Below, piece after piece: positions 1 through 64,000 of a stretch of DNA of 64,000 bases. The notes beneath the pieces are model-generated. The model worked only from the letters and a program-made list of their open reading frames with translations, was not told where the DNA came from and made no database searches. Source of the DNA: Demequina muriae (lineage in GTDB: Bacteria; Actinomycetota; Actinomycetes; Actinomycetales; Demequinaceae); contig NZ_JAUHQA010000001.1 of NCBI RefSeq assembly GCF_030418295.1, forward strand, positions 1,550,001 through 1,614,000, read 5' to 3'. The position numbers and the translations under genes were made by a program. Position 1 is the stretch's first letter, and each line of letters begins with the position of its first letter.

Positions 1-274
1 CGGTGCGCCGCACGATGGTGAAGAGATAGGCACGGAAGGCGAGGTCCGGGCCATCGCCTCGCTGGAGCGCGCGCAGGACACGGGAGAACGCCTCTGACAC
101 CACGTCGTCGACATCGCTCGGGGAGTTCGTATATTGGTACGCGACCTTCCGTGCCGCGTCCGCGTGCCTCTCGTAGAGCACACCAAAGGCCGCCGAGTCG
201 CCGGCACGCACGCCGGCGATCAGCTCGGGATCGCTGGACGTTTCCGTCCACAGTGCGATCGCCTCAGATGTCAT
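1..274 (-). CDS. ECF-type RNA polymerase sigma factor (partial, runs off left edge)
   Basis: The 5' part of a minus-strand gene starts with ATG at 274 and is cut by the window edge. The readable 91 residues contain a sigma-70 region 2 pattern: an AGDSAAFGVLYERH helix, then DVDDVVSEAFSRVLRAL and LFTIVRR. This matches the N-terminus of extracytoplasmic-function sigma factors, which direct RNA polymerase to envelope or stress promoters. A purine-rich SD (GGAGGGGG) lies about 9 nt upstream of the ATG. The C-terminal region 4 and any fused anti-sigma domain are outside the window, so the subgroup cannot be given. It is divergent from the GGDEF-like gene at 446. Confidence 0.8.
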   Translation of the reverse strand, partial: MTSEAIALWTETSSDPELIAGVRAGDSAAFGVLYERHADAARKVAYQYTNSPSDVDDVVSEAFSRVLRALQRGDGPDLAFRAYLFTIVRRT

Positions 275-389
275 CTACTGGGGCCCCCTCCACGGCAAGT
301 CCGAGGATTGTGGATACATGTTCCCTGTAAGTGCGTATGCAAAGCAAGAGGCCAGGAGGGCAATAGATCACATTCGTCCCCAAGCGGAA

Positions 390-402
390 CGAAGATTCTT
401 CG
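390..402. promoter_or_regulatory. Short palindrome, possible operator
   Basis: CGAAGA-T-TCTTCG is a perfect 6-bp inverted repeat in the 171-nt space between the divergent ECF sigma gene and the gene at 446. The surrounding stretch is less GC-rich than its neighbours, as expected for a promoter region. It could be an operator, but no regulator can be named. Confidence 0.25.
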
Positions 403-445
403 AAATCTGCCGTCATAGTGCGGCGTCACGGGCGTCTCATCCGGC

Positions 446-1216
446 ATGAGCAGTGAGACCCACATTCCCGTGCCAGGAGCGCCAGCGCTTCTGCAGCGGT
501 GGGAGAGCGCGAGCATCGATTCGGTGTGGTTGCGCCCGGGTGACTGGTACACCCCGGCGACCGAGGCGCTCGTCGAGGCCCTCGAGGCACGACTCGACAC
601 GGCTCCCGCCGCCTACCGACTCGGCCAGGCGCGCTCCGCCGCGGGTGTGGGCATCACCGAGGCGATCGACGACATGGCGGTGCTGTTCCGTGCCGCTGGC
701 TTCGAGTCCGCGCCGATTCGCTCGATCCGCGCCCTGTGCGAGGGCTGGACTGCTGGCACCATTCCCACGATGGATGCCCCGGCGATGACCGATGCGGAGT
801 CCGGGCTCGGCACCGCCGAGTACCTCTCTCAGCGCCTCGCTGAGGTGTACGGCGCCGCAGCGCGTCTCGCGCAGGTGGTGGGCGAAACCTATGCTCTCGT
901 GATGGTCGACGTGTCTGTCGAGAGCACAGATCCGTGGCAGCGCATGGCGCGCAATGCTGCGACGGGTGCCGCACTTCGCGGCACCTATGGCGAGGGCCAC
1001 CCGATGGCGCGCCTGGGCGACGGACTCTACGCGGTGCTCGTTGAGCGCGGCGAGACGCTCGGTGCGGGCCTCGCGTCCTTGCGGGACCACCTGTCTGACC
1101 GGGCTGCGGCCATGAAGGTCGACAGTCTGATGCGTCAGCCTCCGCGCGTGTGGATCGAGTCTCTCCCCGGTACCCACGCGTACGCCTGCGAGCTCGTGGA
1201 GTCGCTGCAGCGGTAG
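446..1216 (+). CDS. Hypothetical protein with degenerate GGDEF-like domain
   Basis: This 256-residue protein has no signal peptide and no membrane segment. Residues 115-133 (DAESGLGTAEYLSQRLAEV) resemble the DxLTGLxNRxxLxxxL opening of GGDEF domains. Residues 188-198 (ARLGDGLYAVL) occupy the place of the ARxGGDEFxxLL signature. The catalytic GG[DE]EF residues are missing, so if the fold is right it would be a non-catalytic receptor or scaffold rather than a diguanylate cyclase. The N-terminal 110 residues are helical and unrecognised. No strong SD is visible at the ATG. The gene is divergent from the ECF sigma factor and is followed by a strong terminator. The family call is my inference from motif spacing. 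Confidence 0.6.
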   Translation: MSSETHIPVPGAPALLQRWESASIDSVWLRPGDWYTPATEALVEALEARLDTAPAAYRLGQARSAAGVGITEAIDDMAVLFRAAGFESAPIRSIRALCEGWTAGTIPTMDAPAMTDAESGLGTAEYLSQRLAEVYGAAARLAQVVGETYALVMVDVSVESTDPWQRMARNAATGAALRGTYGEGHPMARLGDGLYAVLVERGETLGAGLASLRDHLSDRAAAMKVDSLMRQPPRVWIESLPGTHAYACELVESLQR

Positions 1217-1233
1217 GAGACGTCACCCCGGAC

Positions 1234-1272
1234 GAGGGTCTGGCACCGCGCTGAGGGCGGTGCCAGACCCTC
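1234..1272. terminator. Bidirectional intrinsic terminator hairpin
   Basis: A perfect 16-bp stem (1234-1249 with 1257-1272) and a 7-nt loop lie between two convergent genes. The stem is GC-rich and a short T-containing stretch (CCCCGTTTC) follows on the plus strand. Confidence 0.8.
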
Positions 1273-1291
1273 TCCCCGTTTCAGGGGGGGG

Positions 1292-2097
1292 TCACGCCCG
1301 CCTGTTGTAGGCGCGGATCGCGAGCGGCGCGAACACCACCACCAGACCGACGCACCAGGCGAGTGTCCAGGCGACGTGGGTCTGCCACTCGCCCATGCCG
1401 CCCCAGAGCGCACGCAGGGACTCGATCAAGTGCGTGAGCGGGTTGGCGTTGGAGAACGCCTCGAGCCACCCCGGCATGGTCGACGGGTCGACGAATGCAC
1501 TGGACGCGAAGGTGAGCGGGAACAGCGTCATGAACACGATGCCCTGGACCGACCGCTCCGACCTCGCGATGAGCCCGACCAGCATGGGCGCCCACGCGAG
1601 GCACAGCGCGAACAGGATCGCGAGCAGGCAGCCGGCAAGGAAGCTCACCACGTCGGTGGCGATGCGGTAGCCCAGCACGTAGCCCGTGCCGACCATGATC
1701 GTGATGAGCAGCACGTACCGCACCACGTCCCCGAGCGCTGCGCCCAGCAGCGGAGCGATCCGCGAGATCGGCAGAGCGCGGAACCTGTCGAAGATGCCCT
1801 TCGCCATATCCGAGTTCAGCTGGATGCCGATTCCCACGGACGCGAAGGCGATGTTCTGCCCGATGATGCCGGGGATCAGGAAGACCAGATAGTCGCTCGC
1901 TGAGCCGGCGATCGCTCCGCCGAAGATGTACGTGAACAGCAGCGTGAACATGATCGGCGACAGCGTGACGTCGATGAGGCCTTCAGGAGTGCGCCACGTC
2001 TTGACGAGCGACCGCTTGGCGAGCACCCACGAATGCCGGAACACATCGACCGGGCCGCGGGGGATGATGTCGATCGCCCGGGTCACGCTCTCGGTGG

Positions 2098-2101
<4 letters not shown>
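1292..2101 (-). CDS. ABC-2 type transporter permease (DrrB-like)
   Basis: This 269-residue integral membrane protein has about six hydrophobic segments. It carries the ABC-2 family motif between segments 2 and 3 (SDMAKGIFDRFRALPISR, residues 97-114), typical of daunorubicin/DrrB-type exporters. It would form the membrane channel for the ATPase encoded just upstream; the start overlaps the ATPase stop by 4 nt (ATGA), implying translational coupling. The substrate cannot be read from sequence. DrrAB-like pairs export drugs, lipids or glycolipids. The gene ends 20 nt from the shared terminator at 1234-1272. Confidence 0.88.
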
Positions 2102-3081
<980 letters not shown>

Positions 3082-3152
3082 GGCGCCAGACTAGGTCCGC
3101 CCTGTGACATCCGCGCGGCTGTTCGCCAGGGGCGTGAGGGCCGATGCGCGGG

Positions 3153-3521
3153 TCAGGGAAGGGCCCACACCGCGAGCTCGAGACCGCTCGGGTCCGTGAA
3201 GTGGAACCTGCGCCCGCCGGGGAAGTCGAACGGCTCGCGCGTGATGGAGCCGCCGGCGGCACGCACCGAGCCGAGCGAGGCCTCGAGGTCGCGGGAGAAC
3301 AGCACGACGAGCACTCCGCCCGGCTGGACCACTCCGACCTCCGACAGCCCGCCGCACTCGCGGCCGTCTGCGGCGACGATGCCGCGATAGCCGGGGCCGT
3401 ACGGCACCATCCTCCACCCGAATGCCGCCTCGTAGAAGCGCTCGGAGGCGTCGAGGTCGGTCGCAGGGATCTCGACGTAGTCCGGCGCATGATGAGTGTG
3501 GGGCGACTCGGAATCGGCCAT
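3153..3521 (-). CDS. VOC-family (glyoxalase/bleomycin-resistance fold) protein
   Basis: This protein has 122 residues from the ATG at 3521. It shows the paired beta-alpha-beta-beta-beta modules of the vicinal-oxygen-chelate fold: YVEIPATDLDASERFYEAAF near the N-terminus and FHFTDPSGLELAVWALP at the C-terminus. Members bind a divalent metal and act as glyoxalases, dioxygenases or binding proteins. The N-terminal PDYVEI stretch has no obvious metal ligand, so this may be an antibiotic-binding or non-enzymatic member. Longer upstream starts exist, but the segment before this ATG is Arg-rich and unlike the family. It stands alone between the exporter and hspR. Confidence 0.75.
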   Translation of the reverse strand: MADSESPHTHHAPDYVEIPATDLDASERFYEAAFGWRMVPYGPGYRGIVAADGRECGGLSEVGVVQPGGVLVVLFSRDLEASLGSVRAAGGSITREPFDFPGGRRFHFTDPSGLELAVWALP

Positions 3522-3592
3522 GGGCTCATGGTCGACCTGACGCGCAGCGTCGTCAAGAGGTCCGGCAGAAAGCCGTCTCGCGCGCGAGCGGC

Positions 3593-4018
3593 TCAGTCCT
3601 GCGCGTTGCGAGACGCAGAGCGCCACAGCACGAGCGAGCGGCCCTCGTCCTTGCGTGCGCGCCTGCCGCGCTCGACGATCACCACGGACCCGGTGGGGCC
3701 CGACGCGAAGATTCGCGATCCGGTGTCGGCTCGTGGGCGCAGCTTCTCGACCTCGGTCTCGAGCCGATCCACGCGCTTCTGCAGCGCCAGGATGCGCTTG
3801 ATGCCCTCGAGGTTGATGCCCTCGTCCTGGCTCATGCGCTGGATCTGACGGAGCGTGGCCACGTCGCGGAGCGAGTATCGCCTGCCGCCGCCGGGGCGTC
3901 GCCGAGGGATCACCAGCCCCAGTCGGTCGTACTGCCGGAGCGTCTGCGCGTGCATGCCCGCGAGCTCAGCGGCGGCTGAGATCAGGAAGACGGGCTCGTC
4001 GACATCGGGAGTGTCCAC
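3593..4018 (-). CDS. hspR: Heat-shock repressor HspR (MerR family)
   Basis: This 141-residue MerR-type DNA-binding protein is the last gene of the dnaK operon. The winged-helix motif spans residues 12-55 (LAGMHAQTLRQYDRLGLV, then RRPGGGRRYSLRDVATLRQI), followed by the coiled-coil dimerisation helix. In actinobacteria HspR, with DnaK as co-repressor, binds HAIR operators and shuts off its own operon; two HAIR sites lie upstream of dnaK. The start is GTG at 4018 with a strong AAGGAAGGAGG SD. The C-terminal tail (RPRADTGSRIFASGPTGSVV) resembles the DnaK-contacting tail of HspR proteins. Confidence 0.95.
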   Translation of the reverse strand: MDTPDVDEPVFLISAAAELAGMHAQTLRQYDRLGLVIPRRRPGGGRRYSLRDVATLRQIQRMSQDEGINLEGIKRILALQKRVDRLETEVEKLRPRADTGSRIFASGPTGSVVIVERGRRARKDEGRSLVLWRSASRNAQD

Positions 4019-4062
4019 GGCGCCTCCTTCCTTGGCCGCACCTGCGGTGCGCTCAATCTATC

Positions 4063-4080
4063 GCCGATGCGCGCATCGGC
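4063..4080. repeat. Perfect 18-bp palindrome between dnaJ and hspR
   Basis: GCCGATGCG-CGCATCGGC is a perfect palindrome in the 66-nt gap between the dnaJ stop and the hspR start. The right arm extends to an exact copy of the 10-mer iterated across the window (CGCATCGGCC, 4072-4081). It could be an mRNA hairpin separating hspR expression from dnaJ, or simply two abutting copies of the iterated word. Confidence 0.6.
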
Positions 4081-4084
4081 CGGT

Positions 4085-5053
4085 CTACTTCGCCGCGTCG
4101 CGGTACAGGTCCTTGCGCGGTTCATCCTTGGCGGTCTCCAGGGCGAACGCCTGCAGCACCTCCTTGGCCTTGCGGGAGAGACGGCTGGGCACCGCGACCT
4201 CGACCGTCACGAGCAGGTCGCCCGCGCCGTCCTTCGCCTGGAGCCCGCGTCCCTTGATGCGCAGCGTCTTGCCGCTGGGCGTGCCCGCGGGAATCTTGAC
4301 CTTGACCCGGCCGCCGTCGAGCGTCGGCACCTCGACCGTCGCGCCGAGCACGGCCTCGTCATAGGTGACGGGCACGGTGATGTGCAGATTGCGTCCGTCG
4401 GCGGAGAACACGGGGTGCTTGGCGACGCGCACCGTGAGCAGCAGATCGCCCGCCGGTCCGCCGTTCGCGCTGGGCCTGCCCTTGCCTCGCAGCCGGATCT
4501 TCTGGCCGTCGCGCACGCCCACGGGGAGTCGGGTCGTGATGTCGCCGGTTGCGGTGCGCAGCGTGATGGTCGCGCCTTCGGTCGCCTGGCGGAACGAGAC
4601 CTCGGTCGCGGCCGCGATGTCCGTGCCCTTGACCGGACCGCGCTGGAAGCCCCCGCCGAACAGGTTGCCCAGCATGTCCTCGAAGCCCTGCGCGCGGTAC
4701 TGCGGGCCACCGGCGCCAGGTGCCCCCGGCCCACCGGCGCCGCCGCCGAACATGCCAGAGAAGACGTCCTCGAAGCCGGCGCCGCCCGGGCCTCCAGCCT
4801 GGAACCTGGGCCCCCCGCCGCCCATCGCCCGCACGGCGTCATACTGCTGGCGCTGCTTGGGGTCGGACAGCACGCCGTAGGCCTCGCCGACCTCCTTGAA
4901 GCGCTCCTCTGACGTCGTATCGCCGAGGTGGCGGTCCGGGTGGAGGTCACGTGCGAGCTTGCGGTACGCCTTCTTGATCTCGTCCGCGCTCGCGTCCTTG
5001 GAGACGCCCAGCGCCGCGTAGAAGTCCTTGCTGAACCAGTCCTGACTCGTCAC
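4085..5053 (-). CDS. dnaJ: DnaJ-type co-chaperone without zinc-finger domain
   Basis: This 322-residue J-domain protein stimulates DnaK ATPase and delivers substrates. The J domain is residues 9-74 with the HPD motif at 38-40. A Gly/Phe- and Gly/Pro-rich linker follows (about 75-150, with repeated GGAGGPG-like runs), then the two-barrel C-terminal substrate-binding region (about 165-310). The four CxxCxGxG zinc repeats of classical DnaJ are absent, so the architecture is that of CbpA/type B J-proteins. It starts at GTG 5053, 32 nt after grpE, within dnaK-grpE-dnaJ-hspR, so it is the operon's DnaK partner. A second, zinc-containing DnaJ probably exists elsewhere in the genome. Confidence 0.93.
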   Translation of the reverse strand: MTSQDWFSKDFYAALGVSKDASADEIKKAYRKLARDLHPDRHLGDTTSEERFKEVGEAYGVLSDPKQRQQYDAVRAMGGGGPRFQAGGPGGAGFEDVFSGMFGGGAGGPGAPGAGGPQYRAQGFEDMLGNLFGGGFQRGPVKGTDIAAATEVSFRQATEGATITLRTATGDITTRLPVGVRDGQKIRLRGKGRPSANGGPAGDLLLTVRVAKHPVFSADGRNLHITVPVTYDEAVLGATVEVPTLDGGRVKVKIPAGTPSGKTLRIKGRGLQAKDGAGDLLVTVEVAVPSRLSRKAKEVLQAFALETAKDEPRKDLYRDAAK

Positions 5054-5085
5054 TGCACGCCTCCTCTCGGCTCGCTTGTGGGAAC

Positions 5086-5679
5086 TTACTCGGGCTGCGA
5101 CACGATGACGCGCGCGGGGCGCACCACCCGGTCGCCGATGCGGTGGCCCGGCTGGGCCACATGCTGGACCGTCGGAACCTCGACGTCAGGGGAGGGCTGT
5201 GACATGAGCGCCTCGTGGAGCTGCGGGCTGAACTCCTCGCCCGCCGCCCCATACGTCGACCAGCCGAAGCGGCCGAGTGCCTCTTCCACCTTGGTGGCGA
5301 TGGCCTTGAACGGCCCGTCCTCGAGGTCGCCATGCTCGCGCGCGGCCACGATGTCGTCGAGCGCGGGGATGAGCGCCTCGACCACCTTCGCGGTGGCGAC
5401 GTCGCCGGCGGCCTCACGATCGCGGTCCACGCGCTTGCGATAGTTCACGTACTCCGCCTGGAGTCGCTGCAGGTCCGCAAGGTGCTCCGCGGCCATCTGC
5501 TGGGCGCGGTCGATCGCATCGGCCGCTCCCTGCTCGTCCGCGTCGGCGTCTCCGTACTCGCCGTCGTCCATGCTGGCGGCGGCCTCGTTGACGATCGCCT
5601 CCGCGTCGGCCAGCGGGTCGTTGTCGCCCCCCTGATCGGGCTGGGGGTTCTCGTCGGGCGTCTGGTTGTTGTCAGTCAT
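5086..5679 (-). CDS. grpE: Nucleotide exchange factor GrpE
   Basis: This 197-residue protein releases ADP from DnaK. It has an acidic, low-complexity N-terminus (residues 1-50), a long coiled coil (about 55-100, containing LQRLQAEYVNYRKRVDRDRE) and the C-terminal beta-domain with HEALMSQPSPDVEVPTV and GHRIGDRVVRPARV, the usual GrpE signature region. The ATG at 5679 is preceded by GGAGG; an in-frame ATG 51 nt further upstream would add an unconserved Arg/Pro stretch and is rejected. It sits second in the dnaK operon. Confidence 0.95.
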   Translation of the reverse strand: MTDNNQTPDENPQPDQGGDNDPLADAEAIVNEAAASMDDGEYGDADADEQGAADAIDRAQQMAAEHLADLQRLQAEYVNYRKRVDRDREAAGDVATAKVVEALIPALDDIVAAREHGDLEDGPFKAIATKVEEALGRFGWSTYGAAGEEFSPQLHEALMSQPSPDVEVPTVQHVAQPGHRIGDRVVRPARVIVSQPE

Positions 5680-5710
5680 GTGAGCCTCCGTGAGCGGCCG
5701 CGGCGGCGGA

Positions 5711-5731
5711 CGTGGGGCGTGCAGCCCCACG
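5711..5731. promoter_or_regulatory. Hairpin in the dnaK-grpE intergenic region
   Basis: An 8-bp stem (CGTGGGGC with GCCCCACG) and 5-nt loop lie in the 69-nt space between dnaK and grpE. It may attenuate transcription or mark an mRNA processing site that keeps dnaK in excess over the downstream genes. No T-tract follows, so it is not a clear terminator. Confidence 0.45.
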
Positions 5732-5748
5732 CCCGCCGGGTAGCGGTG

Positions 5749-7623
<1,875 letters not shown>

Positions 7624-7677
7624 TGGTGTCCTCCTTCTTGTGCGGTCGTTCCGACCGCGACGTCTGCCGGCTCGTAA

Positions 7678-7698
7678 CTTGAGCCGCCTACGCTCAAG
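7678..7698. promoter_or_regulatory. HAIR operator (HspR-binding), promoter-proximal
   Basis: CTTGAGC-N7-GCTCAAG matches the HAIR consensus (CTTGAGT-N7-ACTCAAG) except for the outer T/A to C/G change in both arms, which keeps perfect symmetry. It overlaps the probable -10 element of the dnaK promoter. Confidence 0.9.
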
Positions 7699-7724
7699 TA
7701 TCCACGTCGCGCCGGGCCTGTCAA
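7695..7724 (-). promoter_or_regulatory. dnaK: Candidate dnaK promoter
   Basis: On the minus strand a perfect -35 TTGACA (7724-7719) is followed by GATACT (7702-7697, spacer 16) or TACTTG (7700-7695, spacer 18). The -10 overlaps the downstream HAIR box, so bound HspR would block RNA polymerase directly. Confidence 0.6.
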
Positions 7725-7739
7725 GCCGGAAGGCCAAGA

Positions 7740-7760
7740 GTTGAGCCCTTCACGCTCAAC
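7740..7760. promoter_or_regulatory. HAIR operator (HspR-binding), distal
   Basis: GTTGAGC-N7-GCTCAAC is a second HAIR-like inverted repeat, 62 bp upstream of the first (about six helical turns) and just upstream of the -35 element. Paired operators on either side of the promoter suggest cooperative binding by HspR/DnaK. Confidence 0.82.
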
Positions 7761-7840
7761 ATTGGTACTCAGGCGCCCCCGCCGCCGAGGTGCCAGGCGG
7801 GCCTCGACTGGCATGTGTGGCCCCGAGTAGCCTCCGGAGC

Positions 7841-8311
7841 ATGACGACACCCGCCGATGCTGCCGCCCACTTCGCGGCCAAGCTCGCCTTCGAGACCGAT
7901 CCGTCCGACGTCCACGCAGCCCTCGAGGCGGCCGATGCGCGGCTCGTGCTGGTGGACACGCGAGACCAAGCGGCCTGGGACCAGGGGCACGCTCGCGGTG
8001 CCCTCCACATTCCCAAGGCGCAGCTCCCGGCGCGCATTCCCGAGGTTGCCGAGGCCGGCAGCGAGATCGTCGTGTACTGCTGGGGGCCGGGGTGCAACGG
8101 GGCGACCCGTGCCGGGCTGATCGTCGCCGGTCTCGGCTACTCCGTGAAAGAGATGATCGGCGGGTTCGAGTACTGGGCTCGCGAGGGCATGCCAGTCGAC
8201 CAGGTCATCGAGGTCGAGGGTCGGCGCGTGGACGTGGACGCGACTCGTGCGCCCGACCCGCTCACGGCGCCGGCTGGCCCGGCGGGCGAGCGCATCGCCT
8301 GCGACTGCTGA
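7841..8311 (+). CDS. Rhodanese-like sulfurtransferase
   Basis: This 156-residue single-domain rhodanese has the conserved VLVDTRDQAAWDQGHARGALHIP pattern (residues 36-58) and an active-site loop CWGPGCNG (80-87), in which Cys80 or Cys85 would carry the persulfide. The loop is longer than the usual CxxGxR form, so the acceptor is uncertain. The ATG is preceded 7 nt upstream by TAGCCT (7828-7833) with no clear SD, so the transcript is probably leaderless. It is divergent from dnaK and shares the 217-nt region holding the HAIR sites, so heat-shock co-regulation is possible but not shown. Confidence 0.85.
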   Translation: MTTPADAAAHFAAKLAFETDPSDVHAALEAADARLVLVDTRDQAAWDQGHARGALHIPKAQLPARIPEVAEAGSEIVVYCWGPGCNGATRAGLIVAGLGYSVKEMIGGFEYWAREGMPVDQVIEVEGRRVDVDATRAPDPLTAPAGPAGERIACDC

Positions 8312-8325
8312 GGGGCGTGCAAGGG

Positions 8326-8396
8326 ACTCGGATCGACTGAGCGCGCTCGCCGGCGCTGAGCACCCGCGGACCGCTCGGGTCTCAGATGATCCGAGT
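8326..8396. repeat. Long-loop inverted repeat between convergent genes
   Basis: ACTCGGATC (8326-8334) pairs with GATCCGAGT (8388-8396), and a further CTGAG/CTCAG pair lies inside. About 14 bp can pair around a loop of roughly 40 nt in the 138-nt gap between the rhodanese and thiQ. It may act as a weak bidirectional terminator. Confidence 0.4.
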
Positions 8397-8449
8397 GCGG
8401 TGTTCGCTCGGGTGGGGTGCCGGCTTTGGGACCGGGTGGGCCGAGGGGC

Positions 8450-9100
8450 CTACAGCAGCCGCCCGTCCTCCATCCGCACCACGCGGTGCGCCATGGACAC
8501 GGCTTCGTCCGGGTCGTGGGTGACGATGATCGCCGTGGTGCCGGCCGCGAGCAGGATGCGCTTGACCTCGCCCGCGAGGCGCGCGCGGAGACTCGCGTCG
8601 AGCGAGGACAGGGGCTCGTCCAGCGCGAGCAGGCGCGGCCGCGGGGCGAGGGATCGCGCCAGCGCCACACGCTGGCGCTGGCCTCCCGAGAGGTCGGTGA
8701 CGGGGCGCTCCTCGTACCCGGTGAGACCGACCATCGCGAGCAGTGCGGCGACCCGCCGTCCCCGCTCCGCGTCGGGCGTGCGCTGCATCTCGAGCCCGAA
8801 CGCGACGTTGCCGGCGACGGTGCGGTGGGGGAACAGCTGGCCGTCCTGGAACACCATCCCGAACTGGCGGCGGTGCACCGGCACGTGGGTGAGGTCCTCG
8901 CCGTCCCACTGCACCACGCCCGATGCGGGGGGCACCGTCCCGACCACGGCGCCCAGCAGCGACGACTTGCCGCACCCGGACGGGCCCAGGAGCGCGACGA
9001 TCTCGCCCCGCTCGACGCGCAGTGACACCGAGTCCACCGCCACCACAGGCGGTCGGCCCGGGTACGTCACCGTCAGGTCCCTCACGTCGAGTCCCGTCAC
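8450..9100 (-). CDS. thiQ: Thiamine ABC transporter ATPase
   Basis: This 216-residue ATPase energises thiamine uptake. It has Walker A GPSGCGKSS (39-47), Q-loop VFQDGQLFPH, signature LSGGQRQRVALARSL and Walker B LLALDEPLSSLD. It ends soon after the switch histidine (VTHDPDEA), which is the short form expected for ThiQ, with no extra C-terminal regulatory domain. The GTG start at 9100 overlaps the permease stop (GTGA), so translation is coupled. It is the last gene of thiB-thiP-thiQ under the TPP riboswitch at 11921-12020. Confidence 0.9.
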   Translation of the reverse strand: MTGLDVRDLTVTYPGRPPVVAVDSVSLRVERGEIVALLGPSGCGKSSLLGAVVGTVPPASGVVQWDGEDLTHVPVHRRQFGMVFQDGQLFPHRTVAGNVAFGLEMQRTPDAERGRRVAALLAMVGLTGYEERPVTDLSGGQRQRVALARSLAPRPRLLALDEPLSSLDASLRARLAGEVKRILLAAGTTAIIVTHDPDEAVSMAHRVVRMEDGRLL

Positions 9101-10755
9101 AGGTCCGCTCCCACCTGGGTCCGCAGACCCTCCGATGCCATCATGACCGCTCCTGTCATCGCGGCGAGCACGACGGCGGTCGCGAACGCCATGCCGATGC
9201 TCTCGATCCCGGGGCGACCCAGGAGGCGGTAGATCGCCGTGGTGAGCGTGGGGCTCTCCGGGCGGGCCACGAAGGTGGTGGCCCCGAACTCGCCGAGGGC
9301 GATCGCGAAGCCGAATCCGGCGGCGAGACCGAACGGCTTCTTGAGCAGCGGCCAGTCCACGGTGCGCCACACCCGCCACGGCGAGGCGCCGAGGGTTGCC
9401 GCGGCTGCGCGCATCTGCGGGGAGATGCCGCGAGAGGCCGGGACGAGGGTGCGCGCCACGAGCGGCAGGGCGACGACTGCCTGGGCGATCGGCACCAGCC
9501 ACCACGAGCCGCGCAGGTCGACCCCCAGCACGGAGCGGTTGAGGGTGAGCAGCATCCCGAGGCCCACGACCACCGCGCTCACCCCCAGCGGGAGCATCAC
9601 CACCGAATCGAGCAGCGTCGACCGTCCGGTGCGTCGCGTCAGCAGCGCTGCGACGATGAGGCCCAGCCCCGTCGCGATCGCAGTCGCGACCGACGCTGCC
9701 GCCATGGAGTTGACGGCGGCCTGCCACATCGGCACGGGCAGCCCGCCCAGCCCGGACTCGGTCAGCAGCGCGGCGTAGTGGTCCAGGCCATAGCCGTCGC
9801 GGGTGCGCAGCGACCTCTCGACCAGCGCCCACATCGGCGTCGCGAGCACTGCTGCGAGAACGGCGAGGATTCCTGCGACCCCCCATCGGTCGCGGCCGGC
9901 GAGTGGGCGCGTGCCGTCGAGCCGGCGCGTGCCGAGCGAGCGCTCGCGCCGCCGCCTCGCCCACTCGGCGCCTCCGAGAGCGAGGGCGACGAAGGCGAGC
10001 TGCAGCACCGACAGCACCGCCGCCGCGCGGAGGTCGAGGAACTGATTGACCTGCAGGTAGATCTCGGTCTCGACGGTGCGGACGCGGGTGCCGCCCAGGA
10101 CCAGGACCACGCCGAACGACGTCGCGCAGAACAGGAAGACGACGGCCGCGGCCGAGCCGATCGCGGGCGCGAGGGCCGGCAGCGTGACGTGCGCGAAGGC
10201 ACGTCGACGGTCGGCGCCGAGCGTGCGGGCAGCCAGCGCCGTCGACGGGTCCATGGCCGCCCACGCGCCTCCCACCACGCGAATCACGACGGCGACGTTG
10301 TAGAACACCAGGGCCGCGGCGATTGCGATCGGGGACTGGTCGAGACCCAGCCCCCCGAGCGGCCCGGATCGACCCAGGAGCGCGGTGAAGGCGGCGGCGA
10401 CCACCACGGTGGGGAGCACGAACGGCACGGCGGCGACCGCCCGCACCGCGCGCTGGCCGCGCCACCGCAGGCGATAGAGCGCGTAGGCGCCGGGAAGCCC
10501 GAGCGCCAGCGATCCCGCCGTACCCGCCGCGGCGAGTGCGAGCGTGGTGCCCACCGCATCGGCCGTCCGCGATGACGCCACCACCTCGGCGAGCCCGCCG
10601 AGGTCGAAGCCGCCGTCGAACAGTCCACGGCCCAGCACGGCGACCAGTGGCCACAGGAAGAACAGGCCGAGGAACGCGAGGGGCACCGCAGCGAGCGCCC
10701 ACCACCCCACTGAGTGGTGGAACGGCGTGGAGTGGCGGAGGCGCAGCGGCGTCAC
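9097..10755 (-). CDS. thiP: Thiamine ABC transporter permease (two-domain)
   Basis: This permease of about 552 residues has two fused binding-protein-dependent permease halves, each with about six membrane helices. Each half carries an EAA-type loop that contacts the ATPase (AARTLGADRRRAFAHVTLP and AAATLGASPWRVWRTVDWP). The length and duplicated layout match ThiP (E. coli ThiP is 536). I prefer the GTG at 10755, which has a GAGGA SD and lies 20 nt after the thiB stop. Another in-frame GTG at 10812 would overlap thiB and lacks an SD. Confidence 0.88.
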   Translation of the reverse strand: MTPLRLRHSTPFHHSVGWWALAAVPLAFLGLFFLWPLVAVLGRGLFDGGFDLGGLAEVVASSRTADAVGTTLALAAAGTAGSLALGLPGAYALYRLRWRGQRAVRAVAAVPFVLPTVVVAAAFTALLGRSGPLGGLGLDQSPIAIAAALVFYNVAVVIRVVGGAWAAMDPSTALAARTLGADRRRAFAHVTLPALAPAIGSAAAVVFLFCATSFGVVLVLGGTRVRTVETEIYLQVNQFLDLRAAAVLSVLQLAFVALALGGAEWARRRRERSLGTRRLDGTRPLAGRDRWGVAGILAVLAAVLATPMWALVERSLRTRDGYGLDHYAALLTESGLGGLPVPMWQAAVNSMAAASVATAIATGLGLIVAALLTRRTGRSTLLDSVVMLPLGVSAVVVGLGMLLTLNRSVLGVDLRGSWWLVPIAQAVVALPLVARTLVPASRGISPQMRAAAATLGASPWRVWRTVDWPLLKKPFGLAAGFGFAIALGEFGATTFVARPESPTLTTAIYRLLGRPGIESIGMAFATAVVLAAMTGAVMMASEGLRTQVGADL

Positions 10756-10775
10756 CAGCGTTCCTCGGACCAGAG

Positions 10776-11885
10776 TCAGTCGAGGACGATCGCGGTCCAG
10801 GACTCGATCCACGCGTCACGGTTCGCGGCGATCACATCGGGGTCCATGGTGTGGGGGTCGTCGGCTAGCGGGGCGAACTCGGCCCACTCGGCCGGCACGT
10901 CGACCTGGGAGGACACGGGGTAGACGTACATGTTCTCCGGCACGCTCGCCTGGAAATCGTCCGAGAGCATCCAGTCGATGACGGCCTTGCCCGCCTCGGG
11001 GTTGGCCGCTCCCTCGAGAAGCCCTGCGTACTCGACCTGGCGGAAGCACGTGTCGAGCAGCGCCGCCGTGGTGGCCTCGCCGTCGATGACCTCGGACGGA
11101 GGCGATGAGGCGTAGCTCAGCACGACCGGGTAGTCGCCACCGTAGTTGGGGGCGGAGAAGTCCACGAAGTACGTGTCCGACCAGGACGACGTGACGCGAA
11201 CCTGGTTCTCGGTGAGTGCGCGCCAGTAGTCCTCCCAGCCGTCCTCGCCGAACTCGGCGACCGTCGCAAGCAGGAACGCCAGCCCGGGCGACGAGGTCGC
11301 GGGGTTGGTCACCGACATCACGCCGTTGTACTGCGGGTCGGTGAGGAACCCGAGTCCCGAGGGAACCTCGAGGCCGGACTCCTCGAACCAGCCGATGTCG
11401 TAGTTCAGGCAGACATCGGAGTAGTCGATCGCGGTGAGTGCCTGCGAGCCTGCCACCGCATACTCGGAGGCGTCTGACGCAGCCGGGGCGCCGGACTCGT
11501 AGTCGGCGAACACCCCCTCGTCGATGGCGCGCGACGCAAACGTGTTGTCGACTCCGAACACGACATCGCCCAATGGGGCGTCCTTGGTGAGGATCAGCTG
11601 GTTGACGAGCACACCGGCGTCGCCCGGCTGGACGAATGTGACCTCGAGGCCGGACTCCTCTTCGAAGGCCGCGAGGACCTCGTCGGGGACCGCGAAGCTG
11701 TCGTGGGTCACGACGGTGACCTCGGAGCTCGAAGGATCCGTCGGGGCGGAGTCGGTCGCATCGGCGGTCGCGCCATCAGCGGCGGCGCCCGTCGGCTCCG
11801 CGGTGTCGCCGTCGGAGGAGCAGGCCGCGAGCGTCAACGTCGATGCCGCGACGGCCAGGGCGGTGATGGTGCGCAGTGGACGCAT
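10776..11885 (-). CDS. thiB: Thiamine-binding lipoprotein (ABC transporter substrate-binding protein)
   Basis: This 369-residue extracytoplasmic binding protein has a lipoprotein signal peptide with lipobox TLAAC (Cys22), followed by an Ala/Thr/Asp-rich linker. The mature start VTVVTHDSFAVPDEVLAAFE and the block GDVVFGVDNTFASRA correspond to the TYDSF and DVVLGLDNN signatures of ThiB. The substrate call is reinforced by the TPP riboswitch directly upstream. The ATG at 11885 has a GGGAGG SD that can be hidden in a small hairpin. It is the first gene of thiBPQ. Confidence 0.92.
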   Translation of the reverse strand: MRPLRTITALAVAASTLTLAACSSDGDTAEPTGAAADGATADATDSAPTDPSSSEVTVVTHDSFAVPDEVLAAFEEESGLEVTFVQPGDAGVLVNQLILTKDAPLGDVVFGVDNTFASRAIDEGVFADYESGAPAASDASEYAVAGSQALTAIDYSDVCLNYDIGWFEESGLEVPSGLGFLTDPQYNGVMSVTNPATSSPGLAFLLATVAEFGEDGWEDYWRALTENQVRVTSSWSDTYFVDFSAPNYGGDYPVVLSYASSPPSEVIDGEATTAALLDTCFRQVEYAGLLEGAANPEAGKAVIDWMLSDDFQASVPENMYVYPVSSQVDVPAEWAEFAPLADDPHTMDPDVIAANRDAWIESWTAIVLD

Positions 11886-11893
11886 GGGTGGAA

Positions 11894-11911
11894 CCTCCCA
11901 CAAGTAGGAGG
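11894..11911 (-). promoter_or_regulatory. SD-sequestering hairpin of thiB
   Basis: On the mRNA strand CCTCC (11911-11907) can pair with GGAGG (11898-11894), the Shine-Dalgarno of thiB, around an 8-nt loop. It sits just 3' of the riboswitch aptamer, which suggests control at translation initiation rather than by a terminator. Confidence 0.55.
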
Positions 11912-11920
11912 GGACGAGTC

Positions 11921-12020
11921 TCGACTCCCTACGCCGGCATCACCCGGATCAGGTTCGAGGGTCTGCGGCTGGTCCGCACTCTCAGCGCTCTGGCCCCTCG
12001 CGGGAAGCGCTCCCCTGTCG
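11921..12020 (-). ncRNA. TPP riboswitch (THI-box aptamer)
   Basis: Read on the minus strand, the aptamer starts with GACAGGGGAGCGC and contains the conserved GCTGAGAG core, the ACCCTCGAACCTGATC segment and GGGTGATGCCGGCGTAGGGA. CGAC/GTCG at the two ends close P1. All the invariant THI-box blocks are present and in order. Thiamine diphosphate binding would lower expression of thiBPQ. Confidence 0.97.
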
Positions 12021-12069
12021 TTGTCCGGCCAGCATACCGCCGATGCGAGTGAGGGCGGACGCGGTCAGA

Positions 12070-14589
12070 TCAGGGCTCGCAGGCCCATCCGTCCTTGTCG
12101 CGGTCGGACTCGTCGTTCAGGGCGTAAAGGGATGCCGAGACGAAGGTGCTCGTCGTGATGGGGCCGCCCACACGGGTGCCGATCATGTCGCGTACGCTCG
12201 ACGACTTCGCCACGCCATGCGGGTAGTGCTTGCGCATGTCGGTGCAGGACGCATAGTCGATGCCGACGGACTTCTTCACTGCAGAGGTCCGAGTCGCGCT
12301 GGTGTATCCCGACTTGGTGCCGACGACCTTGACTGTGATCGACTTGTACGCATCGGCCGGACGCACCTTGTACGTGCTTGCCGTGGATCCGCTCACGGCC
12401 TTGCCGTTCACGTACCACTGGACCTTCGTCGTCACGGTCCCCGGTCCCCAAGTGCCGCGCTTGACCGTCAGCGTGCTGCCCGCCTTCGCGGTGCCGGTGA
12501 TGGTCGGGGTGGGCGCGACGAGCCTGCGCCAGACGGTCACCGACGCGGAAGTCTTGGACATGGCGGAGTAGCCGGTGCGCGTCGCCGTCGCCTTCACCGT
12601 GATCTTGTGGCCGATGTCGGCCGTCGTGGCCTTGTAGGACCTCGACGTCGCTCCCGAGATGCTCGTGCCGTCCCGATACCACCGGTACGTCACCGAGCCG
12701 GGCGTGGGCGACCAGGTGCCGGCGCTCGCGGTCAGGGTGGAGCCCACGGTGGGCGAGCCCGTGACCTTGGGAGCGGGTGCGGTCGTGAAGACCTTCGCTG
12801 CGGTTCGTGAGTGACTGACCCACGTGCTCGACAGGTACCCCGAGCGCTTCGCTGTGATGGCCACCGAGATCTTGTGGCCTGCATCGGCGGTCGTGAGTCG
12901 GTACGAGGAGCCCGTGGCACCCGTGATCGCCTTGCCGTCGCGGCGCCACTGGTACGTGCTCGCCGACGGCGTGACGCCGTAAGTGGGTGCCTTGATGCTG
13001 ACCGTGCTGCCCGCAGCGAAGGTCCCCGTGAAGTCCGACGTGGTGCGCACGGTGCCGAGGGATCCGAGGACGGTCGTCGAGGGGCCGGTGTAGGTGCGGG
13101 TCTCGTATCCGGCGGCTCGCACGCTCACGCTCACCGACAGCGTCTTGCCCCGGGCCGATGCGGGCAACTGATAGGTCGTGGTGCGGTCCCAGTCGGTGGT
13201 CGCGACGGTGGTGCCATCGATCTTCCACACCGTCTTGAAGGACGGCTGGGTGTCGACGCTGCTGAGCCCCGTCACGGTGACGTGGGGGGTGGTGCCCACC
13301 ACCGCGGGATTGGTGAACGTGATGGTGGGGGACGCGGGCAGTGCGCCGAGCACCGCGGCAGACGCGCTGCCACGGATCTCCTTCTCCACCATGCCGGGCA
13401 GCCAGATGGTCGCGACGGCGCGTGGCCTGAGCCCCATGTGTGTCACTCCGGGTGTGTATGTGGTCCCCCAGCCCAGGTACTGCCCGGTGCCAGCGTCCTC
13501 CCACGTGAAGCTGGGCGTCAGTCCAGCGGGAGCATTGGCCGTGGTGAGCGACGCCGTGAGCGTCTGCCCTACCTTCGAGGTTCCCGAGACCGTGACCGTC
13601 GCCGACAGCGACGCCGGCCAGGCGCACGCCGTCGGACCGGAGCTGGCGACGTGGTCGATCTGCCCGGAGAACGCGTCGCCGTCGTCGAACCGCAGCACCG
13701 ACTGGCCGTAGGGCAGAAACATGGTCTGTGGCCCGAAGCGGTAGGCGTTGGAGGCGGTGGCGGAGAGGACGCTGCCTGCAGGCCCCACAATCTGGGCGGG
13801 GGTGAAGGGGACGCAGCGGGTGACCGGCGCGCCATCGATGAACTGATCCCGTGCGGAGAACTCCTCCAGGGCCGGCATGGCGCCCAGCGCAGACGCATTG
13901 CGCACGGCGTTGCCGTCGACGTCGAGGAAGGCCAGCGACGGGTGGCCGGCGAGCGGGCTGAGGTCCTCCACCCACGCGTACGCGAGGTCGACGACGGTCA
14001 GGCTCGCGAGCTGCGCCAGTGGCGACACGTCCTCGACCAAGGTCTCATCGGCGTACAGCGCCTCGAGCGCGTGGGCGTCGGCGAGCGGGCTCAGGTCCTC
14101 GACATCGGTCGCACCGATGTCGAGAACCGCCAGATCGGGCAGGGCCGCGAACGACGGCAAGGTCGTCAGGGCCCCCGCGTAGAGATCGAGCCAGACGAGC
14201 GTACTCAGGGAGGCGACCGCGGAGATGTCCGTGGCCCCAAGACCCGGCAGGCTCAGGTATTCGAGCTGAGGCAGTGCGGCAAGGGGGGCGATGTCGGTGA
14301 TCTGCGAGGCGGGCTCGATATGCAGCGCGAGGAGATGATTGGCGTGCTGGAGGCCCTCAAGCGTGCTGACCGAGCCGTCGCACTCTAGCGCCTCCAGTGC
14401 GGCGAGCTCCGTCGAGGTGAGCGACGCATCTGCGGGAAGCTCGAGCGCGTCTCGGATGCAGGACGCAAGCGCCGGGTCGGGGATGTCGACGGCGTCGGCC
14501 GCACCCGCCCGAGCAGGCTCGAGCGTGAGCGCGACCACTGCGATGGCGGTGATGGCAGCACCGCGGTAGAAGACGGAAGACAGGACCAT
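12070..14589 (-). CDS. Secreted leucine-rich-repeat / Ig-like repeat / Excalibur-domain protein
   Basis: This 839-residue protein has a signal peptide (about 1-31, ending EPARAGAADA). Residues 60-265 form internalin-like leucine-rich repeats of about 22 residues (recurring LxxLxxLxL and DLSPLA blocks). The middle holds bacterial Ig-like repeats with motifs such as WYRDGTSISGATSRSYKATT and GHKITVKATATRTGY, about 90 residues apart. The last 60 residues are an Excalibur calcium-binding domain ending DRDKDGWACEP. No LPxTG or C-terminal membrane anchor is seen, so it is probably released or wall-associated through its repeats. The start ATG has a GGGGGT SD. Binding to other cells, polysaccharide or host surfaces is plausible but not shown. 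Confidence 0.85.
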   Translation of the reverse strand: MVLSSVFYRGAAITAIAVVALTLEPARAGAADAVDIPDPALASCIRDALELPADASLTSTELAALEALECDGSVSTLEGLQHANHLLALHIEPASQITDIAPLAALPQLEYLSLPGLGATDISAVASLSTLVWLDLYAGALTTLPSFAALPDLAVLDIGATDVEDLSPLADAHALEALYADETLVEDVSPLAQLASLTVVDLAYAWVEDLSPLAGHPSLAFLDVDGNAVRNASALGAMPALEEFSARDQFIDGAPVTRCVPFTPAQIVGPAGSVLSATASNAYRFGPQTMFLPYGQSVLRFDDGDAFSGQIDHVASSGPTACAWPASLSATVTVSGTSKVGQTLTASLTTANAPAGLTPSFTWEDAGTGQYLGWGTTYTPGVTHMGLRPRAVATIWLPGMVEKEIRGSASAAVLGALPASPTITFTNPAVVGTTPHVTVTGLSSVDTQPSFKTVWKIDGTTVATTDWDRTTTYQLPASARGKTLSVSVSVRAAGYETRTYTGPSTTVLGSLGTVRTTSDFTGTFAAGSTVSIKAPTYGVTPSASTYQWRRDGKAITGATGSSYRLTTADAGHKISVAITAKRSGYLSSTWVSHSRTAAKVFTTAPAPKVTGSPTVGSTLTASAGTWSPTPGSVTYRWYRDGTSISGATSRSYKATTADIGHKITVKATATRTGYSAMSKTSASVTVWRRLVAPTPTITGTAKAGSTLTVKRGTWGPGTVTTKVQWYVNGKAVSGSTASTYKVRPADAYKSITVKVVGTKSGYTSATRTSAVKKSVGIDYASCTDMRKHYPHGVAKSSSVRDMIGTRVGGPITTSTFVSASLYALNDESDRDKDGWACEP

Positions 14590-14719
14590 CGGAACCCCCA
14601 GACGACGTGTGTCGCGTCGCCTGGCTCCAGGGGCATCGTGCTTCGCGTGCCTTGAGTATGGGTCCAGGTCCTGCAGGTGGTCAAGAGCCTTGCGGAAGCG
14701 GTCTCAGAACACAGCGGTC

Positions 14720-15295
14720 CTAGATCTCCGTGCGGTGGAAGTTCTGGAAGCTCCGGCTCGCCGTGGGGCCGCGCTGGCCGCGGTAGCGCGAGCCGTACTT
14801 GCCCGATCCATACGGGTGCTCGGCAGCGGAGGAGAGCTGGAAGAAGCACAGCTGGCCGATCTTCATGCCCGGCCACAGGTTGATGGGCAGGGTCGCGGTG
14901 TTCGACAGCTCGAGGGTGACGTTGCCCTCGAAGCCCGGGTCGATGAACCCGGCGGTCGAGTGTGTGAGCAGTCCCAGCCGGCCGAGTGACGACTTGCCTT
15001 CGAGTCGCGCCGCGATGTCGTCTGGCAGAGTCACCGACTCGAAGGTCGAGCCCAGCACGAACTCGCCGGGGTGGAGAACGAAGGGGCGGTCGTCGTCGAC
15101 CTCGATGAGCCGAGTGAGATCGGGCTGCTCCACCGACGGGTCGATCGCCGCGTACTTGTGGTTGTCGAAGATGCGGAAGAACTTGTCGAGCCGCACGTCG
15201 ATCGACGACGGCTGAATCATGTCCGGCTCGTACGGGTCGAGGGCGACTCGGCCGGAGTCGATCTGGGCGCGGATGTCGCGGTCGGAGAGCAGCAT
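14720..15295 (-). CDS. dcd: dCTP deaminase (possibly bifunctional, dUMP-forming)
   Basis: This 191-residue nucleotide enzyme converts dCTP to dUTP, and in many actinobacteria directly to dUMP, for thymidylate synthesis. Characteristic blocks are MLLSDRDI at the start, [36 protein letters not shown] (substrate and catalytic Glu region) and the C-terminal [16 protein letters not shown]. The length equals the family norm. The ATG is preceded at 6 nt by TAGGTT (15302-15307 on the complement) with no SD, so it is probably leaderless. It stands between the LRR gene and the divergent GH94 gene. Confidence 0.96.
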
Positions 15296-15371
15296 GGGGA
15301 CAACCTACCGGGGTGCCGCGTCGGCGCCCAAGGGAGTTGTCGCATCGGCCGTACGCCAGGCAGGTGAGCCG

Positions 15372-15402
15372 TTGATCGGAACGTTTCGACTTCGGCTACT
15401 AT
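15372..15402 (+). promoter_or_regulatory. Candidate promoter with LacI-type operator for the GH94 gene
   Basis: A -35-like TTGATC (15372-15377) and -10-like TACTAT (15397-15402) are 19 nt apart. Between them lies TCGGAACGTTTCGA (15376-15389), a 14-bp palindrome with one mismatch centred on CG, the shape of LacI/CebR-family operators. This would fit induction of cellobiose use by sugar. Confidence 0.5.
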
Positions 15403-15442
15403 GGTGGGCGGCTCTCATACCTTGGCGGAAGGCATCACCCCC

Positions 15443-17866
15443 ATGCAGTTCGGTCACTTCGACGACGAAGCTCGCGAATACGTCATCACCACGCCTCACA
15501 CTCCGTACCCGTGGATCAACTACCTCGGTTCGCAGGAGTTCTTCGGGCTCATCTCGCACACGGCAGGCGGCTACAGCTTCTATCGCGACGCAAAGATGCG
15601 TCGCCTCACGCGCTACCGCTACAACAACATCCCCGTCGACGACGGCGGCCGCTACTTCTCGATCAACGACGGCGGCGACGTGTGGAGCCCCTCGTTCCGC
15701 CCGTACAAGAAGGACCTCGACCGCTTCGAGACGCGCCACGGCATGGGCTACACGCGCATCACCGGCGAGCGCGGCGGCCTCGAGGCCTCGGTGCTCTTCT
15801 TCGTGCCCGTGGACATCAACGCCGAGATCCACCAGGTGACGCTCACCAACCTGTCCGATGCGCCCAAGTCGGTGGACCTGTTCAGCTTCGTCGAGTTCTG
15901 CCTGTGGAACGCCGAGGACGATCAGACCAACTACCAGCGCAACCTCAGCATCGGTGAGGTCGAGGTCGAAGACGGCGCGATCTATCACAAGACCGAGTAC
16001 CGCGAGCGTCGCAACCACTACGCGATGTACGCGGTGAACTCGCCGATCGCGGGCTTCGACACCGACCGCGACTCCTACCTCGGCTACGGCAACGGCTTCC
16101 ACGAGGCCGCGGTGCCGCACGCCGGCACGTCCGAGGATTCCGTGGCCTCGGGCTGGTACCCGATCGCCTCGCACCACCTCGAGGCCGACCTCGCGCCGGG
16201 AGAGTCACGTCAGTACACCTTCGTGCTGGGCTACCTCGAGAACGCAGACGACGACAAGTGGGAGTCGCCCGGGGTCATCAACAAGGCGCCCGCCCGCGAG
16301 CTGCTGGCGCGCTTCGACGACAACGCCAAGACCGACGCGGAGTTCGCGCGCCTCAACGAGTACTGGGACAACCTGCTGGGCAGCTACACGGTCTCGTCGA
16401 CCGACGAGAAGCTCGACCGCATGGTCAACATCTGGAACCAGTACCAGTGCATGGTGACCTACAACATGTCCCGCTCGGCCTCGTACTTCGAGACGGGCAT
16501 GGGGCGCGGGATGGGCTTCCGCGACTCGAGCCAGGACCTGCTGGGATTCGTGCACCTGGTGCCCGAGCGCGCCCGCGAGCGCATCATCGACATCGCGTCC
16601 ACGCAGTTCGAGGACGGCAGTGCGTACCACCAGTACCAGCCGCTCACCAAGCGCGGCAACCACGCGCTGGGCTCGGGTTTCAATGACGACCCGCTGTGGC
16701 TCATCCTCGGTGTCGCGGCCTACATCAAGGAGACCGGTGACTTCGCGATCCTCGATGAGATGGTGCCGTTCGACAACGACGAGTCGCTCGCGCAGCCGCT
16801 CATGGAGCACCTCAAGAGGAGCTTCAATCACCCGCTCGAGAAAGCCGGCCCGCACGGGCTGCCGCTCATCGGCCGCGCGGACTGGAACGACTGCCTGAAC
16901 CTCAACTGCTTCTCCTCGACCCCCGGCGAGTCCTTCCAGACCACCGAGAACCAGGCGGGCGGCGTCGCAGAGTCCGTCTTCATCGCGGGCATGTTCGCTG
17001 CCATCGGCCCCGACTATGTGGCGCTCGCGCGCCGCCGCGGGGACGATGCGGAGGCGGACCGCGCCGAGAAGGCCATCGCCGACATGAAGCAGGCCGTGGT
17101 GGACCACGGCTGGGACGGCGAGTGGTTCCTGCGTGCCTACGACTTCTACGGCAACAAGGTGGGCTCGCACGAGAACGCCGAGGGTCAGATCTGGATCGAG
17201 CCCCAGGGCTTCTGCATCATGGGTGGCATCGGCGTCGACGACGGCAAGGCCATCACGGCGCTCGACTCGTGCCGCGAGCGCCTCAACACCCCGCACGGCA
17301 TGGTGCTGCAGAACCCCGCGTACACGAGCTACCAGATCGAGCTGGGCGAGGTGTCGACCTACCCGCCGGGCTACAAGGAGAACGGCGGCATCTTCTGCCA
17401 CAACAACCCGTGGGTCATCATCGCCGAGACCGTCGTCGGTCGGGCCGAGCACGCCTGGGAGTACTACAAGCAGATCACCCCGGCATACAGGGAAGAGATC
17501 TCCGAGGTCCACCGCCTCGAGCCCTACGTGTACGCGCAGATGATCGCCGGCAAGGACGCGTCGCGCCACGGCGAGGCCAAGAACTCGTGGCTCACCGGGA
17601 CCGCGTCGTGGAACTTCGTGACGGTCTCGCAGTACCTGCTCGGTGTGCGCCCGGACTACGACGGCCTCATCGTCGACCCCTGCATCGGCGCTGAGGTCAC
17701 GGACTTCACCGTGCGCCGCCAGGTGCGCGGCGCCGAGTATGTGATCACCGTCAAGAACTCCGGCGGCAAGGGTGCGACCCTCACGGTCGATGGCGTGGAC
17801 GTCGAGGGCAATACCGTGCCCTACGCCCCGGCCGGCTCAACAGTGCAGGTCGTCGCCTCCGTCTAG
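15443..17866 (+). CDS. Cellobiose phosphorylase (GH94)
   Basis: This 807-residue cytoplasmic enzyme phosphorolyses beta-1,4-linked glucose dimers to glucose 1-phosphate and a free sugar. The N-terminal beta-sandwich begins [21 protein letters not shown]. The alpha/alpha-barrel holds [21 protein letters not shown] (residues 478-486, containing the general-acid Asp) and the C-terminal TGTASWNF substrate block. Length and motifs match cellobiose phosphorylases (about 810-820). I use the ATG at 15443, with a GGAAGG SD; an upstream in-frame ATG at 15401 overlaps the -10 box. Cellobionate or laminaribiose specificity cannot be excluded. It has no sugar transporter neighbour in the window. Confidence 0.93.
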
Positions 17867-17883
17867 CGCACTGGCATACGACG

Positions 17884-17911
17884 GCCCCGGTGTCACCACT
17901 GACCCGGGGTC
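17884..17911. terminator. Weak terminator hairpin after the GH94 gene
   Basis: CCCCGG (17885-17890) and CCGGGG (17904-17909) can pair, followed by TCTTCGTGTCT. It lies between the convergent GH94 and DUF4349 genes. Confidence 0.5.
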
Positions 17912-17947
17912 TTCGTGTCTCCGGCGTCGGCGCGCGCCGCGTCGTCA

Positions 17948-18895
17948 TCAGTGGGTGGGTGCGGGTGGCGGCTCGGGCGACGCGCTCGGCGCGGCTGGGG
18001 CCGGACCTGGGCCCGTCGCCTGGCGGCTCGTCCGTGATCGCCGTGCGCGGATGCCGACAACGGTCGCGACCACCAGGACCGCGGCGAGGGCCGCCCAGGG
18101 CAGGAGCACCCCTGCCAGGACCATTACGACCGAGAAGAACGAGACCAGCGCGTTCCAGCCGGACTGCAGGCCGTCCCAGAAGGATTCGGGTGAGTCGTCC
18201 ACGATGACGATGGGTTCGGTGGTGAGCGAAAGTTCGATGGTCGACATCGACACTTGGTCGTCGAGACCCCGCTGCCGGGACTCGAGGCTCTCGAGCTCCG
18301 CCTGGCGACCGGCGAGCTCGTCCTCGAGCGCGATGATGTCCTTGATGTCCTCCGCCTCGAGAAGGAGGCCCTGGATGCGATCCGTGGAGGCACGGAGCGT
18401 CGAGATCCGGGCATCCAGGTCCGTCACTTCGGTGGTGACGTCGCGGGACTCCGTCGCGAATTGGTCGACCGTGCCCAGCGCACGGAGATCATCGACCACG
18501 GCGTCGAGTCGGTCCTGCGGGATGCGGAGCAGGAGCGAGGCGGAGCCCCCGTCGTACTCGTCGGCGGCAGTCTCGTTGCGAGCATCGACACGGCCGCCCG
18601 CGCTCTGCACCATGCCGACGGCTTGGTCGGCGGCCGCGATCGGGTCCTCGACGGTCATGTAGAGCGAGCCCGTGACGATGAGGGAGCGATCGTCGGCGAC
18701 GGTCTCGGTGCCGACGTCCGCACCCGCCTCCTCCTGGACGGCTCCGCCACCTGCGTCTGCGGCGCCGGACCCTTCTGAGTCGAACGCCTCGTCGGACGAC
18801 GAGCAGCCCGCAAGGGCCGCCGCGGCGACGATCAGTCCCACGATGATTCCCGTGCGCCGCATGCGGCCCACGGTCCCGTCCACCTTGTCGGTCAT
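17948..18895 (-). CDS. DUF4349 lipoprotein
   Basis: This envelope protein has about 315 residues. A short cytoplasmic leader is followed by MRRTGIIVGLIVAAAALAGC, a lipoprotein signal with lipobox. The body has the DUF4349 layout: a beta/alpha region (SLIVTGSLYMTVEDPIAAAD and later RIPQDRLDAVVDDLRALG), a coiled coil rich in Glu/Leu (DIIALEDELAGRQAELESLE), a second strand block (STIELSLTT), and a C-terminal membrane helix followed by Arg and a Pro/Ala tail. Start choice is uncertain (18904, 18895 or 18862); none has a clear SD. The function of DUF4349 proteins is unknown. It is divergent from the DUF4397 surface protein gene. Confidence 0.8.
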   Translation of the reverse strand: MTDKVDGTVGRMRRTGIIVGLIVAAAALAGCSSSDEAFDSEGSGAADAGGGAVQEEAGADVGTETVADDRSLIVTGSLYMTVEDPIAAADQAVGMVQSAGGRVDARNETAADEYDGGSASLLLRIPQDRLDAVVDDLRALGTVDQFATESRDVTTEVTDLDARISTLRASTDRIQGLLLEAEDIKDIIALEDELAGRQAELESLESRQRGLDDQVSMSTIELSLTTEPIVIVDDSPESFWDGLQSGWNALVSFFSVVMVLAGVLLPWAALAAVLVVATVVGIRARRSRTSRQATGPGPAPAAPSASPEPPPAPTH

Positions 18896-19076
18896 GGCGC
18901 TCATGCTAGAGAGACGCCTGGCAGAGCGCCATCGTTGGGTCGAGAGTGAGGCCGATTCGCAATCCTTCTCAAGAAAGTTGGGAGTCGCTGCATCCAAACT
19001 GCCGGCTCGGCCGGAAGTACGGGGTGAAGGAGGTCGCAACAGGCGGCCTCCCGAGCTCAGGAGAAGGAGAAGGACC
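18896..19076. promoter_or_regulatory. Divergent intergenic region, DUF4349 / DUF4397
   Basis: This 181-nt region is noticeably less GC-rich around 18955-19000 and contains TTCT-CA-AGAA (near 18966-18975), a small palindrome that could be an operator. It ends in a very strong, purine-rich SD (AGGAGAAGGAGAAGG) for the DUF4397 gene. No promoter boxes can be assigned with confidence. Confidence 0.35.
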
Positions 19077-19889
19077 ATGCGCAAGTCAGCAATTGCCGGC
19101 GTCGCAGCCGGTGCGCTCATCGCCGTCGGAGCCGCCGCCCCCGCCCTCGCAGTCGAGGATGGGATGACGGAGCTCTCCGTGCTTCACGGCATCCCCGACA
19201 CCCCGGTGGACGTGTACGTCAACGGCACGAACACCATCGATGACTTCCAGCCCGGCGACCTCGCCGGCCCGCTCGACCTGGAGCCCGGCACGTACACCGT
19301 CGCGCTCACCGCGACCGACGCGGCCGACGACTCGGAGCCCGTGCTCGGCCCGATCGATATCACCCTCGAGGAGGGCATGAGCTACACCGCTGTCGCTCAC
19401 CTCACCGCTGAGGGCGACCCGGGCGTGAACCTGTTCACGAACGACATCTCCGAGACCGCAGCCGGCGAGGGCCGCCTGACCGTCCGTCACACCGCCGCGG
19501 CTCCCGCGGTCGACGTGTGGGCTGACGGAGCGGTGCTCTTCGAGAACCTCTCGAACCCCGACGAGGTCTCGGGCGATGTCCCCGCCGCCACCTACGAGGC
19601 CGCTGTCTCGCTCACCGGTGAGACCGACCCCGTGCTCGGCCCGACAGACGTCGAGATCGCCGACGGCGTGAACACCATCGTCTACGCCTGGGGCAGCGCT
19701 GAGGCCGGTAACCTCGACCTCGCTGTCCAGACGGTCGACACCCACGCCTCCAGCCCGTCCGAAGTTGCGGCCGGTACCCAGGGCCTCGCGGCTGACCGCG
19801 GCGTCCCGGCGGGAGCGATCGCTGCGATCCTCCTCGCCTTCGCACTCGCGGCAGCAGCCGCAGGGCGAATGGTGACCGCTCGACGCTGA
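19077..19889 (+). CDS. DUF4397 cell-surface protein
   Basis: This 270-residue protein has a Sec signal peptide (residues 1-25, ending APALA). Two DUF4397 half-repeats follow (ELSVLHGIPDTPVDVYVNGT from about 31, and RLTVRHTAAAPAVDVWADG from about 140). After a linker, the C-terminus is a membrane helix (about 245-265) followed by ARR, the layout of a surface-anchored protein. No LPxTG box is visible before the helix, although a class F sortase is encoded next door. The ATG has an exceptionally strong SD, implying high expression. It is the first gene of a probable DUF4397-sortase-sigma-antisigma cluster and is followed by a hairpin terminator. Confidence 0.85.
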   Translation: MRKSAIAGVAAGALIAVGAAAPALAVEDGMTELSVLHGIPDTPVDVYVNGTNTIDDFQPGDLAGPLDLEPGTYTVALTATDAADDSEPVLGPIDITLEEGMSYTAVAHLTAEGDPGVNLFTNDISETAAGEGRLTVRHTAAAPAVDVWADGAVLFENLSNPDEVSGDVPAATYEAAVSLTGETDPVLGPTDVEIADGVNTIVYAWGSAEAGNLDLAVQTVDTHASSPSEVAAGTQGLAADRGVPAGAIAAILLAFALAAAAAGRMVTARR

Positions 19890-19901
19890 CCGTGCGGTCA
19901 C

Positions 19902-19936
19902 GCGGGGGCACGTCCTGACCCAGGGCGTGTCCCCGC
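19902..19936 (+). terminator. Terminator or attenuator hairpin after the DUF4397 gene
   Basis: GCGGGGGCACG (19902-19912) pairs with CGTGTCCCCGC (19926-19936) with one G-U, plus an inner CCTG/CAGG pair. It lies between the DUF4397 gene and the sortase gene and would make the abundant surface protein message end before the downstream genes. Confidence 0.65.
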
Positions 19937-19981
19937 TCCGCTCGTCCTGTCGCCTCGTGCCTGAACGGAGAGGACTCCCAC

Positions 19982-20650
19982 ATGCGCACGCTTCTCGCGC
20001 TCTTCGTGAGCGTCCTGCTCGTCGGATGCGCGGCCGCTGAGGACGGCACGCCGTCGACCTCCCCGTCCTCCCCGTCCGTCGCGAGCGCCCCGCCCGTCGG
20101 TCCGTCCGTCGGGGAGGTCCGGGCACCGGTCTTCCTCGGTGAGGTGGAGATCTCCGACACGTCGCCCGAGACGCTCGCGGAACTGCGGGCAGTCCCGCCC
20201 GAGCGGCTCGTCGTGGACTCTCTCGAGATCGACATGCCGGTGACGTCCGTGGGCCTGGAGGGCGACGGCGCCATGGAGATCCCCGAATCAGCGGCGACTG
20301 CGGGCTGGTACCGCTACGGCCCGGCGCCCGGAGGCGAGGCCGGCAATGCGGTGCTGGCAGCGCATGTCGACGATGCGGTGATCGGTCTGGGCCCCTTCTC
20401 CAGGCTCCTGGACATCGACGAGGGGGCGCGGATCGTCATTGACAGCGCCGACGGCACGGAGACTCCGTACGAGGTCACGCGAGTGGAGAAGACGGACAAG
20501 CGCGAGGTGGACATGGGCCTGGTGTTCGATCGTGCAGGTCCCGCACAGTTGGTGCTTGTCACGTGTGGTGGACGCTTCGACTGGGATACGGGACACTACG
20601 AGGACAACGTCGTGGTCTACGCGACGCCTGTCAACGAGCCGGCGCGGTGA
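19982..20650 (+). CDS. Class F sortase (lipoprotein-type N-terminus)
   Basis: This 222-residue transpeptidase-fold enzyme has a lipobox-like VLLVGC (Cys16) and a Ser/Pro-rich linker. The sortase barrel contains AAHVDD with catalytic His128 and LVTCGGRFDWDTGHYEDNVV with catalytic Cys195; Arg198 is a candidate for the third residue. The TCGGxFD and YxDNVVVYA pattern is that of class F sortases of actinobacteria. It would attach or process surface proteins, the adjacent DUF4397 protein being the obvious candidate substrate. Its TGA overlaps a GTG (GTGA) that opens the sigma-factor frame. Confidence 0.87.
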   Translation: MRTLLALFVSVLLVGCAAAEDGTPSTSPSSPSVASAPPVGPSVGEVRAPVFLGEVEISDTSPETLAELRAVPPERLVVDSLEIDMPVTSVGLEGDGAMEIPESAATAGWYRYGPAPGGEAGNAVLAAHVDDAVIGLGPFSRLLDIDEGARIVIDSADGTETPYEVTRVEKTDKREVDMGLVFDRAGPAQLVLVTCGGRFDWDTGHYEDNVVVYATPVNEPAR

Positions 20651-20682
20651 GTGCCGTCATGATCGCGAAGGAGCCCGTCCGG

Positions 20683-21240
20683 ATGGCCGTTGTCCCGTCG
20701 TCGCCGCGCGACCGCGACGACACGGCGCGTGCCTTCGCAGACGGCGAGGACGGAGCGCTCGAGGAGCTCTACCGCGACCTGTCGCCCTTGGTGTACACGA
20801 TGGCGGTGCGCTCGCTGAGCTCCACGGCCGATGCCGAGGACGTCACGCAGCAGACCTTCGTCTCCGCGTGGCGCGGACGTTCGGGATTCGACCCGGTACG
20901 GGGCGACCTGCGGGGCTGGGTGGTGGGCATCGCCAAGCGGCGCATCGCCGATGCGCTCGAGGCTCGGTCGCGCGAGCATCGGCGGCTCGAGGCAGTCAAG
21001 GAGTCGACTCCGGCCGACGCTGCGACGCCGGACGATGCCGACAGCGTGCTGCTCGCGTACGAGGTGGATGCGCTTGGTCCGCCGCGCGCGACGATCGTCT
21101 CGCTCGCCTTCTTCGAGGGGGAGACGCACGAGCAGATCGCCAGGCGCCTCGACATGCCGCTCGGCACGGTGAAGAGCCATATCAGACGTGGATTGATCGA
21201 ACTGCGAGACCGATGGGAGGTGTCCGATGTCGCATCTTGA
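20683..21240 (+). CDS. ECF RNA polymerase sigma factor
   Basis: This 185-residue sigma factor has region 2 (LEELYRDLSPLVYTMAVRSL, DAEDVTQQTFVSAW) and region 4 (FFEGETHEQIARRLDMPLGTVKSHIRRGL). Starts at GTG 20647 (overlapping the sortase stop) and ATG 20659 are possible, but ATG 20683 has a clear AAGGAG SD 9 nt upstream and is preferred. The stop overlaps the anti-sigma start by 14 nt. With its RskA-like anti-sigma it would respond to an envelope signal and may drive the sortase/DUF4397 genes beside it. Confidence 0.93.
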   Translation: MAVVPSSPRDRDDTARAFADGEDGALEELYRDLSPLVYTMAVRSLSSTADAEDVTQQTFVSAWRGRSGFDPVRGDLRGWVVGIAKRRIADALEARSREHRRLEAVKESTPADAATPDDADSVLLAYEVDALGPPRATIVSLAFFEGETHEQIARRLDMPLGTVKSHIRRGLIELRDRWEVSDVAS

Positions 21241-21985
21241 TGATGATGTGCTGGCCGAGCTGGCGCTCGGCGGCGGCAGCGCGTCGGACGCAGAGCATGC
21301 CGCCACCTGCACTGAGTGCAGGGGCGAGCTCGAGTCGCTGCGCGCGATGGTCGCGCGGGTGCAGATGGCCGGACCAGGCGGGGATCTGCTCACGCCCCCC
21401 GATCGCGTGTGGAGCGCGATCGCGGCGGAGGTCGACTCCGAGAACGCGGCTCTCGACAGCCCCCGAGATGCCGAGCACGAGAGCGACGGGTCCACGCCTG
21501 CTCTCGCGACCGCAGGCGACGACGACCTGGCCGTACGCAGGCCCCGACGGGGCTCCCGGTGGTCGCTCGCCGCAGCCGCGGCGGCGGGCGTGGTGGTGGG
21601 CGGAATCGGAGTCGGCGCAGCGCTGGGGATCAACGGCGGCGACGAGCCGGCGGCCATCGTGGCGCAGGCGCCGCTGACCGATCTCTCGACGGAGGCGCCC
21701 GCAGGCGACGCCGTCGTGGAGACGCGAGACGACGGCACCCAGGTGATCGTGATCGACACGGACACACGAGACGTGGACGACGCGTACCTCGAGGTGTGGC
21801 TCATCGACGAGGCGATCGAGGGCATGGTGAGCCTCGGTCACCTCACTGGTGGCTCCGGCGAGTTCGTGCTCCCACCGGGCTTCGACATCTCGGACTTCCC
21901 CATCGTCGACATCTCCGTGGAGCCGCTCGATGGCGTGCCCACGCACAGCGGTGACTCCGTGACGCGCGGAGTGCTGGAGACCTGA
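21227..21985 (+). CDS. Zinc-finger anti-sigma factor (RskA-like)
   Basis: This 252-residue membrane protein has a cytoplasmic anti-sigma domain with a zinc-binding HxxxCxxC (His24, Cys28, Cys31), one membrane helix (about 112-135) and an extracytoplasmic RskA-type C-terminal domain (DDAYLEVWLIDEAIEGMVSLG). It would hold the preceding ECF sigma at the membrane until regulated proteolysis releases it. The overlapping start ensures coupled, stoichiometric translation. Confidence 0.93.
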   Translation: MSHLDDDVLAELALGGGSASDAEHAATCTECRGELESLRAMVARVQMAGPGGDLLTPPDRVWSAIAAEVDSENAALDSPRDAEHESDGSTPALATAGDDDLAVRRPRRGSRWSLAAAAAAGVVVGGIGVGAALGINGGDEPAAIVAQAPLTDLSTEAPAGDAVVETRDDGTQVIVIDTDTRDVDDAYLEVWLIDEAIEGMVSLGHLTGGSGEFVLPPGFDISDFPIVDISVEPLDGVPTHSGDSVTRGVLET

Positions 21986-22082
21986 CAGCACCCCCTCCGT
22001 GTGATGCCTCCTCCCGAGTGGGGTACGCTCACGTCCCATTACCCATCTCGCGTTGAGAAGGGTGGAACAGGGAGAGTGCATC

Positions 22083-22493
22083 GTGGCGGAGGAGCGGACG
22101 TGGGTGACGCCGGAGGCGCATCGGCGACTGGTGGACGAGCTCGAGGGCCTCACCGCCCGCGGCGATGACGCGGACGCTTCCGCGCGTGCCCGCATCGTCG
22201 AGCTTCGCACCCTCCTCGACTCGGTCGAGGTCGGCACCCGCCCGGACGACGGTCTCGTCGAGACCGGCATGCGCGTCACGGTGCGCAGCGTCGAGGACGG
22301 CACTGAGACCGCCTTTGTGCTGGGCGACCGCGCTCTCCTGGGCCACGACATCGCTGGAGACGTCACGGTGTTCTCGCCGGAGTCCCCGGTGGGCGCGGCC
22401 GTCGACGGCCGTCACGTGGGCGACCAGGTCACCTTCACCACCCCGCGCGGCGATCGAGACATCGTCATCGTCGGCGCGACTCCCGTCGGCTGA
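22083..22493 (+). CDS. Short GreA/GreB-family protein
   Basis: This 136-residue protein has the C-terminal GreA/GreB FKBP-like domain: VETGMRVTVRS, ALLGHDIAGDVTVFSPESPVGAAVDG and GDQVTFTTP. The N-terminal coiled coil is shortened to about 45 residues compared with 75 in GreA, and the acidic tip is not clear. It may bind RNA polymerase in the secondary channel without rescuing backtracked complexes. The GTG at 22083 has a GGGAGAG SD; a TTG further upstream at 22053 is less likely. Authentic GreA is presumably elsewhere. Confidence 0.8.
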   Translation: MAEERTWVTPEAHRRLVDELEGLTARGDDADASARARIVELRTLLDSVEVGTRPDDGLVETGMRVTVRSVEDGTETAFVLGDRALLGHDIAGDVTVFSPESPVGAAVDGRHVGDQVTFTTPRGDRDIVIVGATPVG

Positions 22494-23912
<1,419 letters not shown>

Positions 23913-23925
23913 CGGCGTCCGGCGC

Positions 23926-24591
23926 TCAGGGGCGCTGAGCGAACCTCTCGACGAGGTCGCCGTCTCCGCCGACCACCAGCAGGTCGTCGGCGTGGAGGAC
24001 GGTGGACTTGGAGCCGTACTCGAACTCGCCGCCCGGTGACATCACGCCGATGACCTGGACGCCGTACTTGTCGCGCAGCTTGAGCTCCGCGAGCGAGAAG
24101 TTGTGGGTCTCGAGGGGTGGGCGCATCTTCACGATCGTGAAGCCCTCGTCGATCTCGATGTAGTCGAGCATGCGCCCGCCCACGGAGTGGGCGACGCGCG
24201 CGCCCGCATCGGACTCGGGGAAGACGATGTGGTGCGCGCCGATGCGTCGCAGGATGCGAGCGTGCTCGGTAGAGATGGCCTTGGCCCAGATCTCCTGCAT
24301 GCCGATGTCGACGAGGTTGCCGGTGATGAGTACTGAGGCCTCGAGGGAGGTGCCGACGCCGACCACGGCGGCGGAGAACTCCTCCGCGCCCATCTGCTCC
24401 AGCGCGCGCGGATCGGTCGCATCGGCCTGGACGACGGGAAGCCGCTTGGACCAGCGCTCGACCAGGTCGCCGTCGCGCTCGACCGCCAGCACCTCGACGT
24501 CCATGGCGTCGAGGGTGTCGGCGAGCGCAGAACCGAAACGCCCGAGCCCGACCACGAGGACGCCCGATGCGGTGGTGTCGTTGCTAGCCAA
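23926..24591 (-). CDS. trkA: TrkA-family potassium uptake regulatory subunit (RCK)
   Basis: This 221-residue cytosolic gating ring subunit has an N-terminal Rossmann RCK_N domain (VLVVGLGRFG, residues 11-20, with acidic Glu at the end of strand 2 for NAD(H)/ATP binding) and a C-terminal RCK_C domain (SLAELKLRDKYGVQVIGVM). It resembles KtrA/TrkA and works with the TrkH-type channel encoded upstream; the two genes overlap by 8 nt. Confidence 0.93.
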   Translation of the reverse strand: MASNDTTASGVLVVGLGRFGSALADTLDAMDVEVLAVERDGDLVERWSKRLPVVQADATDPRALEQMGAEEFSAAVVGVGTSLEASVLITGNLVDIGMQEIWAKAISTEHARILRRIGAHHIVFPESDAGARVAHSVGGRMLDYIEIDEGFTIVKMRPPLETHNFSLAELKLRDKYGVQVIGVMSPGGEFEYGSKSTVLHADDLLVVGGDGDLVERFAQRP

Positions 24592-25957
24592 TGATCGGCC
24601 TTTCTGAGGGATACCGGATGACCCGGCGCTGCTTGTTCAACGCTAGCGCGGCGGCGACGGTGAGAGAGCCGACGCGGCCCACATACATGAGGACGATGAG
24701 CGTGCCCTTGGCCTCGGGGGGCAGGCCCGCGGTGATGCCGGTGCTGAGGCCGCACGTCGCGAACGCCGAGACCGTCTCGTACAGCGCCCGGTCCAGCGTG
24801 ATGTCGGTCTGGGCCATGAAGACCGCCGTGCCGACCACCACGACGCTCACGCCGATCATCGTGATCGCGACCGCGCCGCGCAGCACCTCCGTGCCCACGC
24901 GCTTGCCGAACGCCTCCATGTCGCGCCGACCGCGGGCCTCCGCGACGATGGCGAGCAGCAGCACGGCGAGGGTGGTCACCCGGATGCCGCCGGCGGTCGA
25001 GCCCGACCCGCCGCCGATGAACATCAGCACGATCTCGAGCAGCCATGTGGTCTCGCGCGCCTGACCGACGTCGAAGGATGCGAAGCCGCCGGAGCGCTGA
25101 TTGATGGACTGGAAGAAGATGTTGCCGATGGTCTCCTGGGTCGACGCGGCACCGAGGGTGTCCGGGTTGCTCCACTCGAAGACCGCCAGGAACCCTGCGG
25201 AGACCAGCATGAGCGCACCCACCATGATCAGCGTGAGCTTGGTGTGCAGCGACCACATGCGCGGGCGCTGCCAGCCGCGCACCATGTTGAGGTACACGGG
25301 GTACCCGAGGCTGCCGATGAGCACGCCGAGCCCGATCGGGACCAGCATCCAGAAATCGGCCGCGTACGGGTAGAGACCGGCGGGGTCGGGCGTGAAGCCC
25401 GCGTTGTTGAACGCCGAGATCGCGTAGAACGATGAGTAGCCGATCGAGCGCCCGACGCCGTAGTCGAGCGTGAGGAAGCGCGGCAGCAGCACGAGCGCGA
25501 TGACGATCTCGACGGAGAACGACACGACGACGACCGTGCGCAGGAGCGATCGCAGGTCGCCGAGGCCCGATGCCCGCGCTTCGCCGGCTGCCAGGAGGCG
25601 CTGGGTGAGGCCGAGGCGTCGAGACACCGCGAGGCCCAGCAGCGATGCGAGTGTCATGATGCCCAGGCCGCCCACCTTGATGCCGAGGGCGATGATCGCG
25701 AGGCCCCACGCGGACCAGTACGACCCGGTGTCGACCGTCACCAGTCCTGTCACGCATACCGCGGAGGTCGCCGTGAAGAGCGCATCGATGAACGGGGCCC
25801 GCTCTCCCGACGCCGTCGCCGCAGGCAGAGACAGCAATCCGGAGAAGAGCAGGATGACGGCGCCGAAGGTGCCGAGCGCCAGTCTGGCGGGGGATCGCAG
25901 GGCGATATGGCTGATCCACTCGCCGATCGCCTCGCGAACGTCGCGCATCCGATCCAT
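24584..25957 (-). CDS. trkH: TrkH/KtrB-family potassium transporter membrane subunit
   Basis: This 457-residue protein has four M1-P-M2 potassium-channel-like repeats. Selectivity-filter-like segments include SAVCVTGLVTVDTG, AFNNAGFTPDP, GGSGSTAGGIRV and FATCGLSTGIT. Together with the RCK protein it forms a gated K+ uptake system, used for turgor and pH control. The ATG has an AAGGAG SD. Length matches KtrB/TrkG-type proteins. Confidence 0.93.
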   Translation of the reverse strand: MDRMRDVREAIGEWISHIALRSPARLALGTFGAVILLFSGLLSLPAATASGERAPFIDALFTATSAVCVTGLVTVDTGSYWSAWGLAIIALGIKVGGLGIMTLASLLGLAVSRRLGLTQRLLAAGEARASGLGDLRSLLRTVVVVSFSVEIVIALVLLPRFLTLDYGVGRSIGYSSFYAISAFNNAGFTPDPAGLYPYAADFWMLVPIGLGVLIGSLGYPVYLNMVRGWQRPRMWSLHTKLTLIMVGALMLVSAGFLAVFEWSNPDTLGAASTQETIGNIFFQSINQRSGGFASFDVGQARETTWLLEIVLMFIGGGSGSTAGGIRVTTLAVLLLAIVAEARGRRDMEAFGKRVGTEVLRGAVAITMIGVSVVVVGTAVFMAQTDITLDRALYETVSAFATCGLSTGITAGLPPEAKGTLIVLMYVGRVGSLTVAAALALNKQRRVIRYPSERPIIG

Positions 25958-26050
25958 GCGACTCCTTCGCGGCTCACTACCAGGGGGCTTGCAGGCGGTT
26001 CTCAGCCGTGGGGACTGCCGCCATTATCATCATCGGCACGAATCACTCAC

Positions 26051-26079
26051 TTCACAACCGTCACTTCTGCCCCTACAGT
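26051..26079 (+). promoter_or_regulatory. Promoter of the bldC-like gene
   Basis: TTCACA (26051-26056) and TACAGT (26074-26079) are separated by exactly 17 nt, in the most AT-rich part of the 179-nt gap upstream of the regulator. It resembles a housekeeping sigma promoter. Confidence 0.6.
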
Positions 26080-26136
26080 AGAGGGAGCATCCCGCCGATA
26101 TACCTGCCGGATGTCGGATGAGGGAGACTGAACTGC

Positions 26137-26376
26137 ATGGCTGACAACGGCGCCTCGCGCACCACCTTCCTCACTGTTGCTGAGGTCGCTGAGATGCTTC
26201 GCGTCTCCCGTATGACCGTCTACCGGTGGGTTCACGCCGGCGACATGCCCGCCGTGCGGTTCGGACGCTCCTTCCGCGTCCCCGCCACGGCCGTCGAATC
26301 CTTCATGGAGCAGGCGGCCCTGCAGGGCGGCTTCGAGGTCCAGGATGACGACAAGCGTTCGGGCACGGTAGGCTGA
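26137..26376 (+). CDS. bldC: BldC-like helix-turn-helix regulator
   Basis: This 79-residue single-domain MerR/excisionase-type DNA-binding protein has the winged helix-turn-helix TVAEVAEMLRVSRMTVYRWVHAG (residues 13-35) followed by DMPAVRFGRSFRVPATAVESFM. This is the size and motif of BldC, a developmental regulator conserved across actinobacteria that binds direct repeats co-operatively. A gene of this type next to the small ribosomal protein below is a common actinobacterial arrangement. The symbol is assigned by similarity only. Confidence 0.85.
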   Translation: MADNGASRTTFLTVAEVAEMLRVSRMTVYRWVHAGDMPAVRFGRSFRVPATAVESFMEQAALQGGFEVQDDDKRSGTVG

Positions 26377-26442
26377 GTCCTTGTCTGTCGCGTCCAGCGC
26401 GTACTGGACGCCGAGCATGTCCGACTATCTGAGGTAGGTTCC

Positions 26443-26541
26443 GTGGGATCCGTCATCAAGAAGCGTCGCAAGCGCATGTCGAAGAAGAAGCACCGCAAGC
26501 TCCTTCGGAAGACGCGCCACCAGCGCCGCAACAAGAAGTAG
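26443..26541 (+). CDS. Small ribosomal protein bS22 (AURKAIP1/COX24 domain)
   Basis: A 32-residue, extremely basic peptide starts at GTG 26443 ([20 protein letters not shown] at its N-terminus) and ends in RRNKK before TAG. Sequence and size match the actinobacterial small-subunit protein bS22, located near the decoding centre in mycobacterial ribosomes. An SD-like GAGGTAGG lies about 6 nt before the GTG, and a good terminator follows at 26578-26609. Confidence 0.92.
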
Positions 26542-26577
26542 CACCGCCGCCGGGCCACGCCCGGCTGGGGTCACGAC

Positions 26578-26609
26578 GCCCGTGCCACCGTCATGGTGGC
26601 GCGGGCTTT
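26578..26609 (+). terminator. Intrinsic terminator after the bS22 gene
   Basis: GCCCGTGCCACC (26578-26589) pairs with GGTGGCGCGGGC (26595-26606) with one mismatch, then TTTG. It closes the bldC-bS22 unit. Confidence 0.8.
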
Positions 26610-26638
26610 GTCGTCTCTGGGACCCGTCGTGTGCCCCA

Positions 26639-26687
26639 GCAGTCACTCAGTGCGGATATCGCGCCCGAATCAGCACTCAGTGACTGC
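26639..26687. repeat. Extragenic inverted repeat
   Basis: GCAGTCACTCAGTGC (26639-26653) and GCACTCAGTGACTGC (26673-26687) pair over 14 of 15 positions with a 19-nt spacer. It lies between convergent genes, beyond the bS22 terminator. It resembles the hairpin at 37374-37420 in using an ACTCA(C/G)TG core. Confidence 0.7.
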
Positions 26688-26726
26688 CAGGGCGCGGGTC
26701 CGGCCGATGCGCGGGGACTGCGGGGA

Positions 26727-27590
26727 CTACAGCGAACGGGCGTCGCCCGCGTGCGCGGGGTCGACCGCATCGTCCGACTTGGTGAGACCCGTCACGCCGC
26801 GAACTGCGCCGCGCACCCCGCGCGCGACGGCGATCCCGGCCCATACCGTGCCGGTGACCGAGGCCTTCACGACGCCCCTGCGCCCGTTCTTCCGGCGCTT
26901 GCGGAACTCCTCGATGGGCCACCCGCGCTCGACCGCGAGCGCGCGCAACTTGGCGTCGGGGTTGATGGCGCATGGATTGCCCACCGCCTCGAGCATCGGC
27001 CCGTCGTTGACCGAGTCGCCGTAGGCGAACGAACGCTCCAGGTCGAGCACCTGATCCTCGGCGAGCTGGCGCACGGCGGCGGCCTTCTTCTCCTTGTGCA
27101 GGAAGTCGCCCACGAGCCGGCCGGTGTAGTGGCCGTCCTTCTGCTCGGCCACGGTGCCGAGCGCTCCTGTGGCCCCGAGCCGGCGCGCGATCACGCGCCC
27201 GATCTCGACCGGTGAGGCGGTGACGAGCCACACCTGGTGGCCCTGGGCGCGGTGCTCATCGATGATCGCCTTGGTGCCGGGGTAGATCCTGAGCTCCAGC
27301 ACCTCGTCGTAGACCTCTTCGCCCACCTGCGCCATCTCAGCGGCGGACCAGCCCTTGATGACGCCGAGCGCCTCGTCGCGCAGTTCGTCGAGCTGCTCGC
27401 GGGATTCGCCGAACAGCGTGTACTTGGCCTGCTCCCATCCGAAGTGCGCGATGTCGCGCCAGCGGAAGTACCCGCGCTGCTGGAGGCCACGAGCGATGTG
27501 GTAGGCGGAAGCGCCGCGGACAATGGTGTTGTCCACGTCGAAGAACGCCGCGACAGCGGCGGCGTTGGCCTGCCCGGGGGAGCGAGTCAC
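26727..27590 (-). CDS. HAD-IB family hydrolase
   Basis: This 287-residue phosphatase-type protein has HAD motif I FFDVDNT (nucleophile Asp18, acid Asp20), motif II LVTASP, a motif III Lys in the KEKKAAAV region and motif IV YGDSVNDGPML. The IB subclass includes phosphoserine phosphatase and lysophosphatidic/phosphatidate phosphatases; substrate is unknown. The last 60 residues (RKRRKNGRRG, then a Gly/Ala/Val-rich helix) could contact the membrane. The GTG start at 27590 is preceded at 6 nt by TAGGCT with no SD, so it is probably leaderless. It is divergent from the glutaredoxin-like gene. Confidence 0.9.
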   Translation of the reverse strand: MTRSPGQANAAAVAAFFDVDNTIVRGASAYHIARGLQQRGYFRWRDIAHFGWEQAKYTLFGESREQLDELRDEALGVIKGWSAAEMAQVGEEVYDEVLELRIYPGTKAIIDEHRAQGHQVWLVTASPVEIGRVIARRLGATGALGTVAEQKDGHYTGRLVGDFLHKEKKAAAVRQLAEDQVLDLERSFAYGDSVNDGPMLEAVGNPCAINPDAKLRALAVERGWPIEEFRKRRKNGRRGVVKASVTGTVWAGIAVARGVRGAVRGVTGLTKSDDAVDPAHAGDARSL

Positions 27591-27638
27591 CCCGCCAGCC
27601 TACCCACGGCGCGGGCACCGCTCGTATCCTTAGGCTTC

Positions 27639-27875
27639 ATGGCCGCTCGCGTCTCGCTCATCACTCGCCAGGGGTGTCACCTGTGCCCCGACGCCCGCAG
27701 CGTGGTGCGTGAGGTCTGCGACGAGGCCGGGGTGGACTGGCGCGAGGTCGATGTGGAGGCCGACTCACGGCTGCTCGAGCGCTTCGCCGACGAGGTGCCG
27801 GTGGTGATCGTCGATGGCCAGGTGGTGGGGTTCTGGCATATCGACGCCGCACGACTGCGTTCCGCGCTCGCGTGA
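27639..27875 (+). CDS. Glutaredoxin-family thiol protein
   Basis: This 78-residue single-domain thioredoxin-fold protein has a GCHLCPDA redox motif (Cys13, Cys16) and a cis-Pro segment VPVVIVDG. The HLC form of the CxxC resembles the DUF836/glutaredoxin-2-like group. TATCCT lies 8 nt before the ATG and there is no SD, consistent with a leaderless start. It precedes a thiol-based cytochrome c maturation cluster. Confidence 0.87.
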   Translation: MAARVSLITRQGCHLCPDARSVVREVCDEAGVDWREVDVEADSRLLERFADEVPVVIVDGQVVGFWHIDAARLRSALA

Positions 27876-27896
27876 GGCTGGGCGACAATAGTCCTT

Positions 27897-28517
27897 ATGC
27901 CCGTCGTCCACCTGCTCCGTCACGGCCACGTCCACAACCCGGACAAGGTCCTGTACGGGCGCCTGCCGGAGTTCCGGCTCTCCGAGACCGGTCACGCCAT
28001 GGCGCAGGCCGTCGCCGACGACCTGGTCGAGATCGGGACGCGTGTGGGCCAGGTGGTGGCCTCGCCGCTCCTGCGGGCGCAGGAGACCGCGCGCCCGCTG
28101 GCCGAGGCGTTCCAACTCGACATCGTCACCGACGACCGCCTCATCGAGGCTCTCAACGCCTACGAGGGCCGGCCGCTCCAGTCCGGAGCCGCCGACTTCA
28201 TGCACCCGCGTAACTGGTGGCTGCTGCGCAACCCCTTCACGCCGTCATGGGGTGAGCCGTACGTCGAGCAGCGCGATCGCATGTGGGCTGCGATCCGCGA
28301 CGCCGCTGGCGCCAACCCTGATTCCGACACCGTCATGGTGAGCCACCAGCTTCCCATCTGGGTGGCGCGACTGGCGTTCGAGAAGCGCAGCTACCTCCAT
28401 GACCCGCGCTCTCGCCAGTGCGGACTCGCGTCTCTCACGAGCTTCACGATCGAGGACGGCGAGCCCGTGGCGATGGCGTACCGGGAACCCGCCCGTCACA
28501 TCGAGGTGCCCGCGTGA
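27897..28517 (+). CDS. Histidine phosphatase family protein (phosphoglycerate mutase-like)
   Basis: This 206-residue protein has the RHG motif HLLRHGHV (catalytic His9), ASPLLRAQETA and a second His in VMVSHQLPIW. It could be a phosphatase or a phosphoglycerate-mutase-like enzyme; substrate is unknown. The -10-like GACAAT ends 7 nt before the ATG, so it is probably leaderless. The stop overlaps the resA GTG (GTGA), placing it at the head of the cytochrome c maturation operon, an arrangement common in Micrococcales. Confidence 0.9.
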   Translation: MPVVHLLRHGHVHNPDKVLYGRLPEFRLSETGHAMAQAVADDLVEIGTRVGQVVASPLLRAQETARPLAEAFQLDIVTDDRLIEALNAYEGRPLQSGAADFMHPRNWWLLRNPFTPSWGEPYVEQRDRMWAAIRDAAGANPDSDTVMVSHQLPIWVARLAFEKRSYLHDPRSRQCGLASLTSFTIEDGEPVAMAYREPARHIEVPA

Positions 28518-29074
28518 GACGCGGCGCCCGCTTGGTGATCTTCGCTGCGGTGGTCATCGCGATCGTCCTGTGGCTGGTGGGGTGCGCCCCCGGAGACGCC
28601 ACCGAGTCCCCGGGCTACGTGAGCGGGGATGGCACGGTCACCGAGTGGGAGCCCCAGGATCGTGGCGAGCCGGTCGAGTTGTCCGGAACGTCCTTCGAGG
28701 GCGAGCCTGTCGACCTCGCGGACCACCGCGGCGAGGTGGTGCTGCTCAACACCTGGTACGCCTCATGCCCGCCCTGCCGAGCCGAGGCCCCCGACCTGGT
28801 GGCGCTCGACGCCCAGGACGGCGTGCAGCTCATCGGCATCAACAGCCGGGACGATGCTGCGACGGCGCTCGCGTTCGACCGCACGTTCGGCGTCGAGTAC
28901 CCGAGCATCGACGACTCTGATGGCCGGGCCATTGCCCAGCTGCAGGGGCTGGTCGCGATCAACGCGGTCCCCACCACGCTGGTGCTCGACCACGAGGGCC
29001 GGGTCGCGGCGCGCGTGATCGGCTCGGTCGAGCCCTCGACGCTGCGCTCGCTCGTCGATGCGGCGGGGGAGTGA
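28514..29074 (+). CDS. resA: TlpA/ResA-family thiol-disulfide reductase
   Basis: This 186-residue membrane-anchored thioredoxin has an N-terminal hydrophobic anchor (residues 7-24, ending LVGC, so possibly a lipoprotein). The thioredoxin domain has NTWYASCPPCRAEAP (Cys85, Cys88) and cis-Pro in AVPTTLVLD. In the Ccs pathway ResA reduces apocytochrome c cysteines before heme attachment. It starts at GTG overlapping the preceding stop and is followed by ccdA. Confidence 0.92.
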   Translation: MRRGARLVIFAAVVIAIVLWLVGCAPGDATESPGYVSGDGTVTEWEPQDRGEPVELSGTSFEGEPVDLADHRGEVVLLNTWYASCPPCRAEAPDLVALDAQDGVQLIGINSRDDAATALAFDRTFGVEYPSIDDSDGRAIAQLQGLVAINAVPTTLVLDHEGRVAARVIGSVEPSTLRSLVDAAGE

Positions 29075-29084
29075 CGCCGTCCCC

Positions 29085-29858
29085 ATGCTGACGTCCCTGA
29101 CCGCCGGCATCGGCTCTGACTTCTCGTCGCAGGTGCTCTCCGGCTCGCTGCTCGCCGCGATCCCCATCGCACTGCTCGCGGGTCTGGTCAGCTTCGCGTC
29201 GCCGTGCGTGGTGCCGCTCGTGCCCGGATACCTGGGCTACCTCTCCGGCATGGCGGGGGCCGATGCGGGTCGCAAGTCCAGCAGGCCTCGCCTGGTGCTC
29301 GGCGTACTGCTGTTCATTCTCGGATTCTCAGCGGTGTTCGTCACGCTCGGCATCGTGGTGTCGGCCGCCGGCGCGCAGTTCGATGCGCAGCTGGACATCA
29401 TCACGCGCGTGCTCGGGGTCTTCGTGATCCTCATGGGTCTCGCGTTCATGGGTGCGATGCCGTTCCTGCAGAACGAGCGCCGGCTGCACGTCAACCCCAA
29501 GGCGGGGCTCGCGGGGGCGCCGCTGCTCGGCATCGTGTTCGGGCTCGGGTGGACGCCCTGCATCGGCCCGACGCTGAGCGCCGTCATCACGCTCGGGCTG
29601 AATGAGGGGACCGTGGGTCGCGGCGCGCTGCTCGCCGTCGTCTACAGCCTCGGCATCGGACTGCCCTTCCTGGCGCTCGCGCTGTGGTTCGAGCGCTCAG
29701 GCGCGCTGCTCCGCTGGCTGCGGCGCCACCGCCGTGGGCTGCAGCTGTTCGGCGGCGCGATGCTGGTGATCTTGGGCGTGCTGCTGGTGACCGGGTTGTG
29801 GGGTCGCCTCACCGGCCTGATGCAAGGGTGGATCGACGGGTTCTGGGTGGCGGTCTGA
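29085..29858 (+). CDS. ccdA: CcdA-family cytochrome c biogenesis / electron transfer protein
   Basis: This 257-residue, six-helix membrane protein moves reducing equivalents across the membrane to ResA. The paired cysteines lie in FASPCVVPLVPGYLGYLSG (Cys41) and GLGWTPCIGPTLS (Cys159). The ATG is 10 nt after the resA stop. Its TGA overlaps the resB ATG (TGATG). Confidence 0.94.
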   Translation: MLTSLTAGIGSDFSSQVLSGSLLAAIPIALLAGLVSFASPCVVPLVPGYLGYLSGMAGADAGRKSSRPRLVLGVLLFILGFSAVFVTLGIVVSAAGAQFDAQLDIITRVLGVFVILMGLAFMGAMPFLQNERRLHVNPKAGLAGAPLLGIVFGLGWTPCIGPTLSAVITLGLNEGTVGRGALLAVVYSLGIGLPFLALALWFERSGALLRWLRRHRRGLQLFGGAMLVILGVLLVTGLWGRLTGLMQGWIDGFWVAV

Positions 29859-31522
29859 TGGCGCGCATGCGGATCGACAACTACGCGTACGCCGAGGTGC
29901 CGCGGCTCGGGTGGCGCGGCTGGCTGCGGTGGATGTGGCGTCAGGTCACGTCGATGCGCGTCGCATTGATCCTGCTGCTCGCCCTCGCACTCGCCGCGAT
30001 CCCCGGCTCAGTGCTCCCCCAGTGGCCGCAGGACGCGGGCAACACGCGGGGGTTCATCGACGCCAACCCGTTCTGGGGGCCGCTGCTGGACCGGCTGGGC
30101 TTCCTCGACGTCTTCGGATCGGCGTGGTTCACGGCGATCTACCTGCTGCTGTTCGCCTCGCTCATCGGCTGCATCATTCCGCGCTGTCTCGTGTACTGGC
30201 GGGAGCTGCGCGAGCCGGTGCCGGCGGCGCCCTCGCGGCTGGACCGCTTCGACCCGATCTCGGCGGCCGCTCCCCAGGGCGCGCGCGTGGTGATGCCTGC
30301 GGCCCGGCGTGCGCTGAGCCCGGAGAGCTTCGGCGCCATGCCGGGCCGCAGGATCGCACTGCGCCGCCCGCGCTGGTGGCGCTGGTTCGCCGACTACCGC
30401 ATCCGGGTCGACGAGCGTCCTCGCCGGGAGGACGATGCGGAGACGGAGCTCGCGCTCTCCGCCCACAAGGGTCACGTCCGCGAGCTCGGCAATCTGGTCT
30501 TCCACGTCTCGCTCATCGGCATCCTGCTCGCCGCCGCGGCGGGCACCATGCTCACCTACCGTGGCCAGGCGCTCATCGTCGAGGGAGACACGTTCACCAA
30601 CTCCGTCTCCGCGTACGACTCCTACGAGTCCGGCTCGCTGTTCTCCGAGGACAGCCTCAACCCGTGGACCCTGAGCCTGGACCAGTTCGATGCCGTGTTC
30701 GGCCTGGACGGCAATCCGGACGAGTTCACCGCGTACGCCACGCTCACCGAACCGGACCAGGAGCCGCGCGCCGTCGAGGCGCAGGTCAACCGCCCCATCC
30801 AGGTCGACGGCGCCAAGATCTACCTCCAGGGCAACGGCTACGCGCCCGTCTTCACCATCACCGACTCGGCGGGCAACGTCGCGTTCGAGGGCGCGGTGCC
30901 GTTCCTGCCCCAGGACGGCGTCTACACCTCCACCGGCGTCGTGAAGGTGCCCGACGTCACCGAGGGCGATCAGCTGGGCTTCACGGGAACGCTGCTGCCC
31001 ACGGCGCTGATCGACGGGGAGTCCGCCACGTCGCTGCACCCGTCTCCGACCAACCCCGTGATCGTGCTGGAGGTCTTCGCCGGTGATCTGGGGCTCGACG
31101 ACGGCGTGCCGCAGAACGTCTATGCGCTCGACGAGTCCCAGCTGAGCCCCGTGCGCGGGGACGATGGGCAGCCGCTGGTGGTGGCGCTCGAGCCGGGACA
31201 GACCATCGAGCTGCCCGATGGACTGGGCACCGTCACGTGGGACTCGCTGCCGCGCTTCGCCGCCTTCGACCTGCGCCGGGACCCGTCCCTGCCGTGGCTC
31301 CTGGGCGCCTCGATCGGCGCCCTCGCGGGTCTGACGCTCAGCCTCTTCGGCACCCGCAGGCGACTGTGGCTGGTGGCGCCGGTGGGTCCGCACGCGGGCC
31401 GAAAGACTACAGTGGTGACGGCCGCCGCATGGGCCCCCGCCCATGACGCCGGAGCGCGCGACGACCTCGAGAGAGTGCTCGCTCAGGCCACGGGGACGCT
31501 CACGCGCAGGGAGGACTCATGA
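29858..31522 (+). CDS. resB: Cytochrome c biogenesis protein ResB (Ccs1)
   Basis: This 554-residue protein is one half of the heme-handling and ligation complex of the Ccs system. It has N-terminal membrane helices (RVALILLLALALAAIPGSVLP; AIYLLLFASLIGCIIPRC), a third helix at about residue 215, a large extracytoplasmic domain, and a C-terminal helix (LLGASIGALAGLTLSLFGTRRR). Start and stop overlap neighbours (TGATG with ccdA, ATGA with ccsB), so the four genes are coupled. Confidence 0.94.
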   Translation: MARMRIDNYAYAEVPRLGWRGWLRWMWRQVTSMRVALILLLALALAAIPGSVLPQWPQDAGNTRGFIDANPFWGPLLDRLGFLDVFGSAWFTAIYLLLFASLIGCIIPRCLVYWRELREPVPAAPSRLDRFDPISAAAPQGARVVMPAARRALSPESFGAMPGRRIALRRPRWWRWFADYRIRVDERPRREDDAETELALSAHKGHVRELGNLVFHVSLIGILLAAAAGTMLTYRGQALIVEGDTFTNSVSAYDSYESGSLFSEDSLNPWTLSLDQFDAVFGLDGNPDEFTAYATLTEPDQEPRAVEAQVNRPIQVDGAKIYLQGNGYAPVFTITDSAGNVAFEGAVPFLPQDGVYTSTGVVKVPDVTEGDQLGFTGTLLPTALIDGESATSLHPSPTNPVIVLEVFAGDLGLDDGVPQNVYALDESQLSPVRGDDGQPLVVALEPGQTIELPDGLGTVTWDSLPRFAAFDLRRDPSLPWLLGASIGALAGLTLSLFGTRRRLWLVAPVGPHAGRKTTVVTAAAWAPAHDAGARDDLERVLAQATGTLTRREDS

Positions 31523-32541
31523 ACGCTCAGGAACTCAGTTGGTACGCCCTGTGGGGCGCCGCCGCGCTGTACGCGATCGCGATGGTCGTCTCGTCCATCC
31601 ACCTGTCGCGCGTAGCGGATGCGAAGGCCGCCGCCAAGGGCAAGGTCCCCGCCGCCGTCGGCGCGGCGCGCTCACGTGAGGGGTCCGCGCCGGTCTCGAG
31701 CGCATCGGCCGCTGTGCCCCCTGCCGTGCGGTCCCAGGCGACGGGCATCGCCCGCTCGACCACGCTCGTGGGCGCGATCCTGAATGGCGTCGGCGTTGCC
31801 GCCCGCGGCGTCGAGGCGGGACACGCGCCGTGGTCCACGATGTACGAGTACACGATCACGGGCAGCTTCGTCGCCGCCGTGGTCTTCCTGATCGTGCAGA
31901 GCCGCCGTGACGTCTCCTATCTCGCACCCGGCGTCACCGGGTTCGCGACCATCGCGCTGGGCATCGGCCTGACGACTCTGTACCAGGAGTCGACTGGCCT
32001 GCAGCCCGCGCTGCAGAGCTTCTGGCTCGTGATCCACGTCTCCATCGCCATCATCTCGACGGGCGTGTTCATCGTCGCCGCGGTGGCCACCGTCCTGCAA
32101 CTGATGCGCGACTATCGGGGCGAGGAGCTGGCGGTCGTGGCCGAGGCGCGTCACGCGGCGGCACGGCTCGTGCGGCGGTGGCGCAACGCGAACGTAGGCA
32201 CGCTCAAGCGCTGGAAGTGGCTGGAGGGCGTGCCCGAGCCGGCGACTCTCGAGGCGCTCGCGTTCAGGTTGCACGCCGTCGGATTCGTGCTGTGGACCTT
32301 CACCGTGATGGCCGGCGCCGTGTGGGCCGAGCACGCGTGGGGCCGGTACTGGGGATGGGACCCCAAGGAGGTCTGGTCCTTCGTGATCTGGGTCATCTAC
32401 GCCGCGTATCTCCACGCACGCACCACCCAGGGCTGGGCGGGCCGTCGCAGCGCCGTGCTGGCGCTCGCCGGCTTCGTGGCGCTGATCATGAACTTCACCG
32501 TCGTGAACCTGTACTTCCAGGGCATGCACACGTACGCCTGA
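31519..32541 (+). CDS. ccsB: Cytochrome c biogenesis protein CcsB/CcsA (heme channel)
   Basis: This 340-residue, eight-helix membrane protein carries the tryptophan-rich heme-binding WWD motif (WGRYWGWDPKEVWSF) near the C-terminus and conserved histidines in the flanking helices. It completes the Ccs (system II) cytochrome c synthetase with ResB. A cytoplasmic or loop insertion of about 45 residues follows the first helix. It is the last core gene of resA-ccdA-resB-ccsB. Confidence 0.94.
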   Translation: MNAQELSWYALWGAAALYAIAMVVSSIHLSRVADAKAAAKGKVPAAVGAARSREGSAPVSSASAAVPPAVRSQATGIARSTTLVGAILNGVGVAARGVEAGHAPWSTMYEYTITGSFVAAVVFLIVQSRRDVSYLAPGVTGFATIALGIGLTTLYQESTGLQPALQSFWLVIHVSIAIISTGVFIVAAVATVLQLMRDYRGEELAVVAEARHAAARLVRRWRNANVGTLKRWKWLEGVPEPATLEALAFRLHAVGFVLWTFTVMAGAVWAEHAWGRYWGWDPKEVWSFVIWVIYAAYLHARTTQGWAGRRSAVLALAGFVALIMNFTVVNLYFQGMHTYA

Positions 32542-32546
32542 GTGTC

Positions 32547-33668
32547 ATGAAGATCGCGATGGTGCTGGACGACAGCATCGACCGCCCCGACGGGGTGCAG
32601 CAGTACGTCCTGACTCTTGGCGCGTACTTCGAGCGCCAGGGCCACGAGGTGCACTACGTGTGCTCCGACGCGACGCGCGACGACATCACGGTGCACTCGC
32701 TCGCGCGCAATGTGGGGGTGACGTTCAACGGCAACGGCCTGCGCATCCCGCTGCCGACGTCACGCGCGGCATTGCGAGAGTTCCTCGAGGCCCAGCGCTA
32801 CGACGTCATTCACGTGCAGATTCCGCATTCGCCGCTCTTCGCGGCACGGGTAGTGGACGAGGCCAGGCGGGTGCAGGCCCGCACCGTGCGAATCGTGGGC
32901 ACGTTCCACATCCTGCCCGCGGGCACCGTGAGCGCGGCGGCCACGCGTCTACTCGGTCTGCTGCTGCGCCGCAATCTGCTGCGGTTCGATGCCTTCTGCG
33001 CGGTGTCGGCGCCTGCGGCCGAGTTCGCGCGACGCTCGTTCGGCATCGAGGCGCGCGTGATCCCATGCTCGATCGACACGTCGCTCTTCGCCGATGCGCA
33101 GCGCACCCCCCGCGCGGACGATCGGCTCGTGGTCGCGTTTCTCGGGAGGCTCGTGGACCGCAAGGGCGTGCTCGAGCTGATCGCGGCGCTGGCCGCGCTG
33201 CCGGAGCCGATGCGGGCGAGGCTGGACGTGCACATCGGCGGCAAGGGGCCGCTGCGCGACCGCGTGGCGGCTGCGATCGAGGCGGCGGGACTCGGCGACA
33301 TCGTGACGCTGGTGGGATTCGTCTCGGAGGAGGACAAGCCCGCCTTCTACGCCGAGGCGGACATCGCGGTGTTCCCGGCGACGGGCGGGGAGAGCTTCGG
33401 GATCGTGCTGATCGAGGCGATGGCCTCGGGAGCGGGCGTGGTCATCGGCGGCGACAACCCCGGCTACCTGTCGGTGCTGGGCGACCGGTCCGAGGTCAGC
33501 GTGAACCCCCGGGACACCGCGGCGTTCGCGGCCTCGCTGGCGCGGCTGATCGATGACGCGGCGCTGCGGGCGACCGTTCATGAGGAGCAGGCCGAGCGCG
33601 TGGAGCGCTTCGACGTGACGGTGGTCGGCGAGCAGATCCTGAGCCTGTACGGCCGGGCCTCGGCCTAG
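32547..33668 (+). CDS. GT4-family glycosyltransferase
   Basis: This 373-residue GT-B enzyme resembles PimA/PimB/PimC-like mannosyltransferases. The N-terminal domain starts MKIAMVLDDSIDRPDGVQQY. The C-terminal nucleotide-sugar domain has FLGRLVDRKGVLELIAAL and the EX7E motif in GGESFGIVLIEAMASG. It probably transfers a sugar from a nucleotide donor to a lipid or envelope acceptor. It begins 5 nt after ccsB and may be co-transcribed; its stop overlaps the stop of the convergent PLDc_N gene (CTAG). Confidence 0.9.
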   Translation: MKIAMVLDDSIDRPDGVQQYVLTLGAYFERQGHEVHYVCSDATRDDITVHSLARNVGVTFNGNGLRIPLPTSRAALREFLEAQRYDVIHVQIPHSPLFAARVVDEARRVQARTVRIVGTFHILPAGTVSAAATRLLGLLLRRNLLRFDAFCAVSAPAAEFARRSFGIEARVIPCSIDTSLFADAQRTPRADDRLVVAFLGRLVDRKGVLELIAALAALPEPMRARLDVHIGGKGPLRDRVAAAIEAAGLGDIVTLVGFVSEEDKPAFYAEADIAVFPATGGESFGIVLIEAMASGAGVVIGGDNPGYLSVLGDRSEVSVNPRDTAAFAASLARLIDDAALRATVHEEQAERVERFDVTVVGEQILSLYGRASA

Positions 33669-33967
33669 AGCGGCCCGTCGCTCTCGCCGCGCTGGCGCCT
33701 GCGGCGCTCCTGGGTGCGCAGCCAGTTGAGGTACTCGGGGTCGTCGTCTGGCGCGCGGGGCTCGTTGCGCTGGACGCCGCCGCCCGTGCCATTGGCGTAC
33801 TTGAGGTAGAGCCACGCTGCCGCGCCGAGCAGCGGCACCAGCACGATGATGACCACCCACAACCACTTGCGCAGCCCATAGGGCTTGGCGTCCGGGTGCT
33901 GCACGGCGTCCGTGACGCAGTAGACCGCCGGTGCGATGTAGAGGAGGATCAGCAGCAGGCGGAGCAT
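33665..33967 (-). CDS. PLDc_N domain small membrane protein
   Basis: This 100-residue protein has two membrane helices (1-20 and about 36-56) and a charged cytoplasmic tail. The pattern (YCVTDAVQHPDAKPYGLRKW, then a helix) is that of the phospholipase-D N-terminal membrane domain without the catalytic part. Function is unknown. The ATG has TAGGAT 6 nt upstream (33974-33979 on the complement), so it is probably leaderless. It is divergent from the DUF4229 gene with only 32 nt between starts. Confidence 0.88.
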   Translation of the reverse strand: MLRLLLILLYIAPAVYCVTDAVQHPDAKPYGLRKWLWVVIIVLVPLLGAAAWLYLKYANGTGGGVQRNEPRAPDDDPEYLNWLRTQERRRRQRGESDGPL

Positions 33968-33999
33968 GCCCTCATCCTATGCGCCGGTAGGTTGGTGCT
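33968..33999. promoter_or_regulatory. Compact divergent leaderless promoter pair
   Basis: The 32-nt gap holds two -10 boxes, TAGGAT on the minus strand (33974-33979) and TAGGTT on the plus strand (33988-33993), each 6 nt from its start codon. The -35 regions must lie inside the opposite coding sequences. Confidence 0.6.
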
Positions 34000-34263
34000 A
34001 TGAAGGTGTTCGCGTACTGGGCGGCTCGGACCGCGATCTTCGTGGCGGTGCTCGCCGCGCTGTGGCTCGTCGGCTGGTTCGACGTGATCGCCGTGTTCGC
34101 GGCGTTCATCCTCGCGTGGCTCATCTCCTACCTGGCGCTGCCGGGCATGCGCCTCGCCGCGCAGCAGCAGATGGCGGGCCTGATCGACCGCTCCCAGCGG
34201 GGCATGCGCGAGGCGGACTCCGAGGAGGACGCTGAGATCGGCGAGGCCGACGGCTCTCGCTAG
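34000..34263 (+). CDS. DUF4229 small membrane protein
   Basis: This 87-residue protein has two membrane helices (about 10-27 and 30-47) and an acidic, charged C-terminal tail (ADSEEDAEIGEADG). Size and pattern match the DUF4229 family, which is found next to menA in many Micrococcales; function unknown. The start is leaderless-type (TAGGTT, 6 nt before the ATG). It converges on menA, the stops being 14 nt apart. Confidence 0.87.
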   Translation: MKVFAYWAARTAIFVAVLAALWLVGWFDVIAVFAAFILAWLISYLALPGMRLAAQQQMAGLIDRSQRGMREADSEEDAEIGEADGSR

Positions 34264-34277
34264 AGCGCCGCGTTCCA

Positions 34278-35171
34278 CTACAGCGCAATGCCCAGCGCGA
34301 GCGCGAGCCCGTAGACCAGACCCACCGCCGACAGCCCGGCGAAGATCACCTTGAGGCCGCCCGACGGCATCCCCACCTGTTCGCGCACCGCGCCGTCGAT
34401 GCGCATCGCGATGGCGAAGTACAGGCTCGGCAGTGCGACGACGGTGGCGAGCAGCGCCCACGGATGCACGAACGCCACCACCACGGCACACAGCACGGGC
34501 AGCAGGACGACGGCCGCGAACACCTGGCGTGCGCGATGCGAACCGATCTTGACCGCGAGCGTGCGCTTGCCGGCGGCGGCGTCGGTGTCGAGGTCGCGGA
34601 TGTTGTTGACCATGAGCAGCGCGACGGCGTAGAGGCCCACGCCCACCGATGCGGCGATCGCCCACCACGTGATGTCGCCGGCCTGCACGTACATGGTGCC
34701 CAGCACGGCGACGGGTCCGAAGAAGGCGAAGACCGCGACCTCGCCCCACCCGGCGTACCCGTAGGGACGGTCGGTGCCGGTGTAGGTCCAGGCGGCGATG
34801 ATGGCGAACAGCCCCAGGAGGAGCAGCCACAGCGCTCCCGCGAGGAACACGACGAAGATCCCTGCGAGCGCCGCGACCGCGAAGCTCACGAAGGCGGCGC
34901 CCTTGACCGCGGTGGGCGTCGCCTTGCCGGTCGCGACCAGCCGGTCCGGGCCAATGCGGTCCACGTCGGTGCCCCGGATGCCGTCGGAGTAGTCGTTGGC
35001 GTAGTTGGACCCCACCTGCAGCCCGAGGGCCACGACCAATGCCAGCAGGGCGGTGTCGATGGCGAACATGCCCATCGCACCGGCGCTCGCGGAGCCGACG
35101 GCGACGGGTGAGACCGCAGTCCACAGGGTGCGCGGTCGCGCGCCTGCGACCCAGTCGGCGGCGGTGGTCAT
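34278..35171 (-). CDS. menA: 1,4-Dihydroxy-2-naphthoate polyprenyltransferase
   Basis: This 297-residue UbiA-family membrane enzyme joins the polyprenyl tail to DHNA, giving demethylmenaquinone. The first Asp-rich motif is NYANDYSDGIRGTD and the second is NNIRDLDTDAAAGKRTLAV; about eight or nine membrane helices follow the family layout. The ATG at 35171 overlaps the menE stop (ATGA), so the two are coupled. Its product is the last menaquinone intermediate for which this window supplies an enzyme. Confidence 0.95.
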   Translation of the reverse strand: MTTAADWVAGARPRTLWTAVSPVAVGSASAGAMGMFAIDTALLALVVALGLQVGSNYANDYSDGIRGTDVDRIGPDRLVATGKATPTAVKGAAFVSFAVAALAGIFVVFLAGALWLLLLGLFAIIAAWTYTGTDRPYGYAGWGEVAVFAFFGPVAVLGTMYVQAGDITWWAIAASVGVGLYAVALLMVNNIRDLDTDAAAGKRTLAVKIGSHRARQVFAAVVLLPVLCAVVVAFVHPWALLATVVALPSLYFAIAMRIDGAVREQVGMPSGGLKVIFAGLSAVGLVYGLALALGIAL

Positions 35172-36199
35172 GGTGCCTCCTCGGCGATGATGCGTGCGGC
35201 GATCGCGCGCGCGGCGTACCGGTCGATCTTGCCAGCAGCGGTGCGCGGAACAGAATCGACGACCGCGAGGGCGGTAGGGAGCGTGGCGCGATCGAGGGCG
35301 AGGGCGCTGCGGAGCTCGTCGAGACTGAGGCGGGCGCCCTGGGCGGGCACGACCACCGCCACGACGCGCTCTCCCCATTGCGCGTCAGGAGTCCCCACCA
35401 CCGCCGCGTCCGCGATGTCGCCGTGCGCCCGCAGCGCCTTCTCGACCGCGAGCGGATGCACATTGACGCCGCCGGACAGGATCACGTCGTCGGCCCTGCC
35501 CATGACGGTGAGGCTGCCGGCCTCGACGGAGCCGAGGTCGCCCGTGCGCAGCCAACGCTCTCCGCCCGCGTGGATGAACGCGGAGTCGTCGCCGTCCGCG
35601 TATCCGTCTGCGAGCATCGGCCCCGCGAGCAGGATCCGGCCGTCGTCGTCGATGCGGATGCTCGCGCCGTCCAGCGGCCGCCCGTCGTAGACGCAGCCGC
35701 CCGACGTCTCCGTCATGCCGTACGTCTCGATCGCGTGGGCGGGCAGCGCCATCCCCGGAGCTGCGCCGCCCACCAGCACGGCGTCAAAGGTCGCGAGCGC
35801 ATCGGCCCCTCGCGGGTCGGAGAGCAGCCGCCACACCTGGGTGGGGACGAGGGACACGTATCGCCGTCCCGCAGGGACATGGGCTGCGGCCTCCGCAAAG
35901 CTGGCGGGCGTGAAGCGGGGGTGATCGTGATGGATGAGGTCGCCGCCGCCGACGTGCGCACGAGCGATCACCATCGCGCCGGCGATGCGGTCCGTCGGCA
36001 GCGCCAGGAGCCAGTGGCCCGGTCCGCCCAGGCGGTCGAGCGTCGCCGTCGCCGATGCGATCAGCGCGTCCCGGCCCACGAGCACCTCGCGCGGGTCGCC
36101 GGTCGAACCCGACGTCGGCGCTGCGATTCCGGCGGCGTGCCCGGAGAGCGCGGCCATGACCGCACCGCGACCTCCCTCGGCGAGCCGCGCGTAGTTCAT
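35168..36199 (-). CDS. menE: o-Succinylbenzoate--CoA ligase (compact form)
   Basis: This 343-residue ANL-superfamily ligase activates OSB with ATP and CoA. It has the P-loop TSGSTGDPR (residues 29-37, with Arg in place of the usual Lys), the YGMTETSGG motif, LRTGDLG and the C-terminal VPRTAAGKIDR with the catalytic Lys. It lacks about 100-150 N-terminal residues of full-length MenE, as do other actinobacterial MenE proteins. TACGCT lies 6 nt before the ATG, so it is probably leaderless. The start region is back-to-back with the DUF3048 gene. Confidence 0.92.
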   Translation of the reverse strand: MNYARLAEGGRGAVMAALSGHAAGIAAPTSGSTGDPREVLVGRDALIASATATLDRLGGPGHWLLALPTDRIAGAMVIARAHVGGGDLIHHDHPRFTPASFAEAAAHVPAGRRYVSLVPTQVWRLLSDPRGADALATFDAVLVGGAAPGMALPAHAIETYGMTETSGGCVYDGRPLDGASIRIDDDGRILLAGPMLADGYADGDDSAFIHAGGERWLRTGDLGSVEAGSLTVMGRADDVILSGGVNVHPLAVEKALRAHGDIADAAVVGTPDAQWGERVVAVVVPAQGARLSLDELRSALALDRATLPTALAVVDSVPRTAAGKIDRYAARAIAARIIAEEAP

Positions 36200-36220
36200 G
36201 GCTCCAGCGTAGGGCGCACC

Positions 36221-36226
36221 TAGAAT
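36221..36226 (+). promoter_or_regulatory. -10 box of the DUF3048 gene (leaderless)
   Basis: TAGAAT ends 7 nt before the ATG at 36234, facing the TACGCT box of menE (36206-36211, minus strand). Both genes thus start almost at their transcription starts. Confidence 0.55.
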
Positions 36227-36233
36227 GTGGGGC

Positions 36234-37325
36234 ATGAGAGCCTCGCGCGTCCTTTCCCTGACCGCCGTCGCCGTCGCCGGTGCCATGGTGCTGGCCGCGT
36301 GCTCGTCGGCAGAGGTGGTCGAGCCGCCGGCGACCACCCAGTCGGTGGGCGCGCCCAGCCCGTCCAGGTCCGCCGCCCCCAGCGCGCCGCCGGACCCGCG
36401 GCCCGCAGTGGTGTGGCCGCTCACGGGCGTCGACGCCACCGATGCCGATGCCGCGCTGCTCGACCGCCCGGCACTGTCGATCAAGATCGAGAACTCGTCC
36501 GATGCGCGTCCCCAGTCGAACCTGGATGCTGCGGACATCGTCTTCGAGGAGCAGGTCGAGTACGGGATCTCGCGGCTCGTGGCGGTCTACCACTCCGACA
36601 CGCCCGAGACGGTGGGCCCGATCAGGTCCATGCGGCCCATGGACAAGAACATCATCGGCTCCTTCGGGGGCCCGCTCGTGTTCTCGGGAGCGCAGCGACG
36701 GTTCATCAACGATGCCGCTCGGTCGGGGACCACCCTGATCGCTCAGGATGTGGGCGCCTACGGCTTCTTCCGCACCTCGGACAAGCCCGCCCCGCACAAC
36801 CTTCACGGCACGCTCGAGGACTTCTTCGCGCAGTCGACCGACCTGCCCGCACCGCCCGAGCAGTTCGAGTACGCGTATCCGGACGAGGAGTCGACGATCG
36901 TCACCGAGGGCACCGCGGTCACCTCGATCGACATCAACGCCTCGCCGCGGATGCAGCCGTCGTGGGACTGGGATGCGGACGGCGAGGCGTGGATGCGATC
37001 GGAGAGCGGCTCGCCGCACGTGACCTCGGATGGCACGCAGATCTCCGCCACCAACGTGATCGTGCTCTGGGTGGATCTGCGGAACACCAGCAGCAACGGG
37101 GGCTCGTCCGTGCCCGAGACGATCGTCGTGACTGATGCGGGCACTGGCTTCGCGGCGTCGGGCGACTCGTACATCCCGATCACGTGGTCCAAGGCCAGCC
37201 AGACGGATCCCTACATTCTCGAGACCGAGGATGGCGAGCCGGTGACCTTCATGCCCGGCAAGACCTGGGTGCAGCTGGTGCCGCAGTCGGGCGGCGCGGG
37301 CCGAGGGTCGGTCGACTTCAGCTAA
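36234..37325 (+). CDS. DUF3048 domain lipoprotein
   Basis: This 363-residue protein has a lipoprotein signal (MRASRVLSLTAVAVAGAMVL, then AACSS; lipobox Cys about 22) and a Pro/Ser-rich linker. The DUF3048 region contains PALSIKIENSSDARPQSNLD, YHSDTPETVGPIRSMRP and HNLHGTLEDF, and the C-terminal half has WDWDADGEAWMRSESG. Such proteins (YerB type) are thought to be envelope-associated; biochemical role unknown. A start at 36225 would disrupt the -10 box, so 36234 is used. It sits inside the men locus without an obvious link to quinones. Confidence 0.9.
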   Translation: MRASRVLSLTAVAVAGAMVLAACSSAEVVEPPATTQSVGAPSPSRSAAPSAPPDPRPAVVWPLTGVDATDADAALLDRPALSIKIENSSDARPQSNLDAADIVFEEQVEYGISRLVAVYHSDTPETVGPIRSMRPMDKNIIGSFGGPLVFSGAQRRFINDAARSGTTLIAQDVGAYGFFRTSDKPAPHNLHGTLEDFFAQSTDLPAPPEQFEYAYPDEESTIVTEGTAVTSIDINASPRMQPSWDWDADGEAWMRSESGSPHVTSDGTQISATNVIVLWVDLRNTSSNGGSSVPETIVVTDAGTGFAASGDSYIPITWSKASQTDPYILETEDGEPVTFMPGKTWVQLVPQSGGAGRGSVDFS

Positions 37326-37336
37326 CAGGCGACCAC

Positions 37337-37453
37337 CAGTGCCGGACAGGAGTCGCTGATGCCCGCGAGGGGTCAGTGAGTGCCGGACAGGTGTCTACCG
37401 CTGCTGTCCGGCACTCACTGTCGCCTCTGTCGCCTCGCGACGCCCTGTCCGGC
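37337..37453. repeat. Extragenic GTGCCGGACAG hairpin cluster / terminator
   Basis: CAGTGAGTGCCGGACAG (37374-37390) and CTGTCCGGCACTCACTG (37404-37420) form a perfect 17-bp stem with a 13-nt loop. A third direct copy of AGTGCCGGACAGG lies at 37338-37350 and an inverted CCTGTCCGG(C) at 37444-37453. The cluster fills the gap between convergent DUF3048 and menB genes and may act as a bidirectional terminator. Confidence 0.8.
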
Positions 37454-37461
37454 GCCCACGG

Positions 37462-38394
37462 TCAGAACGCGTACGGGAAGCGCGTCCAGTCGGGCTCACG
37501 CCGCTCGAGGAACGCGTCGCGTCCCTCCTGAGCCTCGTCCGTCATGTACGCCATGCGGGTCGCCTCGCCGGCGAACACCTGCTGACCGGCGAGACCGTCG
37601 TCCGCGAGGTTGAAGGCGAACTTGAGCATGCGGATGGCCTGCGGCGACTTCGTCGCGATCAGCCGGGCGTACTCGAGCGCAGTCTCCTCGAGCTGGTCGT
37701 GCGGCACGGCCTCGTTGACGGCGCCCCACCTCTCCGCATCCTCGGCGGAGTACTCGCGCGCCAGGAAGAAGATCTCTCGCGCCCGCTTGTCGCCCACCTG
37801 ACGGGCGAGCAGCGCGGAGCCGTAGCCCGCATCGAACGAGCCGACGTTCGCGTCGGTCTGCTTGAAGCGCGCGTGCTCGAGCGACGCGATCGACAGGTCG
37901 GCGACCACATGCAGGGAGTGCCCGCCGCCGGCCGCCCAGCCGTTCACCGCGGCGATGACGACCTTGGGGCTGGTGCGCATGAGCCGCTGCACCTCGAGGA
38001 TGTGCAGCCGCCCGCCGTGCGCGGGCGCATCGGCTGCCGTGCCCTCGTAGAGGTAGCCGTCCTTGCCGCGAATGCGCTGGTCTCCGCCCGAGCAGAACGC
38101 CCACACGCCGTCCTTGGGCGCGGGGCCGTTGCCGGTGAGGATGACGGCCGCGACGTCGGCGGTCTGGCGTGCGTGGTCCAGCGCGCGGTACAGCTCGTCC
38201 ACCGTCTGGGGACGGAAGGCGTTGCGCACCTCGGGCCGGTTGAACGCGATGCGCACTGCGGGCAGGTCGCGCTCCTCGTCGTCTTCACGGGACACCCACC
38301 GGTGATAGGTGATGTCGCCGTCGGGGAAGCCGTCGATCGCGCGCCACTGCTGCGCGTCGAACGTGTCGGAGACCTGCACCGGGGTGTCGCTCAT
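37462..38394 (-). CDS. menB: 1,4-Dihydroxy-2-naphthoyl-CoA synthase
   Basis: This 310-residue crotonase-fold enzyme closes the second ring of the naphthoquinone from OSB-CoA. The oxyanion-hole and active-site blocks are VWAFCSGGDQRIRGKDGYLY and VNGWAAGGGHSLHVVADLSI, followed by TDANVGSFDAGYGSALLARQVG with the catalytic Asp/Tyr region and the C-terminal FLERREPDWTRFPY. I use the ATG at 38394, since upstream in-frame codons are unconserved. TACGCT lies 8 nt upstream. It is transcribed opposite to menC and menD. Confidence 0.95.
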   Translation of the reverse strand: MSDTPVQVSDTFDAQQWRAIDGFPDGDITYHRWVSREDDEERDLPAVRIAFNRPEVRNAFRPQTVDELYRALDHARQTADVAAVILTGNGPAPKDGVWAFCSGGDQRIRGKDGYLYEGTAADAPAHGGRLHILEVQRLMRTSPKVVIAAVNGWAAGGGHSLHVVADLSIASLEHARFKQTDANVGSFDAGYGSALLARQVGDKRAREIFFLAREYSAEDAERWGAVNEAVPHDQLEETALEYARLIATKSPQAIRMLKFAFNLADDGLAGQQVFAGEATRMAYMTDEAQEGRDAFLERREPDWTRFPYAF

Positions 38395-38434
38395 GCGAGG
38401 TAAGCGTAGTCGCGCCCGCCGCGGCCCAACACTG

Positions 38435-38515
38435 CGAACCACTTTCGCCCGCGACACCCCGTAGGACCGCTCCGTCGGGGTCGCGGCGCGGGGTGTCGCG
38501 GGCAAGAACGGTTCG
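38435..38515. repeat. Extragenic palindromic element, copy 1
   Basis: Arms 38435-38460 and 38490-38515 match at 20 of 26 positions (CGAACC, then GCCCGCGACACCCC in the left arm), around a 29-nt centre that itself contains GGGGTCGCGG. The outer part ACTACGAACC is shared with the element at 63581-63669. It lies between divergent menB and menC. Confidence 0.75.
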
Positions 38516-38580
38516 TAGTCAATGAGCGACGGCGGCCGATGCGCGAGCCGGGAGTGCGCCAGCGGCTTAGGCTGTCAGCC

Positions 38581-39465
38581 ATGGAGTTCCGGCCCTTCAC
38601 CGTCGAGCTCCGCACCCGATTCCGGGGCCTGACCAGCCGCTCCGGCGTGCTCGTCCGCGCGATCGACGCGGAAGGGCACGAGCATTGGGGCGAGTACTCG
38701 CCGTTCGCCGACTATTCGCCCGAGCGCAAGAGCCGGTGGTGGCGCGCCGCGATGGAGGCTGCTCGCGGCGAGTGGCCTGCGCCGGTGCGTGACTCGGTCG
38801 CCGTCAACAGCATCGTCCCCGAGGTCGACCCCGAGCGCGCCCGCGCCTACGCCACGGCAGGGGGAGCCCGCACCGCCAAGGTCAAGGTGGGCGGCGGGAC
38901 TCTTGCGGACGACATCGCCCGTATCGAGGCCGTGGCCGATGCGCTGGGCGCGGGGGGTGCGATTCGCATCGACGTCAATGGCGGTTGGGAACTCGACGAT
39001 GCGGTGCGCGCGATCCAGGCGCTCGACCGCGCCGCCCGCACGGGTGGCGTCGACGGGCTCGAGTACGTGGAGCAGCCGTGCGACACCGTCGCCGATCTCG
39101 CGTCGCTGCGACGCCGCGTGGACGTGCCCATCGCGGCCGACGAGGCCATCCGCATTCCCGGCACGGCAAGCGCGGTCCTCGCGGCCGATGCGGCAGACGT
39201 CTTCATCCTCAAGGCTTCCCCTTTGGGGGGCGTGCGGCGCGCGCTCGAGATCGCCGACGAGATTGCGCCCCGGCCGGTGGTCATCGCGAGCTCGATGGAG
39301 TCCTCCGTGGGGCTGGCGGCCGGCATCGCGCTCGCGTGCGCCCTTCCCGAGGAGCCGCTGGCGTGTGGACTCGGCACGGGAATGCTGCTCGCCACCGACA
39401 CCGTCGCGTCGACGCTCGCGCCGACCGGCGGTCGCATCGGCTCACAGCCCCTGGAGGTCATCTAA
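38581..39465 (+). CDS. menC: o-Succinylbenzoate synthase
   Basis: This 294-residue enolase-superfamily enzyme dehydrates SHCHC to OSB. The barrel residues are visible: the KVKVGGG Lys pair, IDVNGGW (Asp), YVEQPC (Glu), IAADEAI (Asp) and ILKASPLGG (Lys), then SSMESSVGL. TAGGCT (38568-38573) lies 7 nt before the ATG, so it is probably leaderless. It is followed immediately by menD, with no gap between stop and start. Confidence 0.94.
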   Translation: MEFRPFTVELRTRFRGLTSRSGVLVRAIDAEGHEHWGEYSPFADYSPERKSRWWRAAMEAARGEWPAPVRDSVAVNSIVPEVDPERARAYATAGGARTAKVKVGGGTLADDIARIEAVADALGAGGAIRIDVNGGWELDDAVRAIQALDRAARTGGVDGLEYVEQPCDTVADLASLRRRVDVPIAADEAIRIPGTASAVLAADAADVFILKASPLGGVRRALEIADEIAPRPVVIASSMESSVGLAAGIALACALPEEPLACGLGTGMLLATDTVASTLAPTGGRIGSQPLEVI

Positions 39466-41139
39466 GTGAATGCCAACCCGTCCGCCGCCTTTGCGCGCGA
39501 ACTCGTCGCCTCGCTCTACGACCTGGGCGTGAGGGATTTCGTCCTGTGCCCCGGGTCGCGTTCGGGACCCTTGGCACACGCGCTCGCAGAGGCGGGCGGC
39601 GGCAACCCTCCGCTCGGTGCTCCCCGCGTCGACCTGCACGTGCGGGTGGACGAGCGTTCCGCCGCCTTCGTGGCGCTCGGCATCGCGCGCGGGCGAGCCG
39701 CGACCGATGTTCCTCGGCCGGTTGCGATGATCACCACCTCCGGCACCGCCGTCGGCAACCTGCTGCCGGCCGTCATGGAGGCTCATCACAGCGGCGTTCC
39801 GCTGCTGCTGATCACCGCGGATCGCCCGGGCGAGATGCGGGGAGTGGGCGCCAACCAGACCACGGATCAAGGCGGGATCTTCGCGACCTTCGCGCGGTGG
39901 AGCGCTGAGGTGCCCGCACCCGAGTCTCTCGAGACGCCCGGACGCGCTGCCACTCTGGCCGCCCGCGCGGTGGCGATCGCGATGGGCGACCCTGCGCGTG
40001 ATGACATGACCGGGACCCCAGGCCCCGTTCACCTGAACATCGAGTTCCGCGAGCCCCTCGAGGCGGATGGCGGAGTCTGGCAGGATCCGCCGCGCATCGA
40101 TCCCACCCCCTCGTACGGCACGCGTGTGCTCACCGCGGCTGACCTGCCTGCGCCGTTGCCTGCCGTCGAGCGGGGGCTGGTGATCGCGGGTGACCGCGCA
40201 GGCGACGTCGCACGCGAGGTTGCGGAGGCGCATGGCTGGCCACTGCTCGCCGAGCCCACCTCCGGCGCTCGCGCAGGTGACGCGTGCATCGGTTTCTATG
40301 TGAGCGTGCTGGAGAGCGACGCGGGACGCAGCCTTGCCGAACAGGTGCACCAGGTGGTGGTGATCGGCAGGCCTACGCTGTCGCGGCCCATCCAGCAGCT
40401 CATCGCGCGGGCGCCCTCCCTGATCGTCGCCGCGCACGGCGCCCGCTGGCGAGAGGCGCCTCGCCACGCCGACCAGGTGGTGCGCACAGTCCCGTCGTCG
40501 TGGCTGACGCGCAGCGACGGCACGTTGGAGCTGGGCGACTCCGCGTGGCTCGCGAAGTGGCGCGAGGCCGCCTCCGAGTTCGAGGATCTCGCTCATGTCT
40601 GGGGAGGCGATGCTGTGGCCGACGCCTTCATGGCCCCCCTCGGCAAGGGCGACGTCGCGGTGATCGGATCGTCCGGGCCCATCCGGGCGGTCGACCGGGT
40701 CGGCCCGGTGTGCTCGCCTGGAGAGGTGCCCACGCTGATCGCGAACCGCGGGCTGTCCGGCATTGACGGCACCGTCTCCACGGCGGTGGGGGTCGCGCTC
40801 GCCACGGGCCAGCCTACGCACGCGCTGATGGGCGACGTGACGTTCCTGCACGATGTCGGCGGGCTGCTGATCGGCCCGCTCGAGAAGCGGCCACGCCTGC
40901 GCATCGTGGTCGCGAATGACGGCGGCGGCACCATCTTCGGGCGCCTCGAGCACGCCTCCGCGCCTGCGGAGCACGTCGAGCGCGTCTTCACGACGCCGCA
41001 TGGGGTGGACATCGGTGCGATCTGCGCGGGGTACGGGATCCCTCACGTCGCCGTGCGCAACGCCGATGCGCTGGCGAGGGCGGTCGCCGCGCCTCCGGTC
41101 ACGCTCGAGGTGGTCGAGGCGCGACTGCCCCGTGCGTGA
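39466..41139 (+). CDS. menD: SEPHCHC synthase (2-succinyl-5-enolpyruvyl-6-hydroxy-3-cyclohexene-1-carboxylate synthase)
   Basis: This 557-residue ThDP enzyme condenses 2-oxoglutarate with isochorismate. It has the catalytic Glu region VDERSAAFVALGIARG, the PVAMITTSGTAVGNLLPAV block, TADRPGEMRGVGANQTTDQ, the C-terminal ThDP motif (NRGLSGIDGTVSTAVG) and NDGGGTIF. The GTG start directly abuts the menC TAA, so menC and menD are one transcript. Confidence 0.95.
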   Translation: MNANPSAAFARELVASLYDLGVRDFVLCPGSRSGPLAHALAEAGGGNPPLGAPRVDLHVRVDERSAAFVALGIARGRAATDVPRPVAMITTSGTAVGNLLPAVMEAHHSGVPLLLITADRPGEMRGVGANQTTDQGGIFATFARWSAEVPAPESLETPGRAATLAARAVAIAMGDPARDDMTGTPGPVHLNIEFREPLEADGGVWQDPPRIDPTPSYGTRVLTAADLPAPLPAVERGLVIAGDRAGDVAREVAEAHGWPLLAEPTSGARAGDACIGFYVSVLESDAGRSLAEQVHQVVVIGRPTLSRPIQQLIARAPSLIVAAHGARWREAPRHADQVVRTVPSSWLTRSDGTLELGDSAWLAKWREAASEFEDLAHVWGGDAVADAFMAPLGKGDVAVIGSSGPIRAVDRVGPVCSPGEVPTLIANRGLSGIDGTVSTAVGVALATGQPTHALMGDVTFLHDVGGLLIGPLEKRPRLRIVVANDGGGTIFGRLEHASAPAEHVERVFTTPHGVDIGAICAGYGIPHVAVRNADALARAVAAPPVTLEVVEARLPRA

Positions 41140-41157
41140 TCGACGACGGCGGCGCGG

Positions 41158-42117
41158 CTAGACCTCCAGCACGACCTTGCGCTGGCCGGGGCGGGGGTGC
41201 ATGGCGGCCGCGAACGCGCGCTGCACCTGCGCGATGGGGAACACGTGCGTGACGATGTGGTCGGCCACGCCTGGCTGGTCCACGAGGTAGTCCTGGGCAC
41301 GCTCGAGCATGGCGCGGTGCTCGCGGGTGACGCCTGTGATCAGGGTGCCGTTGCGGCGGAAGAAGTCGCGCAGGGGCAGCGCATACCAGTCGTCGTCCGG
41401 CACGCCGAAGGCGACCACCGAGCCGCCGGGCGCCACCGCCGCCATCGAGTCGGCGAGAGTGGACGTCTGGTGGCCCACCATCTCGAGCACGATGTCCGGG
41501 CGGTCGGCGTCGGCGAGTCCCCGCGCCCAGCCCCGTGACGTGTCGCGCACCAGGTCGTCGATGGGCAGACCCATCGCATCGGCCGCGCGGTCGAGCGGGT
41601 CGACGCCCACGATGCGTCCGGCGCCGTGGTGACGGGCGAGGACGCTCGCCATCAGCCCGAACGGGCCCACGCCGACGATTCCGACGCTGCGCCCGTCGAG
41701 GGGACCCAGGCGGTCGAAGACGGTCATGAGGCATGCGACCGACTGCGCGACGGTGACGTGCGTGTCGGGTGCGTCCATGCGCACCTTGGAGACCTGGTCG
41801 CCCGAGGTGATGAACACCTGACGCAGCGCGTCCCAGTTCGACGCCCATCCCACGACCCGGTCGCCCGACACGAAGTCGGGATGCGCGGAGCACAGCACCT
41901 CGCCCACGATCTCGTGCATCGGGCGCCCTGCCTGTCCCGCCCCTCCGGCCGGCACCATCGCGCCGCGCGCGAACGGGAGGTCCGAACCGCAGACCGCTCC
42001 CGCGGTGAGCTCCACCAGCAGTTCGCCGGGCTGGATGGACAGCGGGGGCGACTCTTCGACGCGCTCGAAGCGGTGCGGTGCGGCGACTCGGTACGCCCAG
42101 GTGGTGTCGGTGCTCAT
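41158..42117 (-). CDS. Zinc-type alcohol dehydrogenase-like protein (MDR superfamily)
   Basis: This 319-residue medium-chain dehydrogenase has an N-terminal GroES-like domain (TAGAVCGSDLPFARG, with the GDRVV segment) and a Rossmann domain (VGIVGVGPFGLMASVLARHHGA, VGVDPLDRAADAM). The usual structural zinc cysteine cluster is absent and the catalytic zinc set appears incomplete, so it may be zinc-poor or a reductase. Substrate is unknown. TAGCGT lies 7 nt before the ATG (leaderless type). It converges with menD with 18 nt between stops. Confidence 0.87.
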   Translation of the reverse strand: MSTDTTWAYRVAAPHRFERVEESPPLSIQPGELLVELTAGAVCGSDLPFARGAMVPAGGAGQAGRPMHEIVGEVLCSAHPDFVSGDRVVGWASNWDALRQVFITSGDQVSKVRMDAPDTHVTVAQSVACLMTVFDRLGPLDGRSVGIVGVGPFGLMASVLARHHGAGRIVGVDPLDRAADAMGLPIDDLVRDTSRGWARGLADADRPDIVLEMVGHQTSTLADSMAAVAPGGSVVAFGVPDDDWYALPLRDFFRRNGTLITGVTREHRAMLERAQDYLVDQPGVADHIVTHVFPIAQVQRAFAAAMHPRPGQRKVVLEV

Positions 42118-42185
42118 AGGGCGGACGCTAGCAATGCGAGAGCGGCGCCACCCGGGACCTCGGGCCGGGGGTGCGACGCTGGAGG

Positions 42186-42842
42186 TCAGTCGTGTCGCCG
42201 TGCGACCAGGACGGCGTCCCGCCACAGCCTCTCGCGGCCGTCCGGCTCCCGGGTGGTGCGCTCGCGAAGGGTGGCCGACACCTCCCACAGCGATCGGTCG
42301 AGCACCGCGGCGACGTCCTCGGCGGCGAACGTCTTGTCTCGCAGGTCGGGGTGCTCGGACGCGTGCGGGTCGGTGGGGTGGTGCCCGATGACCAGGAGCA
42401 TCCCGCCGGGCGCCACCGCTCCTGCGAGCGTCTCCACGAGCCACCGGCCCCCGTGCATCGAGTGGGTGTAGAGCGACGTCACCAGGTTCCATGGCCCGCG
42501 GGTGTCGACCAGCGTCTCGAGGTCCTCGTCGGTGAACGTCACGTGGTGGCCGACCCCGGCCGTCTCGGCGTGCTCGCGCGCCCGGCCGATCGCGGTCAGA
42601 GACAGGTCGACCGCCGTCACGAGCCAGCCCTGCCGCGCCAGCCACACCGCGTCGGCGCCCTCCCCGCAGCCCACGTCGAGAGCGGTGCCCGGCGTCACGA
42701 TGTGCTCGACCTCGTCGATCAGCGGAGCGTTGGGATGTCCGGTCCACACGCGCTCACGCGAGCGGTAGCGCGCGTCCCACGCGTCACGTTCGACGTCACG
42801 CGTGGACTCGCCGGAGGAGTGGTTCTCGGTTTGCGTGCTCAT
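42186..42842 (-). CDS. Class I SAM-dependent methyltransferase
   Basis: This 218-residue methyltransferase has motif I ALDVGCGEGADAVWLARQG, then VTAVDLSLTAIGRARE and VTFTDEDLETL, and a motif III-like GGMLLVIGHHP. The closest type is TehB/thiopurine-methyltransferase-like detoxifying enzymes. It lacks the features of MenG/UbiE, so I do not assign it to menaquinone methylation even though it lies in the men locus. The ATG has a GGGAGG SD. Confidence 0.87.
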   Translation of the reverse strand: MSTQTENHSSGESTRDVERDAWDARYRSRERVWTGHPNAPLIDEVEHIVTPGTALDVGCGEGADAVWLARQGWLVTAVDLSLTAIGRAREHAETAGVGHHVTFTDEDLETLVDTRGPWNLVTSLYTHSMHGGRWLVETLAGAVAPGGMLLVIGHHPTDPHASEHPDLRDKTFAAEDVAAVLDRSLWEVSATLRERTTREPDGRERLWRDAVLVARRHD

Positions 42843-42888
42843 GGCGCCTCCCGGGGTCCGGCCGCGATCGGGGCGACGTCAGCGAGGC

Positions 42889-42997
42889 GCGTCCCGAGCG
42901 CGACGCATCGGCTCGAGCTTCCCTTCCGATTGTGCCTGCTCAGGCGTCGATGTGCGCGCCCAACGCCCGGCGCATCGGCTCGAGCTTGGCTTCGGAC
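42889..42997. repeat. Imperfect duplication of the menF 3' end
   Basis: The segments 42889-42930 (intergenic) and 42956-42997 (inside menF) are similar over 42 nt, including an identical 17-mer CGCATCGGCTCGAGCTT at 42904-42920 and 42971-42987, 67 nt apart. Read on the minus strand the copy would encode SEGKLEPMRRA, echoing SEAKLEPMRRA at the MenF C-terminus, but in a shifted frame after the stop. Confidence 0.7.
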
Positions 42998-44211
42998 TCC
43001 GCCCACTCCGCCTCCGGCTCGCTCGCGGCGACGATGCCGCACCCGGCGAACAGCCGCATGCGGCTCGGGTCAGTGGCATCGATCTCCGCCGACCGCAGGC
43101 CGATGCACCACTCGCCGTCACCGGCCGCGTCGATCCAGCCCACCGGCCCGGCGTAGCGGCCGCGATCGATCCCCTCGAGTTCGTCGATCACGTGGGCGGC
43201 CGCCAGCGTGGGCGTGCCGCACACCGCAGCGCTCGGGTGCAGCTCGCGGATCAGCTCGAGCGCGCTCGCGTTGTGGCTGAGGACTCCCGTGACGTCCGTC
43301 GCGAGGTGCATCACGTTGGGGAGGTGCAGCACGCTCGGCTCGTCGGGAACGTTGACCGAGGCGCAGTGGGCGGCGAGCACGTTCGTCACCGACGTCACCG
43401 CGTACTCGTGCTCCTCGCGATCCTTCGACGAGCGCGCGAGGGCGGCGGCGTGTGCGAGGTCGGCGGTCTCGTCACCCGTGGGGCGGATCGTGCCCGCCAG
43501 CACACGAGACGTGACGAGGCCGTGGTCCACCCTCGCCAGCAGCTCGGGGGTCGCCCCCACCAGCCCGTCCACGTGGAAGGCCCAGCAGCTCGGGTAGTCG
43601 GCCGCGAGCGCCGTGAGCACGGTGCGGACGTCAACGGGTCCGTCGCCCGTGGCCTGGACCGCGCGAGCCAGCACCACCTTGTCGAGCTCCCCGGCGCCGA
43701 TGCGCTCGATCGCCGAGGCGACGGCCGTCGCCCACGCGTCGCGGTCGCCCTCGTCGATGGCGATCGGGGGCAGGGGTGCCGGAGGGGAGGCGTCTCCGAG
43801 GGCGTCCTCCAGGCTCGGCAGGTCCGTGAGTCCGTCACCGTCGATCACGGTGAACCAGGCGCGGCCGTCCCGCAGGCCCACCACAAAGCGCGGCACCACG
43901 AGGCTGCCGCCCGCCGCTGACGCATCGGCGAACGAGAACGAGCCGAAGGCGACGAGTCCGGTGCCGGCCTGGCGCACGTCGTCGCGGACGAGGGCGTGGC
44001 GCGTGACGCGCCGCCACCAGGCGTCGGCCTCGTCGATGCGCTGGGCGCCGGCCGTCTCCAGCCTGGCGGACTCGCCCCACGCGATGAGCCCTTGGCCTCG
44101 CCTGACCCACGAGATCCCGTGCGGAGGAAGCAGCGCGAGGAGATCGTCGGGCGCCGGAATCTCGACGGTCCGGACGACCAGGGGCACGGGGCTGGCGGCA
44201 AGCACGCTCAC
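42940..44211 (-). CDS. menF: Isochorismate synthase
   Basis: This 423-residue chorismate-utilising enzyme makes isochorismate for MenD. The C-terminal catalytic domain has VLARAVQAT, VLAGTIRPTGDE, SSKDREEHEYAV, LPNVMHLATDVTGVL, LHPSAAVCGTP and MRLFAGCGIVAASEPEAEW. The 160-residue N-terminal part is poorly conserved as usual. Entry into siderophore or salicylate pathways is possible, but the men neighbours favour MenF. The GTG start is preceded at 6 nt by TAGGCT (leaderless type). Confidence 0.93.
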   Translation of the reverse strand: MSVLAASPVPLVVRTVEIPAPDDLLALLPPHGISWVRRGQGLIAWGESARLETAGAQRIDEADAWWRRVTRHALVRDDVRQAGTGLVAFGSFSFADASAAGGSLVVPRFVVGLRDGRAWFTVIDGDGLTDLPSLEDALGDASPPAPLPPIAIDEGDRDAWATAVASAIERIGAGELDKVVLARAVQATGDGPVDVRTVLTALAADYPSCWAFHVDGLVGATPELLARVDHGLVTSRVLAGTIRPTGDETADLAHAAALARSSKDREEHEYAVTSVTNVLAAHCASVNVPDEPSVLHLPNVMHLATDVTGVLSHNASALELIRELHPSAAVCGTPTLAAAHVIDELEGIDRGRYAGPVGWIDAAGDGEWCIGLRSAEIDATDPSRMRLFAGCGIVAASEPEAEWAESEAKLEPMRRALGAHIDA

Positions 44212-44260
44212 CTGGCAAGCCTACGTCCGGCGTCCGGGCGGACGTGCCGCACCCCCAGCG

Positions 44261-45517
44261 CTAGAGACGCACGCCCAGGCGCCGCAGGTGCGCGTTCGCG
44301 AACCTGCCGGCGGGGTCGAGAGTCTCGAACTGCGCGCGCGCATCGGCGAGGCGAGGCGTGACGGCGGCGACCGCATCGGCCGTCATGGTGTGCACCTTGC
44401 CCCAGTGCGGGCGGGCGCCGAAGGGCGCGAGCGCCGCTTCGATGCGAGGGGTGAGCGCGGCGACGGCCTCGGGGGCGTTGCGCCAGGTGAAGTGGATCGC
44501 GAGGGTGTCACGTCCGTAGGCGCCCGAGAGCCACAGACCGTCTGCGGCGACGGTCCGCAGCTCCGAGACGAGCAGGTGCGGGGCGATCTCGTGGCCGAGC
44601 GCCTTGACCGCCGCCAGCGCCTCGGCTCCGTCGGCCAGCGCGACGAAGTACTCGGTCTGGATCTCGTCGCCGTTCGACGGCGTGGAGTCGAGCCGGAAGT
44701 GCGGCAGGCGCTCGAGCCACGGGCCTGGCACGCCGCCCTTGACGGTGAGGTTGGCGGGCGGCACGTCGACCAGGCCGGCCTCGGCGGCGGTCTCGAACCT
44801 CGCCCCCTGCCACCCGTCCTGAGGGTCCTCGCCCAGGCCGATGCGGGTCTTGCGCCACGCCTGCTGGATCGTAGGCTCGTCCCACAACGTGAACAGGCTG
44901 ACGGAGTAGCCCGCGCCCATGATCGCGGACAGGTCCCCGAGCGCCGCCTCCCAGGACAGGCCCCGGTAGACGTCCTGGCGCACCAGGTAGGTGGGCTGGA
45001 TGTCGAGCGTCACGCGCACGACGATGCCGTAGGCGCCCAGGCCCACCACGAGTCCCTCGAAGCCCTCGTCGCCGCGCCGCGCCTCGACGAGCTCGCCGGC
45101 CGCATTCACGTAGGTCAGCGCGGCGACTGCATCGGACAGGCAGCCGTTGGTGAGCCCCGATCCGTGGGTGCCCGTCGCGACGGCCCCACCCACGGAGATG
45201 TGGGGGAGCGAGCCCATGTTGTGAAGCGCCCAGCCGTGGGACTCGAGCCACACGGCGAGCTCTCCGTACCTGGTGCCCGCGCCCACGGTGACGGTGCGCG
45301 CCTCCTCGTCCACGGTCGCATCGGCCGGAATGCCGGTGACCGTGACGAGCCTGCCGGTGCTGTCGGCGAGGTCGTTGAAGCTGTGGCGCGTGCCGAGCGC
45401 GCGGACCGGGCCGTCGGCGCCGACGACGGCCTCTTGCACCTCCGGGATCGACCGTGCCTCGACCAGCTCAGGTGCCGTGAAGGTGTGGGTGCCGGCCCAG
45501 GTCGCTCCGATGCTCAT
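44261..45517 (-). CDS. aldO: Alditol oxidase (FAD-linked)
   Basis: This 418-residue vanillyl-alcohol-oxidase-type flavoprotein has exactly the length of Streptomyces AldO. The FAD domain contains VRALGTRHSFNDLADS, with His45 the expected covalent FAD attachment site, and SLPHISVGGAVATGTHGSG. The C-terminus has HWGKVHTM and LDPAGRFANAHLRR. It would oxidise sugar alcohols such as xylitol or sorbitol with O2. L-gulonolactone/D-arabinonolactone oxidase is an alternative. TAGGCT lies 6 nt before the ATG, and the gene is divergent from the MenJ-like gene. Confidence 0.9.
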   Translation of the reverse strand: MSIGATWAGTHTFTAPELVEARSIPEVQEAVVGADGPVRALGTRHSFNDLADSTGRLVTVTGIPADATVDEEARTVTVGAGTRYGELAVWLESHGWALHNMGSLPHISVGGAVATGTHGSGLTNGCLSDAVAALTYVNAAGELVEARRGDEGFEGLVVGLGAYGIVVRVTLDIQPTYLVRQDVYRGLSWEAALGDLSAIMGAGYSVSLFTLWDEPTIQQAWRKTRIGLGEDPQDGWQGARFETAAEAGLVDVPPANLTVKGGVPGPWLERLPHFRLDSTPSNGDEIQTEYFVALADGAEALAAVKALGHEIAPHLLVSELRTVAADGLWLSGAYGRDTLAIHFTWRNAPEAVAALTPRIEAALAPFGARPHWGKVHTMTADAVAAVTPRLADARAQFETLDPAGRFANAHLRRLGVRL

Positions 45518-45640
45518 GCGGCCAGCCTAGGCCGAGCACCCCACGCCGCATTTTCGCAACGCCGAGGTTGGCATTTCCGTGCGGGAGACGACCCTTTTCG
45601 TGTACCTCTGCACCCTCCCGCGACGCGTACCCTGGTGGGC

Positions 45641-46924
45641 GTGCGAACCGAAGCAGATGTGATCGTCGTGGGCGCCGGGCCTGGCGGCTCCGCAGCGGCG
45701 CATTACTTGGCCCGCGAGGGCTTCGACGTCATCGCTCTCGAGAAGTCGCACTTCCCTCGCGAGAAGGTGTGCGGCGACGGCCTCACGCCGCGCGCCGTGC
45801 GCGAACTCGAGCTCATCGGGCTGCCCACTCCCCGCGACGAGGGCTGGATCCCCAACTGGGGGCTGCGCATGGTCGGCGGCGGGCACCGTCTCGAGTTCCC
45901 CTGGCACGAGCAGGACTCGTTCCCCGACTACGGGCTGTCGCTCCCCCGCGCGAGCTTCGACCACAAGCTGGCCGAGCACGCTCGCTCCGCAGGGGCCGAC
46001 GTCCGCGAGGGCTGGTTCGTCACTGGTGCCACCCGTGACGAGCGCACCGGCCGGGTGACGGGCGTCACCGCCAGGCAGACGGATGCGAACGGCCGCAAGA
46101 CGGGCGACGAGGTCACGTACACGGCGCCCGTGGTGATTGCGGCCGACGGCGTGAGCGCCCGCATCGCGCTGGGCCTCGGCATCGAGCGCATGAACAATCG
46201 GCCCATCGGGGTCGCGGTCCGCACCTATTTCGAGACCCCCCGCCACGACGAGGAGTGGATGGAGGGCCACCTCGAGATCTGGGACGGCAAGCCCGGTCAC
46301 AGCAACCTGCTTCCCGGCTACGGGTGGATCTTCCCGCTCGGCGACGGCACCGCGAACGTCGGCCTCGGCACCCTCAGCCCGAACGGCAGCCCCTCCAAGC
46401 TCGACCACCGCGCGCTCATGGACGGCTGGCTGCGCCACAACACCGACGGCTGGGGATTCGACCCTGACGCCCCCGTCTCCAAGGTGCAGGGAGCGGCGAT
46501 CCCCATGGCCTTCAACCGTCAGCCGCACTACGTGCCGGGCATGATGCTCATCGGCGACGCGGGCGGCATGGTCAACCCGTTCAACGGCGAGGGCATCGCC
46601 TACGCGATGCAGGCGGCCAGGACCGCGACCGATGCGCTCGTCGAGTGGCGCGCCGCGTCCGGGGACGCGGCCAAGGAGGCCGCGCTCGTCGGCTACGCGC
46701 GGAAGATGAAGGAACAGCTCGGTGGGTACTACTCTCTAGGGCGTGTGTTCGCGCACCTGATCGCCCACCCCCAGGTGATGAAGGCGTGCACCCGCTACGG
46801 ACTGCCCCAACCGACGGTCATGAGGTTTACGCATAAACTGCTGGCAGATGTCTATGAGCCGCGTGGCGGTGACTGGGCGGACAAGTTGATGACCGCACTG
46901 ACCAGGATCGCCCCCGCGGCCTAG
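45641..46924 (+). CDS. Geranylgeranyl reductase family flavoprotein (MenJ-like menaquinone reductase)
   Basis: This 427-residue FAD enzyme has the dinucleotide motif VIVVGAGPGGSAAAHYLAREG (residues 8-28), FPREKVCGDGLTPRAV and the second FAD motif MMLIGDAGGMVNPFNGEGI. The family reduces isoprenoid double bonds. Its position between men genes and nuoA suggests it saturates the quinone side chain, as MenJ does in mycobacteria. The start is GTG at 45641, with TACCCT ending 7 nt upstream (leaderless type). It is 45 nt from nuoA and could be co-transcribed with nuo. Confidence 0.9.
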   Translation: MRTEADVIVVGAGPGGSAAAHYLAREGFDVIALEKSHFPREKVCGDGLTPRAVRELELIGLPTPRDEGWIPNWGLRMVGGGHRLEFPWHEQDSFPDYGLSLPRASFDHKLAEHARSAGADVREGWFVTGATRDERTGRVTGVTARQTDANGRKTGDEVTYTAPVVIAADGVSARIALGLGIERMNNRPIGVAVRTYFETPRHDEEWMEGHLEIWDGKPGHSNLLPGYGWIFPLGDGTANVGLGTLSPNGSPSKLDHRALMDGWLRHNTDGWGFDPDAPVSKVQGAAIPMAFNRQPHYVPGMMLIGDAGGMVNPFNGEGIAYAMQAARTATDALVEWRAASGDAAKEAALVGYARKMKEQLGGYYSLGRVFAHLIAHPQVMKACTRYGLPQPTVMRFTHKLLADVYEPRGGDWADKLMTALTRIAPAA

Positions 46925-46969
46925 GGCACGGCGGGATGCTGATCAGCTGACAATGAAGGGAATCGACGA

Positions 46970-47332
46970 GTGAATCCGTACGTGCCGATCGTGGTGATGA
47001 TCGTCGTCGCCGCAGCGTTGGCGGTGGCAGGCCTCGTGGTCAGCTCTCTCGTGGGCGGTCCTCAGCGGTACAACTCCGCCAAGGTGGACAAGTACGAGTC
47101 GGGCCTGCAGCCCACCCCGGGTGCCATCGGCGGCGGTCGCATCCCCATCAAGTACTACCTCGTCGCGATGACCTTCATCATTTTTGACATCGAGGTCGTG
47201 TTTTTGTACCCCTGGGCAGTGGCGCACGATGCGCTCGGCTGGTTCGGGCTCATCGCGACCATGACATTCCTCGCCCTCATCACGATCCCCTTCGTGTACG
47301 AGTGGCGCCGCGGCGGATTCGAGTGGGACTGA
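46970..47332 (+). CDS. nuoA: NADH-quinone oxidoreductase subunit A
   Basis: This 120-residue subunit has three membrane helices and the conserved acidic helix FIIFDIEVVFLYPWAV, preceded by KVDKYESGLQP in the first loop. It is a core membrane subunit near the quinone channel of complex I. The start is GTG at 46970 with a GAAGGGA SD. It is the first gene of a complete nuoA-N operon. Confidence 0.96.
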   Translation: MNPYVPIVVMIVVAAALAVAGLVVSSLVGGPQRYNSAKVDKYESGLQPTPGAIGGGRIPIKYYLVAMTFIIFDIEVVFLYPWAVAHDALGWFGLIATMTFLALITIPFVYEWRRGGFEWD

Positions 47333-47338
47333 TCTGAC

Positions 47339-47890
47339 ATGGGTATCGAAGAGAGCGCACCTCCGTTCATGCTCGGCACGGTCGAGAAGTTCGTGGGCTA
47401 CATGCGGGCAGGCTCGCTGTGGCCGGCCACGTTCGGTCTCGCGTGCTGCGCGATCGAGATGATGGCGACGGGCACGCCCCGGTTCGACATCTCGCGCCTG
47501 GGCTCCGAGGTCTTCCGCGGCTCGCCGCGCCAGGCCGACATGATGATCGTCGCCGGCCGCGTGTCGAACAAGATGGCGCCGATCGTGCGCCAGGTGTACG
47601 ACCAGATGGCGGAGCCCAAGTGGGTCATCGCCATGGGTGTCTGCGCCTCCTCGGGCGGCATGTTCAACAACTACGCGATCGTGCAGGGAGTGGACCACGT
47701 GGTCCCGGTCGACATCTACCTGCCCGGCTGTCCGCCGCGGCCCGAGATGCTGCTGTACGCACTGCTCGAGCTCCAGGAGCAGGTCCGCAACACGCCCATG
47801 GGCGCGAACCGCCGCGAGATCGCCGCTGCCGCCGAGGCCGCCGCGCTTCAGGCGACGCCCACCTCCGACCAGAAGGGCCTGCTGCGGTGA
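47339..47890 (+). CDS. nuoB: NADH-quinone oxidoreductase subunit B
   Basis: This 183-residue peripheral-arm subunit binds the terminal 4Fe-4S cluster N2. The ligands are visible as the tandem cysteines in [11 protein letters not shown], the Cys in [11 protein letters not shown] and the Cys in [11 protein letters not shown] 30-residue Ala-rich C-terminal tail follows. It overlaps nuoC (GTGA). Confidence 0.97.
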
Positions 47891-48582
47891 GCGACGACAA
47901 GCAGCTCGATGCGCTCGCCCCGCAGGGCCGTGAGCCCCTGACGCTGATCAACGTCCGCGAAGGGATGTTCGGCGCGCGCGGCGACACGTCCGGCTACGAC
48001 GGACTGGTGCAGCGCGTGCAGATGCCAGGCGCCACGGAGCGCCCGTACGGCGAGTGGTTCGACGGCGCCGTCGACATCCTCACCGAGCTGCTCGGCGACG
48101 CCGCCGACGAGGCGATCGAGTACGTCGTGGTCGACCGCGGCGAGCTCACGCTCTACATCCAGCGCGACCACCTGGTCGACGTCTGCCGTCACCTGCGCGA
48201 CGACCAGGACCTGCGGTTCGAGATGTGCCTGGGCGTCTCCGGCGTGCACTACCCGGCGGACAAGGGGCGCGAGCTCCACGCCGTGTACCCGCTGCAGTCC
48301 ATCACCCACAACAGGCGTCTGCGCCTCGAGGTGGCCGTGGGAGACGACGACGCCCGCATCCCGTCCGTGGTGTCGCTGTACCCGATGAACAACTGGCACG
48401 AGCGCGAGACGTGGGACTTCTTCGGCATCGTGTTCGAAGGCCACCCATCGCTCGCCCGCATCGAGATGCCGGACGACTGGGTGGGCCACCCGCAGCGCAA
48501 GGACTACCCGCTCGGCGGCATCCCCGTCGAGTACAAGGGCGCCGAGATTCCGTCGCCGGACGAGCGGAGGCAGTACCGATGA
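47887..48582 (+). CDS. nuoC: NADH-quinone oxidoreductase subunit C
   Basis: This 231-residue 30-kDa-type subunit of the peripheral arm carries the family signature [17 protein letters not shown], followed by [16 protein letters not shown]. It is a stand-alone NuoC, not fused to NuoD. It starts at GTG overlapping nuoB and overlaps nuoD at ATGA. Confidence 0.96.
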
Positions 48583-49922
48583 GCACGCAGGCCCCGCACG
48601 CGCCCCACGCATTCGTCGAGGACCCCGACGCACCCGAGTACACGGTCTATGGATCCGACTGGTCGGACGTGGTCGACGAGGCCAAGCGCCTCGGCCAGCA
48701 GCGCATCGTCGTCAACATGGGCCCGCAGCACCCGTCGACCCACGGAGTGCTGCGCGTCATGCTCGAGATCGAGGGCGAGACGGTCACGGAGACTCGCGCG
48801 GGCATCGGCTACCTGCACACCGGCATCGAGAAGAACATGGAGTACCGGACGTGGACGCAGGGCGTCACGTTCTGCACTCGCATGGACTACGTCGCCTCGA
48901 TGAGCCAGGAGCTGGTGTACTGCCTGGGCATCGAGAAGCTGCTCGGCATCACCGACGACATCCCCGAGCGCGCCTCGGTGCTGCGCGTGCTGATGATGGA
49001 GCTCACCCGCATCGGCAGCCACCTCGTCGCGATCGGCACGGGCGGCAACGAGCTGGGCGCCACCACCATCATGACCACCTCGTTCGTGGGCCGTGAGGAG
49101 ACGTTCCGCGTGATCGAGGCGATCACCGGGCTGCGCACCAACAACAACTACATCCGCCCCGGGGGCGTCTCGCAGGGACTACCGGAGGACGGCGTCGAGC
49201 AGATCCGCGCGATGATCCCCAAGGTCCGCGCCAAGCTCGACGAGCTCGTCGCGCTGCAGGCGAAGAACCCGATCCTGCAGGGGCGCCTCAAGGGCGTCGC
49301 CGAGCTGAACCTGTCCGCATGCATGGCCCTCGGGATCACCGGGCCCATCCTGCGCTCGACCGGGCTGCCGTACGACCTGCGCAAGGCCGAGCCGTACTGC
49401 GGCTACGAGACCTACGACTTCCAGGTCCCCACGTCGACGGATCAGGACGCCTGGTCGCGCCTGATCCTGCGCATGGAGGAGTGCTACGAGTCGCTCAAGA
49501 TCGTCGAGCAGTGCGCCGACCGTCTCGAGCAGCTGGGCGCGGGTCCCGTGATGGTGGCGGACAAGAAGATCGCATGGCCGTCGCAACTGTCGCTCGGCAC
49601 GGATGGTCAGGGCAACTCGCCGGACCACATCCGCCACATCATGGGCGAGTCGATGGAGGCGCTGATCCACCACTTCAAGCTGGTGACCGAGGGCTTCGAC
49701 GTGCCGGCCGGGCAGGTCTATCAGGCCATCGAGGGCCCCAAGGGACTGCTGGGGGTCCACCTGGTGTCCGACGGCGGCACCAAGCCGTGGCGCGCGCACT
49801 TCCGCGACCCCGGCTTCAACAACCTGCAGGCGCTGGGAATCATGTGCGAAGGCGGCCAGGTGGCCGACGTCGTGGTGGCCATCGCCTCGATCGACATGGT
49901 GCTGGGAGGCGTCGACCGATGA
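48579..49922 (+). CDS. nuoD: NADH-quinone oxidoreductase subunit D
   Basis: This 447-residue 49-kDa-type subunit helps form the quinone pocket with NuoB. It has [13 protein letters not shown] (pocket His) and [14 protein letters not shown] near the N-terminus, and the C-terminal [17 protein letters not shown]. Overlaps on both sides (ATGA) show tight coupling. Confidence 0.97.
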
Positions 49923-50572
49923 CCTACGACGGCGAGACGCTCGCGCAGCTCGAGAAGGACGCAGCCTCGATCCTGGGCCGCTACCCGGTGACCCGCTCCG
50001 CGCTGCTGCCGCTGCTGCACCTCGTGCAGTCGGTGGACGGATACGTGAGCCCCGACGGCATCGCCTTCTGCGCGCGCCAGGTGGACCTCACCAGCGCAGA
50101 GGTGAGCGCGGTCGCGACCTTCTACACCCAGTACAAGCGCCGTCCCAACGGTGAGTACCAGGTGGGCGTGTGCACCAACACCCTGTGCGCCGTCATGGGC
50201 GGCGATGAGATCTGGCGCCAGCTCTCGGAGCACTGCGGCGTGGGCCACGACGAGACGACGGCCGACGGTCGCGTCACGCTCGAGCGCATCGAGTGCAATG
50301 CCGCGTGCGATTACGCGCCGGTGATGATGGTCAACTGGGAGTTCTTCGACAACATGACGCCTGAGCGCGCGCTGCGCGTCGTCGACGACATCCTCGAGGG
50401 CCGCGATGTGAAGCCCACCCGCGGTTCTGCCAAGGTCGCTCCGTTCAAGGAGATGTCGCGCGTGCTGGCCGGCTTCGAGGACGGTCGCGCGGACGAGGAC
50501 CAGGGCATCGGTGAGCCCACCGTGGTGGGACTCAAGGCCGCGCGCGAGCAGGGCTGGGAGGAGTCGAAGTGA
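49919..50572 (+). CDS. nuoE: NADH-quinone oxidoreductase subunit E
   Basis: This 217-residue 24-kDa-type subunit has the 2Fe-2S (N1a) ligands in [11 protein letters not shown] and [14 protein letters not shown]-terminal extension of about 50 residues ([13 protein letters not shown]) is longer than in E. coli but usual in actinobacteria. It is part of the NADH-oxidising module with NuoF and NuoG. Confidence 0.96.
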
Positions 50573-51894
50573 CGAACCTGACCCCCGTGCTGAGCGCGAC
50601 CTGGGACGCCGAGCAGTCCTGGAAGCTCTCCACGTACACGGACCACGGCGGCTACGGCGCGCTGACGAAGGCGCTGGGCATGGAGCCCGCCGACCTCATC
50701 GCGGCCGTCAAGGACTCCGGCCTGCGCGGACGCGGCGGCGCCGGGTTCCCCACCGGCATGAAGTGGGGCTTCCTGCCCCCCGACGACGGCAAGCCGCGCT
50801 ACCTCGTGGTGAACGCGGACGAGTCCGAGCCAGGCACCTGCAAGGACATCCCGACCATGCTCTCGGCGCCCCACCTCCTGGTCGAGGGCGTCGCGATCAC
50901 GTCGTTCGCGATCGGCAGCAACCACGCCTTCATCTACCTGCGCGGCGAGGTGGTGCACGTGTACCGCCGGCTGATGCAGGCCGTGCGCGAGGCCTACGAG
51001 GCCGGGCACCTCGGCAAGGACATCCACGGCAGCGGATTCGACCTCGACGTCACCGTGCACGCCGGCGCTGGCGCGTACATCTGCGGCGAGGAGACGGCGC
51101 TGCTCGATTCCCTCGAGGGACGTCGCGGCCAGCCTCGGCTGAAGCCGCCCTTCCCCGCGGTCGAGGGCCTGTACGCACGCCCCACCGTGGTCAACAACGT
51201 GGAGTCCATCGCCTCCGTCCCGTCGATCGTGGACAAGGGCGTGGAGTGGTTCACCGCCATGGGCACCGAGCGTTCCAAGGGCATGGGGCTGTTCTCGCTG
51301 TCCGGCCACGTCACCAAGCCTGGGCAGTACGAGGCGCCGCTGGGGATCACCCTGCGCGAGCTGCTCGAGATGGCGGGCGGCATGCGGAACGGCAGGCCGC
51401 TCAAGTTCTGGACTCCCGGAGGGTCCTCGACGCCGCTGTTCACGGACGAGCACCTCGACACGCCTCTCGACTACGAGTCGGTGGGCGCGGCGGGCTCCAT
51501 GCTCGGCACGCGTGCGCTGCAGCTGTTCGACGACACGACCTGTGTGGTGCGCGCCGTCACGCGGTGGACCGAGTTCTACAAGCACGAGTCGTGCGGCAAG
51601 TGCACGCCGTGCCGCGAGGGCACGTTCTGGCTCGCACAGATCCTCGAGCGCATCGAGGACGGCCACGGCACCGATGCCGACATCCAGCAGCTGCTCGACA
51701 CCTGCGAGTCGATCCTGGGCCGCGCGTTCTGCGCGCTCGGCGACGGCGCCACCAGCTGCATCACGAGCTCGGTGAAGCTGTTCCGCGACGAGTACGAGCA
51801 GCACATCCAGCAGGGCGCATGCCCGTTCGACCACTCCGCGTCGGCTCTGTTCGACTACGACTCCGCACCGGCTCCCGAGGAGGCGCACGCATGA
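50569..51894 (+). CDS. nuoF: NADH-quinone oxidoreductase subunit F
   Basis: This 441-residue NADH- and FMN-binding subunit has the NADH/FMN site GLRGRGGAGFPTGMKWGF and the 4Fe-4S (N3) ligands in HESCGKCTPCREG plus a downstream Cys. It starts at GTG overlapping nuoE and overlaps nuoG (ATGA). Confidence 0.97.
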   Translation: MTNLTPVLSATWDAEQSWKLSTYTDHGGYGALTKALGMEPADLIAAVKDSGLRGRGGAGFPTGMKWGFLPPDDGKPRYLVVNADESEPGTCKDIPTMLSAPHLLVEGVAITSFAIGSNHAFIYLRGEVVHVYRRLMQAVREAYEAGHLGKDIHGSGFDLDVTVHAGAGAYICGEETALLDSLEGRRGQPRLKPPFPAVEGLYARPTVVNNVESIASVPSIVDKGVEWFTAMGTERSKGMGLFSLSGHVTKPGQYEAPLGITLRELLEMAGGMRNGRPLKFWTPGGSSTPLFTDEHLDTPLDYESVGAAGSMLGTRALQLFDDTTCVVRAVTRWTEFYKHESCGKCTPCREGTFWLAQILERIEDGHGTDADIQQLLDTCESILGRAFCALGDGATSCITSSVKLFRDEYEQHIQQGACPFDHSASALFDYDSAPAPEEAHA

Positions 51895-54401
51895 CCTCGA
51901 CCGCGGACAAGGCCACGGCCGAGACCGTCGACACCGTCACCCTCACGATCGATGGCAAGGAGACGACGGTGCCCAAGGGCACCCTGATCATCCGCGCCGC
52001 CGAGCAGGTCGGCATCGACATCCCGAGGTTCTGCGACCACCCGCTGCTGGCCCCGGCCGGCGCGTGCCGTCAGTGCCTCGTCGACGTGGCGGCGCCGGAT
52101 CGCGAGGGCAACGTTCGCGCGTTCCCCAAGCCGCAGGCCTCCTGCACCATGCAGGCGATGGACGGGATGATCGTCAACACCCAGCACACCTCGGACGAGG
52201 CCAAGAACGCCCAGGAGGGCGTCATGGAGCTGCTGCTGATCAACCACCCGCTCGACTGCCCCGTGTGCGACAAGGGTGGCGAATGCCCGCTGCAGAACCA
52301 GGCGCTCAGCCACGGCCGCTCCGAGTCACGCTTCATCGACGTCAAGCGCGTCTTCGAGAAGCCGCTGCCGCTGAGCTCCGAGATCCTGCTCGACCGTGAG
52401 CGCTGCGTGCTCTGCCAGCGCTGCACCCGGTTCTCGAAGGAGATCGCGGGAGACGCGTTCATCGACCTGCAGAACCGCGGTGCGATGCAGCAGATCGGCA
52501 CCTTCGACGAGGACGTGCTGGGCTTCGACGGCTACGAGCCCATCGGAGTCGCCGCCGAGGACGAGTCCGGGCGCGCGTTCTCCTCGTACTACTCGGGCAA
52601 CACCGTGCAGATCTGCCCCGTGGGCGCGCTCACCTCCGCCGCGTACCGGTTCCGCTCGCGCCCGTTCGATCTGGTGAGCTCTCCGGGAATCTCGGAGCAC
52701 GACTCCTCCGGAGCGGCCATCCGCACGGACCACCGTCGCGGCACGATCCTGCGCCGCCTGTCGGATAACGACCCCGTCGTCAACGAGGAGTGGATCACCG
52801 ACAAGGACCGGTTCGCCTTCTCGTGGCAGAACCTCTCCGACCGTCTTGAGCGCCCCCTGGTGCGGGGCGAGGACGGCGAGCTCCACGAGGCCTCCTGGCC
52901 CGACGCGATCGCGCGAGCGGCGGAGGGCCTGAAGGCCGCCGCCGGCCTGACCGGCACGCCCGCCGACAAGAAGGCCAAGGGAGTCGGCGTGCTCCCCGGC
53001 GGACGCATCACGATGGAGGATGCGTACGCGTATCAGAAGTTCGCTCGGGTGGCCCTGGGCACCAACGACGTCGACGTGCGCACGCGCATCGCGTCCGACG
53101 AGGAGCAGGCGTTCCTGGGTGCGGCAGTCGCGGCTTCCGGCATGGGCGTGACGTTCGCCGATCTGGAGAAGGCCCCCACCGTCCTGCTCGCCGGCTTCGA
53201 GCCTGAGGACGAGGGCGGCGTCGTGTTCCTGCGCCTGCGCAAGGCCTACGGCTCTCAGCGCGTCCTCACGGTCGCGCCGTTCCTGTCCCGCGGTGCGGAG
53301 AAGCTCGACGCGACGCTGATCCAGGCGCTCCCCGGTGGCGAAGGCGCTGCCCTTGCCGCCATCAAGGGCGCGGCCGATGCGGCCGAGTCCCTCAAGGCCG
53401 AAGGCTCGGTCATCATCGTGGGCGAGCGCCTCGCTGGTGCTCCCGGCGCGTTGTCCGAGGCGCTCCGCCTCGCCAAGCGCACGGGGGCACGCCTCGCGTG
53501 GATCCCCCGCCGCGCGGGAGAGCGCGGTGCCGTCGAGGCAGGCGCACTCCCCGGCCTCCTGCCGGGCGGCCGCGACGCGACTGCCGCATCGGCCCGCGAC
53601 GCGATCGCTCAGGGCTGGGGCGTGGAGACCCTTCCCGATGCCCCCGGGCGCAGCGCTTCCGAGATCATCGCCGCCGCCGCGGCGGGCCAGCTGTCCGGTC
53701 TCGTGGTGGGCGGCGTGACGCCGTCCGACCTCACCGACGACCTGGCGGCCGCGCTTGCGAAGGTCGACTTCGTGGTCTCTCTCGAGGTGCGCCGCACCGA
53801 CGTCACGCGCCACGCGGACGTGGTGCTGCCCGTCGCACCGCCGTCGGAGAAGCCCGGCACCTTCGTGAACTGGGAGGGCCGCCTGCGCGGATTCGCCACC
53901 GCGATCCGCACCGACGCCATCTCCGACCACCGCGCCCTGGACTTCCTTGGGCGCGAGCTCGGAGCCGACCTCAAGGTGGGCACCGTCGCCGATGTCAACG
54001 AGCAGCTCGCGCAGCTGGGCGCCGCGCCCAAGGCTGAGCGCGTGAGCGCCCCCTCGGTCAAGGTGGAGAAGGCGACGAAGCCGGCGGGTGACGAGCTCGT
54101 GCTCGCGTCGTGGCACCTGCTGGTCGACGAGGGCGCTCTTCAGGACGGCGAGCCGTACCTGGCGGGCACGGGACGCACCGCGGTGGCGAGGCTGTCTCCT
54201 GCCACCGCCGAGCGCATCGGCGTCAAGGACGGCGTCGTCACGCTCACGGCCGGCGGCCGTGGCACCATCGAGCTGCCGGTGGCTCTCACCGACATGGCCG
54301 ATGGCGTCGTGTGGGTTCCTGCCAAGTCGCCCGGCTCCTGGGTCGCCCAGGAACTCGGCGTCGAGCCCGGCGCACTCGTGCGCGTGAAGGGGGGCATCTG
54401 A
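51891..54401 (+). CDS. nuoG: NADH-quinone oxidoreductase subunit G (lacks N7 cluster ligands)
   Basis: This 836-residue subunit is the largest of the peripheral arm. The N-terminal 2Fe-2S domain has FCDHPLLAPAGACRQCLVDV. The His-Cys3 N5 site is HPLDCPVCDKGGECPLQ. The 4Fe-4S N4 site has RCVLCQRCTRFSKE and ICPVGALT. A molybdopterin-oxidoreductase-like C-terminal domain follows. Where many homologues have CEHCASGC and a later NC for the optional N7 cluster, this protein has SEHDSSGA and IT (about 52687-52802), so N7 is absent. The main electron path does not need N7. Confidence 0.96.
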   Translation: MTSTADKATAETVDTVTLTIDGKETTVPKGTLIIRAAEQVGIDIPRFCDHPLLAPAGACRQCLVDVAAPDREGNVRAFPKPQASCTMQAMDGMIVNTQHTSDEAKNAQEGVMELLLINHPLDCPVCDKGGECPLQNQALSHGRSESRFIDVKRVFEKPLPLSSEILLDRERCVLCQRCTRFSKEIAGDAFIDLQNRGAMQQIGTFDEDVLGFDGYEPIGVAAEDESGRAFSSYYSGNTVQICPVGALTSAAYRFRSRPFDLVSSPGISEHDSSGAAIRTDHRRGTILRRLSDNDPVVNEEWITDKDRFAFSWQNLSDRLERPLVRGEDGELHEASWPDAIARAAEGLKAAAGLTGTPADKKAKGVGVLPGGRITMEDAYAYQKFARVALGTNDVDVRTRIASDEEQAFLGAAVAASGMGVTFADLEKAPTVLLAGFEPEDEGGVVFLRLRKAYGSQRVLTVAPFLSRGAEKLDATLIQALPGGEGAALAAIKGAADAAESLKAEGSVIIVGERLAGAPGALSEALRLAKRTGARLAWIPRRAGERGAVEAGALPGLLPGGRDATAASARDAIAQGWGVETLPDAPGRSASEIIAAAAAGQLSGLVVGGVTPSDLTDDLAAALAKVDFVVSLEVRRTDVTRHADVVLPVAPPSEKPGTFVNWEGRLRGFATAIRTDAISDHRALDFLGRELGADLKVGTVADVNEQLAQLGAAPKAERVSAPSVKVEKATKPAGDELVLASWHLLVDEGALQDGEPYLAGTGRTAVARLSPATAERIGVKDGVVTLTAGGRGTIELPVALTDMADGVVWVPAKSPGSWVAQELGVEPGALVRVKGGI

Positions 54402-55747
54402 TGCTGTCGCTCGCACGCGTGAGTGCTGAGGTCGATCCCGCGTCTCTCACGGTGACCGAGGCGCTCGCGAACGACCCGCTGTGGCTGTCGATCGTCAAGG
54501 CCGTCATCATCCTGGTGTTCCTGCTCACGTCCGTGCTGTTCGCGGTGTGGTTCGAGCGCCGCGTCATCGGCCGCCTGCAGGAGCGTCCCGGCCCCAATCG
54601 CCACGGTCCGTTCGGTCTGCTGCAGTCCGTCATGGACGCCATGAAGCTCCTGTTCAAGGAGGACATCACCGTCCGCGCCGCGGACAAGGTGCTGTACATC
54701 GTGGCGCCCATGATCTCCGTGTTCTGCGCGCTGCTGATCTTCGCCGTGATCCCGTTCGGGCCTGTGACGAGCATCCCCGGCACCGACATCGTCACCCCGC
54801 TTCAGCTCACCGACTTCCCGGTGGCCGTGCTGTTCATCCTCGCGTGCGCCGCTCTGGGCGTGTACGGCATCGTGCTCGGTGGATGGGCCTCCGGGTCCAC
54901 GTACCCGCTCATGGGCTCGATCCGCTCGACCGCCCAGGTGATCTCCTACGAGCTCGCGATGGGCCTGTCGCTCGTCACTGTGTTCCTGCTCTCCGGCACC
55001 ATGTCGACGAGCGGCATCGTCGAGGCGCAGGCCGACCGATGGTGGATCTGGCCGCTGTTCCCCGCGTTCATCCTGTACGTGATCTCGATGGTGGGCGAGA
55101 CCAACCGTCTGCCGTTCGACCTTCCCGAGGCGGAGGGCGAACTGGTCGCCGGCTTCATGACGGAGTACTCGTCGATGAAGTTCGCGTGGTTCTTCCTCGC
55201 CGAGTACATGAACATGATCAACGTCTCCGCCGTGGCGGCCACGCTGTTCATGGGCGGCTGGCAGGCACCCTGGCCGCAGTCGTGGCCGGGCGCCGAGTTC
55301 CTGAACTCCGGCATCATGCCGCCGCTGTGGCTGATCCTCAAGATCTGGCTGCTCATGTTCGTGTTCGTGTGGATCCGCGGCTCGCTGCTGCGATTCCGCT
55401 ACGACCAGTTCATGAAGCTGGGCTGGAAGATCCTCATCCCCGTCGGCCTCGGCTGGCTCGTGTTCTTCTCCGTGGGCCGCGCGGCCTTCGACGCATGGGA
55501 CCGCGACCTCAATGTGTACGACGCGGTCGCCGGCCTCATTGCGATCCTGCTGACGATCGCCGTGATCAGCTTCATCAAGGGCGAGCCGGTCGAGAAGCCA
55601 GAGCCCGAACGCGAAGAGCTCGACGCCTTCGCGGGGGGCTTCCCCGTGCCGCCGCTGCCGCATCAGACCCTGCCCCCGTCGCCCCGTTCCGGCCGCACCG
55701 TTGAGGCGCGCGCCGGTGGCGACGACCCCGAAGGAGGCGCCGCATGA
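54401..55747 (+). CDS. nuoH: NADH-quinone oxidoreductase subunit H
   Basis: This 448-residue, eight-helix subunit forms the quinone entry channel. It has [20 protein letters not shown], the acidic loop [20 protein letters not shown] and [13 protein letters not shown] 60-residue Pro-rich cytoplasmic tail is specific to this clade. ATG overlaps the nuoG stop (TGATG). Confidence 0.97.
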
Positions 55748-56454
55748 GTGAGCCCGACGACGTCTGGAAGGTCAATCGAGAGCGGGACGGCGAGGCCCAG
55801 CGCTTCGAGTCCAACTTCCCCGAGTACGGCGCAGTGGGCCGTGCGTTCGCGCCGGTCGCCGGGTTCGGCGTCACGCTGCGGAACTTCTTCCGGCCCACGG
55901 TGACCGAGCAGTACCCCGACAAGAAGACGCCGGCGATGCCGCGCTACCACGGCCGTCACCAGCTCAACCGCTACGCGGACGGGCTCGAGAAGTGCATCGG
56001 CTGCGAGCTGTGCGCCTGGGCATGCCCGGCCGATGCGATCTACGTCGAGGGCGATTCGAACACCGAGGACGCCCAGTACTCGCCTGGCGAGCGCTATGGC
56101 CGCGTCTACCAGATCAACTATCTGCGGTGCATCTTCTGCGGGCTGTGCATCGAGGCGTGCCCCACGCGCGCCCTCACGATGACCAACGAGTACGAACTCG
56201 CTGGACCCACCCGCGAGGGCCTCATCTACGAGAAGCAGGACCTGCTCGCGCCGATGCAGGACGCCATGCTCGCCGCCCCGCACCCGATGGTGCCCGACAC
56301 GGTCGACGACGACTACTACCGCGGCGACGTGACCGCGGTGGTGGACTCGCAGATCGAGTGGGTGCGCGAGCGACGCCCGGACGACCCGACGCTTCCCGAG
56401 AACCGTGACTCCGACGACCGCGACGCCGACCGTGCGGAGGCCCGTCGTGGTTAA
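55744..56454 (+). CDS. nuoI: NADH-quinone oxidoreductase subunit I
   Basis: This 236-residue ferredoxin-like subunit has two 4Fe-4S (N6a/N6b) motifs, [15 protein letters not shown] and [15 protein letters not shown], that pass electrons to N2. N- and C-terminal extensions are typical for actinobacteria. It overlaps nuoH (ATGA) and nuoJ by 8 nt. Confidence 0.97.
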
Positions 56455-57262
56455 CGAGGTCCTGTTCTGGGTGGTGGCCGCCCTGACCGTGCCGCCCGCG
56501 CTGTCGCTGCTGTTCGCGCGCAAGGCCGCGCACATCGCGATGTCGATCGTGCTCGTGATGGTGGGCCTCGCCGCTGCCTACGTCGGCCTCGACGCACCGT
56601 TCCTCGGCGTCGTGCAGATCGTGGTCTACACCGGCGCGGTGATGATGATGTTCCTGTTCGTGCTCATGCTGGTCGGCGTCGACCGGCGCGAGGACCTCCG
56701 GGAGACCATCACCGGACAGCGCTGGATCGCACTGTTCGCTGCGGGAGGTCTCGCCCTGCTGCTGATCTCCGTCGTGGGACGCGTGACCATCGAGCCCGCG
56801 CCGCGCGGAGTCGTCGGCAACCCCGAGGAGATCGCGATGGTGCTCTTCGGCGAGTACGTGCTGGTGATGGAGGTGCTCGGCGCGCTGCTGATCACGGCTG
56901 CCGTGGGCGCGCTCGTGATGACCCACACGCCGAGGCTCACGCCGCGCCGCACGCAGTCGGAGCTCCAGGCCGCCCGCGTGCTCGCCGGGGCGGACCCCGT
57001 CAACAAGCCCATGCCCGGCGTCTTCGCGCGTCACAACGCGCTCGATGCTCCGGCGCTCGACCCCGAGGGCCGTCCCATCGAGCACTCGGTGTCCCGCGTG
57101 CTCGAGGCCCGCGATCAGATGAGCGAAGGCACCGACTTCCGCGCACGGCTCGAGAACACGCGCAACCCCGAGGACTATCAGCGGCCGTCCGGCGCACCGT
57201 CGCACGACGCCGATGACCGCAAGGGCCGCCGTGAGGGCCGGGACGAGGAGGGCGCCCAGTGA
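56447..57262 (+). CDS. nuoJ: NADH-quinone oxidoreductase subunit J
   Basis: This 271-residue subunit has five membrane helices in the first 165 residues (including [20 protein letters not shown], with the functional pi-bulge region). The hydrophilic tail of about 100 residues (to [11 protein letters not shown]) is absent in E. coli NuoJ. The GTG at 56447 has a GGAGG SD 7 nt upstream inside nuoI. Confidence 0.95.
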
Positions 57263-57558
57263 ACCCCATGAACTATGTGATCCTCGCGTCCATCCTGTTC
57301 GCGATAGGCTCCGCGGCGGTGCTGCTGCGCCGCAACGCGATCGTGGCGTTCATGGGCGTCGAGCTCATGCTCAACGCGGCCAACCTGAGTCTGGTGGCGT
57401 TCGCTCGCATCCATGACCAGCTCGACGGGCAGGTCATGGCGTTCTTCGTCATGGTCGTCGCCGCAGCCGAGGTGGTGGTGGGCCTCGCGATCATCATCGC
57501 GGTGTTCCGTGCACGCCAGTCCATCTCGCTCGACGAACCCGCAGAGCTGAAGGGGTAG
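57259..57558 (+). CDS. nuoK: NADH-quinone oxidoreductase subunit K
   Basis: This 99-residue, three-helix antiporter-like subunit has the two conserved membrane glutamates in [12 protein letters not shown] and [14 protein letters not shown] overlaps the nuoJ stop (GTGA); an ATG three codons later is an alternative start. Confidence 0.96.
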
Positions 57559-57561
57559 CGC

Positions 57562-59442
57562 ATGCTGTCTGTGACCTGGCTCCTCATCGCCGTGCCCCTG
57601 GCGAGCGCCCTCGTGCTGCTCCTCGCCGGGCGTCGAGCCGACGCCTACGGCCACTGGGTCGGCGTGGGCGCCTCCGCCGCCGCCTTCGTGGTGGGGCTGA
57701 TCGCGTTCGTGCAGATGCTCGGGCTGCCGGGCGAGGAGCGCGCCACGAGCGTGCACCTGTTCTCGTGGATCCCCGGCGCTGAGCTGAACCTCGACGCCGG
57801 TCTGCTCGTCGACCCGCTGTCGATGACCTTCGTCTTGCTCATCACCTTCGTGGGCACGCTCATCCACGTGTACTCCGTCGCGTACATGGAGCACGATCCC
57901 GACCGCCGCCGGTTCTTCGCGTATCTCAACCTGTTCGTCGCCGCGATGCTGCTGCTGGTGCTCGCCGACTCCTTCCTGCTGCTGTTCGTCGGCTGGGAGG
58001 GCGTGGGTCTCGCGTCCTACCTGCTCATCGGGTTCTGGAACCAGCGAAACGAGTACGCGACCGCCGCGAACAAGGCGTTCATCGCCAACCGCATCGGCGA
58101 CATCGGGCTGATCATCGCCATGGGCCTGATGTTCTCCGCCTTCGGAGCGGTGGACTTCGCCACCGTGTTCGACGCCGCCCCCGAGGCGACCGCCGCGCAG
58201 CTGACCGCGATCGGCCTCATGCTGCTGCTGGCCGCGTGTGGAAAGTCCGCCCAGTTCCCGCTGCAGTCCTGGCTCGGGGACGCGATGGCGGGACCCACGC
58301 CGGTCTCTGCGCTCATCCACGCGGCCACCATGGTGACCGCGGGCGTCTACCTCATCGTGCGTTCCGCGCCCATCTTCAACGGGGCGCCCGACGCTCAGGT
58401 GGTGGTGGCCCTCGTGGGAGCGGTGACGCTCATCCTGGGTGCCCTCATCGGTATGGCGAAGGACGATCTCAAGAAGGCGCTCGCCGCGTCCACCATGTCG
58501 CAGATCGGTTACATGATGCTCGCCGCGGGCTTGGGCCCCATCGGCTACGCGTTCGCGATCTTCCACCTGGTCACGCACGGCTTCTTCAAGGCCGGCATGT
58601 TCCTGGGCGCAGGCTCGGTGATGCACGCGATGAACGACCAGGTGAACATGCGTCGCTTCGGCGCGCTGCGCGGAGCCATGGTCGTCACCTGGGTGACCTT
58701 CGGGCTCGGATGGCTCGCCATCCTCGGTCTGCCGCCGTTCTCTGGCTTCTACTCGAAGGACAAGATCATCGAGGCGGCCTTCGTGGGCGAGGGCTGGCAG
58801 CCATGGGTGCTCGGTGGAGCGGCCCTCGTCGGCGCTGGCCTCACCGCGTTCTACATGTCGCGACTGTTCTTCATGACCTTCCACGGCAAGGCCCGGTGGA
58901 CGGACGACCAGCACCCGCACGAGAGCCCGCTGCTGATGACGGTGCCGATGATCATCCTCGCCGTCGGCTCGGCGTTCCTCGGACTCATCCTCGCCTCTGG
59001 CGATCGCTTCACCCACTGGCTCGAGCCCGTCACCGGCCACGTCGAGCACCACGAACCGGTGCTGCCCGTGCCCGTTCTGATCGGCGCCACCCTGGTGCTC
59101 GTGATCGCCGGCGTCGTCCTCGCGTGGCTCAAGTACGGCCGTCGCGACGTGGCGCAGGAGGCTCCGACCGGGTCGCTCGCCGCCATCACGGCGCGCAACG
59201 ACTTCTTCCAGGACTCGGTGAACCGCGCCGCCCTCCAGCGGCCAGGCCAGCACCTGACGCGCACCCTGGTCTACCTGGACGCCACCGTGGTGGACGGCGC
59301 CGTCAACAAGCAGGCACGCGGCTGGGCCGGTCTCGGCGAGGCCTCGCGGCGCCTGCAGAACGGCCAGGTCCGTTCCTACGCGGCGACCATGCTCGTGGGT
59401 CTCGTCATCGTCGCGCTCATCATCGTCGTGGGGGGTCTGTAA
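57562..59442 (+). CDS. nuoL: NADH-quinone oxidoreductase subunit L
   Basis: This 626-residue antiporter-like proton-pumping subunit has the core [17 protein letters not shown] (Glu), the Lys helix [30 protein letters not shown] and the Lys of [18 protein letters not shown] long lateral helix follows near the C-terminus. It is 3 nt after nuoK and abuts nuoM. Confidence 0.97.
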
Positions 59443-60936
59443 GTGTTCCCGTTCCTGACCATCCTCGTCGCCGTGCCGGCTGTCGGCGCGGCGCTGCTGT
59501 GGGCCCTGCCCGCATCGGCCCGCGGCCGTGCGCGCGAGATCGCCCTGGCGGTCACCGGGCTCGAGCTCGCACTGTTCGCCGTCATGGCCCTGCAGTTCGA
59601 CAAGTCCGATGCGGGGGCCTTCCAGTTCTCCGAGGTCTACTCGTGGATCCCCCAGATCGGCACCAGCTGGGCGCTCGGCGTCAACGGCCTGGGCCTGCTG
59701 ATGATCGCGCTGTCCGTGATCCTCACGCCGCTGGCGATCCTCGCCGCGTGGCGTGAGGACAAGGACGAGTCGCGCCGCCGGCACTATATGGCGCTGATCC
59801 TGCTCAGCCTCGCGTTCATGGTCGGCATCTTCGCCGCACGCGACGTGTTCCTGTTCTACGTCCTGTTCGAGGCGATGCTCATCCCGCTGTACTTCATGAT
59901 CGGCGGGTTCGGCGGCGTTCAGCGCCGCTACGCGGCCGTGAAGTTCCTGCTGTACTCCCTGGCCGGCGGACTGATCATGCTGGTCGCGGTCGTGGCGCTG
60001 TACTTCGTGGGCCCGGGCGGCGAGCAGGCCTTCCTCACGGACAACCTCACGGGGATCGACCTTCCGGTGACGACCGAGCGGCTGATGTTCCTGGCGTTCT
60101 TCCTCGCCTTCGCGATCAAGGCGCCGATGGTGCCGCTGCACACGTGGCTGCCCGACGTCGCCGAGTCCGCTCGCGCGGGCACCACCGCGCTGCTCGTGGC
60201 CGTGCTCGACAAGATCGGCACGTTCGGCATGATCACCCTGTGCCTCGCGCTGTTCCCGGAGGCCGCCCGGTGGGCGGCGCCCGTGATCATCGTGCTCGCG
60301 GTGATCTCGGTGATCTACGGAGCTCTCCTGGCGATCGGCCAGCGCAACATGTTCCGGCTGGTCGCCTTCACCTCGGTGAGCCACTTCGGCGTGATGGTGC
60401 TCGGCATCTTCGCGTTCCAGGTGACGTCCATGGAGGGCGCGGCGTTCTACATGTTCAACCACGGTCTCTCCACGGGGGCGCTGTTCCTGCTCGTCGGGTT
60501 CCTGGTGTCGCGCTACGGCACCGCGGATGTCGACGCCTACGGGGGTCTCCAGAAGGTGATGCCGGTGTTCGCGGGCACCTTCCTGGTCGTCGGCCTCTCG
60601 GCGCTGTCGCTCCCGGGTCTCTCGCCGTTCGTCTCCGAGATCATGGTGTTCATCGGCGCCTACCCGGTGGCGGCCGCCGCGGTCATCGTGTCCGCCGTCT
60701 CCGTGGTGCTCGCCGCGCTGTACATCCTGCTGACATACAAGTCGGTGTTCACCGGCCCCGTCCGGGCGGACCTGGGGGAGGCGAGGGAGCTCACACTGCG
60801 CGAGCGACTCGTCACCTGGCCGCTGGTGGGGCTCATGCTGCTGCTGGGCTTCCTGCCCGGCATCGCCATCGACTACCTGAGTGCGCCCGCCGCTGACGCG
60901 GTCGCCCAGGTCACCATCGAGGAGGCCGGCGCGTGA
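59443..60936 (+). CDS. nuoM: NADH-quinone oxidoreductase subunit M
   Basis: This 497-residue antiporter-like subunit has FYVLFEAMLIPLYFMIG (Glu), AIKAPMVPLHTWLPDVAESA (Lys) and SHFGVMVLGIF. It starts at GTG directly after the nuoL TAA and overlaps nuoN (GTGA). Confidence 0.97.
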   Translation: MFPFLTILVAVPAVGAALLWALPASARGRAREIALAVTGLELALFAVMALQFDKSDAGAFQFSEVYSWIPQIGTSWALGVNGLGLLMIALSVILTPLAILAAWREDKDESRRRHYMALILLSLAFMVGIFAARDVFLFYVLFEAMLIPLYFMIGGFGGVQRRYAAVKFLLYSLAGGLIMLVAVVALYFVGPGGEQAFLTDNLTGIDLPVTTERLMFLAFFLAFAIKAPMVPLHTWLPDVAESARAGTTALLVAVLDKIGTFGMITLCLALFPEAARWAAPVIIVLAVISVIYGALLAIGQRNMFRLVAFTSVSHFGVMVLGIFAFQVTSMEGAAFYMFNHGLSTGALFLLVGFLVSRYGTADVDAYGGLQKVMPVFAGTFLVVGLSALSLPGLSPFVSEIMVFIGAYPVAAAAVIVSAVSVVLAALYILLTYKSVFTGPVRADLGEARELTLRERLVTWPLVGLMLLLGFLPGIAIDYLSAPAADAVAQVTIEEAGA

Positions 60937-62513
60937 CCTTCGTGACCCCCGAGATCGCATGGGCGCCACTGGCGCCGATCCTGATCGTGCTCGTGGCCGC
61001 ATCGGCCGCCATTCTGATCGAGGCGTTCATCCGCACGCCGGCGACCCGTCGCATCGTGCAGCTGGCCGTGGCGCTGATCGCACTCGTCGGAGCGCTCGGC
61101 ACCGCCGCGGTGCAGTGGGCGCTCCTCGAGGGCGCCGGAACCGTCGTCATGGACGGCATGATCACCGTCGACCGGCAGGCGCTCGCGTGGCAGTCGATGA
61201 TCCTGGTGTTCGGCGTCCTCGGCATGATCCTGTTCGCCGCGCGCACCCGCGCCGGCGAAGAGGCGTTCACGCCCCTCGGATCGACCGCACCAGGCTCGAT
61301 CGAGGAGACGCTCGCGCGTCGCAAGGGCCTCCAGCTCACCGAGGTGTTCCCGCTCGGACTGTTCGCGGTGGGCGGCATGATGCTGTTCACCTCGGTCACC
61401 GACTACATCTTCCTGTTCGTCGCGCTCGAGGTCTTCTCGCTGCCCCTGTACATCCTCGTGGCACTGTCGCGCCGTCGCCGCCTGCTCTCCCAGGAGGGTG
61501 CGCTCAAGTACTTCCTGCTCGGGGCGTTCTCGTCCGCGATCTTCCTGTTCGGCGCCGCCCTGGTCTACGGCGCGACGGCCCACACCTCGTACTCCGCGGT
61601 CGCGTACGCGATGGAGCTCGGCGGGGCCAACGACGCTCTCCTCGTCACCGGCGCCGTGCTGATCGTGGCCGGGCTGCTGTTCAAGATCGGCGCCGTGCCG
61701 TTCCACTCGTGGACGCCCGACGCGTATCAGGGCGCCCCCACCCCCGTCACCGCCTTCATGGCGGCGGCCACCAAGGCCGCGGCCACGGCCGCACTCTTGC
61801 GCATCATGTACACGTCGCTGCACCCGCTCGAGTGGGAACTGAGCTGGCTGTTCTGGGCGGCGGCCATCGCCTCGATGGCGCTCGGCACCGTGCTCGCGCT
61901 CGTGCAGACGGACGTCAAGCGCATGCTGGCCTACTCGTCCGTGGCGCACGCCGGATTCATCCTGGTGGCCTTCGCCGGCCTCGAGGGAGAGGCGCTCAGC
62001 GCGCTGCCGTTCTACCTGCTCGCTTACGGTCTGGCATCGATCGGCGCGTTCGCGGTGGTCACTCAGGTGCGGGAGCGCACCGAGGACGGATCCGTGGGCG
62101 CCGAGGCGGTCCGGCTGGGCCAGTGGGCCGGTCTGGGCAAGCGCTCGCCGCTGCTGGCGGGTGCGATGAGTCTGTTCCTGCTGTCGTTCGCGGGCATCCC
62201 GCTCACCGCAGGATTCGTCGGGAAGTTCGAGGCGTTCTCTGCTGCGATCGCGGGCGGCGGCTGGCCGCTGGTGCTCATCGCGGTCATCGCCTCGGCGGTC
62301 GCCGCATTCTTCTACGTGCGGCTGGTCGTGCTGATGTTCCTTACGGACGTGCCCGACGGGGCCGAGGACGACATCGCGGTCGAGGACAGCCCGCTCGCTC
62401 GCCTGGTGATCTGGGTCACCGCGGTCGCGACCGTGCTGCTCGGCATCCTGCCGGCCGGCGTGCTGGGGCTGTTCGAGGACGCCGCCGTGCTGCTGGTCTC
62501 GCTGGGGGCATGA
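60933..62513 (+). CDS. nuoN: NADH-quinone oxidoreductase subunit N
   Basis: This 526-residue antiporter-like subunit has FVALEVFSLPLYILVALSRR (Glu), GLLFKIGAVPFHSWTPDAYQGAPTPVTAF (Lys, split over the helix and loop) and DVKRMLAYSSVAHAGFIL. It is the last complex I gene, followed 4 nt later by the polyprenyl diphosphate synthase. Confidence 0.97.
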   Translation: MTFVTPEIAWAPLAPILIVLVAASAAILIEAFIRTPATRRIVQLAVALIALVGALGTAAVQWALLEGAGTVVMDGMITVDRQALAWQSMILVFGVLGMILFAARTRAGEEAFTPLGSTAPGSIEETLARRKGLQLTEVFPLGLFAVGGMMLFTSVTDYIFLFVALEVFSLPLYILVALSRRRRLLSQEGALKYFLLGAFSSAIFLFGAALVYGATAHTSYSAVAYAMELGGANDALLVTGAVLIVAGLLFKIGAVPFHSWTPDAYQGAPTPVTAFMAAATKAAATAALLRIMYTSLHPLEWELSWLFWAAAIASMALGTVLALVQTDVKRMLAYSSVAHAGFILVAFAGLEGEALSALPFYLLAYGLASIGAFAVVTQVRERTEDGSVGAEAVRLGQWAGLGKRSPLLAGAMSLFLLSFAGIPLTAGFVGKFEAFSAAIAGGGWPLVLIAVIASAVAAFFYVRLVVLMFLTDVPDGAEDDIAVEDSPLARLVIWVTAVATVLLGILPAGVLGLFEDAAVLLVSLGA

Positions 62514-62517
62514 CCTG

Positions 62518-63513
62518 ATGGCGCTGCCGCTCGGCTCAGAGGCGCTCGAGACTGCGCTGACCCCGCGGCTCGCGATCGTCGAGGAGCGGCTGCGAGACGC
62601 GGTCGCGCAGTCCGATCGGCTGGCGCACGCCACCTCACGGCACCTGGTGGATGCGGGGGGCAAGAGGCTGCGGCCGATGCTCTCCCTGCTGACGGCACAG
62701 CTCGGCGACGGTGCTCGTCCCGAGGTGCTTGACGCCGCCGTGGTCGTGGAGCTCACGCACCTGGCCACGCTGTACCACGACGACGTGATGGACTCCGCTC
62801 CCACCCGCCGCGGCGCGCCCGCAGCGCACGAGGTGTGGGGCAACTCGGTGGCGATCCTCACGGGCGACCTGCTGTTCGCGCGCGCCTCGCGCGTGGTCGC
62901 GGGGCTTGGCCCCGAGGCCGTGCGCATCCAGGCGGAGACCTTCGAGCGACTGTGCCTCGGCCAGCTGCACGAGACCGTGGGACCCGACGACGGCGAGGAT
63001 CCCGTCGAGCACTACCTTCAGGTGCTCGCCGACAAGACCGGATCGCTCATCGCGACCTCGGCCCTCTTCGGGGCCAAGTTCGGGGGCTGCGATGTGCGCA
63101 CCGTCGACGCCGTGACGCGCTACGGCGAGCTCGCGGGTGTCGCGTTCCAGCTCGCGGACGACGTCATCGACGTGCGCTCCGACGCCGAGACCACCGGCAA
63201 GACCCCCGGCACTGACCTTCGCGAGGGCGTGCCCACCATGCCGGTGCTGCTGCTGCGCCGGAGAGTCGCCGAGGGCAGGGCGACCGCCGCCGACGCCGCG
63301 CTGCTCGACGTGATCGACGGTGACCTCAGCGGCGACGAGGCGCTGGCGGAGGCCGTCGCGGCGCTGCGTGGCCACCAGGTCGTGGAAGAGACGAGCCAGT
63401 TGGCGCACGCGTGGGCTGGCCGTGCGAAGGACGCCATCGACGGCCTCCCCGAGGGCGACGTGCGCGACGCACTGCTGACCTTCGCCGACGCTCTGGTTGC
63501 GCGCGCCGCCTGA
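62518..63513 (+). CDS. Polyprenyl diphosphate synthase (quinone side chain, long-chain)
   Basis: This 331-residue trans-isoprenyl diphosphate synthase has first Asp-rich motif DDVMD (residues 88-92) and second DDVID (214-218), plus GGKRLRP at 48-54. The residue five before the first motif is Ala83; a small residue there leaves a deep chain tunnel, so an octa- to nonaprenyl product is likely. Its place right after nuoN, with menA and the reductase in the same region, points to menaquinone tail synthesis. Confidence 0.93.
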   Translation: MALPLGSEALETALTPRLAIVEERLRDAVAQSDRLAHATSRHLVDAGGKRLRPMLSLLTAQLGDGARPEVLDAAVVVELTHLATLYHDDVMDSAPTRRGAPAAHEVWGNSVAILTGDLLFARASRVVAGLGPEAVRIQAETFERLCLGQLHETVGPDDGEDPVEHYLQVLADKTGSLIATSALFGAKFGGCDVRTVDAVTRYGELAGVAFQLADDVIDVRSDAETTGKTPGTDLREGVPTMPVLLLRRRVAEGRATAADAALLDVIDGDLSGDEALAEAVAALRGHQVVEETSQLAHAWAGRAKDAIDGLPEGDVRDALLTFADALVARAA

Positions 63514-63580
63514 GACCACCCCCGCATCGGCCGCCCGCTCTGGCCCGCCCCTCACCGTCCCGCACCGCCCCGACCACAGA

Positions 63581-63669
63581 ACTACGCACCACTTTCTGCG
63601 CGACGCGCGGTGCGCCGGAGCCGAATCGACCTCGCATGCGGGGTTTCGGATCAAGAAGTGGTTCGTAGT
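63581..63669. repeat. Extragenic palindromic element, copy 2
   Basis: ACTACGCACCACTTTCT (63581-63597) pairs imperfectly with AGAAGTGGTTCGTAGT (63654-63669). The outer sequence ACTACGAACCACTT is shared with the element at 38435-38515, and both have a CGCGAC just inside the left arm. It lies between the convergent synthase and RarD genes. Confidence 0.75.
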
Positions 63670-63694
63670 GTCGGCCAGGGAACCGGACCGGAGG

Positions 63695-64000
63695 CTAGAC
63701 CGGTTCCGCGGGCTCCACGCGGGCCACGCCTCGCCGAGGCCGCGCGCGCCAGCCGTCGACCGTGAGCACCACCAGCGCGACCCACACGAGGATGAAGCCG
63801 ATCCACCGACTCACGGGCATCGGCTCGCCGAAGTGCCACACCGCCAGGATGAACATGAGCGTGGGCGCGATGTACTGCAGCAGGCCGGTGACGTACAGCG
63901 GGAGCCGTCGCGCGCCCGCGGCGAACAGCAGCAGCGCGCCCGCCGTGAAGGCGCCTGTCGACCACAGCAGGACGTCGTGCCCCACCCCGAGTCCTGGCTC
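63695..64000 (-). CDS. rarD: EamA/RarD-family transporter (partial, C-terminal end)
   Basis: The last 102 residues of a membrane transporter are visible; the gene continues past the right edge. Helices and the motif LPLYVTGLLQYIAPTLMFIL, followed by FGEPM and RWIGFILVWVALVVL, match the C-terminal half of RarD (chloramphenicol-sensitive protein) in the drug/metabolite exporter superfamily. The internal GTG at 63985 is not the true start, because similarity extends upstream. Confidence 0.88.
   Translation of the reverse strand, partial: EPGLGVGHDVLLWSTGAFTAGALLLFAAGARRLPLYVTGLLQYIAPTLMFILAVWHFGEPMPVSRWIGFILVWVALVVLTVDGWRARPRRGVARVEPAEPV

Follow-up and report, generated by a model that had tools for sequence, protein, structure and literature searches.

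How can a class F-type sortase serve the surface protein encoded beside it when that protein lacks an LPxTG signal? The question is raised by a locus of Demequina muriae, a bacterium of soil and sediment, in a window of 64,000 nucleotides (contig NZ_JAUHQA010000001.1, positions 1,550,001 to 1,614,000; the whole stretch of DNA that was analysed, numbered from its first letter). The four genes at 19077-21985 are real and correctly placed, and together they are a conserved cassette. As judged from sequence, a conserved non-LPxTG signal on the DUF4397 protein is the likely answer to the puzzle of a sortase without an LPxTG substrate. The features concerned are:

18989..19019, + strand: predicted promoter of the SigK-like sigma factor, TGCATCC (18989-18995), N16, CGGAAGTA (19012-19019), a conserved site
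19029..19051, + strand: stem-loop at the 5' end of the predicted mRNA leader, GGAGGUCGC / GCGGCCUCC (z -2.57)
19077..19889, + strand: DUF4397 surface protein, 270 aa, with signal peptide, two beta-sandwich domains, linker, helix and ARR (model pLDDT 89.6)
19755..19784, + strand: proposed class F sorting signal, P227-S-E-V-A-A-G-T-Q-G236, from conservation and co-occurrence with the sortase
19803..19886, + strand: C-terminal membrane helix and basic tail, from residue 243 (sequence; helix in the structure model)
19902..19936, + strand: stable stem-loop between the DUF4397 and sortase genes, 16-bp stem, no T run (z -3.63)
19982..20650, + strand: class F-type sortase, 222 aa (Pfam/NCBIfam), with His128, Cys195, Asn209 and a lipobox-like Cys16
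20647..21240, + strand: SigK-like ECF sigma factor without cysteines (GTG start; ATG at 20659 possible)
21227..21985, + strand: RskA-like anti-sigma factor (Pfam RskA_C) with an H-x3-C-x2-C motif at residues 24-31

Among the best 80 sortase relatives kept from named genomes, the sigma and anti-sigma genes adjoin the sortase in all 80 and the DUF4397 gene does so in 78, the contig ending there in the remaining 2; the same gene order is also found in 20 of 35 sortase loci of relatives. Because the order is kept in both sets, the linkage is more than chance. The gene-neighbourhood check suggested with the original prediction thus found the linkage held, with no sign of the unlinked pattern that would have spoken against it, and the view of the set as a conserved module that brings its own sigma and anti-sigma factors stands. 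Overlaps had been described between the last three genes, and they are confined to these: the sortase and sigma genes share 4 bp, provided that the GTG is the sigma start, the sigma and anti-sigma genes share 14 bp, and the DUF4397 and sortase genes are separated by a gap of 92 bp. The ATG of the DUF4397 gene is preceded by a purine-rich stretch. A literature search for ECF, sortase and fasciclin in combination returned no match.

The sortase belongs to the sortase superfamily (PF04203, 73.3 bits against a gathering cut-off of 26.6), and its structure model has the sortase beta-barrel, with 5k9a as the best Foldseek match (E 1.8e-9). The nearest NCBIfam sortase model is that of class F (NF033748, 131.4 bits, E 2e-38; the next, class GN, reaches 21.7), and as this score lies below the curated cut-off of 166 we call the enzyme class F-type, a divergent branch. 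H71, C138 and N152 (A1 numbering) are invariant in 21 of 21 sequences, giving a His-Cys pair with Asn for Arg, and of 181 class F sequences 158 fit the Asn pattern. We also considered a catalytic Arg at the Y-x-D-N position and ruled it out, Arg standing two residues before the Asn in just 23 of the 158. The Arg-to-Asn exchange is no novelty either: the available text of PMC6998099 already describes actinobacterial class F enzymes with His, Cys and Asn in place of Arg.

The DUF4397 protein (PF14344, 113.2 bits against a gathering cut-off of 30.6, in two stretches by Pfam) has the layout of a wall-sorted protein when its sequence is read by eye, with a signal peptide, a C-terminal helix that also appears in the model, and a basic tail. 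The C-terminal helix plus ARR without LPxTG had been described correctly: the tail of this locus, PSEVAAGTQGLA, has no LPXTG-like pentapeptide, the mark of an LPXTG-type wall-sorted protein. Conserved in the DUF4397 tails is the strict signal P-x-x-[VI]-x-[AST]-G-x-x-G, with the helix and then the basic end behind it. P227 and G233 are invariant (60/60), G236 is kept in at least 90%, and the structure model places the stretch outside the folded domains, in a low-confidence linker. Within the last 60 residues, [VI]x[ASTC]GxxG, a motif initially picked from the data themselves, occurs in 75 of 78 module proteins against 4.9% (762/15600) of shuffled tails.

The distribution of this signal follows that of the sortase. 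In a phylum sample of 54 DUF4397 loci tried and 49 scored (the window's copy, L248, included; some loci without a sortase were assessed on about 1.5 kb of flank), the strict signal is present in 19 of the 22 DUF4397 proteins that have a class F sortase next to them and in 0 of the 27 that do not (p = 8e-11, which overstates independence because the counted sequences are related). The remaining 3 of the 22 have V-N-T-G and miss the second Gly. Left out of the 49 were L268, L289, L290 and L292, in which a home-made profile found no DUF4397, and L299, a cut ORF; L268 and L290 have both the sortase and the strict signal, and L292 is a natural single-frame fusion of DUF4397, signal, helix and sortase. 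L289 is uninformative. In all six module-type DUF4397 proteins without an adjoining sortase the signal is missing (one of them, L414, has only about 360 bp to the contig end behind DUF4397), and homologues without an adjoining sortase are simply secreted or have kept a plain helix. G035 retains the signal beside a mere sortase remnant. Across the tails compared, these counts show that signal and sortase go together. When the D. muriae genome was searched with the tail profile, the motif was covered in the window's protein only. Two options had been left side by side, an unusual signal or other substrates for the sortase; the co-occurrence, the co-absence in the six and the rarity elsewhere favour the former.

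Similar tails were found on other, unrelated proteins adjoining class F sortases. Taking one locus per genome, 30 class F loci gave 17 strict, 24 core and 28 relaxed signals; a further 40 loci unused before, the only ones untouched by the motif choice and half of them with the same module, gave 17, 25 and 33. The signal looks looser outside the module, since it is strict in only 4 of the 20 loci without the full module (core in 8, relaxed in 15, none in 5); read by eye, L376 and L379 have no partner and the signals of L364 and L377 are doubtful. Elsewhere such tails are rare: 9868 distinct ORF tails yielded 2, and one of these belongs to a Demequina DUF4397 that lies at the end of its contig. 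Many other sortases of class F in Actinobacteria seem to use a looser version of the signal, around [GSA]-[VI]-x-[TAS]-G, and each has a substrate gene adjoining it.

For the sigma factor the nearest NCBIfam model is SigK (NF007228), and at 106.5 bits, below the cut-off of 226, it is named SigK-like only. The anti-sigma factor contains RskA_C (PF10099, 55.4 bits against a cut-off of 29.4) and, from the gene order, presumably binds and inhibits the neighbouring sigma factor. It had been called a zinc-finger protein; a Pfam search gave no zinc-finger match, but the H-x3-C-x2-C motif is present and recurs in 70 of 80 relatives. Upstream, TGCATCC-N16-CGGAAGTA ends 57 bp 5' of the DUF4397 start codon and resembles a SigK-type promoter. 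This is the sole exact match in the genome, and it lies ahead of these genes. Exact sites number 36 in 41 Demequina genomes, 26 of them preceding DUF4397, and a GCATCC-N16 site occurs in 77 of 78 named relatives, with between 4 and 8 matches over the 8 bases of its downstream half. One further site in the genome has one mismatch (C1:1882639; the control likewise gives 1 per strand), and one has two mismatches, among matches that do not include C1:1882639. With up to three mismatches there are 67 and 76 sites, below the 119 and 140 of the reversed control; a large regulon is thus unsupported in this genome.

The divergent DUF4349 gene had been proposed as the sensor side. In a one-sequence search, DUF4349 lies within about 5 kb of 10 of 80 module loci; these 10 all belong to the 19 loci from Demequina/Demequinaceae, and the other 61 loci gave none. 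Several Demequina have the gene at another place, or it did not turn up in the stretch. This pattern rules it out as a member: of the module reading, the conserved linkage stands, the unusual signal is favoured, and the sensor side is unsupported.

We consider it probable that the locus is a self-contained, sigma-controlled display operon that serves one surface protein along with a private class F-type sortase, which would recognise, cut and anchor it through a non-LPxTG signal. An envelope signal would inactivate the RskA-like anti-sigma factor and free the SigK-like sigma factor; putative signal-responsiveness and envelope remodelling are here drawn from the RskA-type family. The sigma factor would then transcribe its own operon from the conserved, nearly unique promoter-like site, with the secreted two-domain protein as the main product. 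The adjoining sortase would recognise P-x-x-[VI]-x-[AST]-G-x-x-G, cleave at [AST]|G on the model of LPxT|G, predicted here at A232|G233, and fix the protein to the envelope.

The same genes could be read otherwise. The sortase might cut the DUF4397 signal to shed or interlink copies of the protein, with the anti-sigma factor sensing the cut or uncut tail. Wall transfer, release and polymerisation are indistinguishable from sequence, an active site with Asn for the catalytic Arg could carry out another reaction, and a single operon encodes both regulators along with the enzyme and its substrate; yet a motif followed by a helix and basic tail is the usual layout of wall-sorted proteins, and the sortase-less homologues are secreted or have a plain helix, which fits a sortase that determines whether the protein stays at the surface. 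We regard this as unlikely. Doubtful to a greater degree is that common regulation is all that joins the genes, the sigma factor controlling a surface protein and a general sortase with separate functions: sigma, anti-sigma and DUF4397 without a sortase at L141 and L415-L417 show that the parts can separate, but the signal is absent wherever the sortase is, and at L292 the two are fused in a single frame, which makes this reading very improbable.

A further possibility is that the motif belongs to the structure or the linker of DUF4397, that another enzyme such as the class E sortase of this genome (C1:1354068) anchors DUF4397, and that the neighbouring sortase serves other substrates. Conservation within a single family cannot separate recognition from structure; however, DUF4397 proteins that have no class F neighbour lack the tail, similar tails are found on unrelated proteins next to other sortases of this class, the profile's motif is on no other protein of the genome, and the stretch lies in the linker, not in a folded domain. 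This is quite unlikely in our estimation, and we retain the display operon.

Several known systems bear comparison. The locus resembles class F (NF033748; Cutibacterium acnes SrtF) in its nearest profile by far and in His, Cys and Asn-for-Arg, and differs in scoring below the cut-off and in its proposed signal, [VI]-x-[AST]-G-x-x-G. SrtF, the one class F enzyme studied according to the accessible parts of PMC13257024 and PMC7913060, takes LPXTG, a preference that counts against the proposed class F signal. Streptomyces class E sortases and LAXTG chaplins (PMC5148588, in the text available) likewise pair an actinobacterial sortase with a non-LPXTG surface-protein signal, whereas here class and signal are others, and the substrate gene and sigma pair share one operon. 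As in SigK/RskA of mycobacteria and other Actinobacteria, whose mycobacterial targets are the surface proteins MPT70/MPT83 (PMC7509140, as excerpted), SigK is the nearest model, the anti-sigma has RskA_C and the target is a surface protein; unlike there, the sigma factor is below the SigK cut-off and lacks cysteines, the target is DUF4397 with its own sortase, and the predicted regulon is one operon.

The role of class F sortases is called unknown in the available portions of PMC13251363 and PMC6998099, and in those of the former, suspected substrates beside class F genes were set aside because they had no known pentapeptide. Two of these, Actinoplanes missouriensis AMIS_11010 and AMIS_36440, secreted neighbours of SrtF1 and SrtF4, match by their description there (signal peptide, helix, basic tail, no known pentapeptide), and we predict that they carry a [VI]-x-[TAS]-G type signal. 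The same excerpts report no sporangium phenotype for a quadruple class F mutant of Actinoplanes, which we counted against the display operon. Tentatively, and at slightly under even chances, actinobacterial class F sortases may have a code of their own, about [GSA]-[VI]-x-[TAS]-G-x-[GA]-[GST], with a His-Cys-Asn reader and usually a private substrate gene; here a dedicated sigma/anti-sigma switch would also control the pair, as a one-operon regulon sensing and restoring a single coat protein. A concrete motif would turn orphan class F enzymes into testable enzyme-substrate pairs and permit substrate prediction across Actinobacteria, and protein engineers might gain a sortase without LPxTG cross-reaction. 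As for the sigma part, it would offer a compact example of regulation dedicated to a single surface protein together with its anchor.

Two RNA hairpins accompany the operon, in a region (18800-22600) where no sigma-70 promoter or intrinsic terminator was found. Single leader sequences compared with mononucleotide shuffles fold with z < -1 in 25 of 39 Demequina regulon leaders; RNAalifold gave no consensus structure for them, probably because their loop lengths differ. The hairpin behind the DUF4397 gene is not terminator-like and may keep the DUF4397 message above that of the sortase; at z < -2 it recurs in 59 of 79 loci, where controls gave 8 of 78 and 1 of 78.

The four genes that had been read from the sequence alone as a possible self-contained envelope module are present, with the coordinates and domains then assigned to them, in a Demequina genome of 2.8 Mb:

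19077-19889, DUF4397 surface protein (270 residues)
19982-20650, class F-type sortase
20647-21240, SigK-like sigma factor
21227-21985, RskA-like anti-sigma factor
5' of the DUF4397 gene, promoter-like site found by sequence match: TGCATCC, 16 bases, CGGAAGTA

The DUF4397 and sortase genes are separated by 92 bp, whereas the sortase and sigma genes overlap by 4 bp (assuming the GTG start of sigma) and the sigma and anti-sigma genes by 14 bp. Sequence comparison establishes this gene order and these overlaps, together with one conserved promoter-like site and a tail signal in the DUF4397 protein that is tied to the sortase gene. Over the 165 residues of its catalytic part, the sortase shares 93% identity with the D. 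aestuarii enzyme.

The original prediction had named conservation of the gene neighbourhood as a check, and the neighbourhood is conserved. In 35 stretches around the sortase matches of relatives (L031-L065), all four genes occur together in 20 (L031-L049 and L061), DUF4397 and sortase alone in three (L050, L059 and L062), and a sortase without DUF4397 in 12. A scan with the sortase alignment as query, one genome per species, returned at least 574 relatives; among the best 80, sigma and anti-sigma genes adjoin the sortase in all 80 and DUF4397 in 78, the contig stopping 270 and 293 bases before the sortase match in the remaining two. Because the query was the sortase, the other three genes served as a test, although these 80 are the closest relatives. 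They include Demequina, Cellulomonas, Actinotalea, Sanguibacter, Oerskovia, many Microbacteriaceae, Klenkia and members of the Nitriliruptoria.

The window DUF4397 protein ends in PSEVAAGTQGLAADRG, a hydrophobic helix and ARR, and we propose that this tail carries a class F sorting signal, with the strict form P-x-x-[VI]-x-[AST]-G-x-x-G and the core [VI]x[AST]G. P227 and G233 do not vary in an alignment of 60 relatives, and G236 hardly does. The fixed pattern [VI]x[ASTC]GxxG was found within the last 60 residues in 75 of the 78 module proteins from the best 80 of at least 574 relatives, and in 762 of 15600 shuffled tails. When the best-placed motif per protein is taken (n = 78), P is present in 78, V/I in 78, A/S/T in 77, G in 78 and the second G in 77, the counts for P and the second G leaning upward because the placing rule favoured those two. 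A C-terminal profile gave nine matches in the own genome and covered the motif in the window protein only (6.8e-17); on reading, none of the other eight has it before a terminal helix. The tail profile matched the helix of an own-genome protein ending GLPAGAIAAV...WRRR (L335, G000:C1:171367), which is possibly anchored by another route.

The association with the enzyme was examined in DUF4397 proteins from 296 genomes across the phylum, of which 49 proteins were scored. Where a class F sortase follows the gene, the strict signal is present in 19 of 22 and the core in all 22; where none does, the figures are 0 of 27 and 4 of 27 (p = 8e-11 and 4e-10, respectively, values that overstate independence because the sequences are related). 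All four core matches lie among five sortase-less proteins with a [LIM]PDTGG tail (L294-L298). Natural losses are seen in six module-type DUF4397 proteins without an adjoining sortase (L141 and L413-L417; L414 is counted provisionally, as only about 360 bp follow DUF4397). In L413-L417 the protein ends directly after its second domain and lacks both signal and helix, and in L141, from Demequina genome G021, the helix and RRKK are kept and the motif is absent; sigma and anti-sigma persist in four of the six (L141 and L415-L417). Three more seemingly sortase-less genes, all with the signal, lie at contig ends, and genome G035 has a DUF4397 protein with the signal and only a sortase remnant.

At three loci (L239/L294, L240/L295 and L242/L296) a DUF4397 protein with the [LIM]PDTGG tail and no class F sortase is accompanied by a divergent sigma/anti-sigma pair; sigma may have become linked to DUF4397 before the sortase did. 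At another (L292, G095:C355, 1454-3301), DUF4397, an SGALRTGGGG signal, helix, basic stretch and class F sortase share one 616-residue frame, which is either a natural fusion or merely a frame without a stop.

Other class F sortases also have such neighbours. At 30 loci, one per genome (L302-L331), reading of the adjoining protein with helix and basic tail shows the strict form at 17, the core at 24 and, at 28, the relaxed form [VIAM]x[ASTG]G; several of these partners have no DUF4397 match. Forty previously unused loci, hand-picked down a ranked list, gave 17, 25 and 33, respectively: 13, 17 and 18 in the 20 with the full module, and 4, 8 and 15 in the 20 without it. Re-reading of the misses gives L348 and L350 the strict form and L375 a Leu for Val; the signals of L364 and L377 are doubtful, L368 and L378 are cut by contig ends, and no partner protein was found by reading in L376 and L379. 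Among distinct ORF tails, many from frames that are not genes, the signal type occurs in 2 of 9868 away from class F sortases versus 130 of 1360 near them; the two are a Demequina DUF4397 protein at a contig end (L147) and one tail in L065. The own genome holds one class E sortase and a second class F sortase (C1:2477625, L051), whose neighbour ends GGVDTGDAA (PIGGVDTGDAADT-like) followed by a helix and RRR; this reads as an enzyme-substrate pair of its own that lacks sigma genes.

The modelled catalytic domain of the window sortase is confident (pLDDT 87.9) and has a sortase fold. All 21 of 21 sortases compared have the same His, Cys and Asn, with Asn at the position of the class A catalytic Arg, as reported for actinobacterial class F enzymes (PMC6998099). 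The DUF4397 model (pLDDT 89.6) has two successive beta-sandwich domains, a low-confidence stretch holding the signal, and the helix. Among solved structures, its closest matches are the extracellular domains of PepT1 and PepT2 (best E 1.2e-6); beyond pointing to a tandem Ig-like module, this model-based likeness reveals little about function. Class F sortases, the Arg-to-Asn change, DUF4397 and SigK/RskA are already known. In the accessible literature searched, including passages of PMC13251363, PMC5148588, PMC13257024, PMC6998099 and PMC7913060, neither a class F signal besides the LPXTG of C. acnes SrtF nor the DUF4397-sortase-sigma-anti-sigma cassette was seen described; no paper found by the search contained 'class F sortase' and 'DUF4397' together.

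The window copy of TGCATCC-N16-CGGAAGTA is the only exact match in the own genome, where one site has a single mismatch, the same rate as in the reversed control. Across 41 Demequina genomes, a site with at most one mismatch is present in 35, and exact sites number 36: 26 lie 5' of DUF4397, four precede a small secreted protein, three a polyprenyl synthetase gene and one a gene reading like a polysaccharide tyrosine kinase, while one sits between DUF4397 and sigma (G021) and one has no clear target. A GCATCC-N16 site lies 5' of DUF4397 in 77 of 78 named relatives from the best 80 of at least 574, its downstream half matching at 4 to 8 of 8 bases (all 8 in 18); the exception, L197, has TGCATCT, in a contig also sampled as L155. 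The site presumably resembles the mycobacterial SigK promoter. SigK sites are described as conserved among Actinobacteria (PMC7509140). The small secreted protein is a second likely regulon member in six Demequina genomes (L130, L134, L144, L148, L149 and L150); it has about 55-77 residues, starts MKRII and has two cysteines in its mature part, and in the own genome no such site was seen to precede one. The polyprenyl synthetase gene follows the site by about 116-217 bp in three Demequina genomes (L125, L140 and L145).

A 16-bp stem-loop follows the DUF4397 stop codon. Over 79 loci, the 80 bases 3' of this stop, which at some loci include sortase coding sequence, have a mean z of -2.79 against mononucleotide shuffles, with 59 below -2; in the controls, this happens 3' of the anti-sigma gene in 8 of 78 and within DUF4397 in 1 of 78. 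We suggest that the sigma factor uses the promoter-like site 5' of DUF4397 and would be retained by the anti-sigma factor until an envelope signal arrives. The sortase would cleave A232|G233 and attach DUF4397 to the envelope, and the hairpin could favour DUF4397 over the sortase. Since all lie in one operon, sigma release would increase the coat protein, its anchor and the anti-sigma factor at the same time, closing the loop.

A second hairpin lies in the leader: of 39 Demequina leaders 25 fold with z below -1, as do 25 of 60 others. The window copy (19029-19051) has CGCA at its loop and recurs, in Demequina, in the leaders of further genes that share this promoter. On the minus strand, 12070-14589 reads as the gene of a large secreted leucine-rich-repeat protein whose C-terminus resembles an Excalibur calcium-binding motif.
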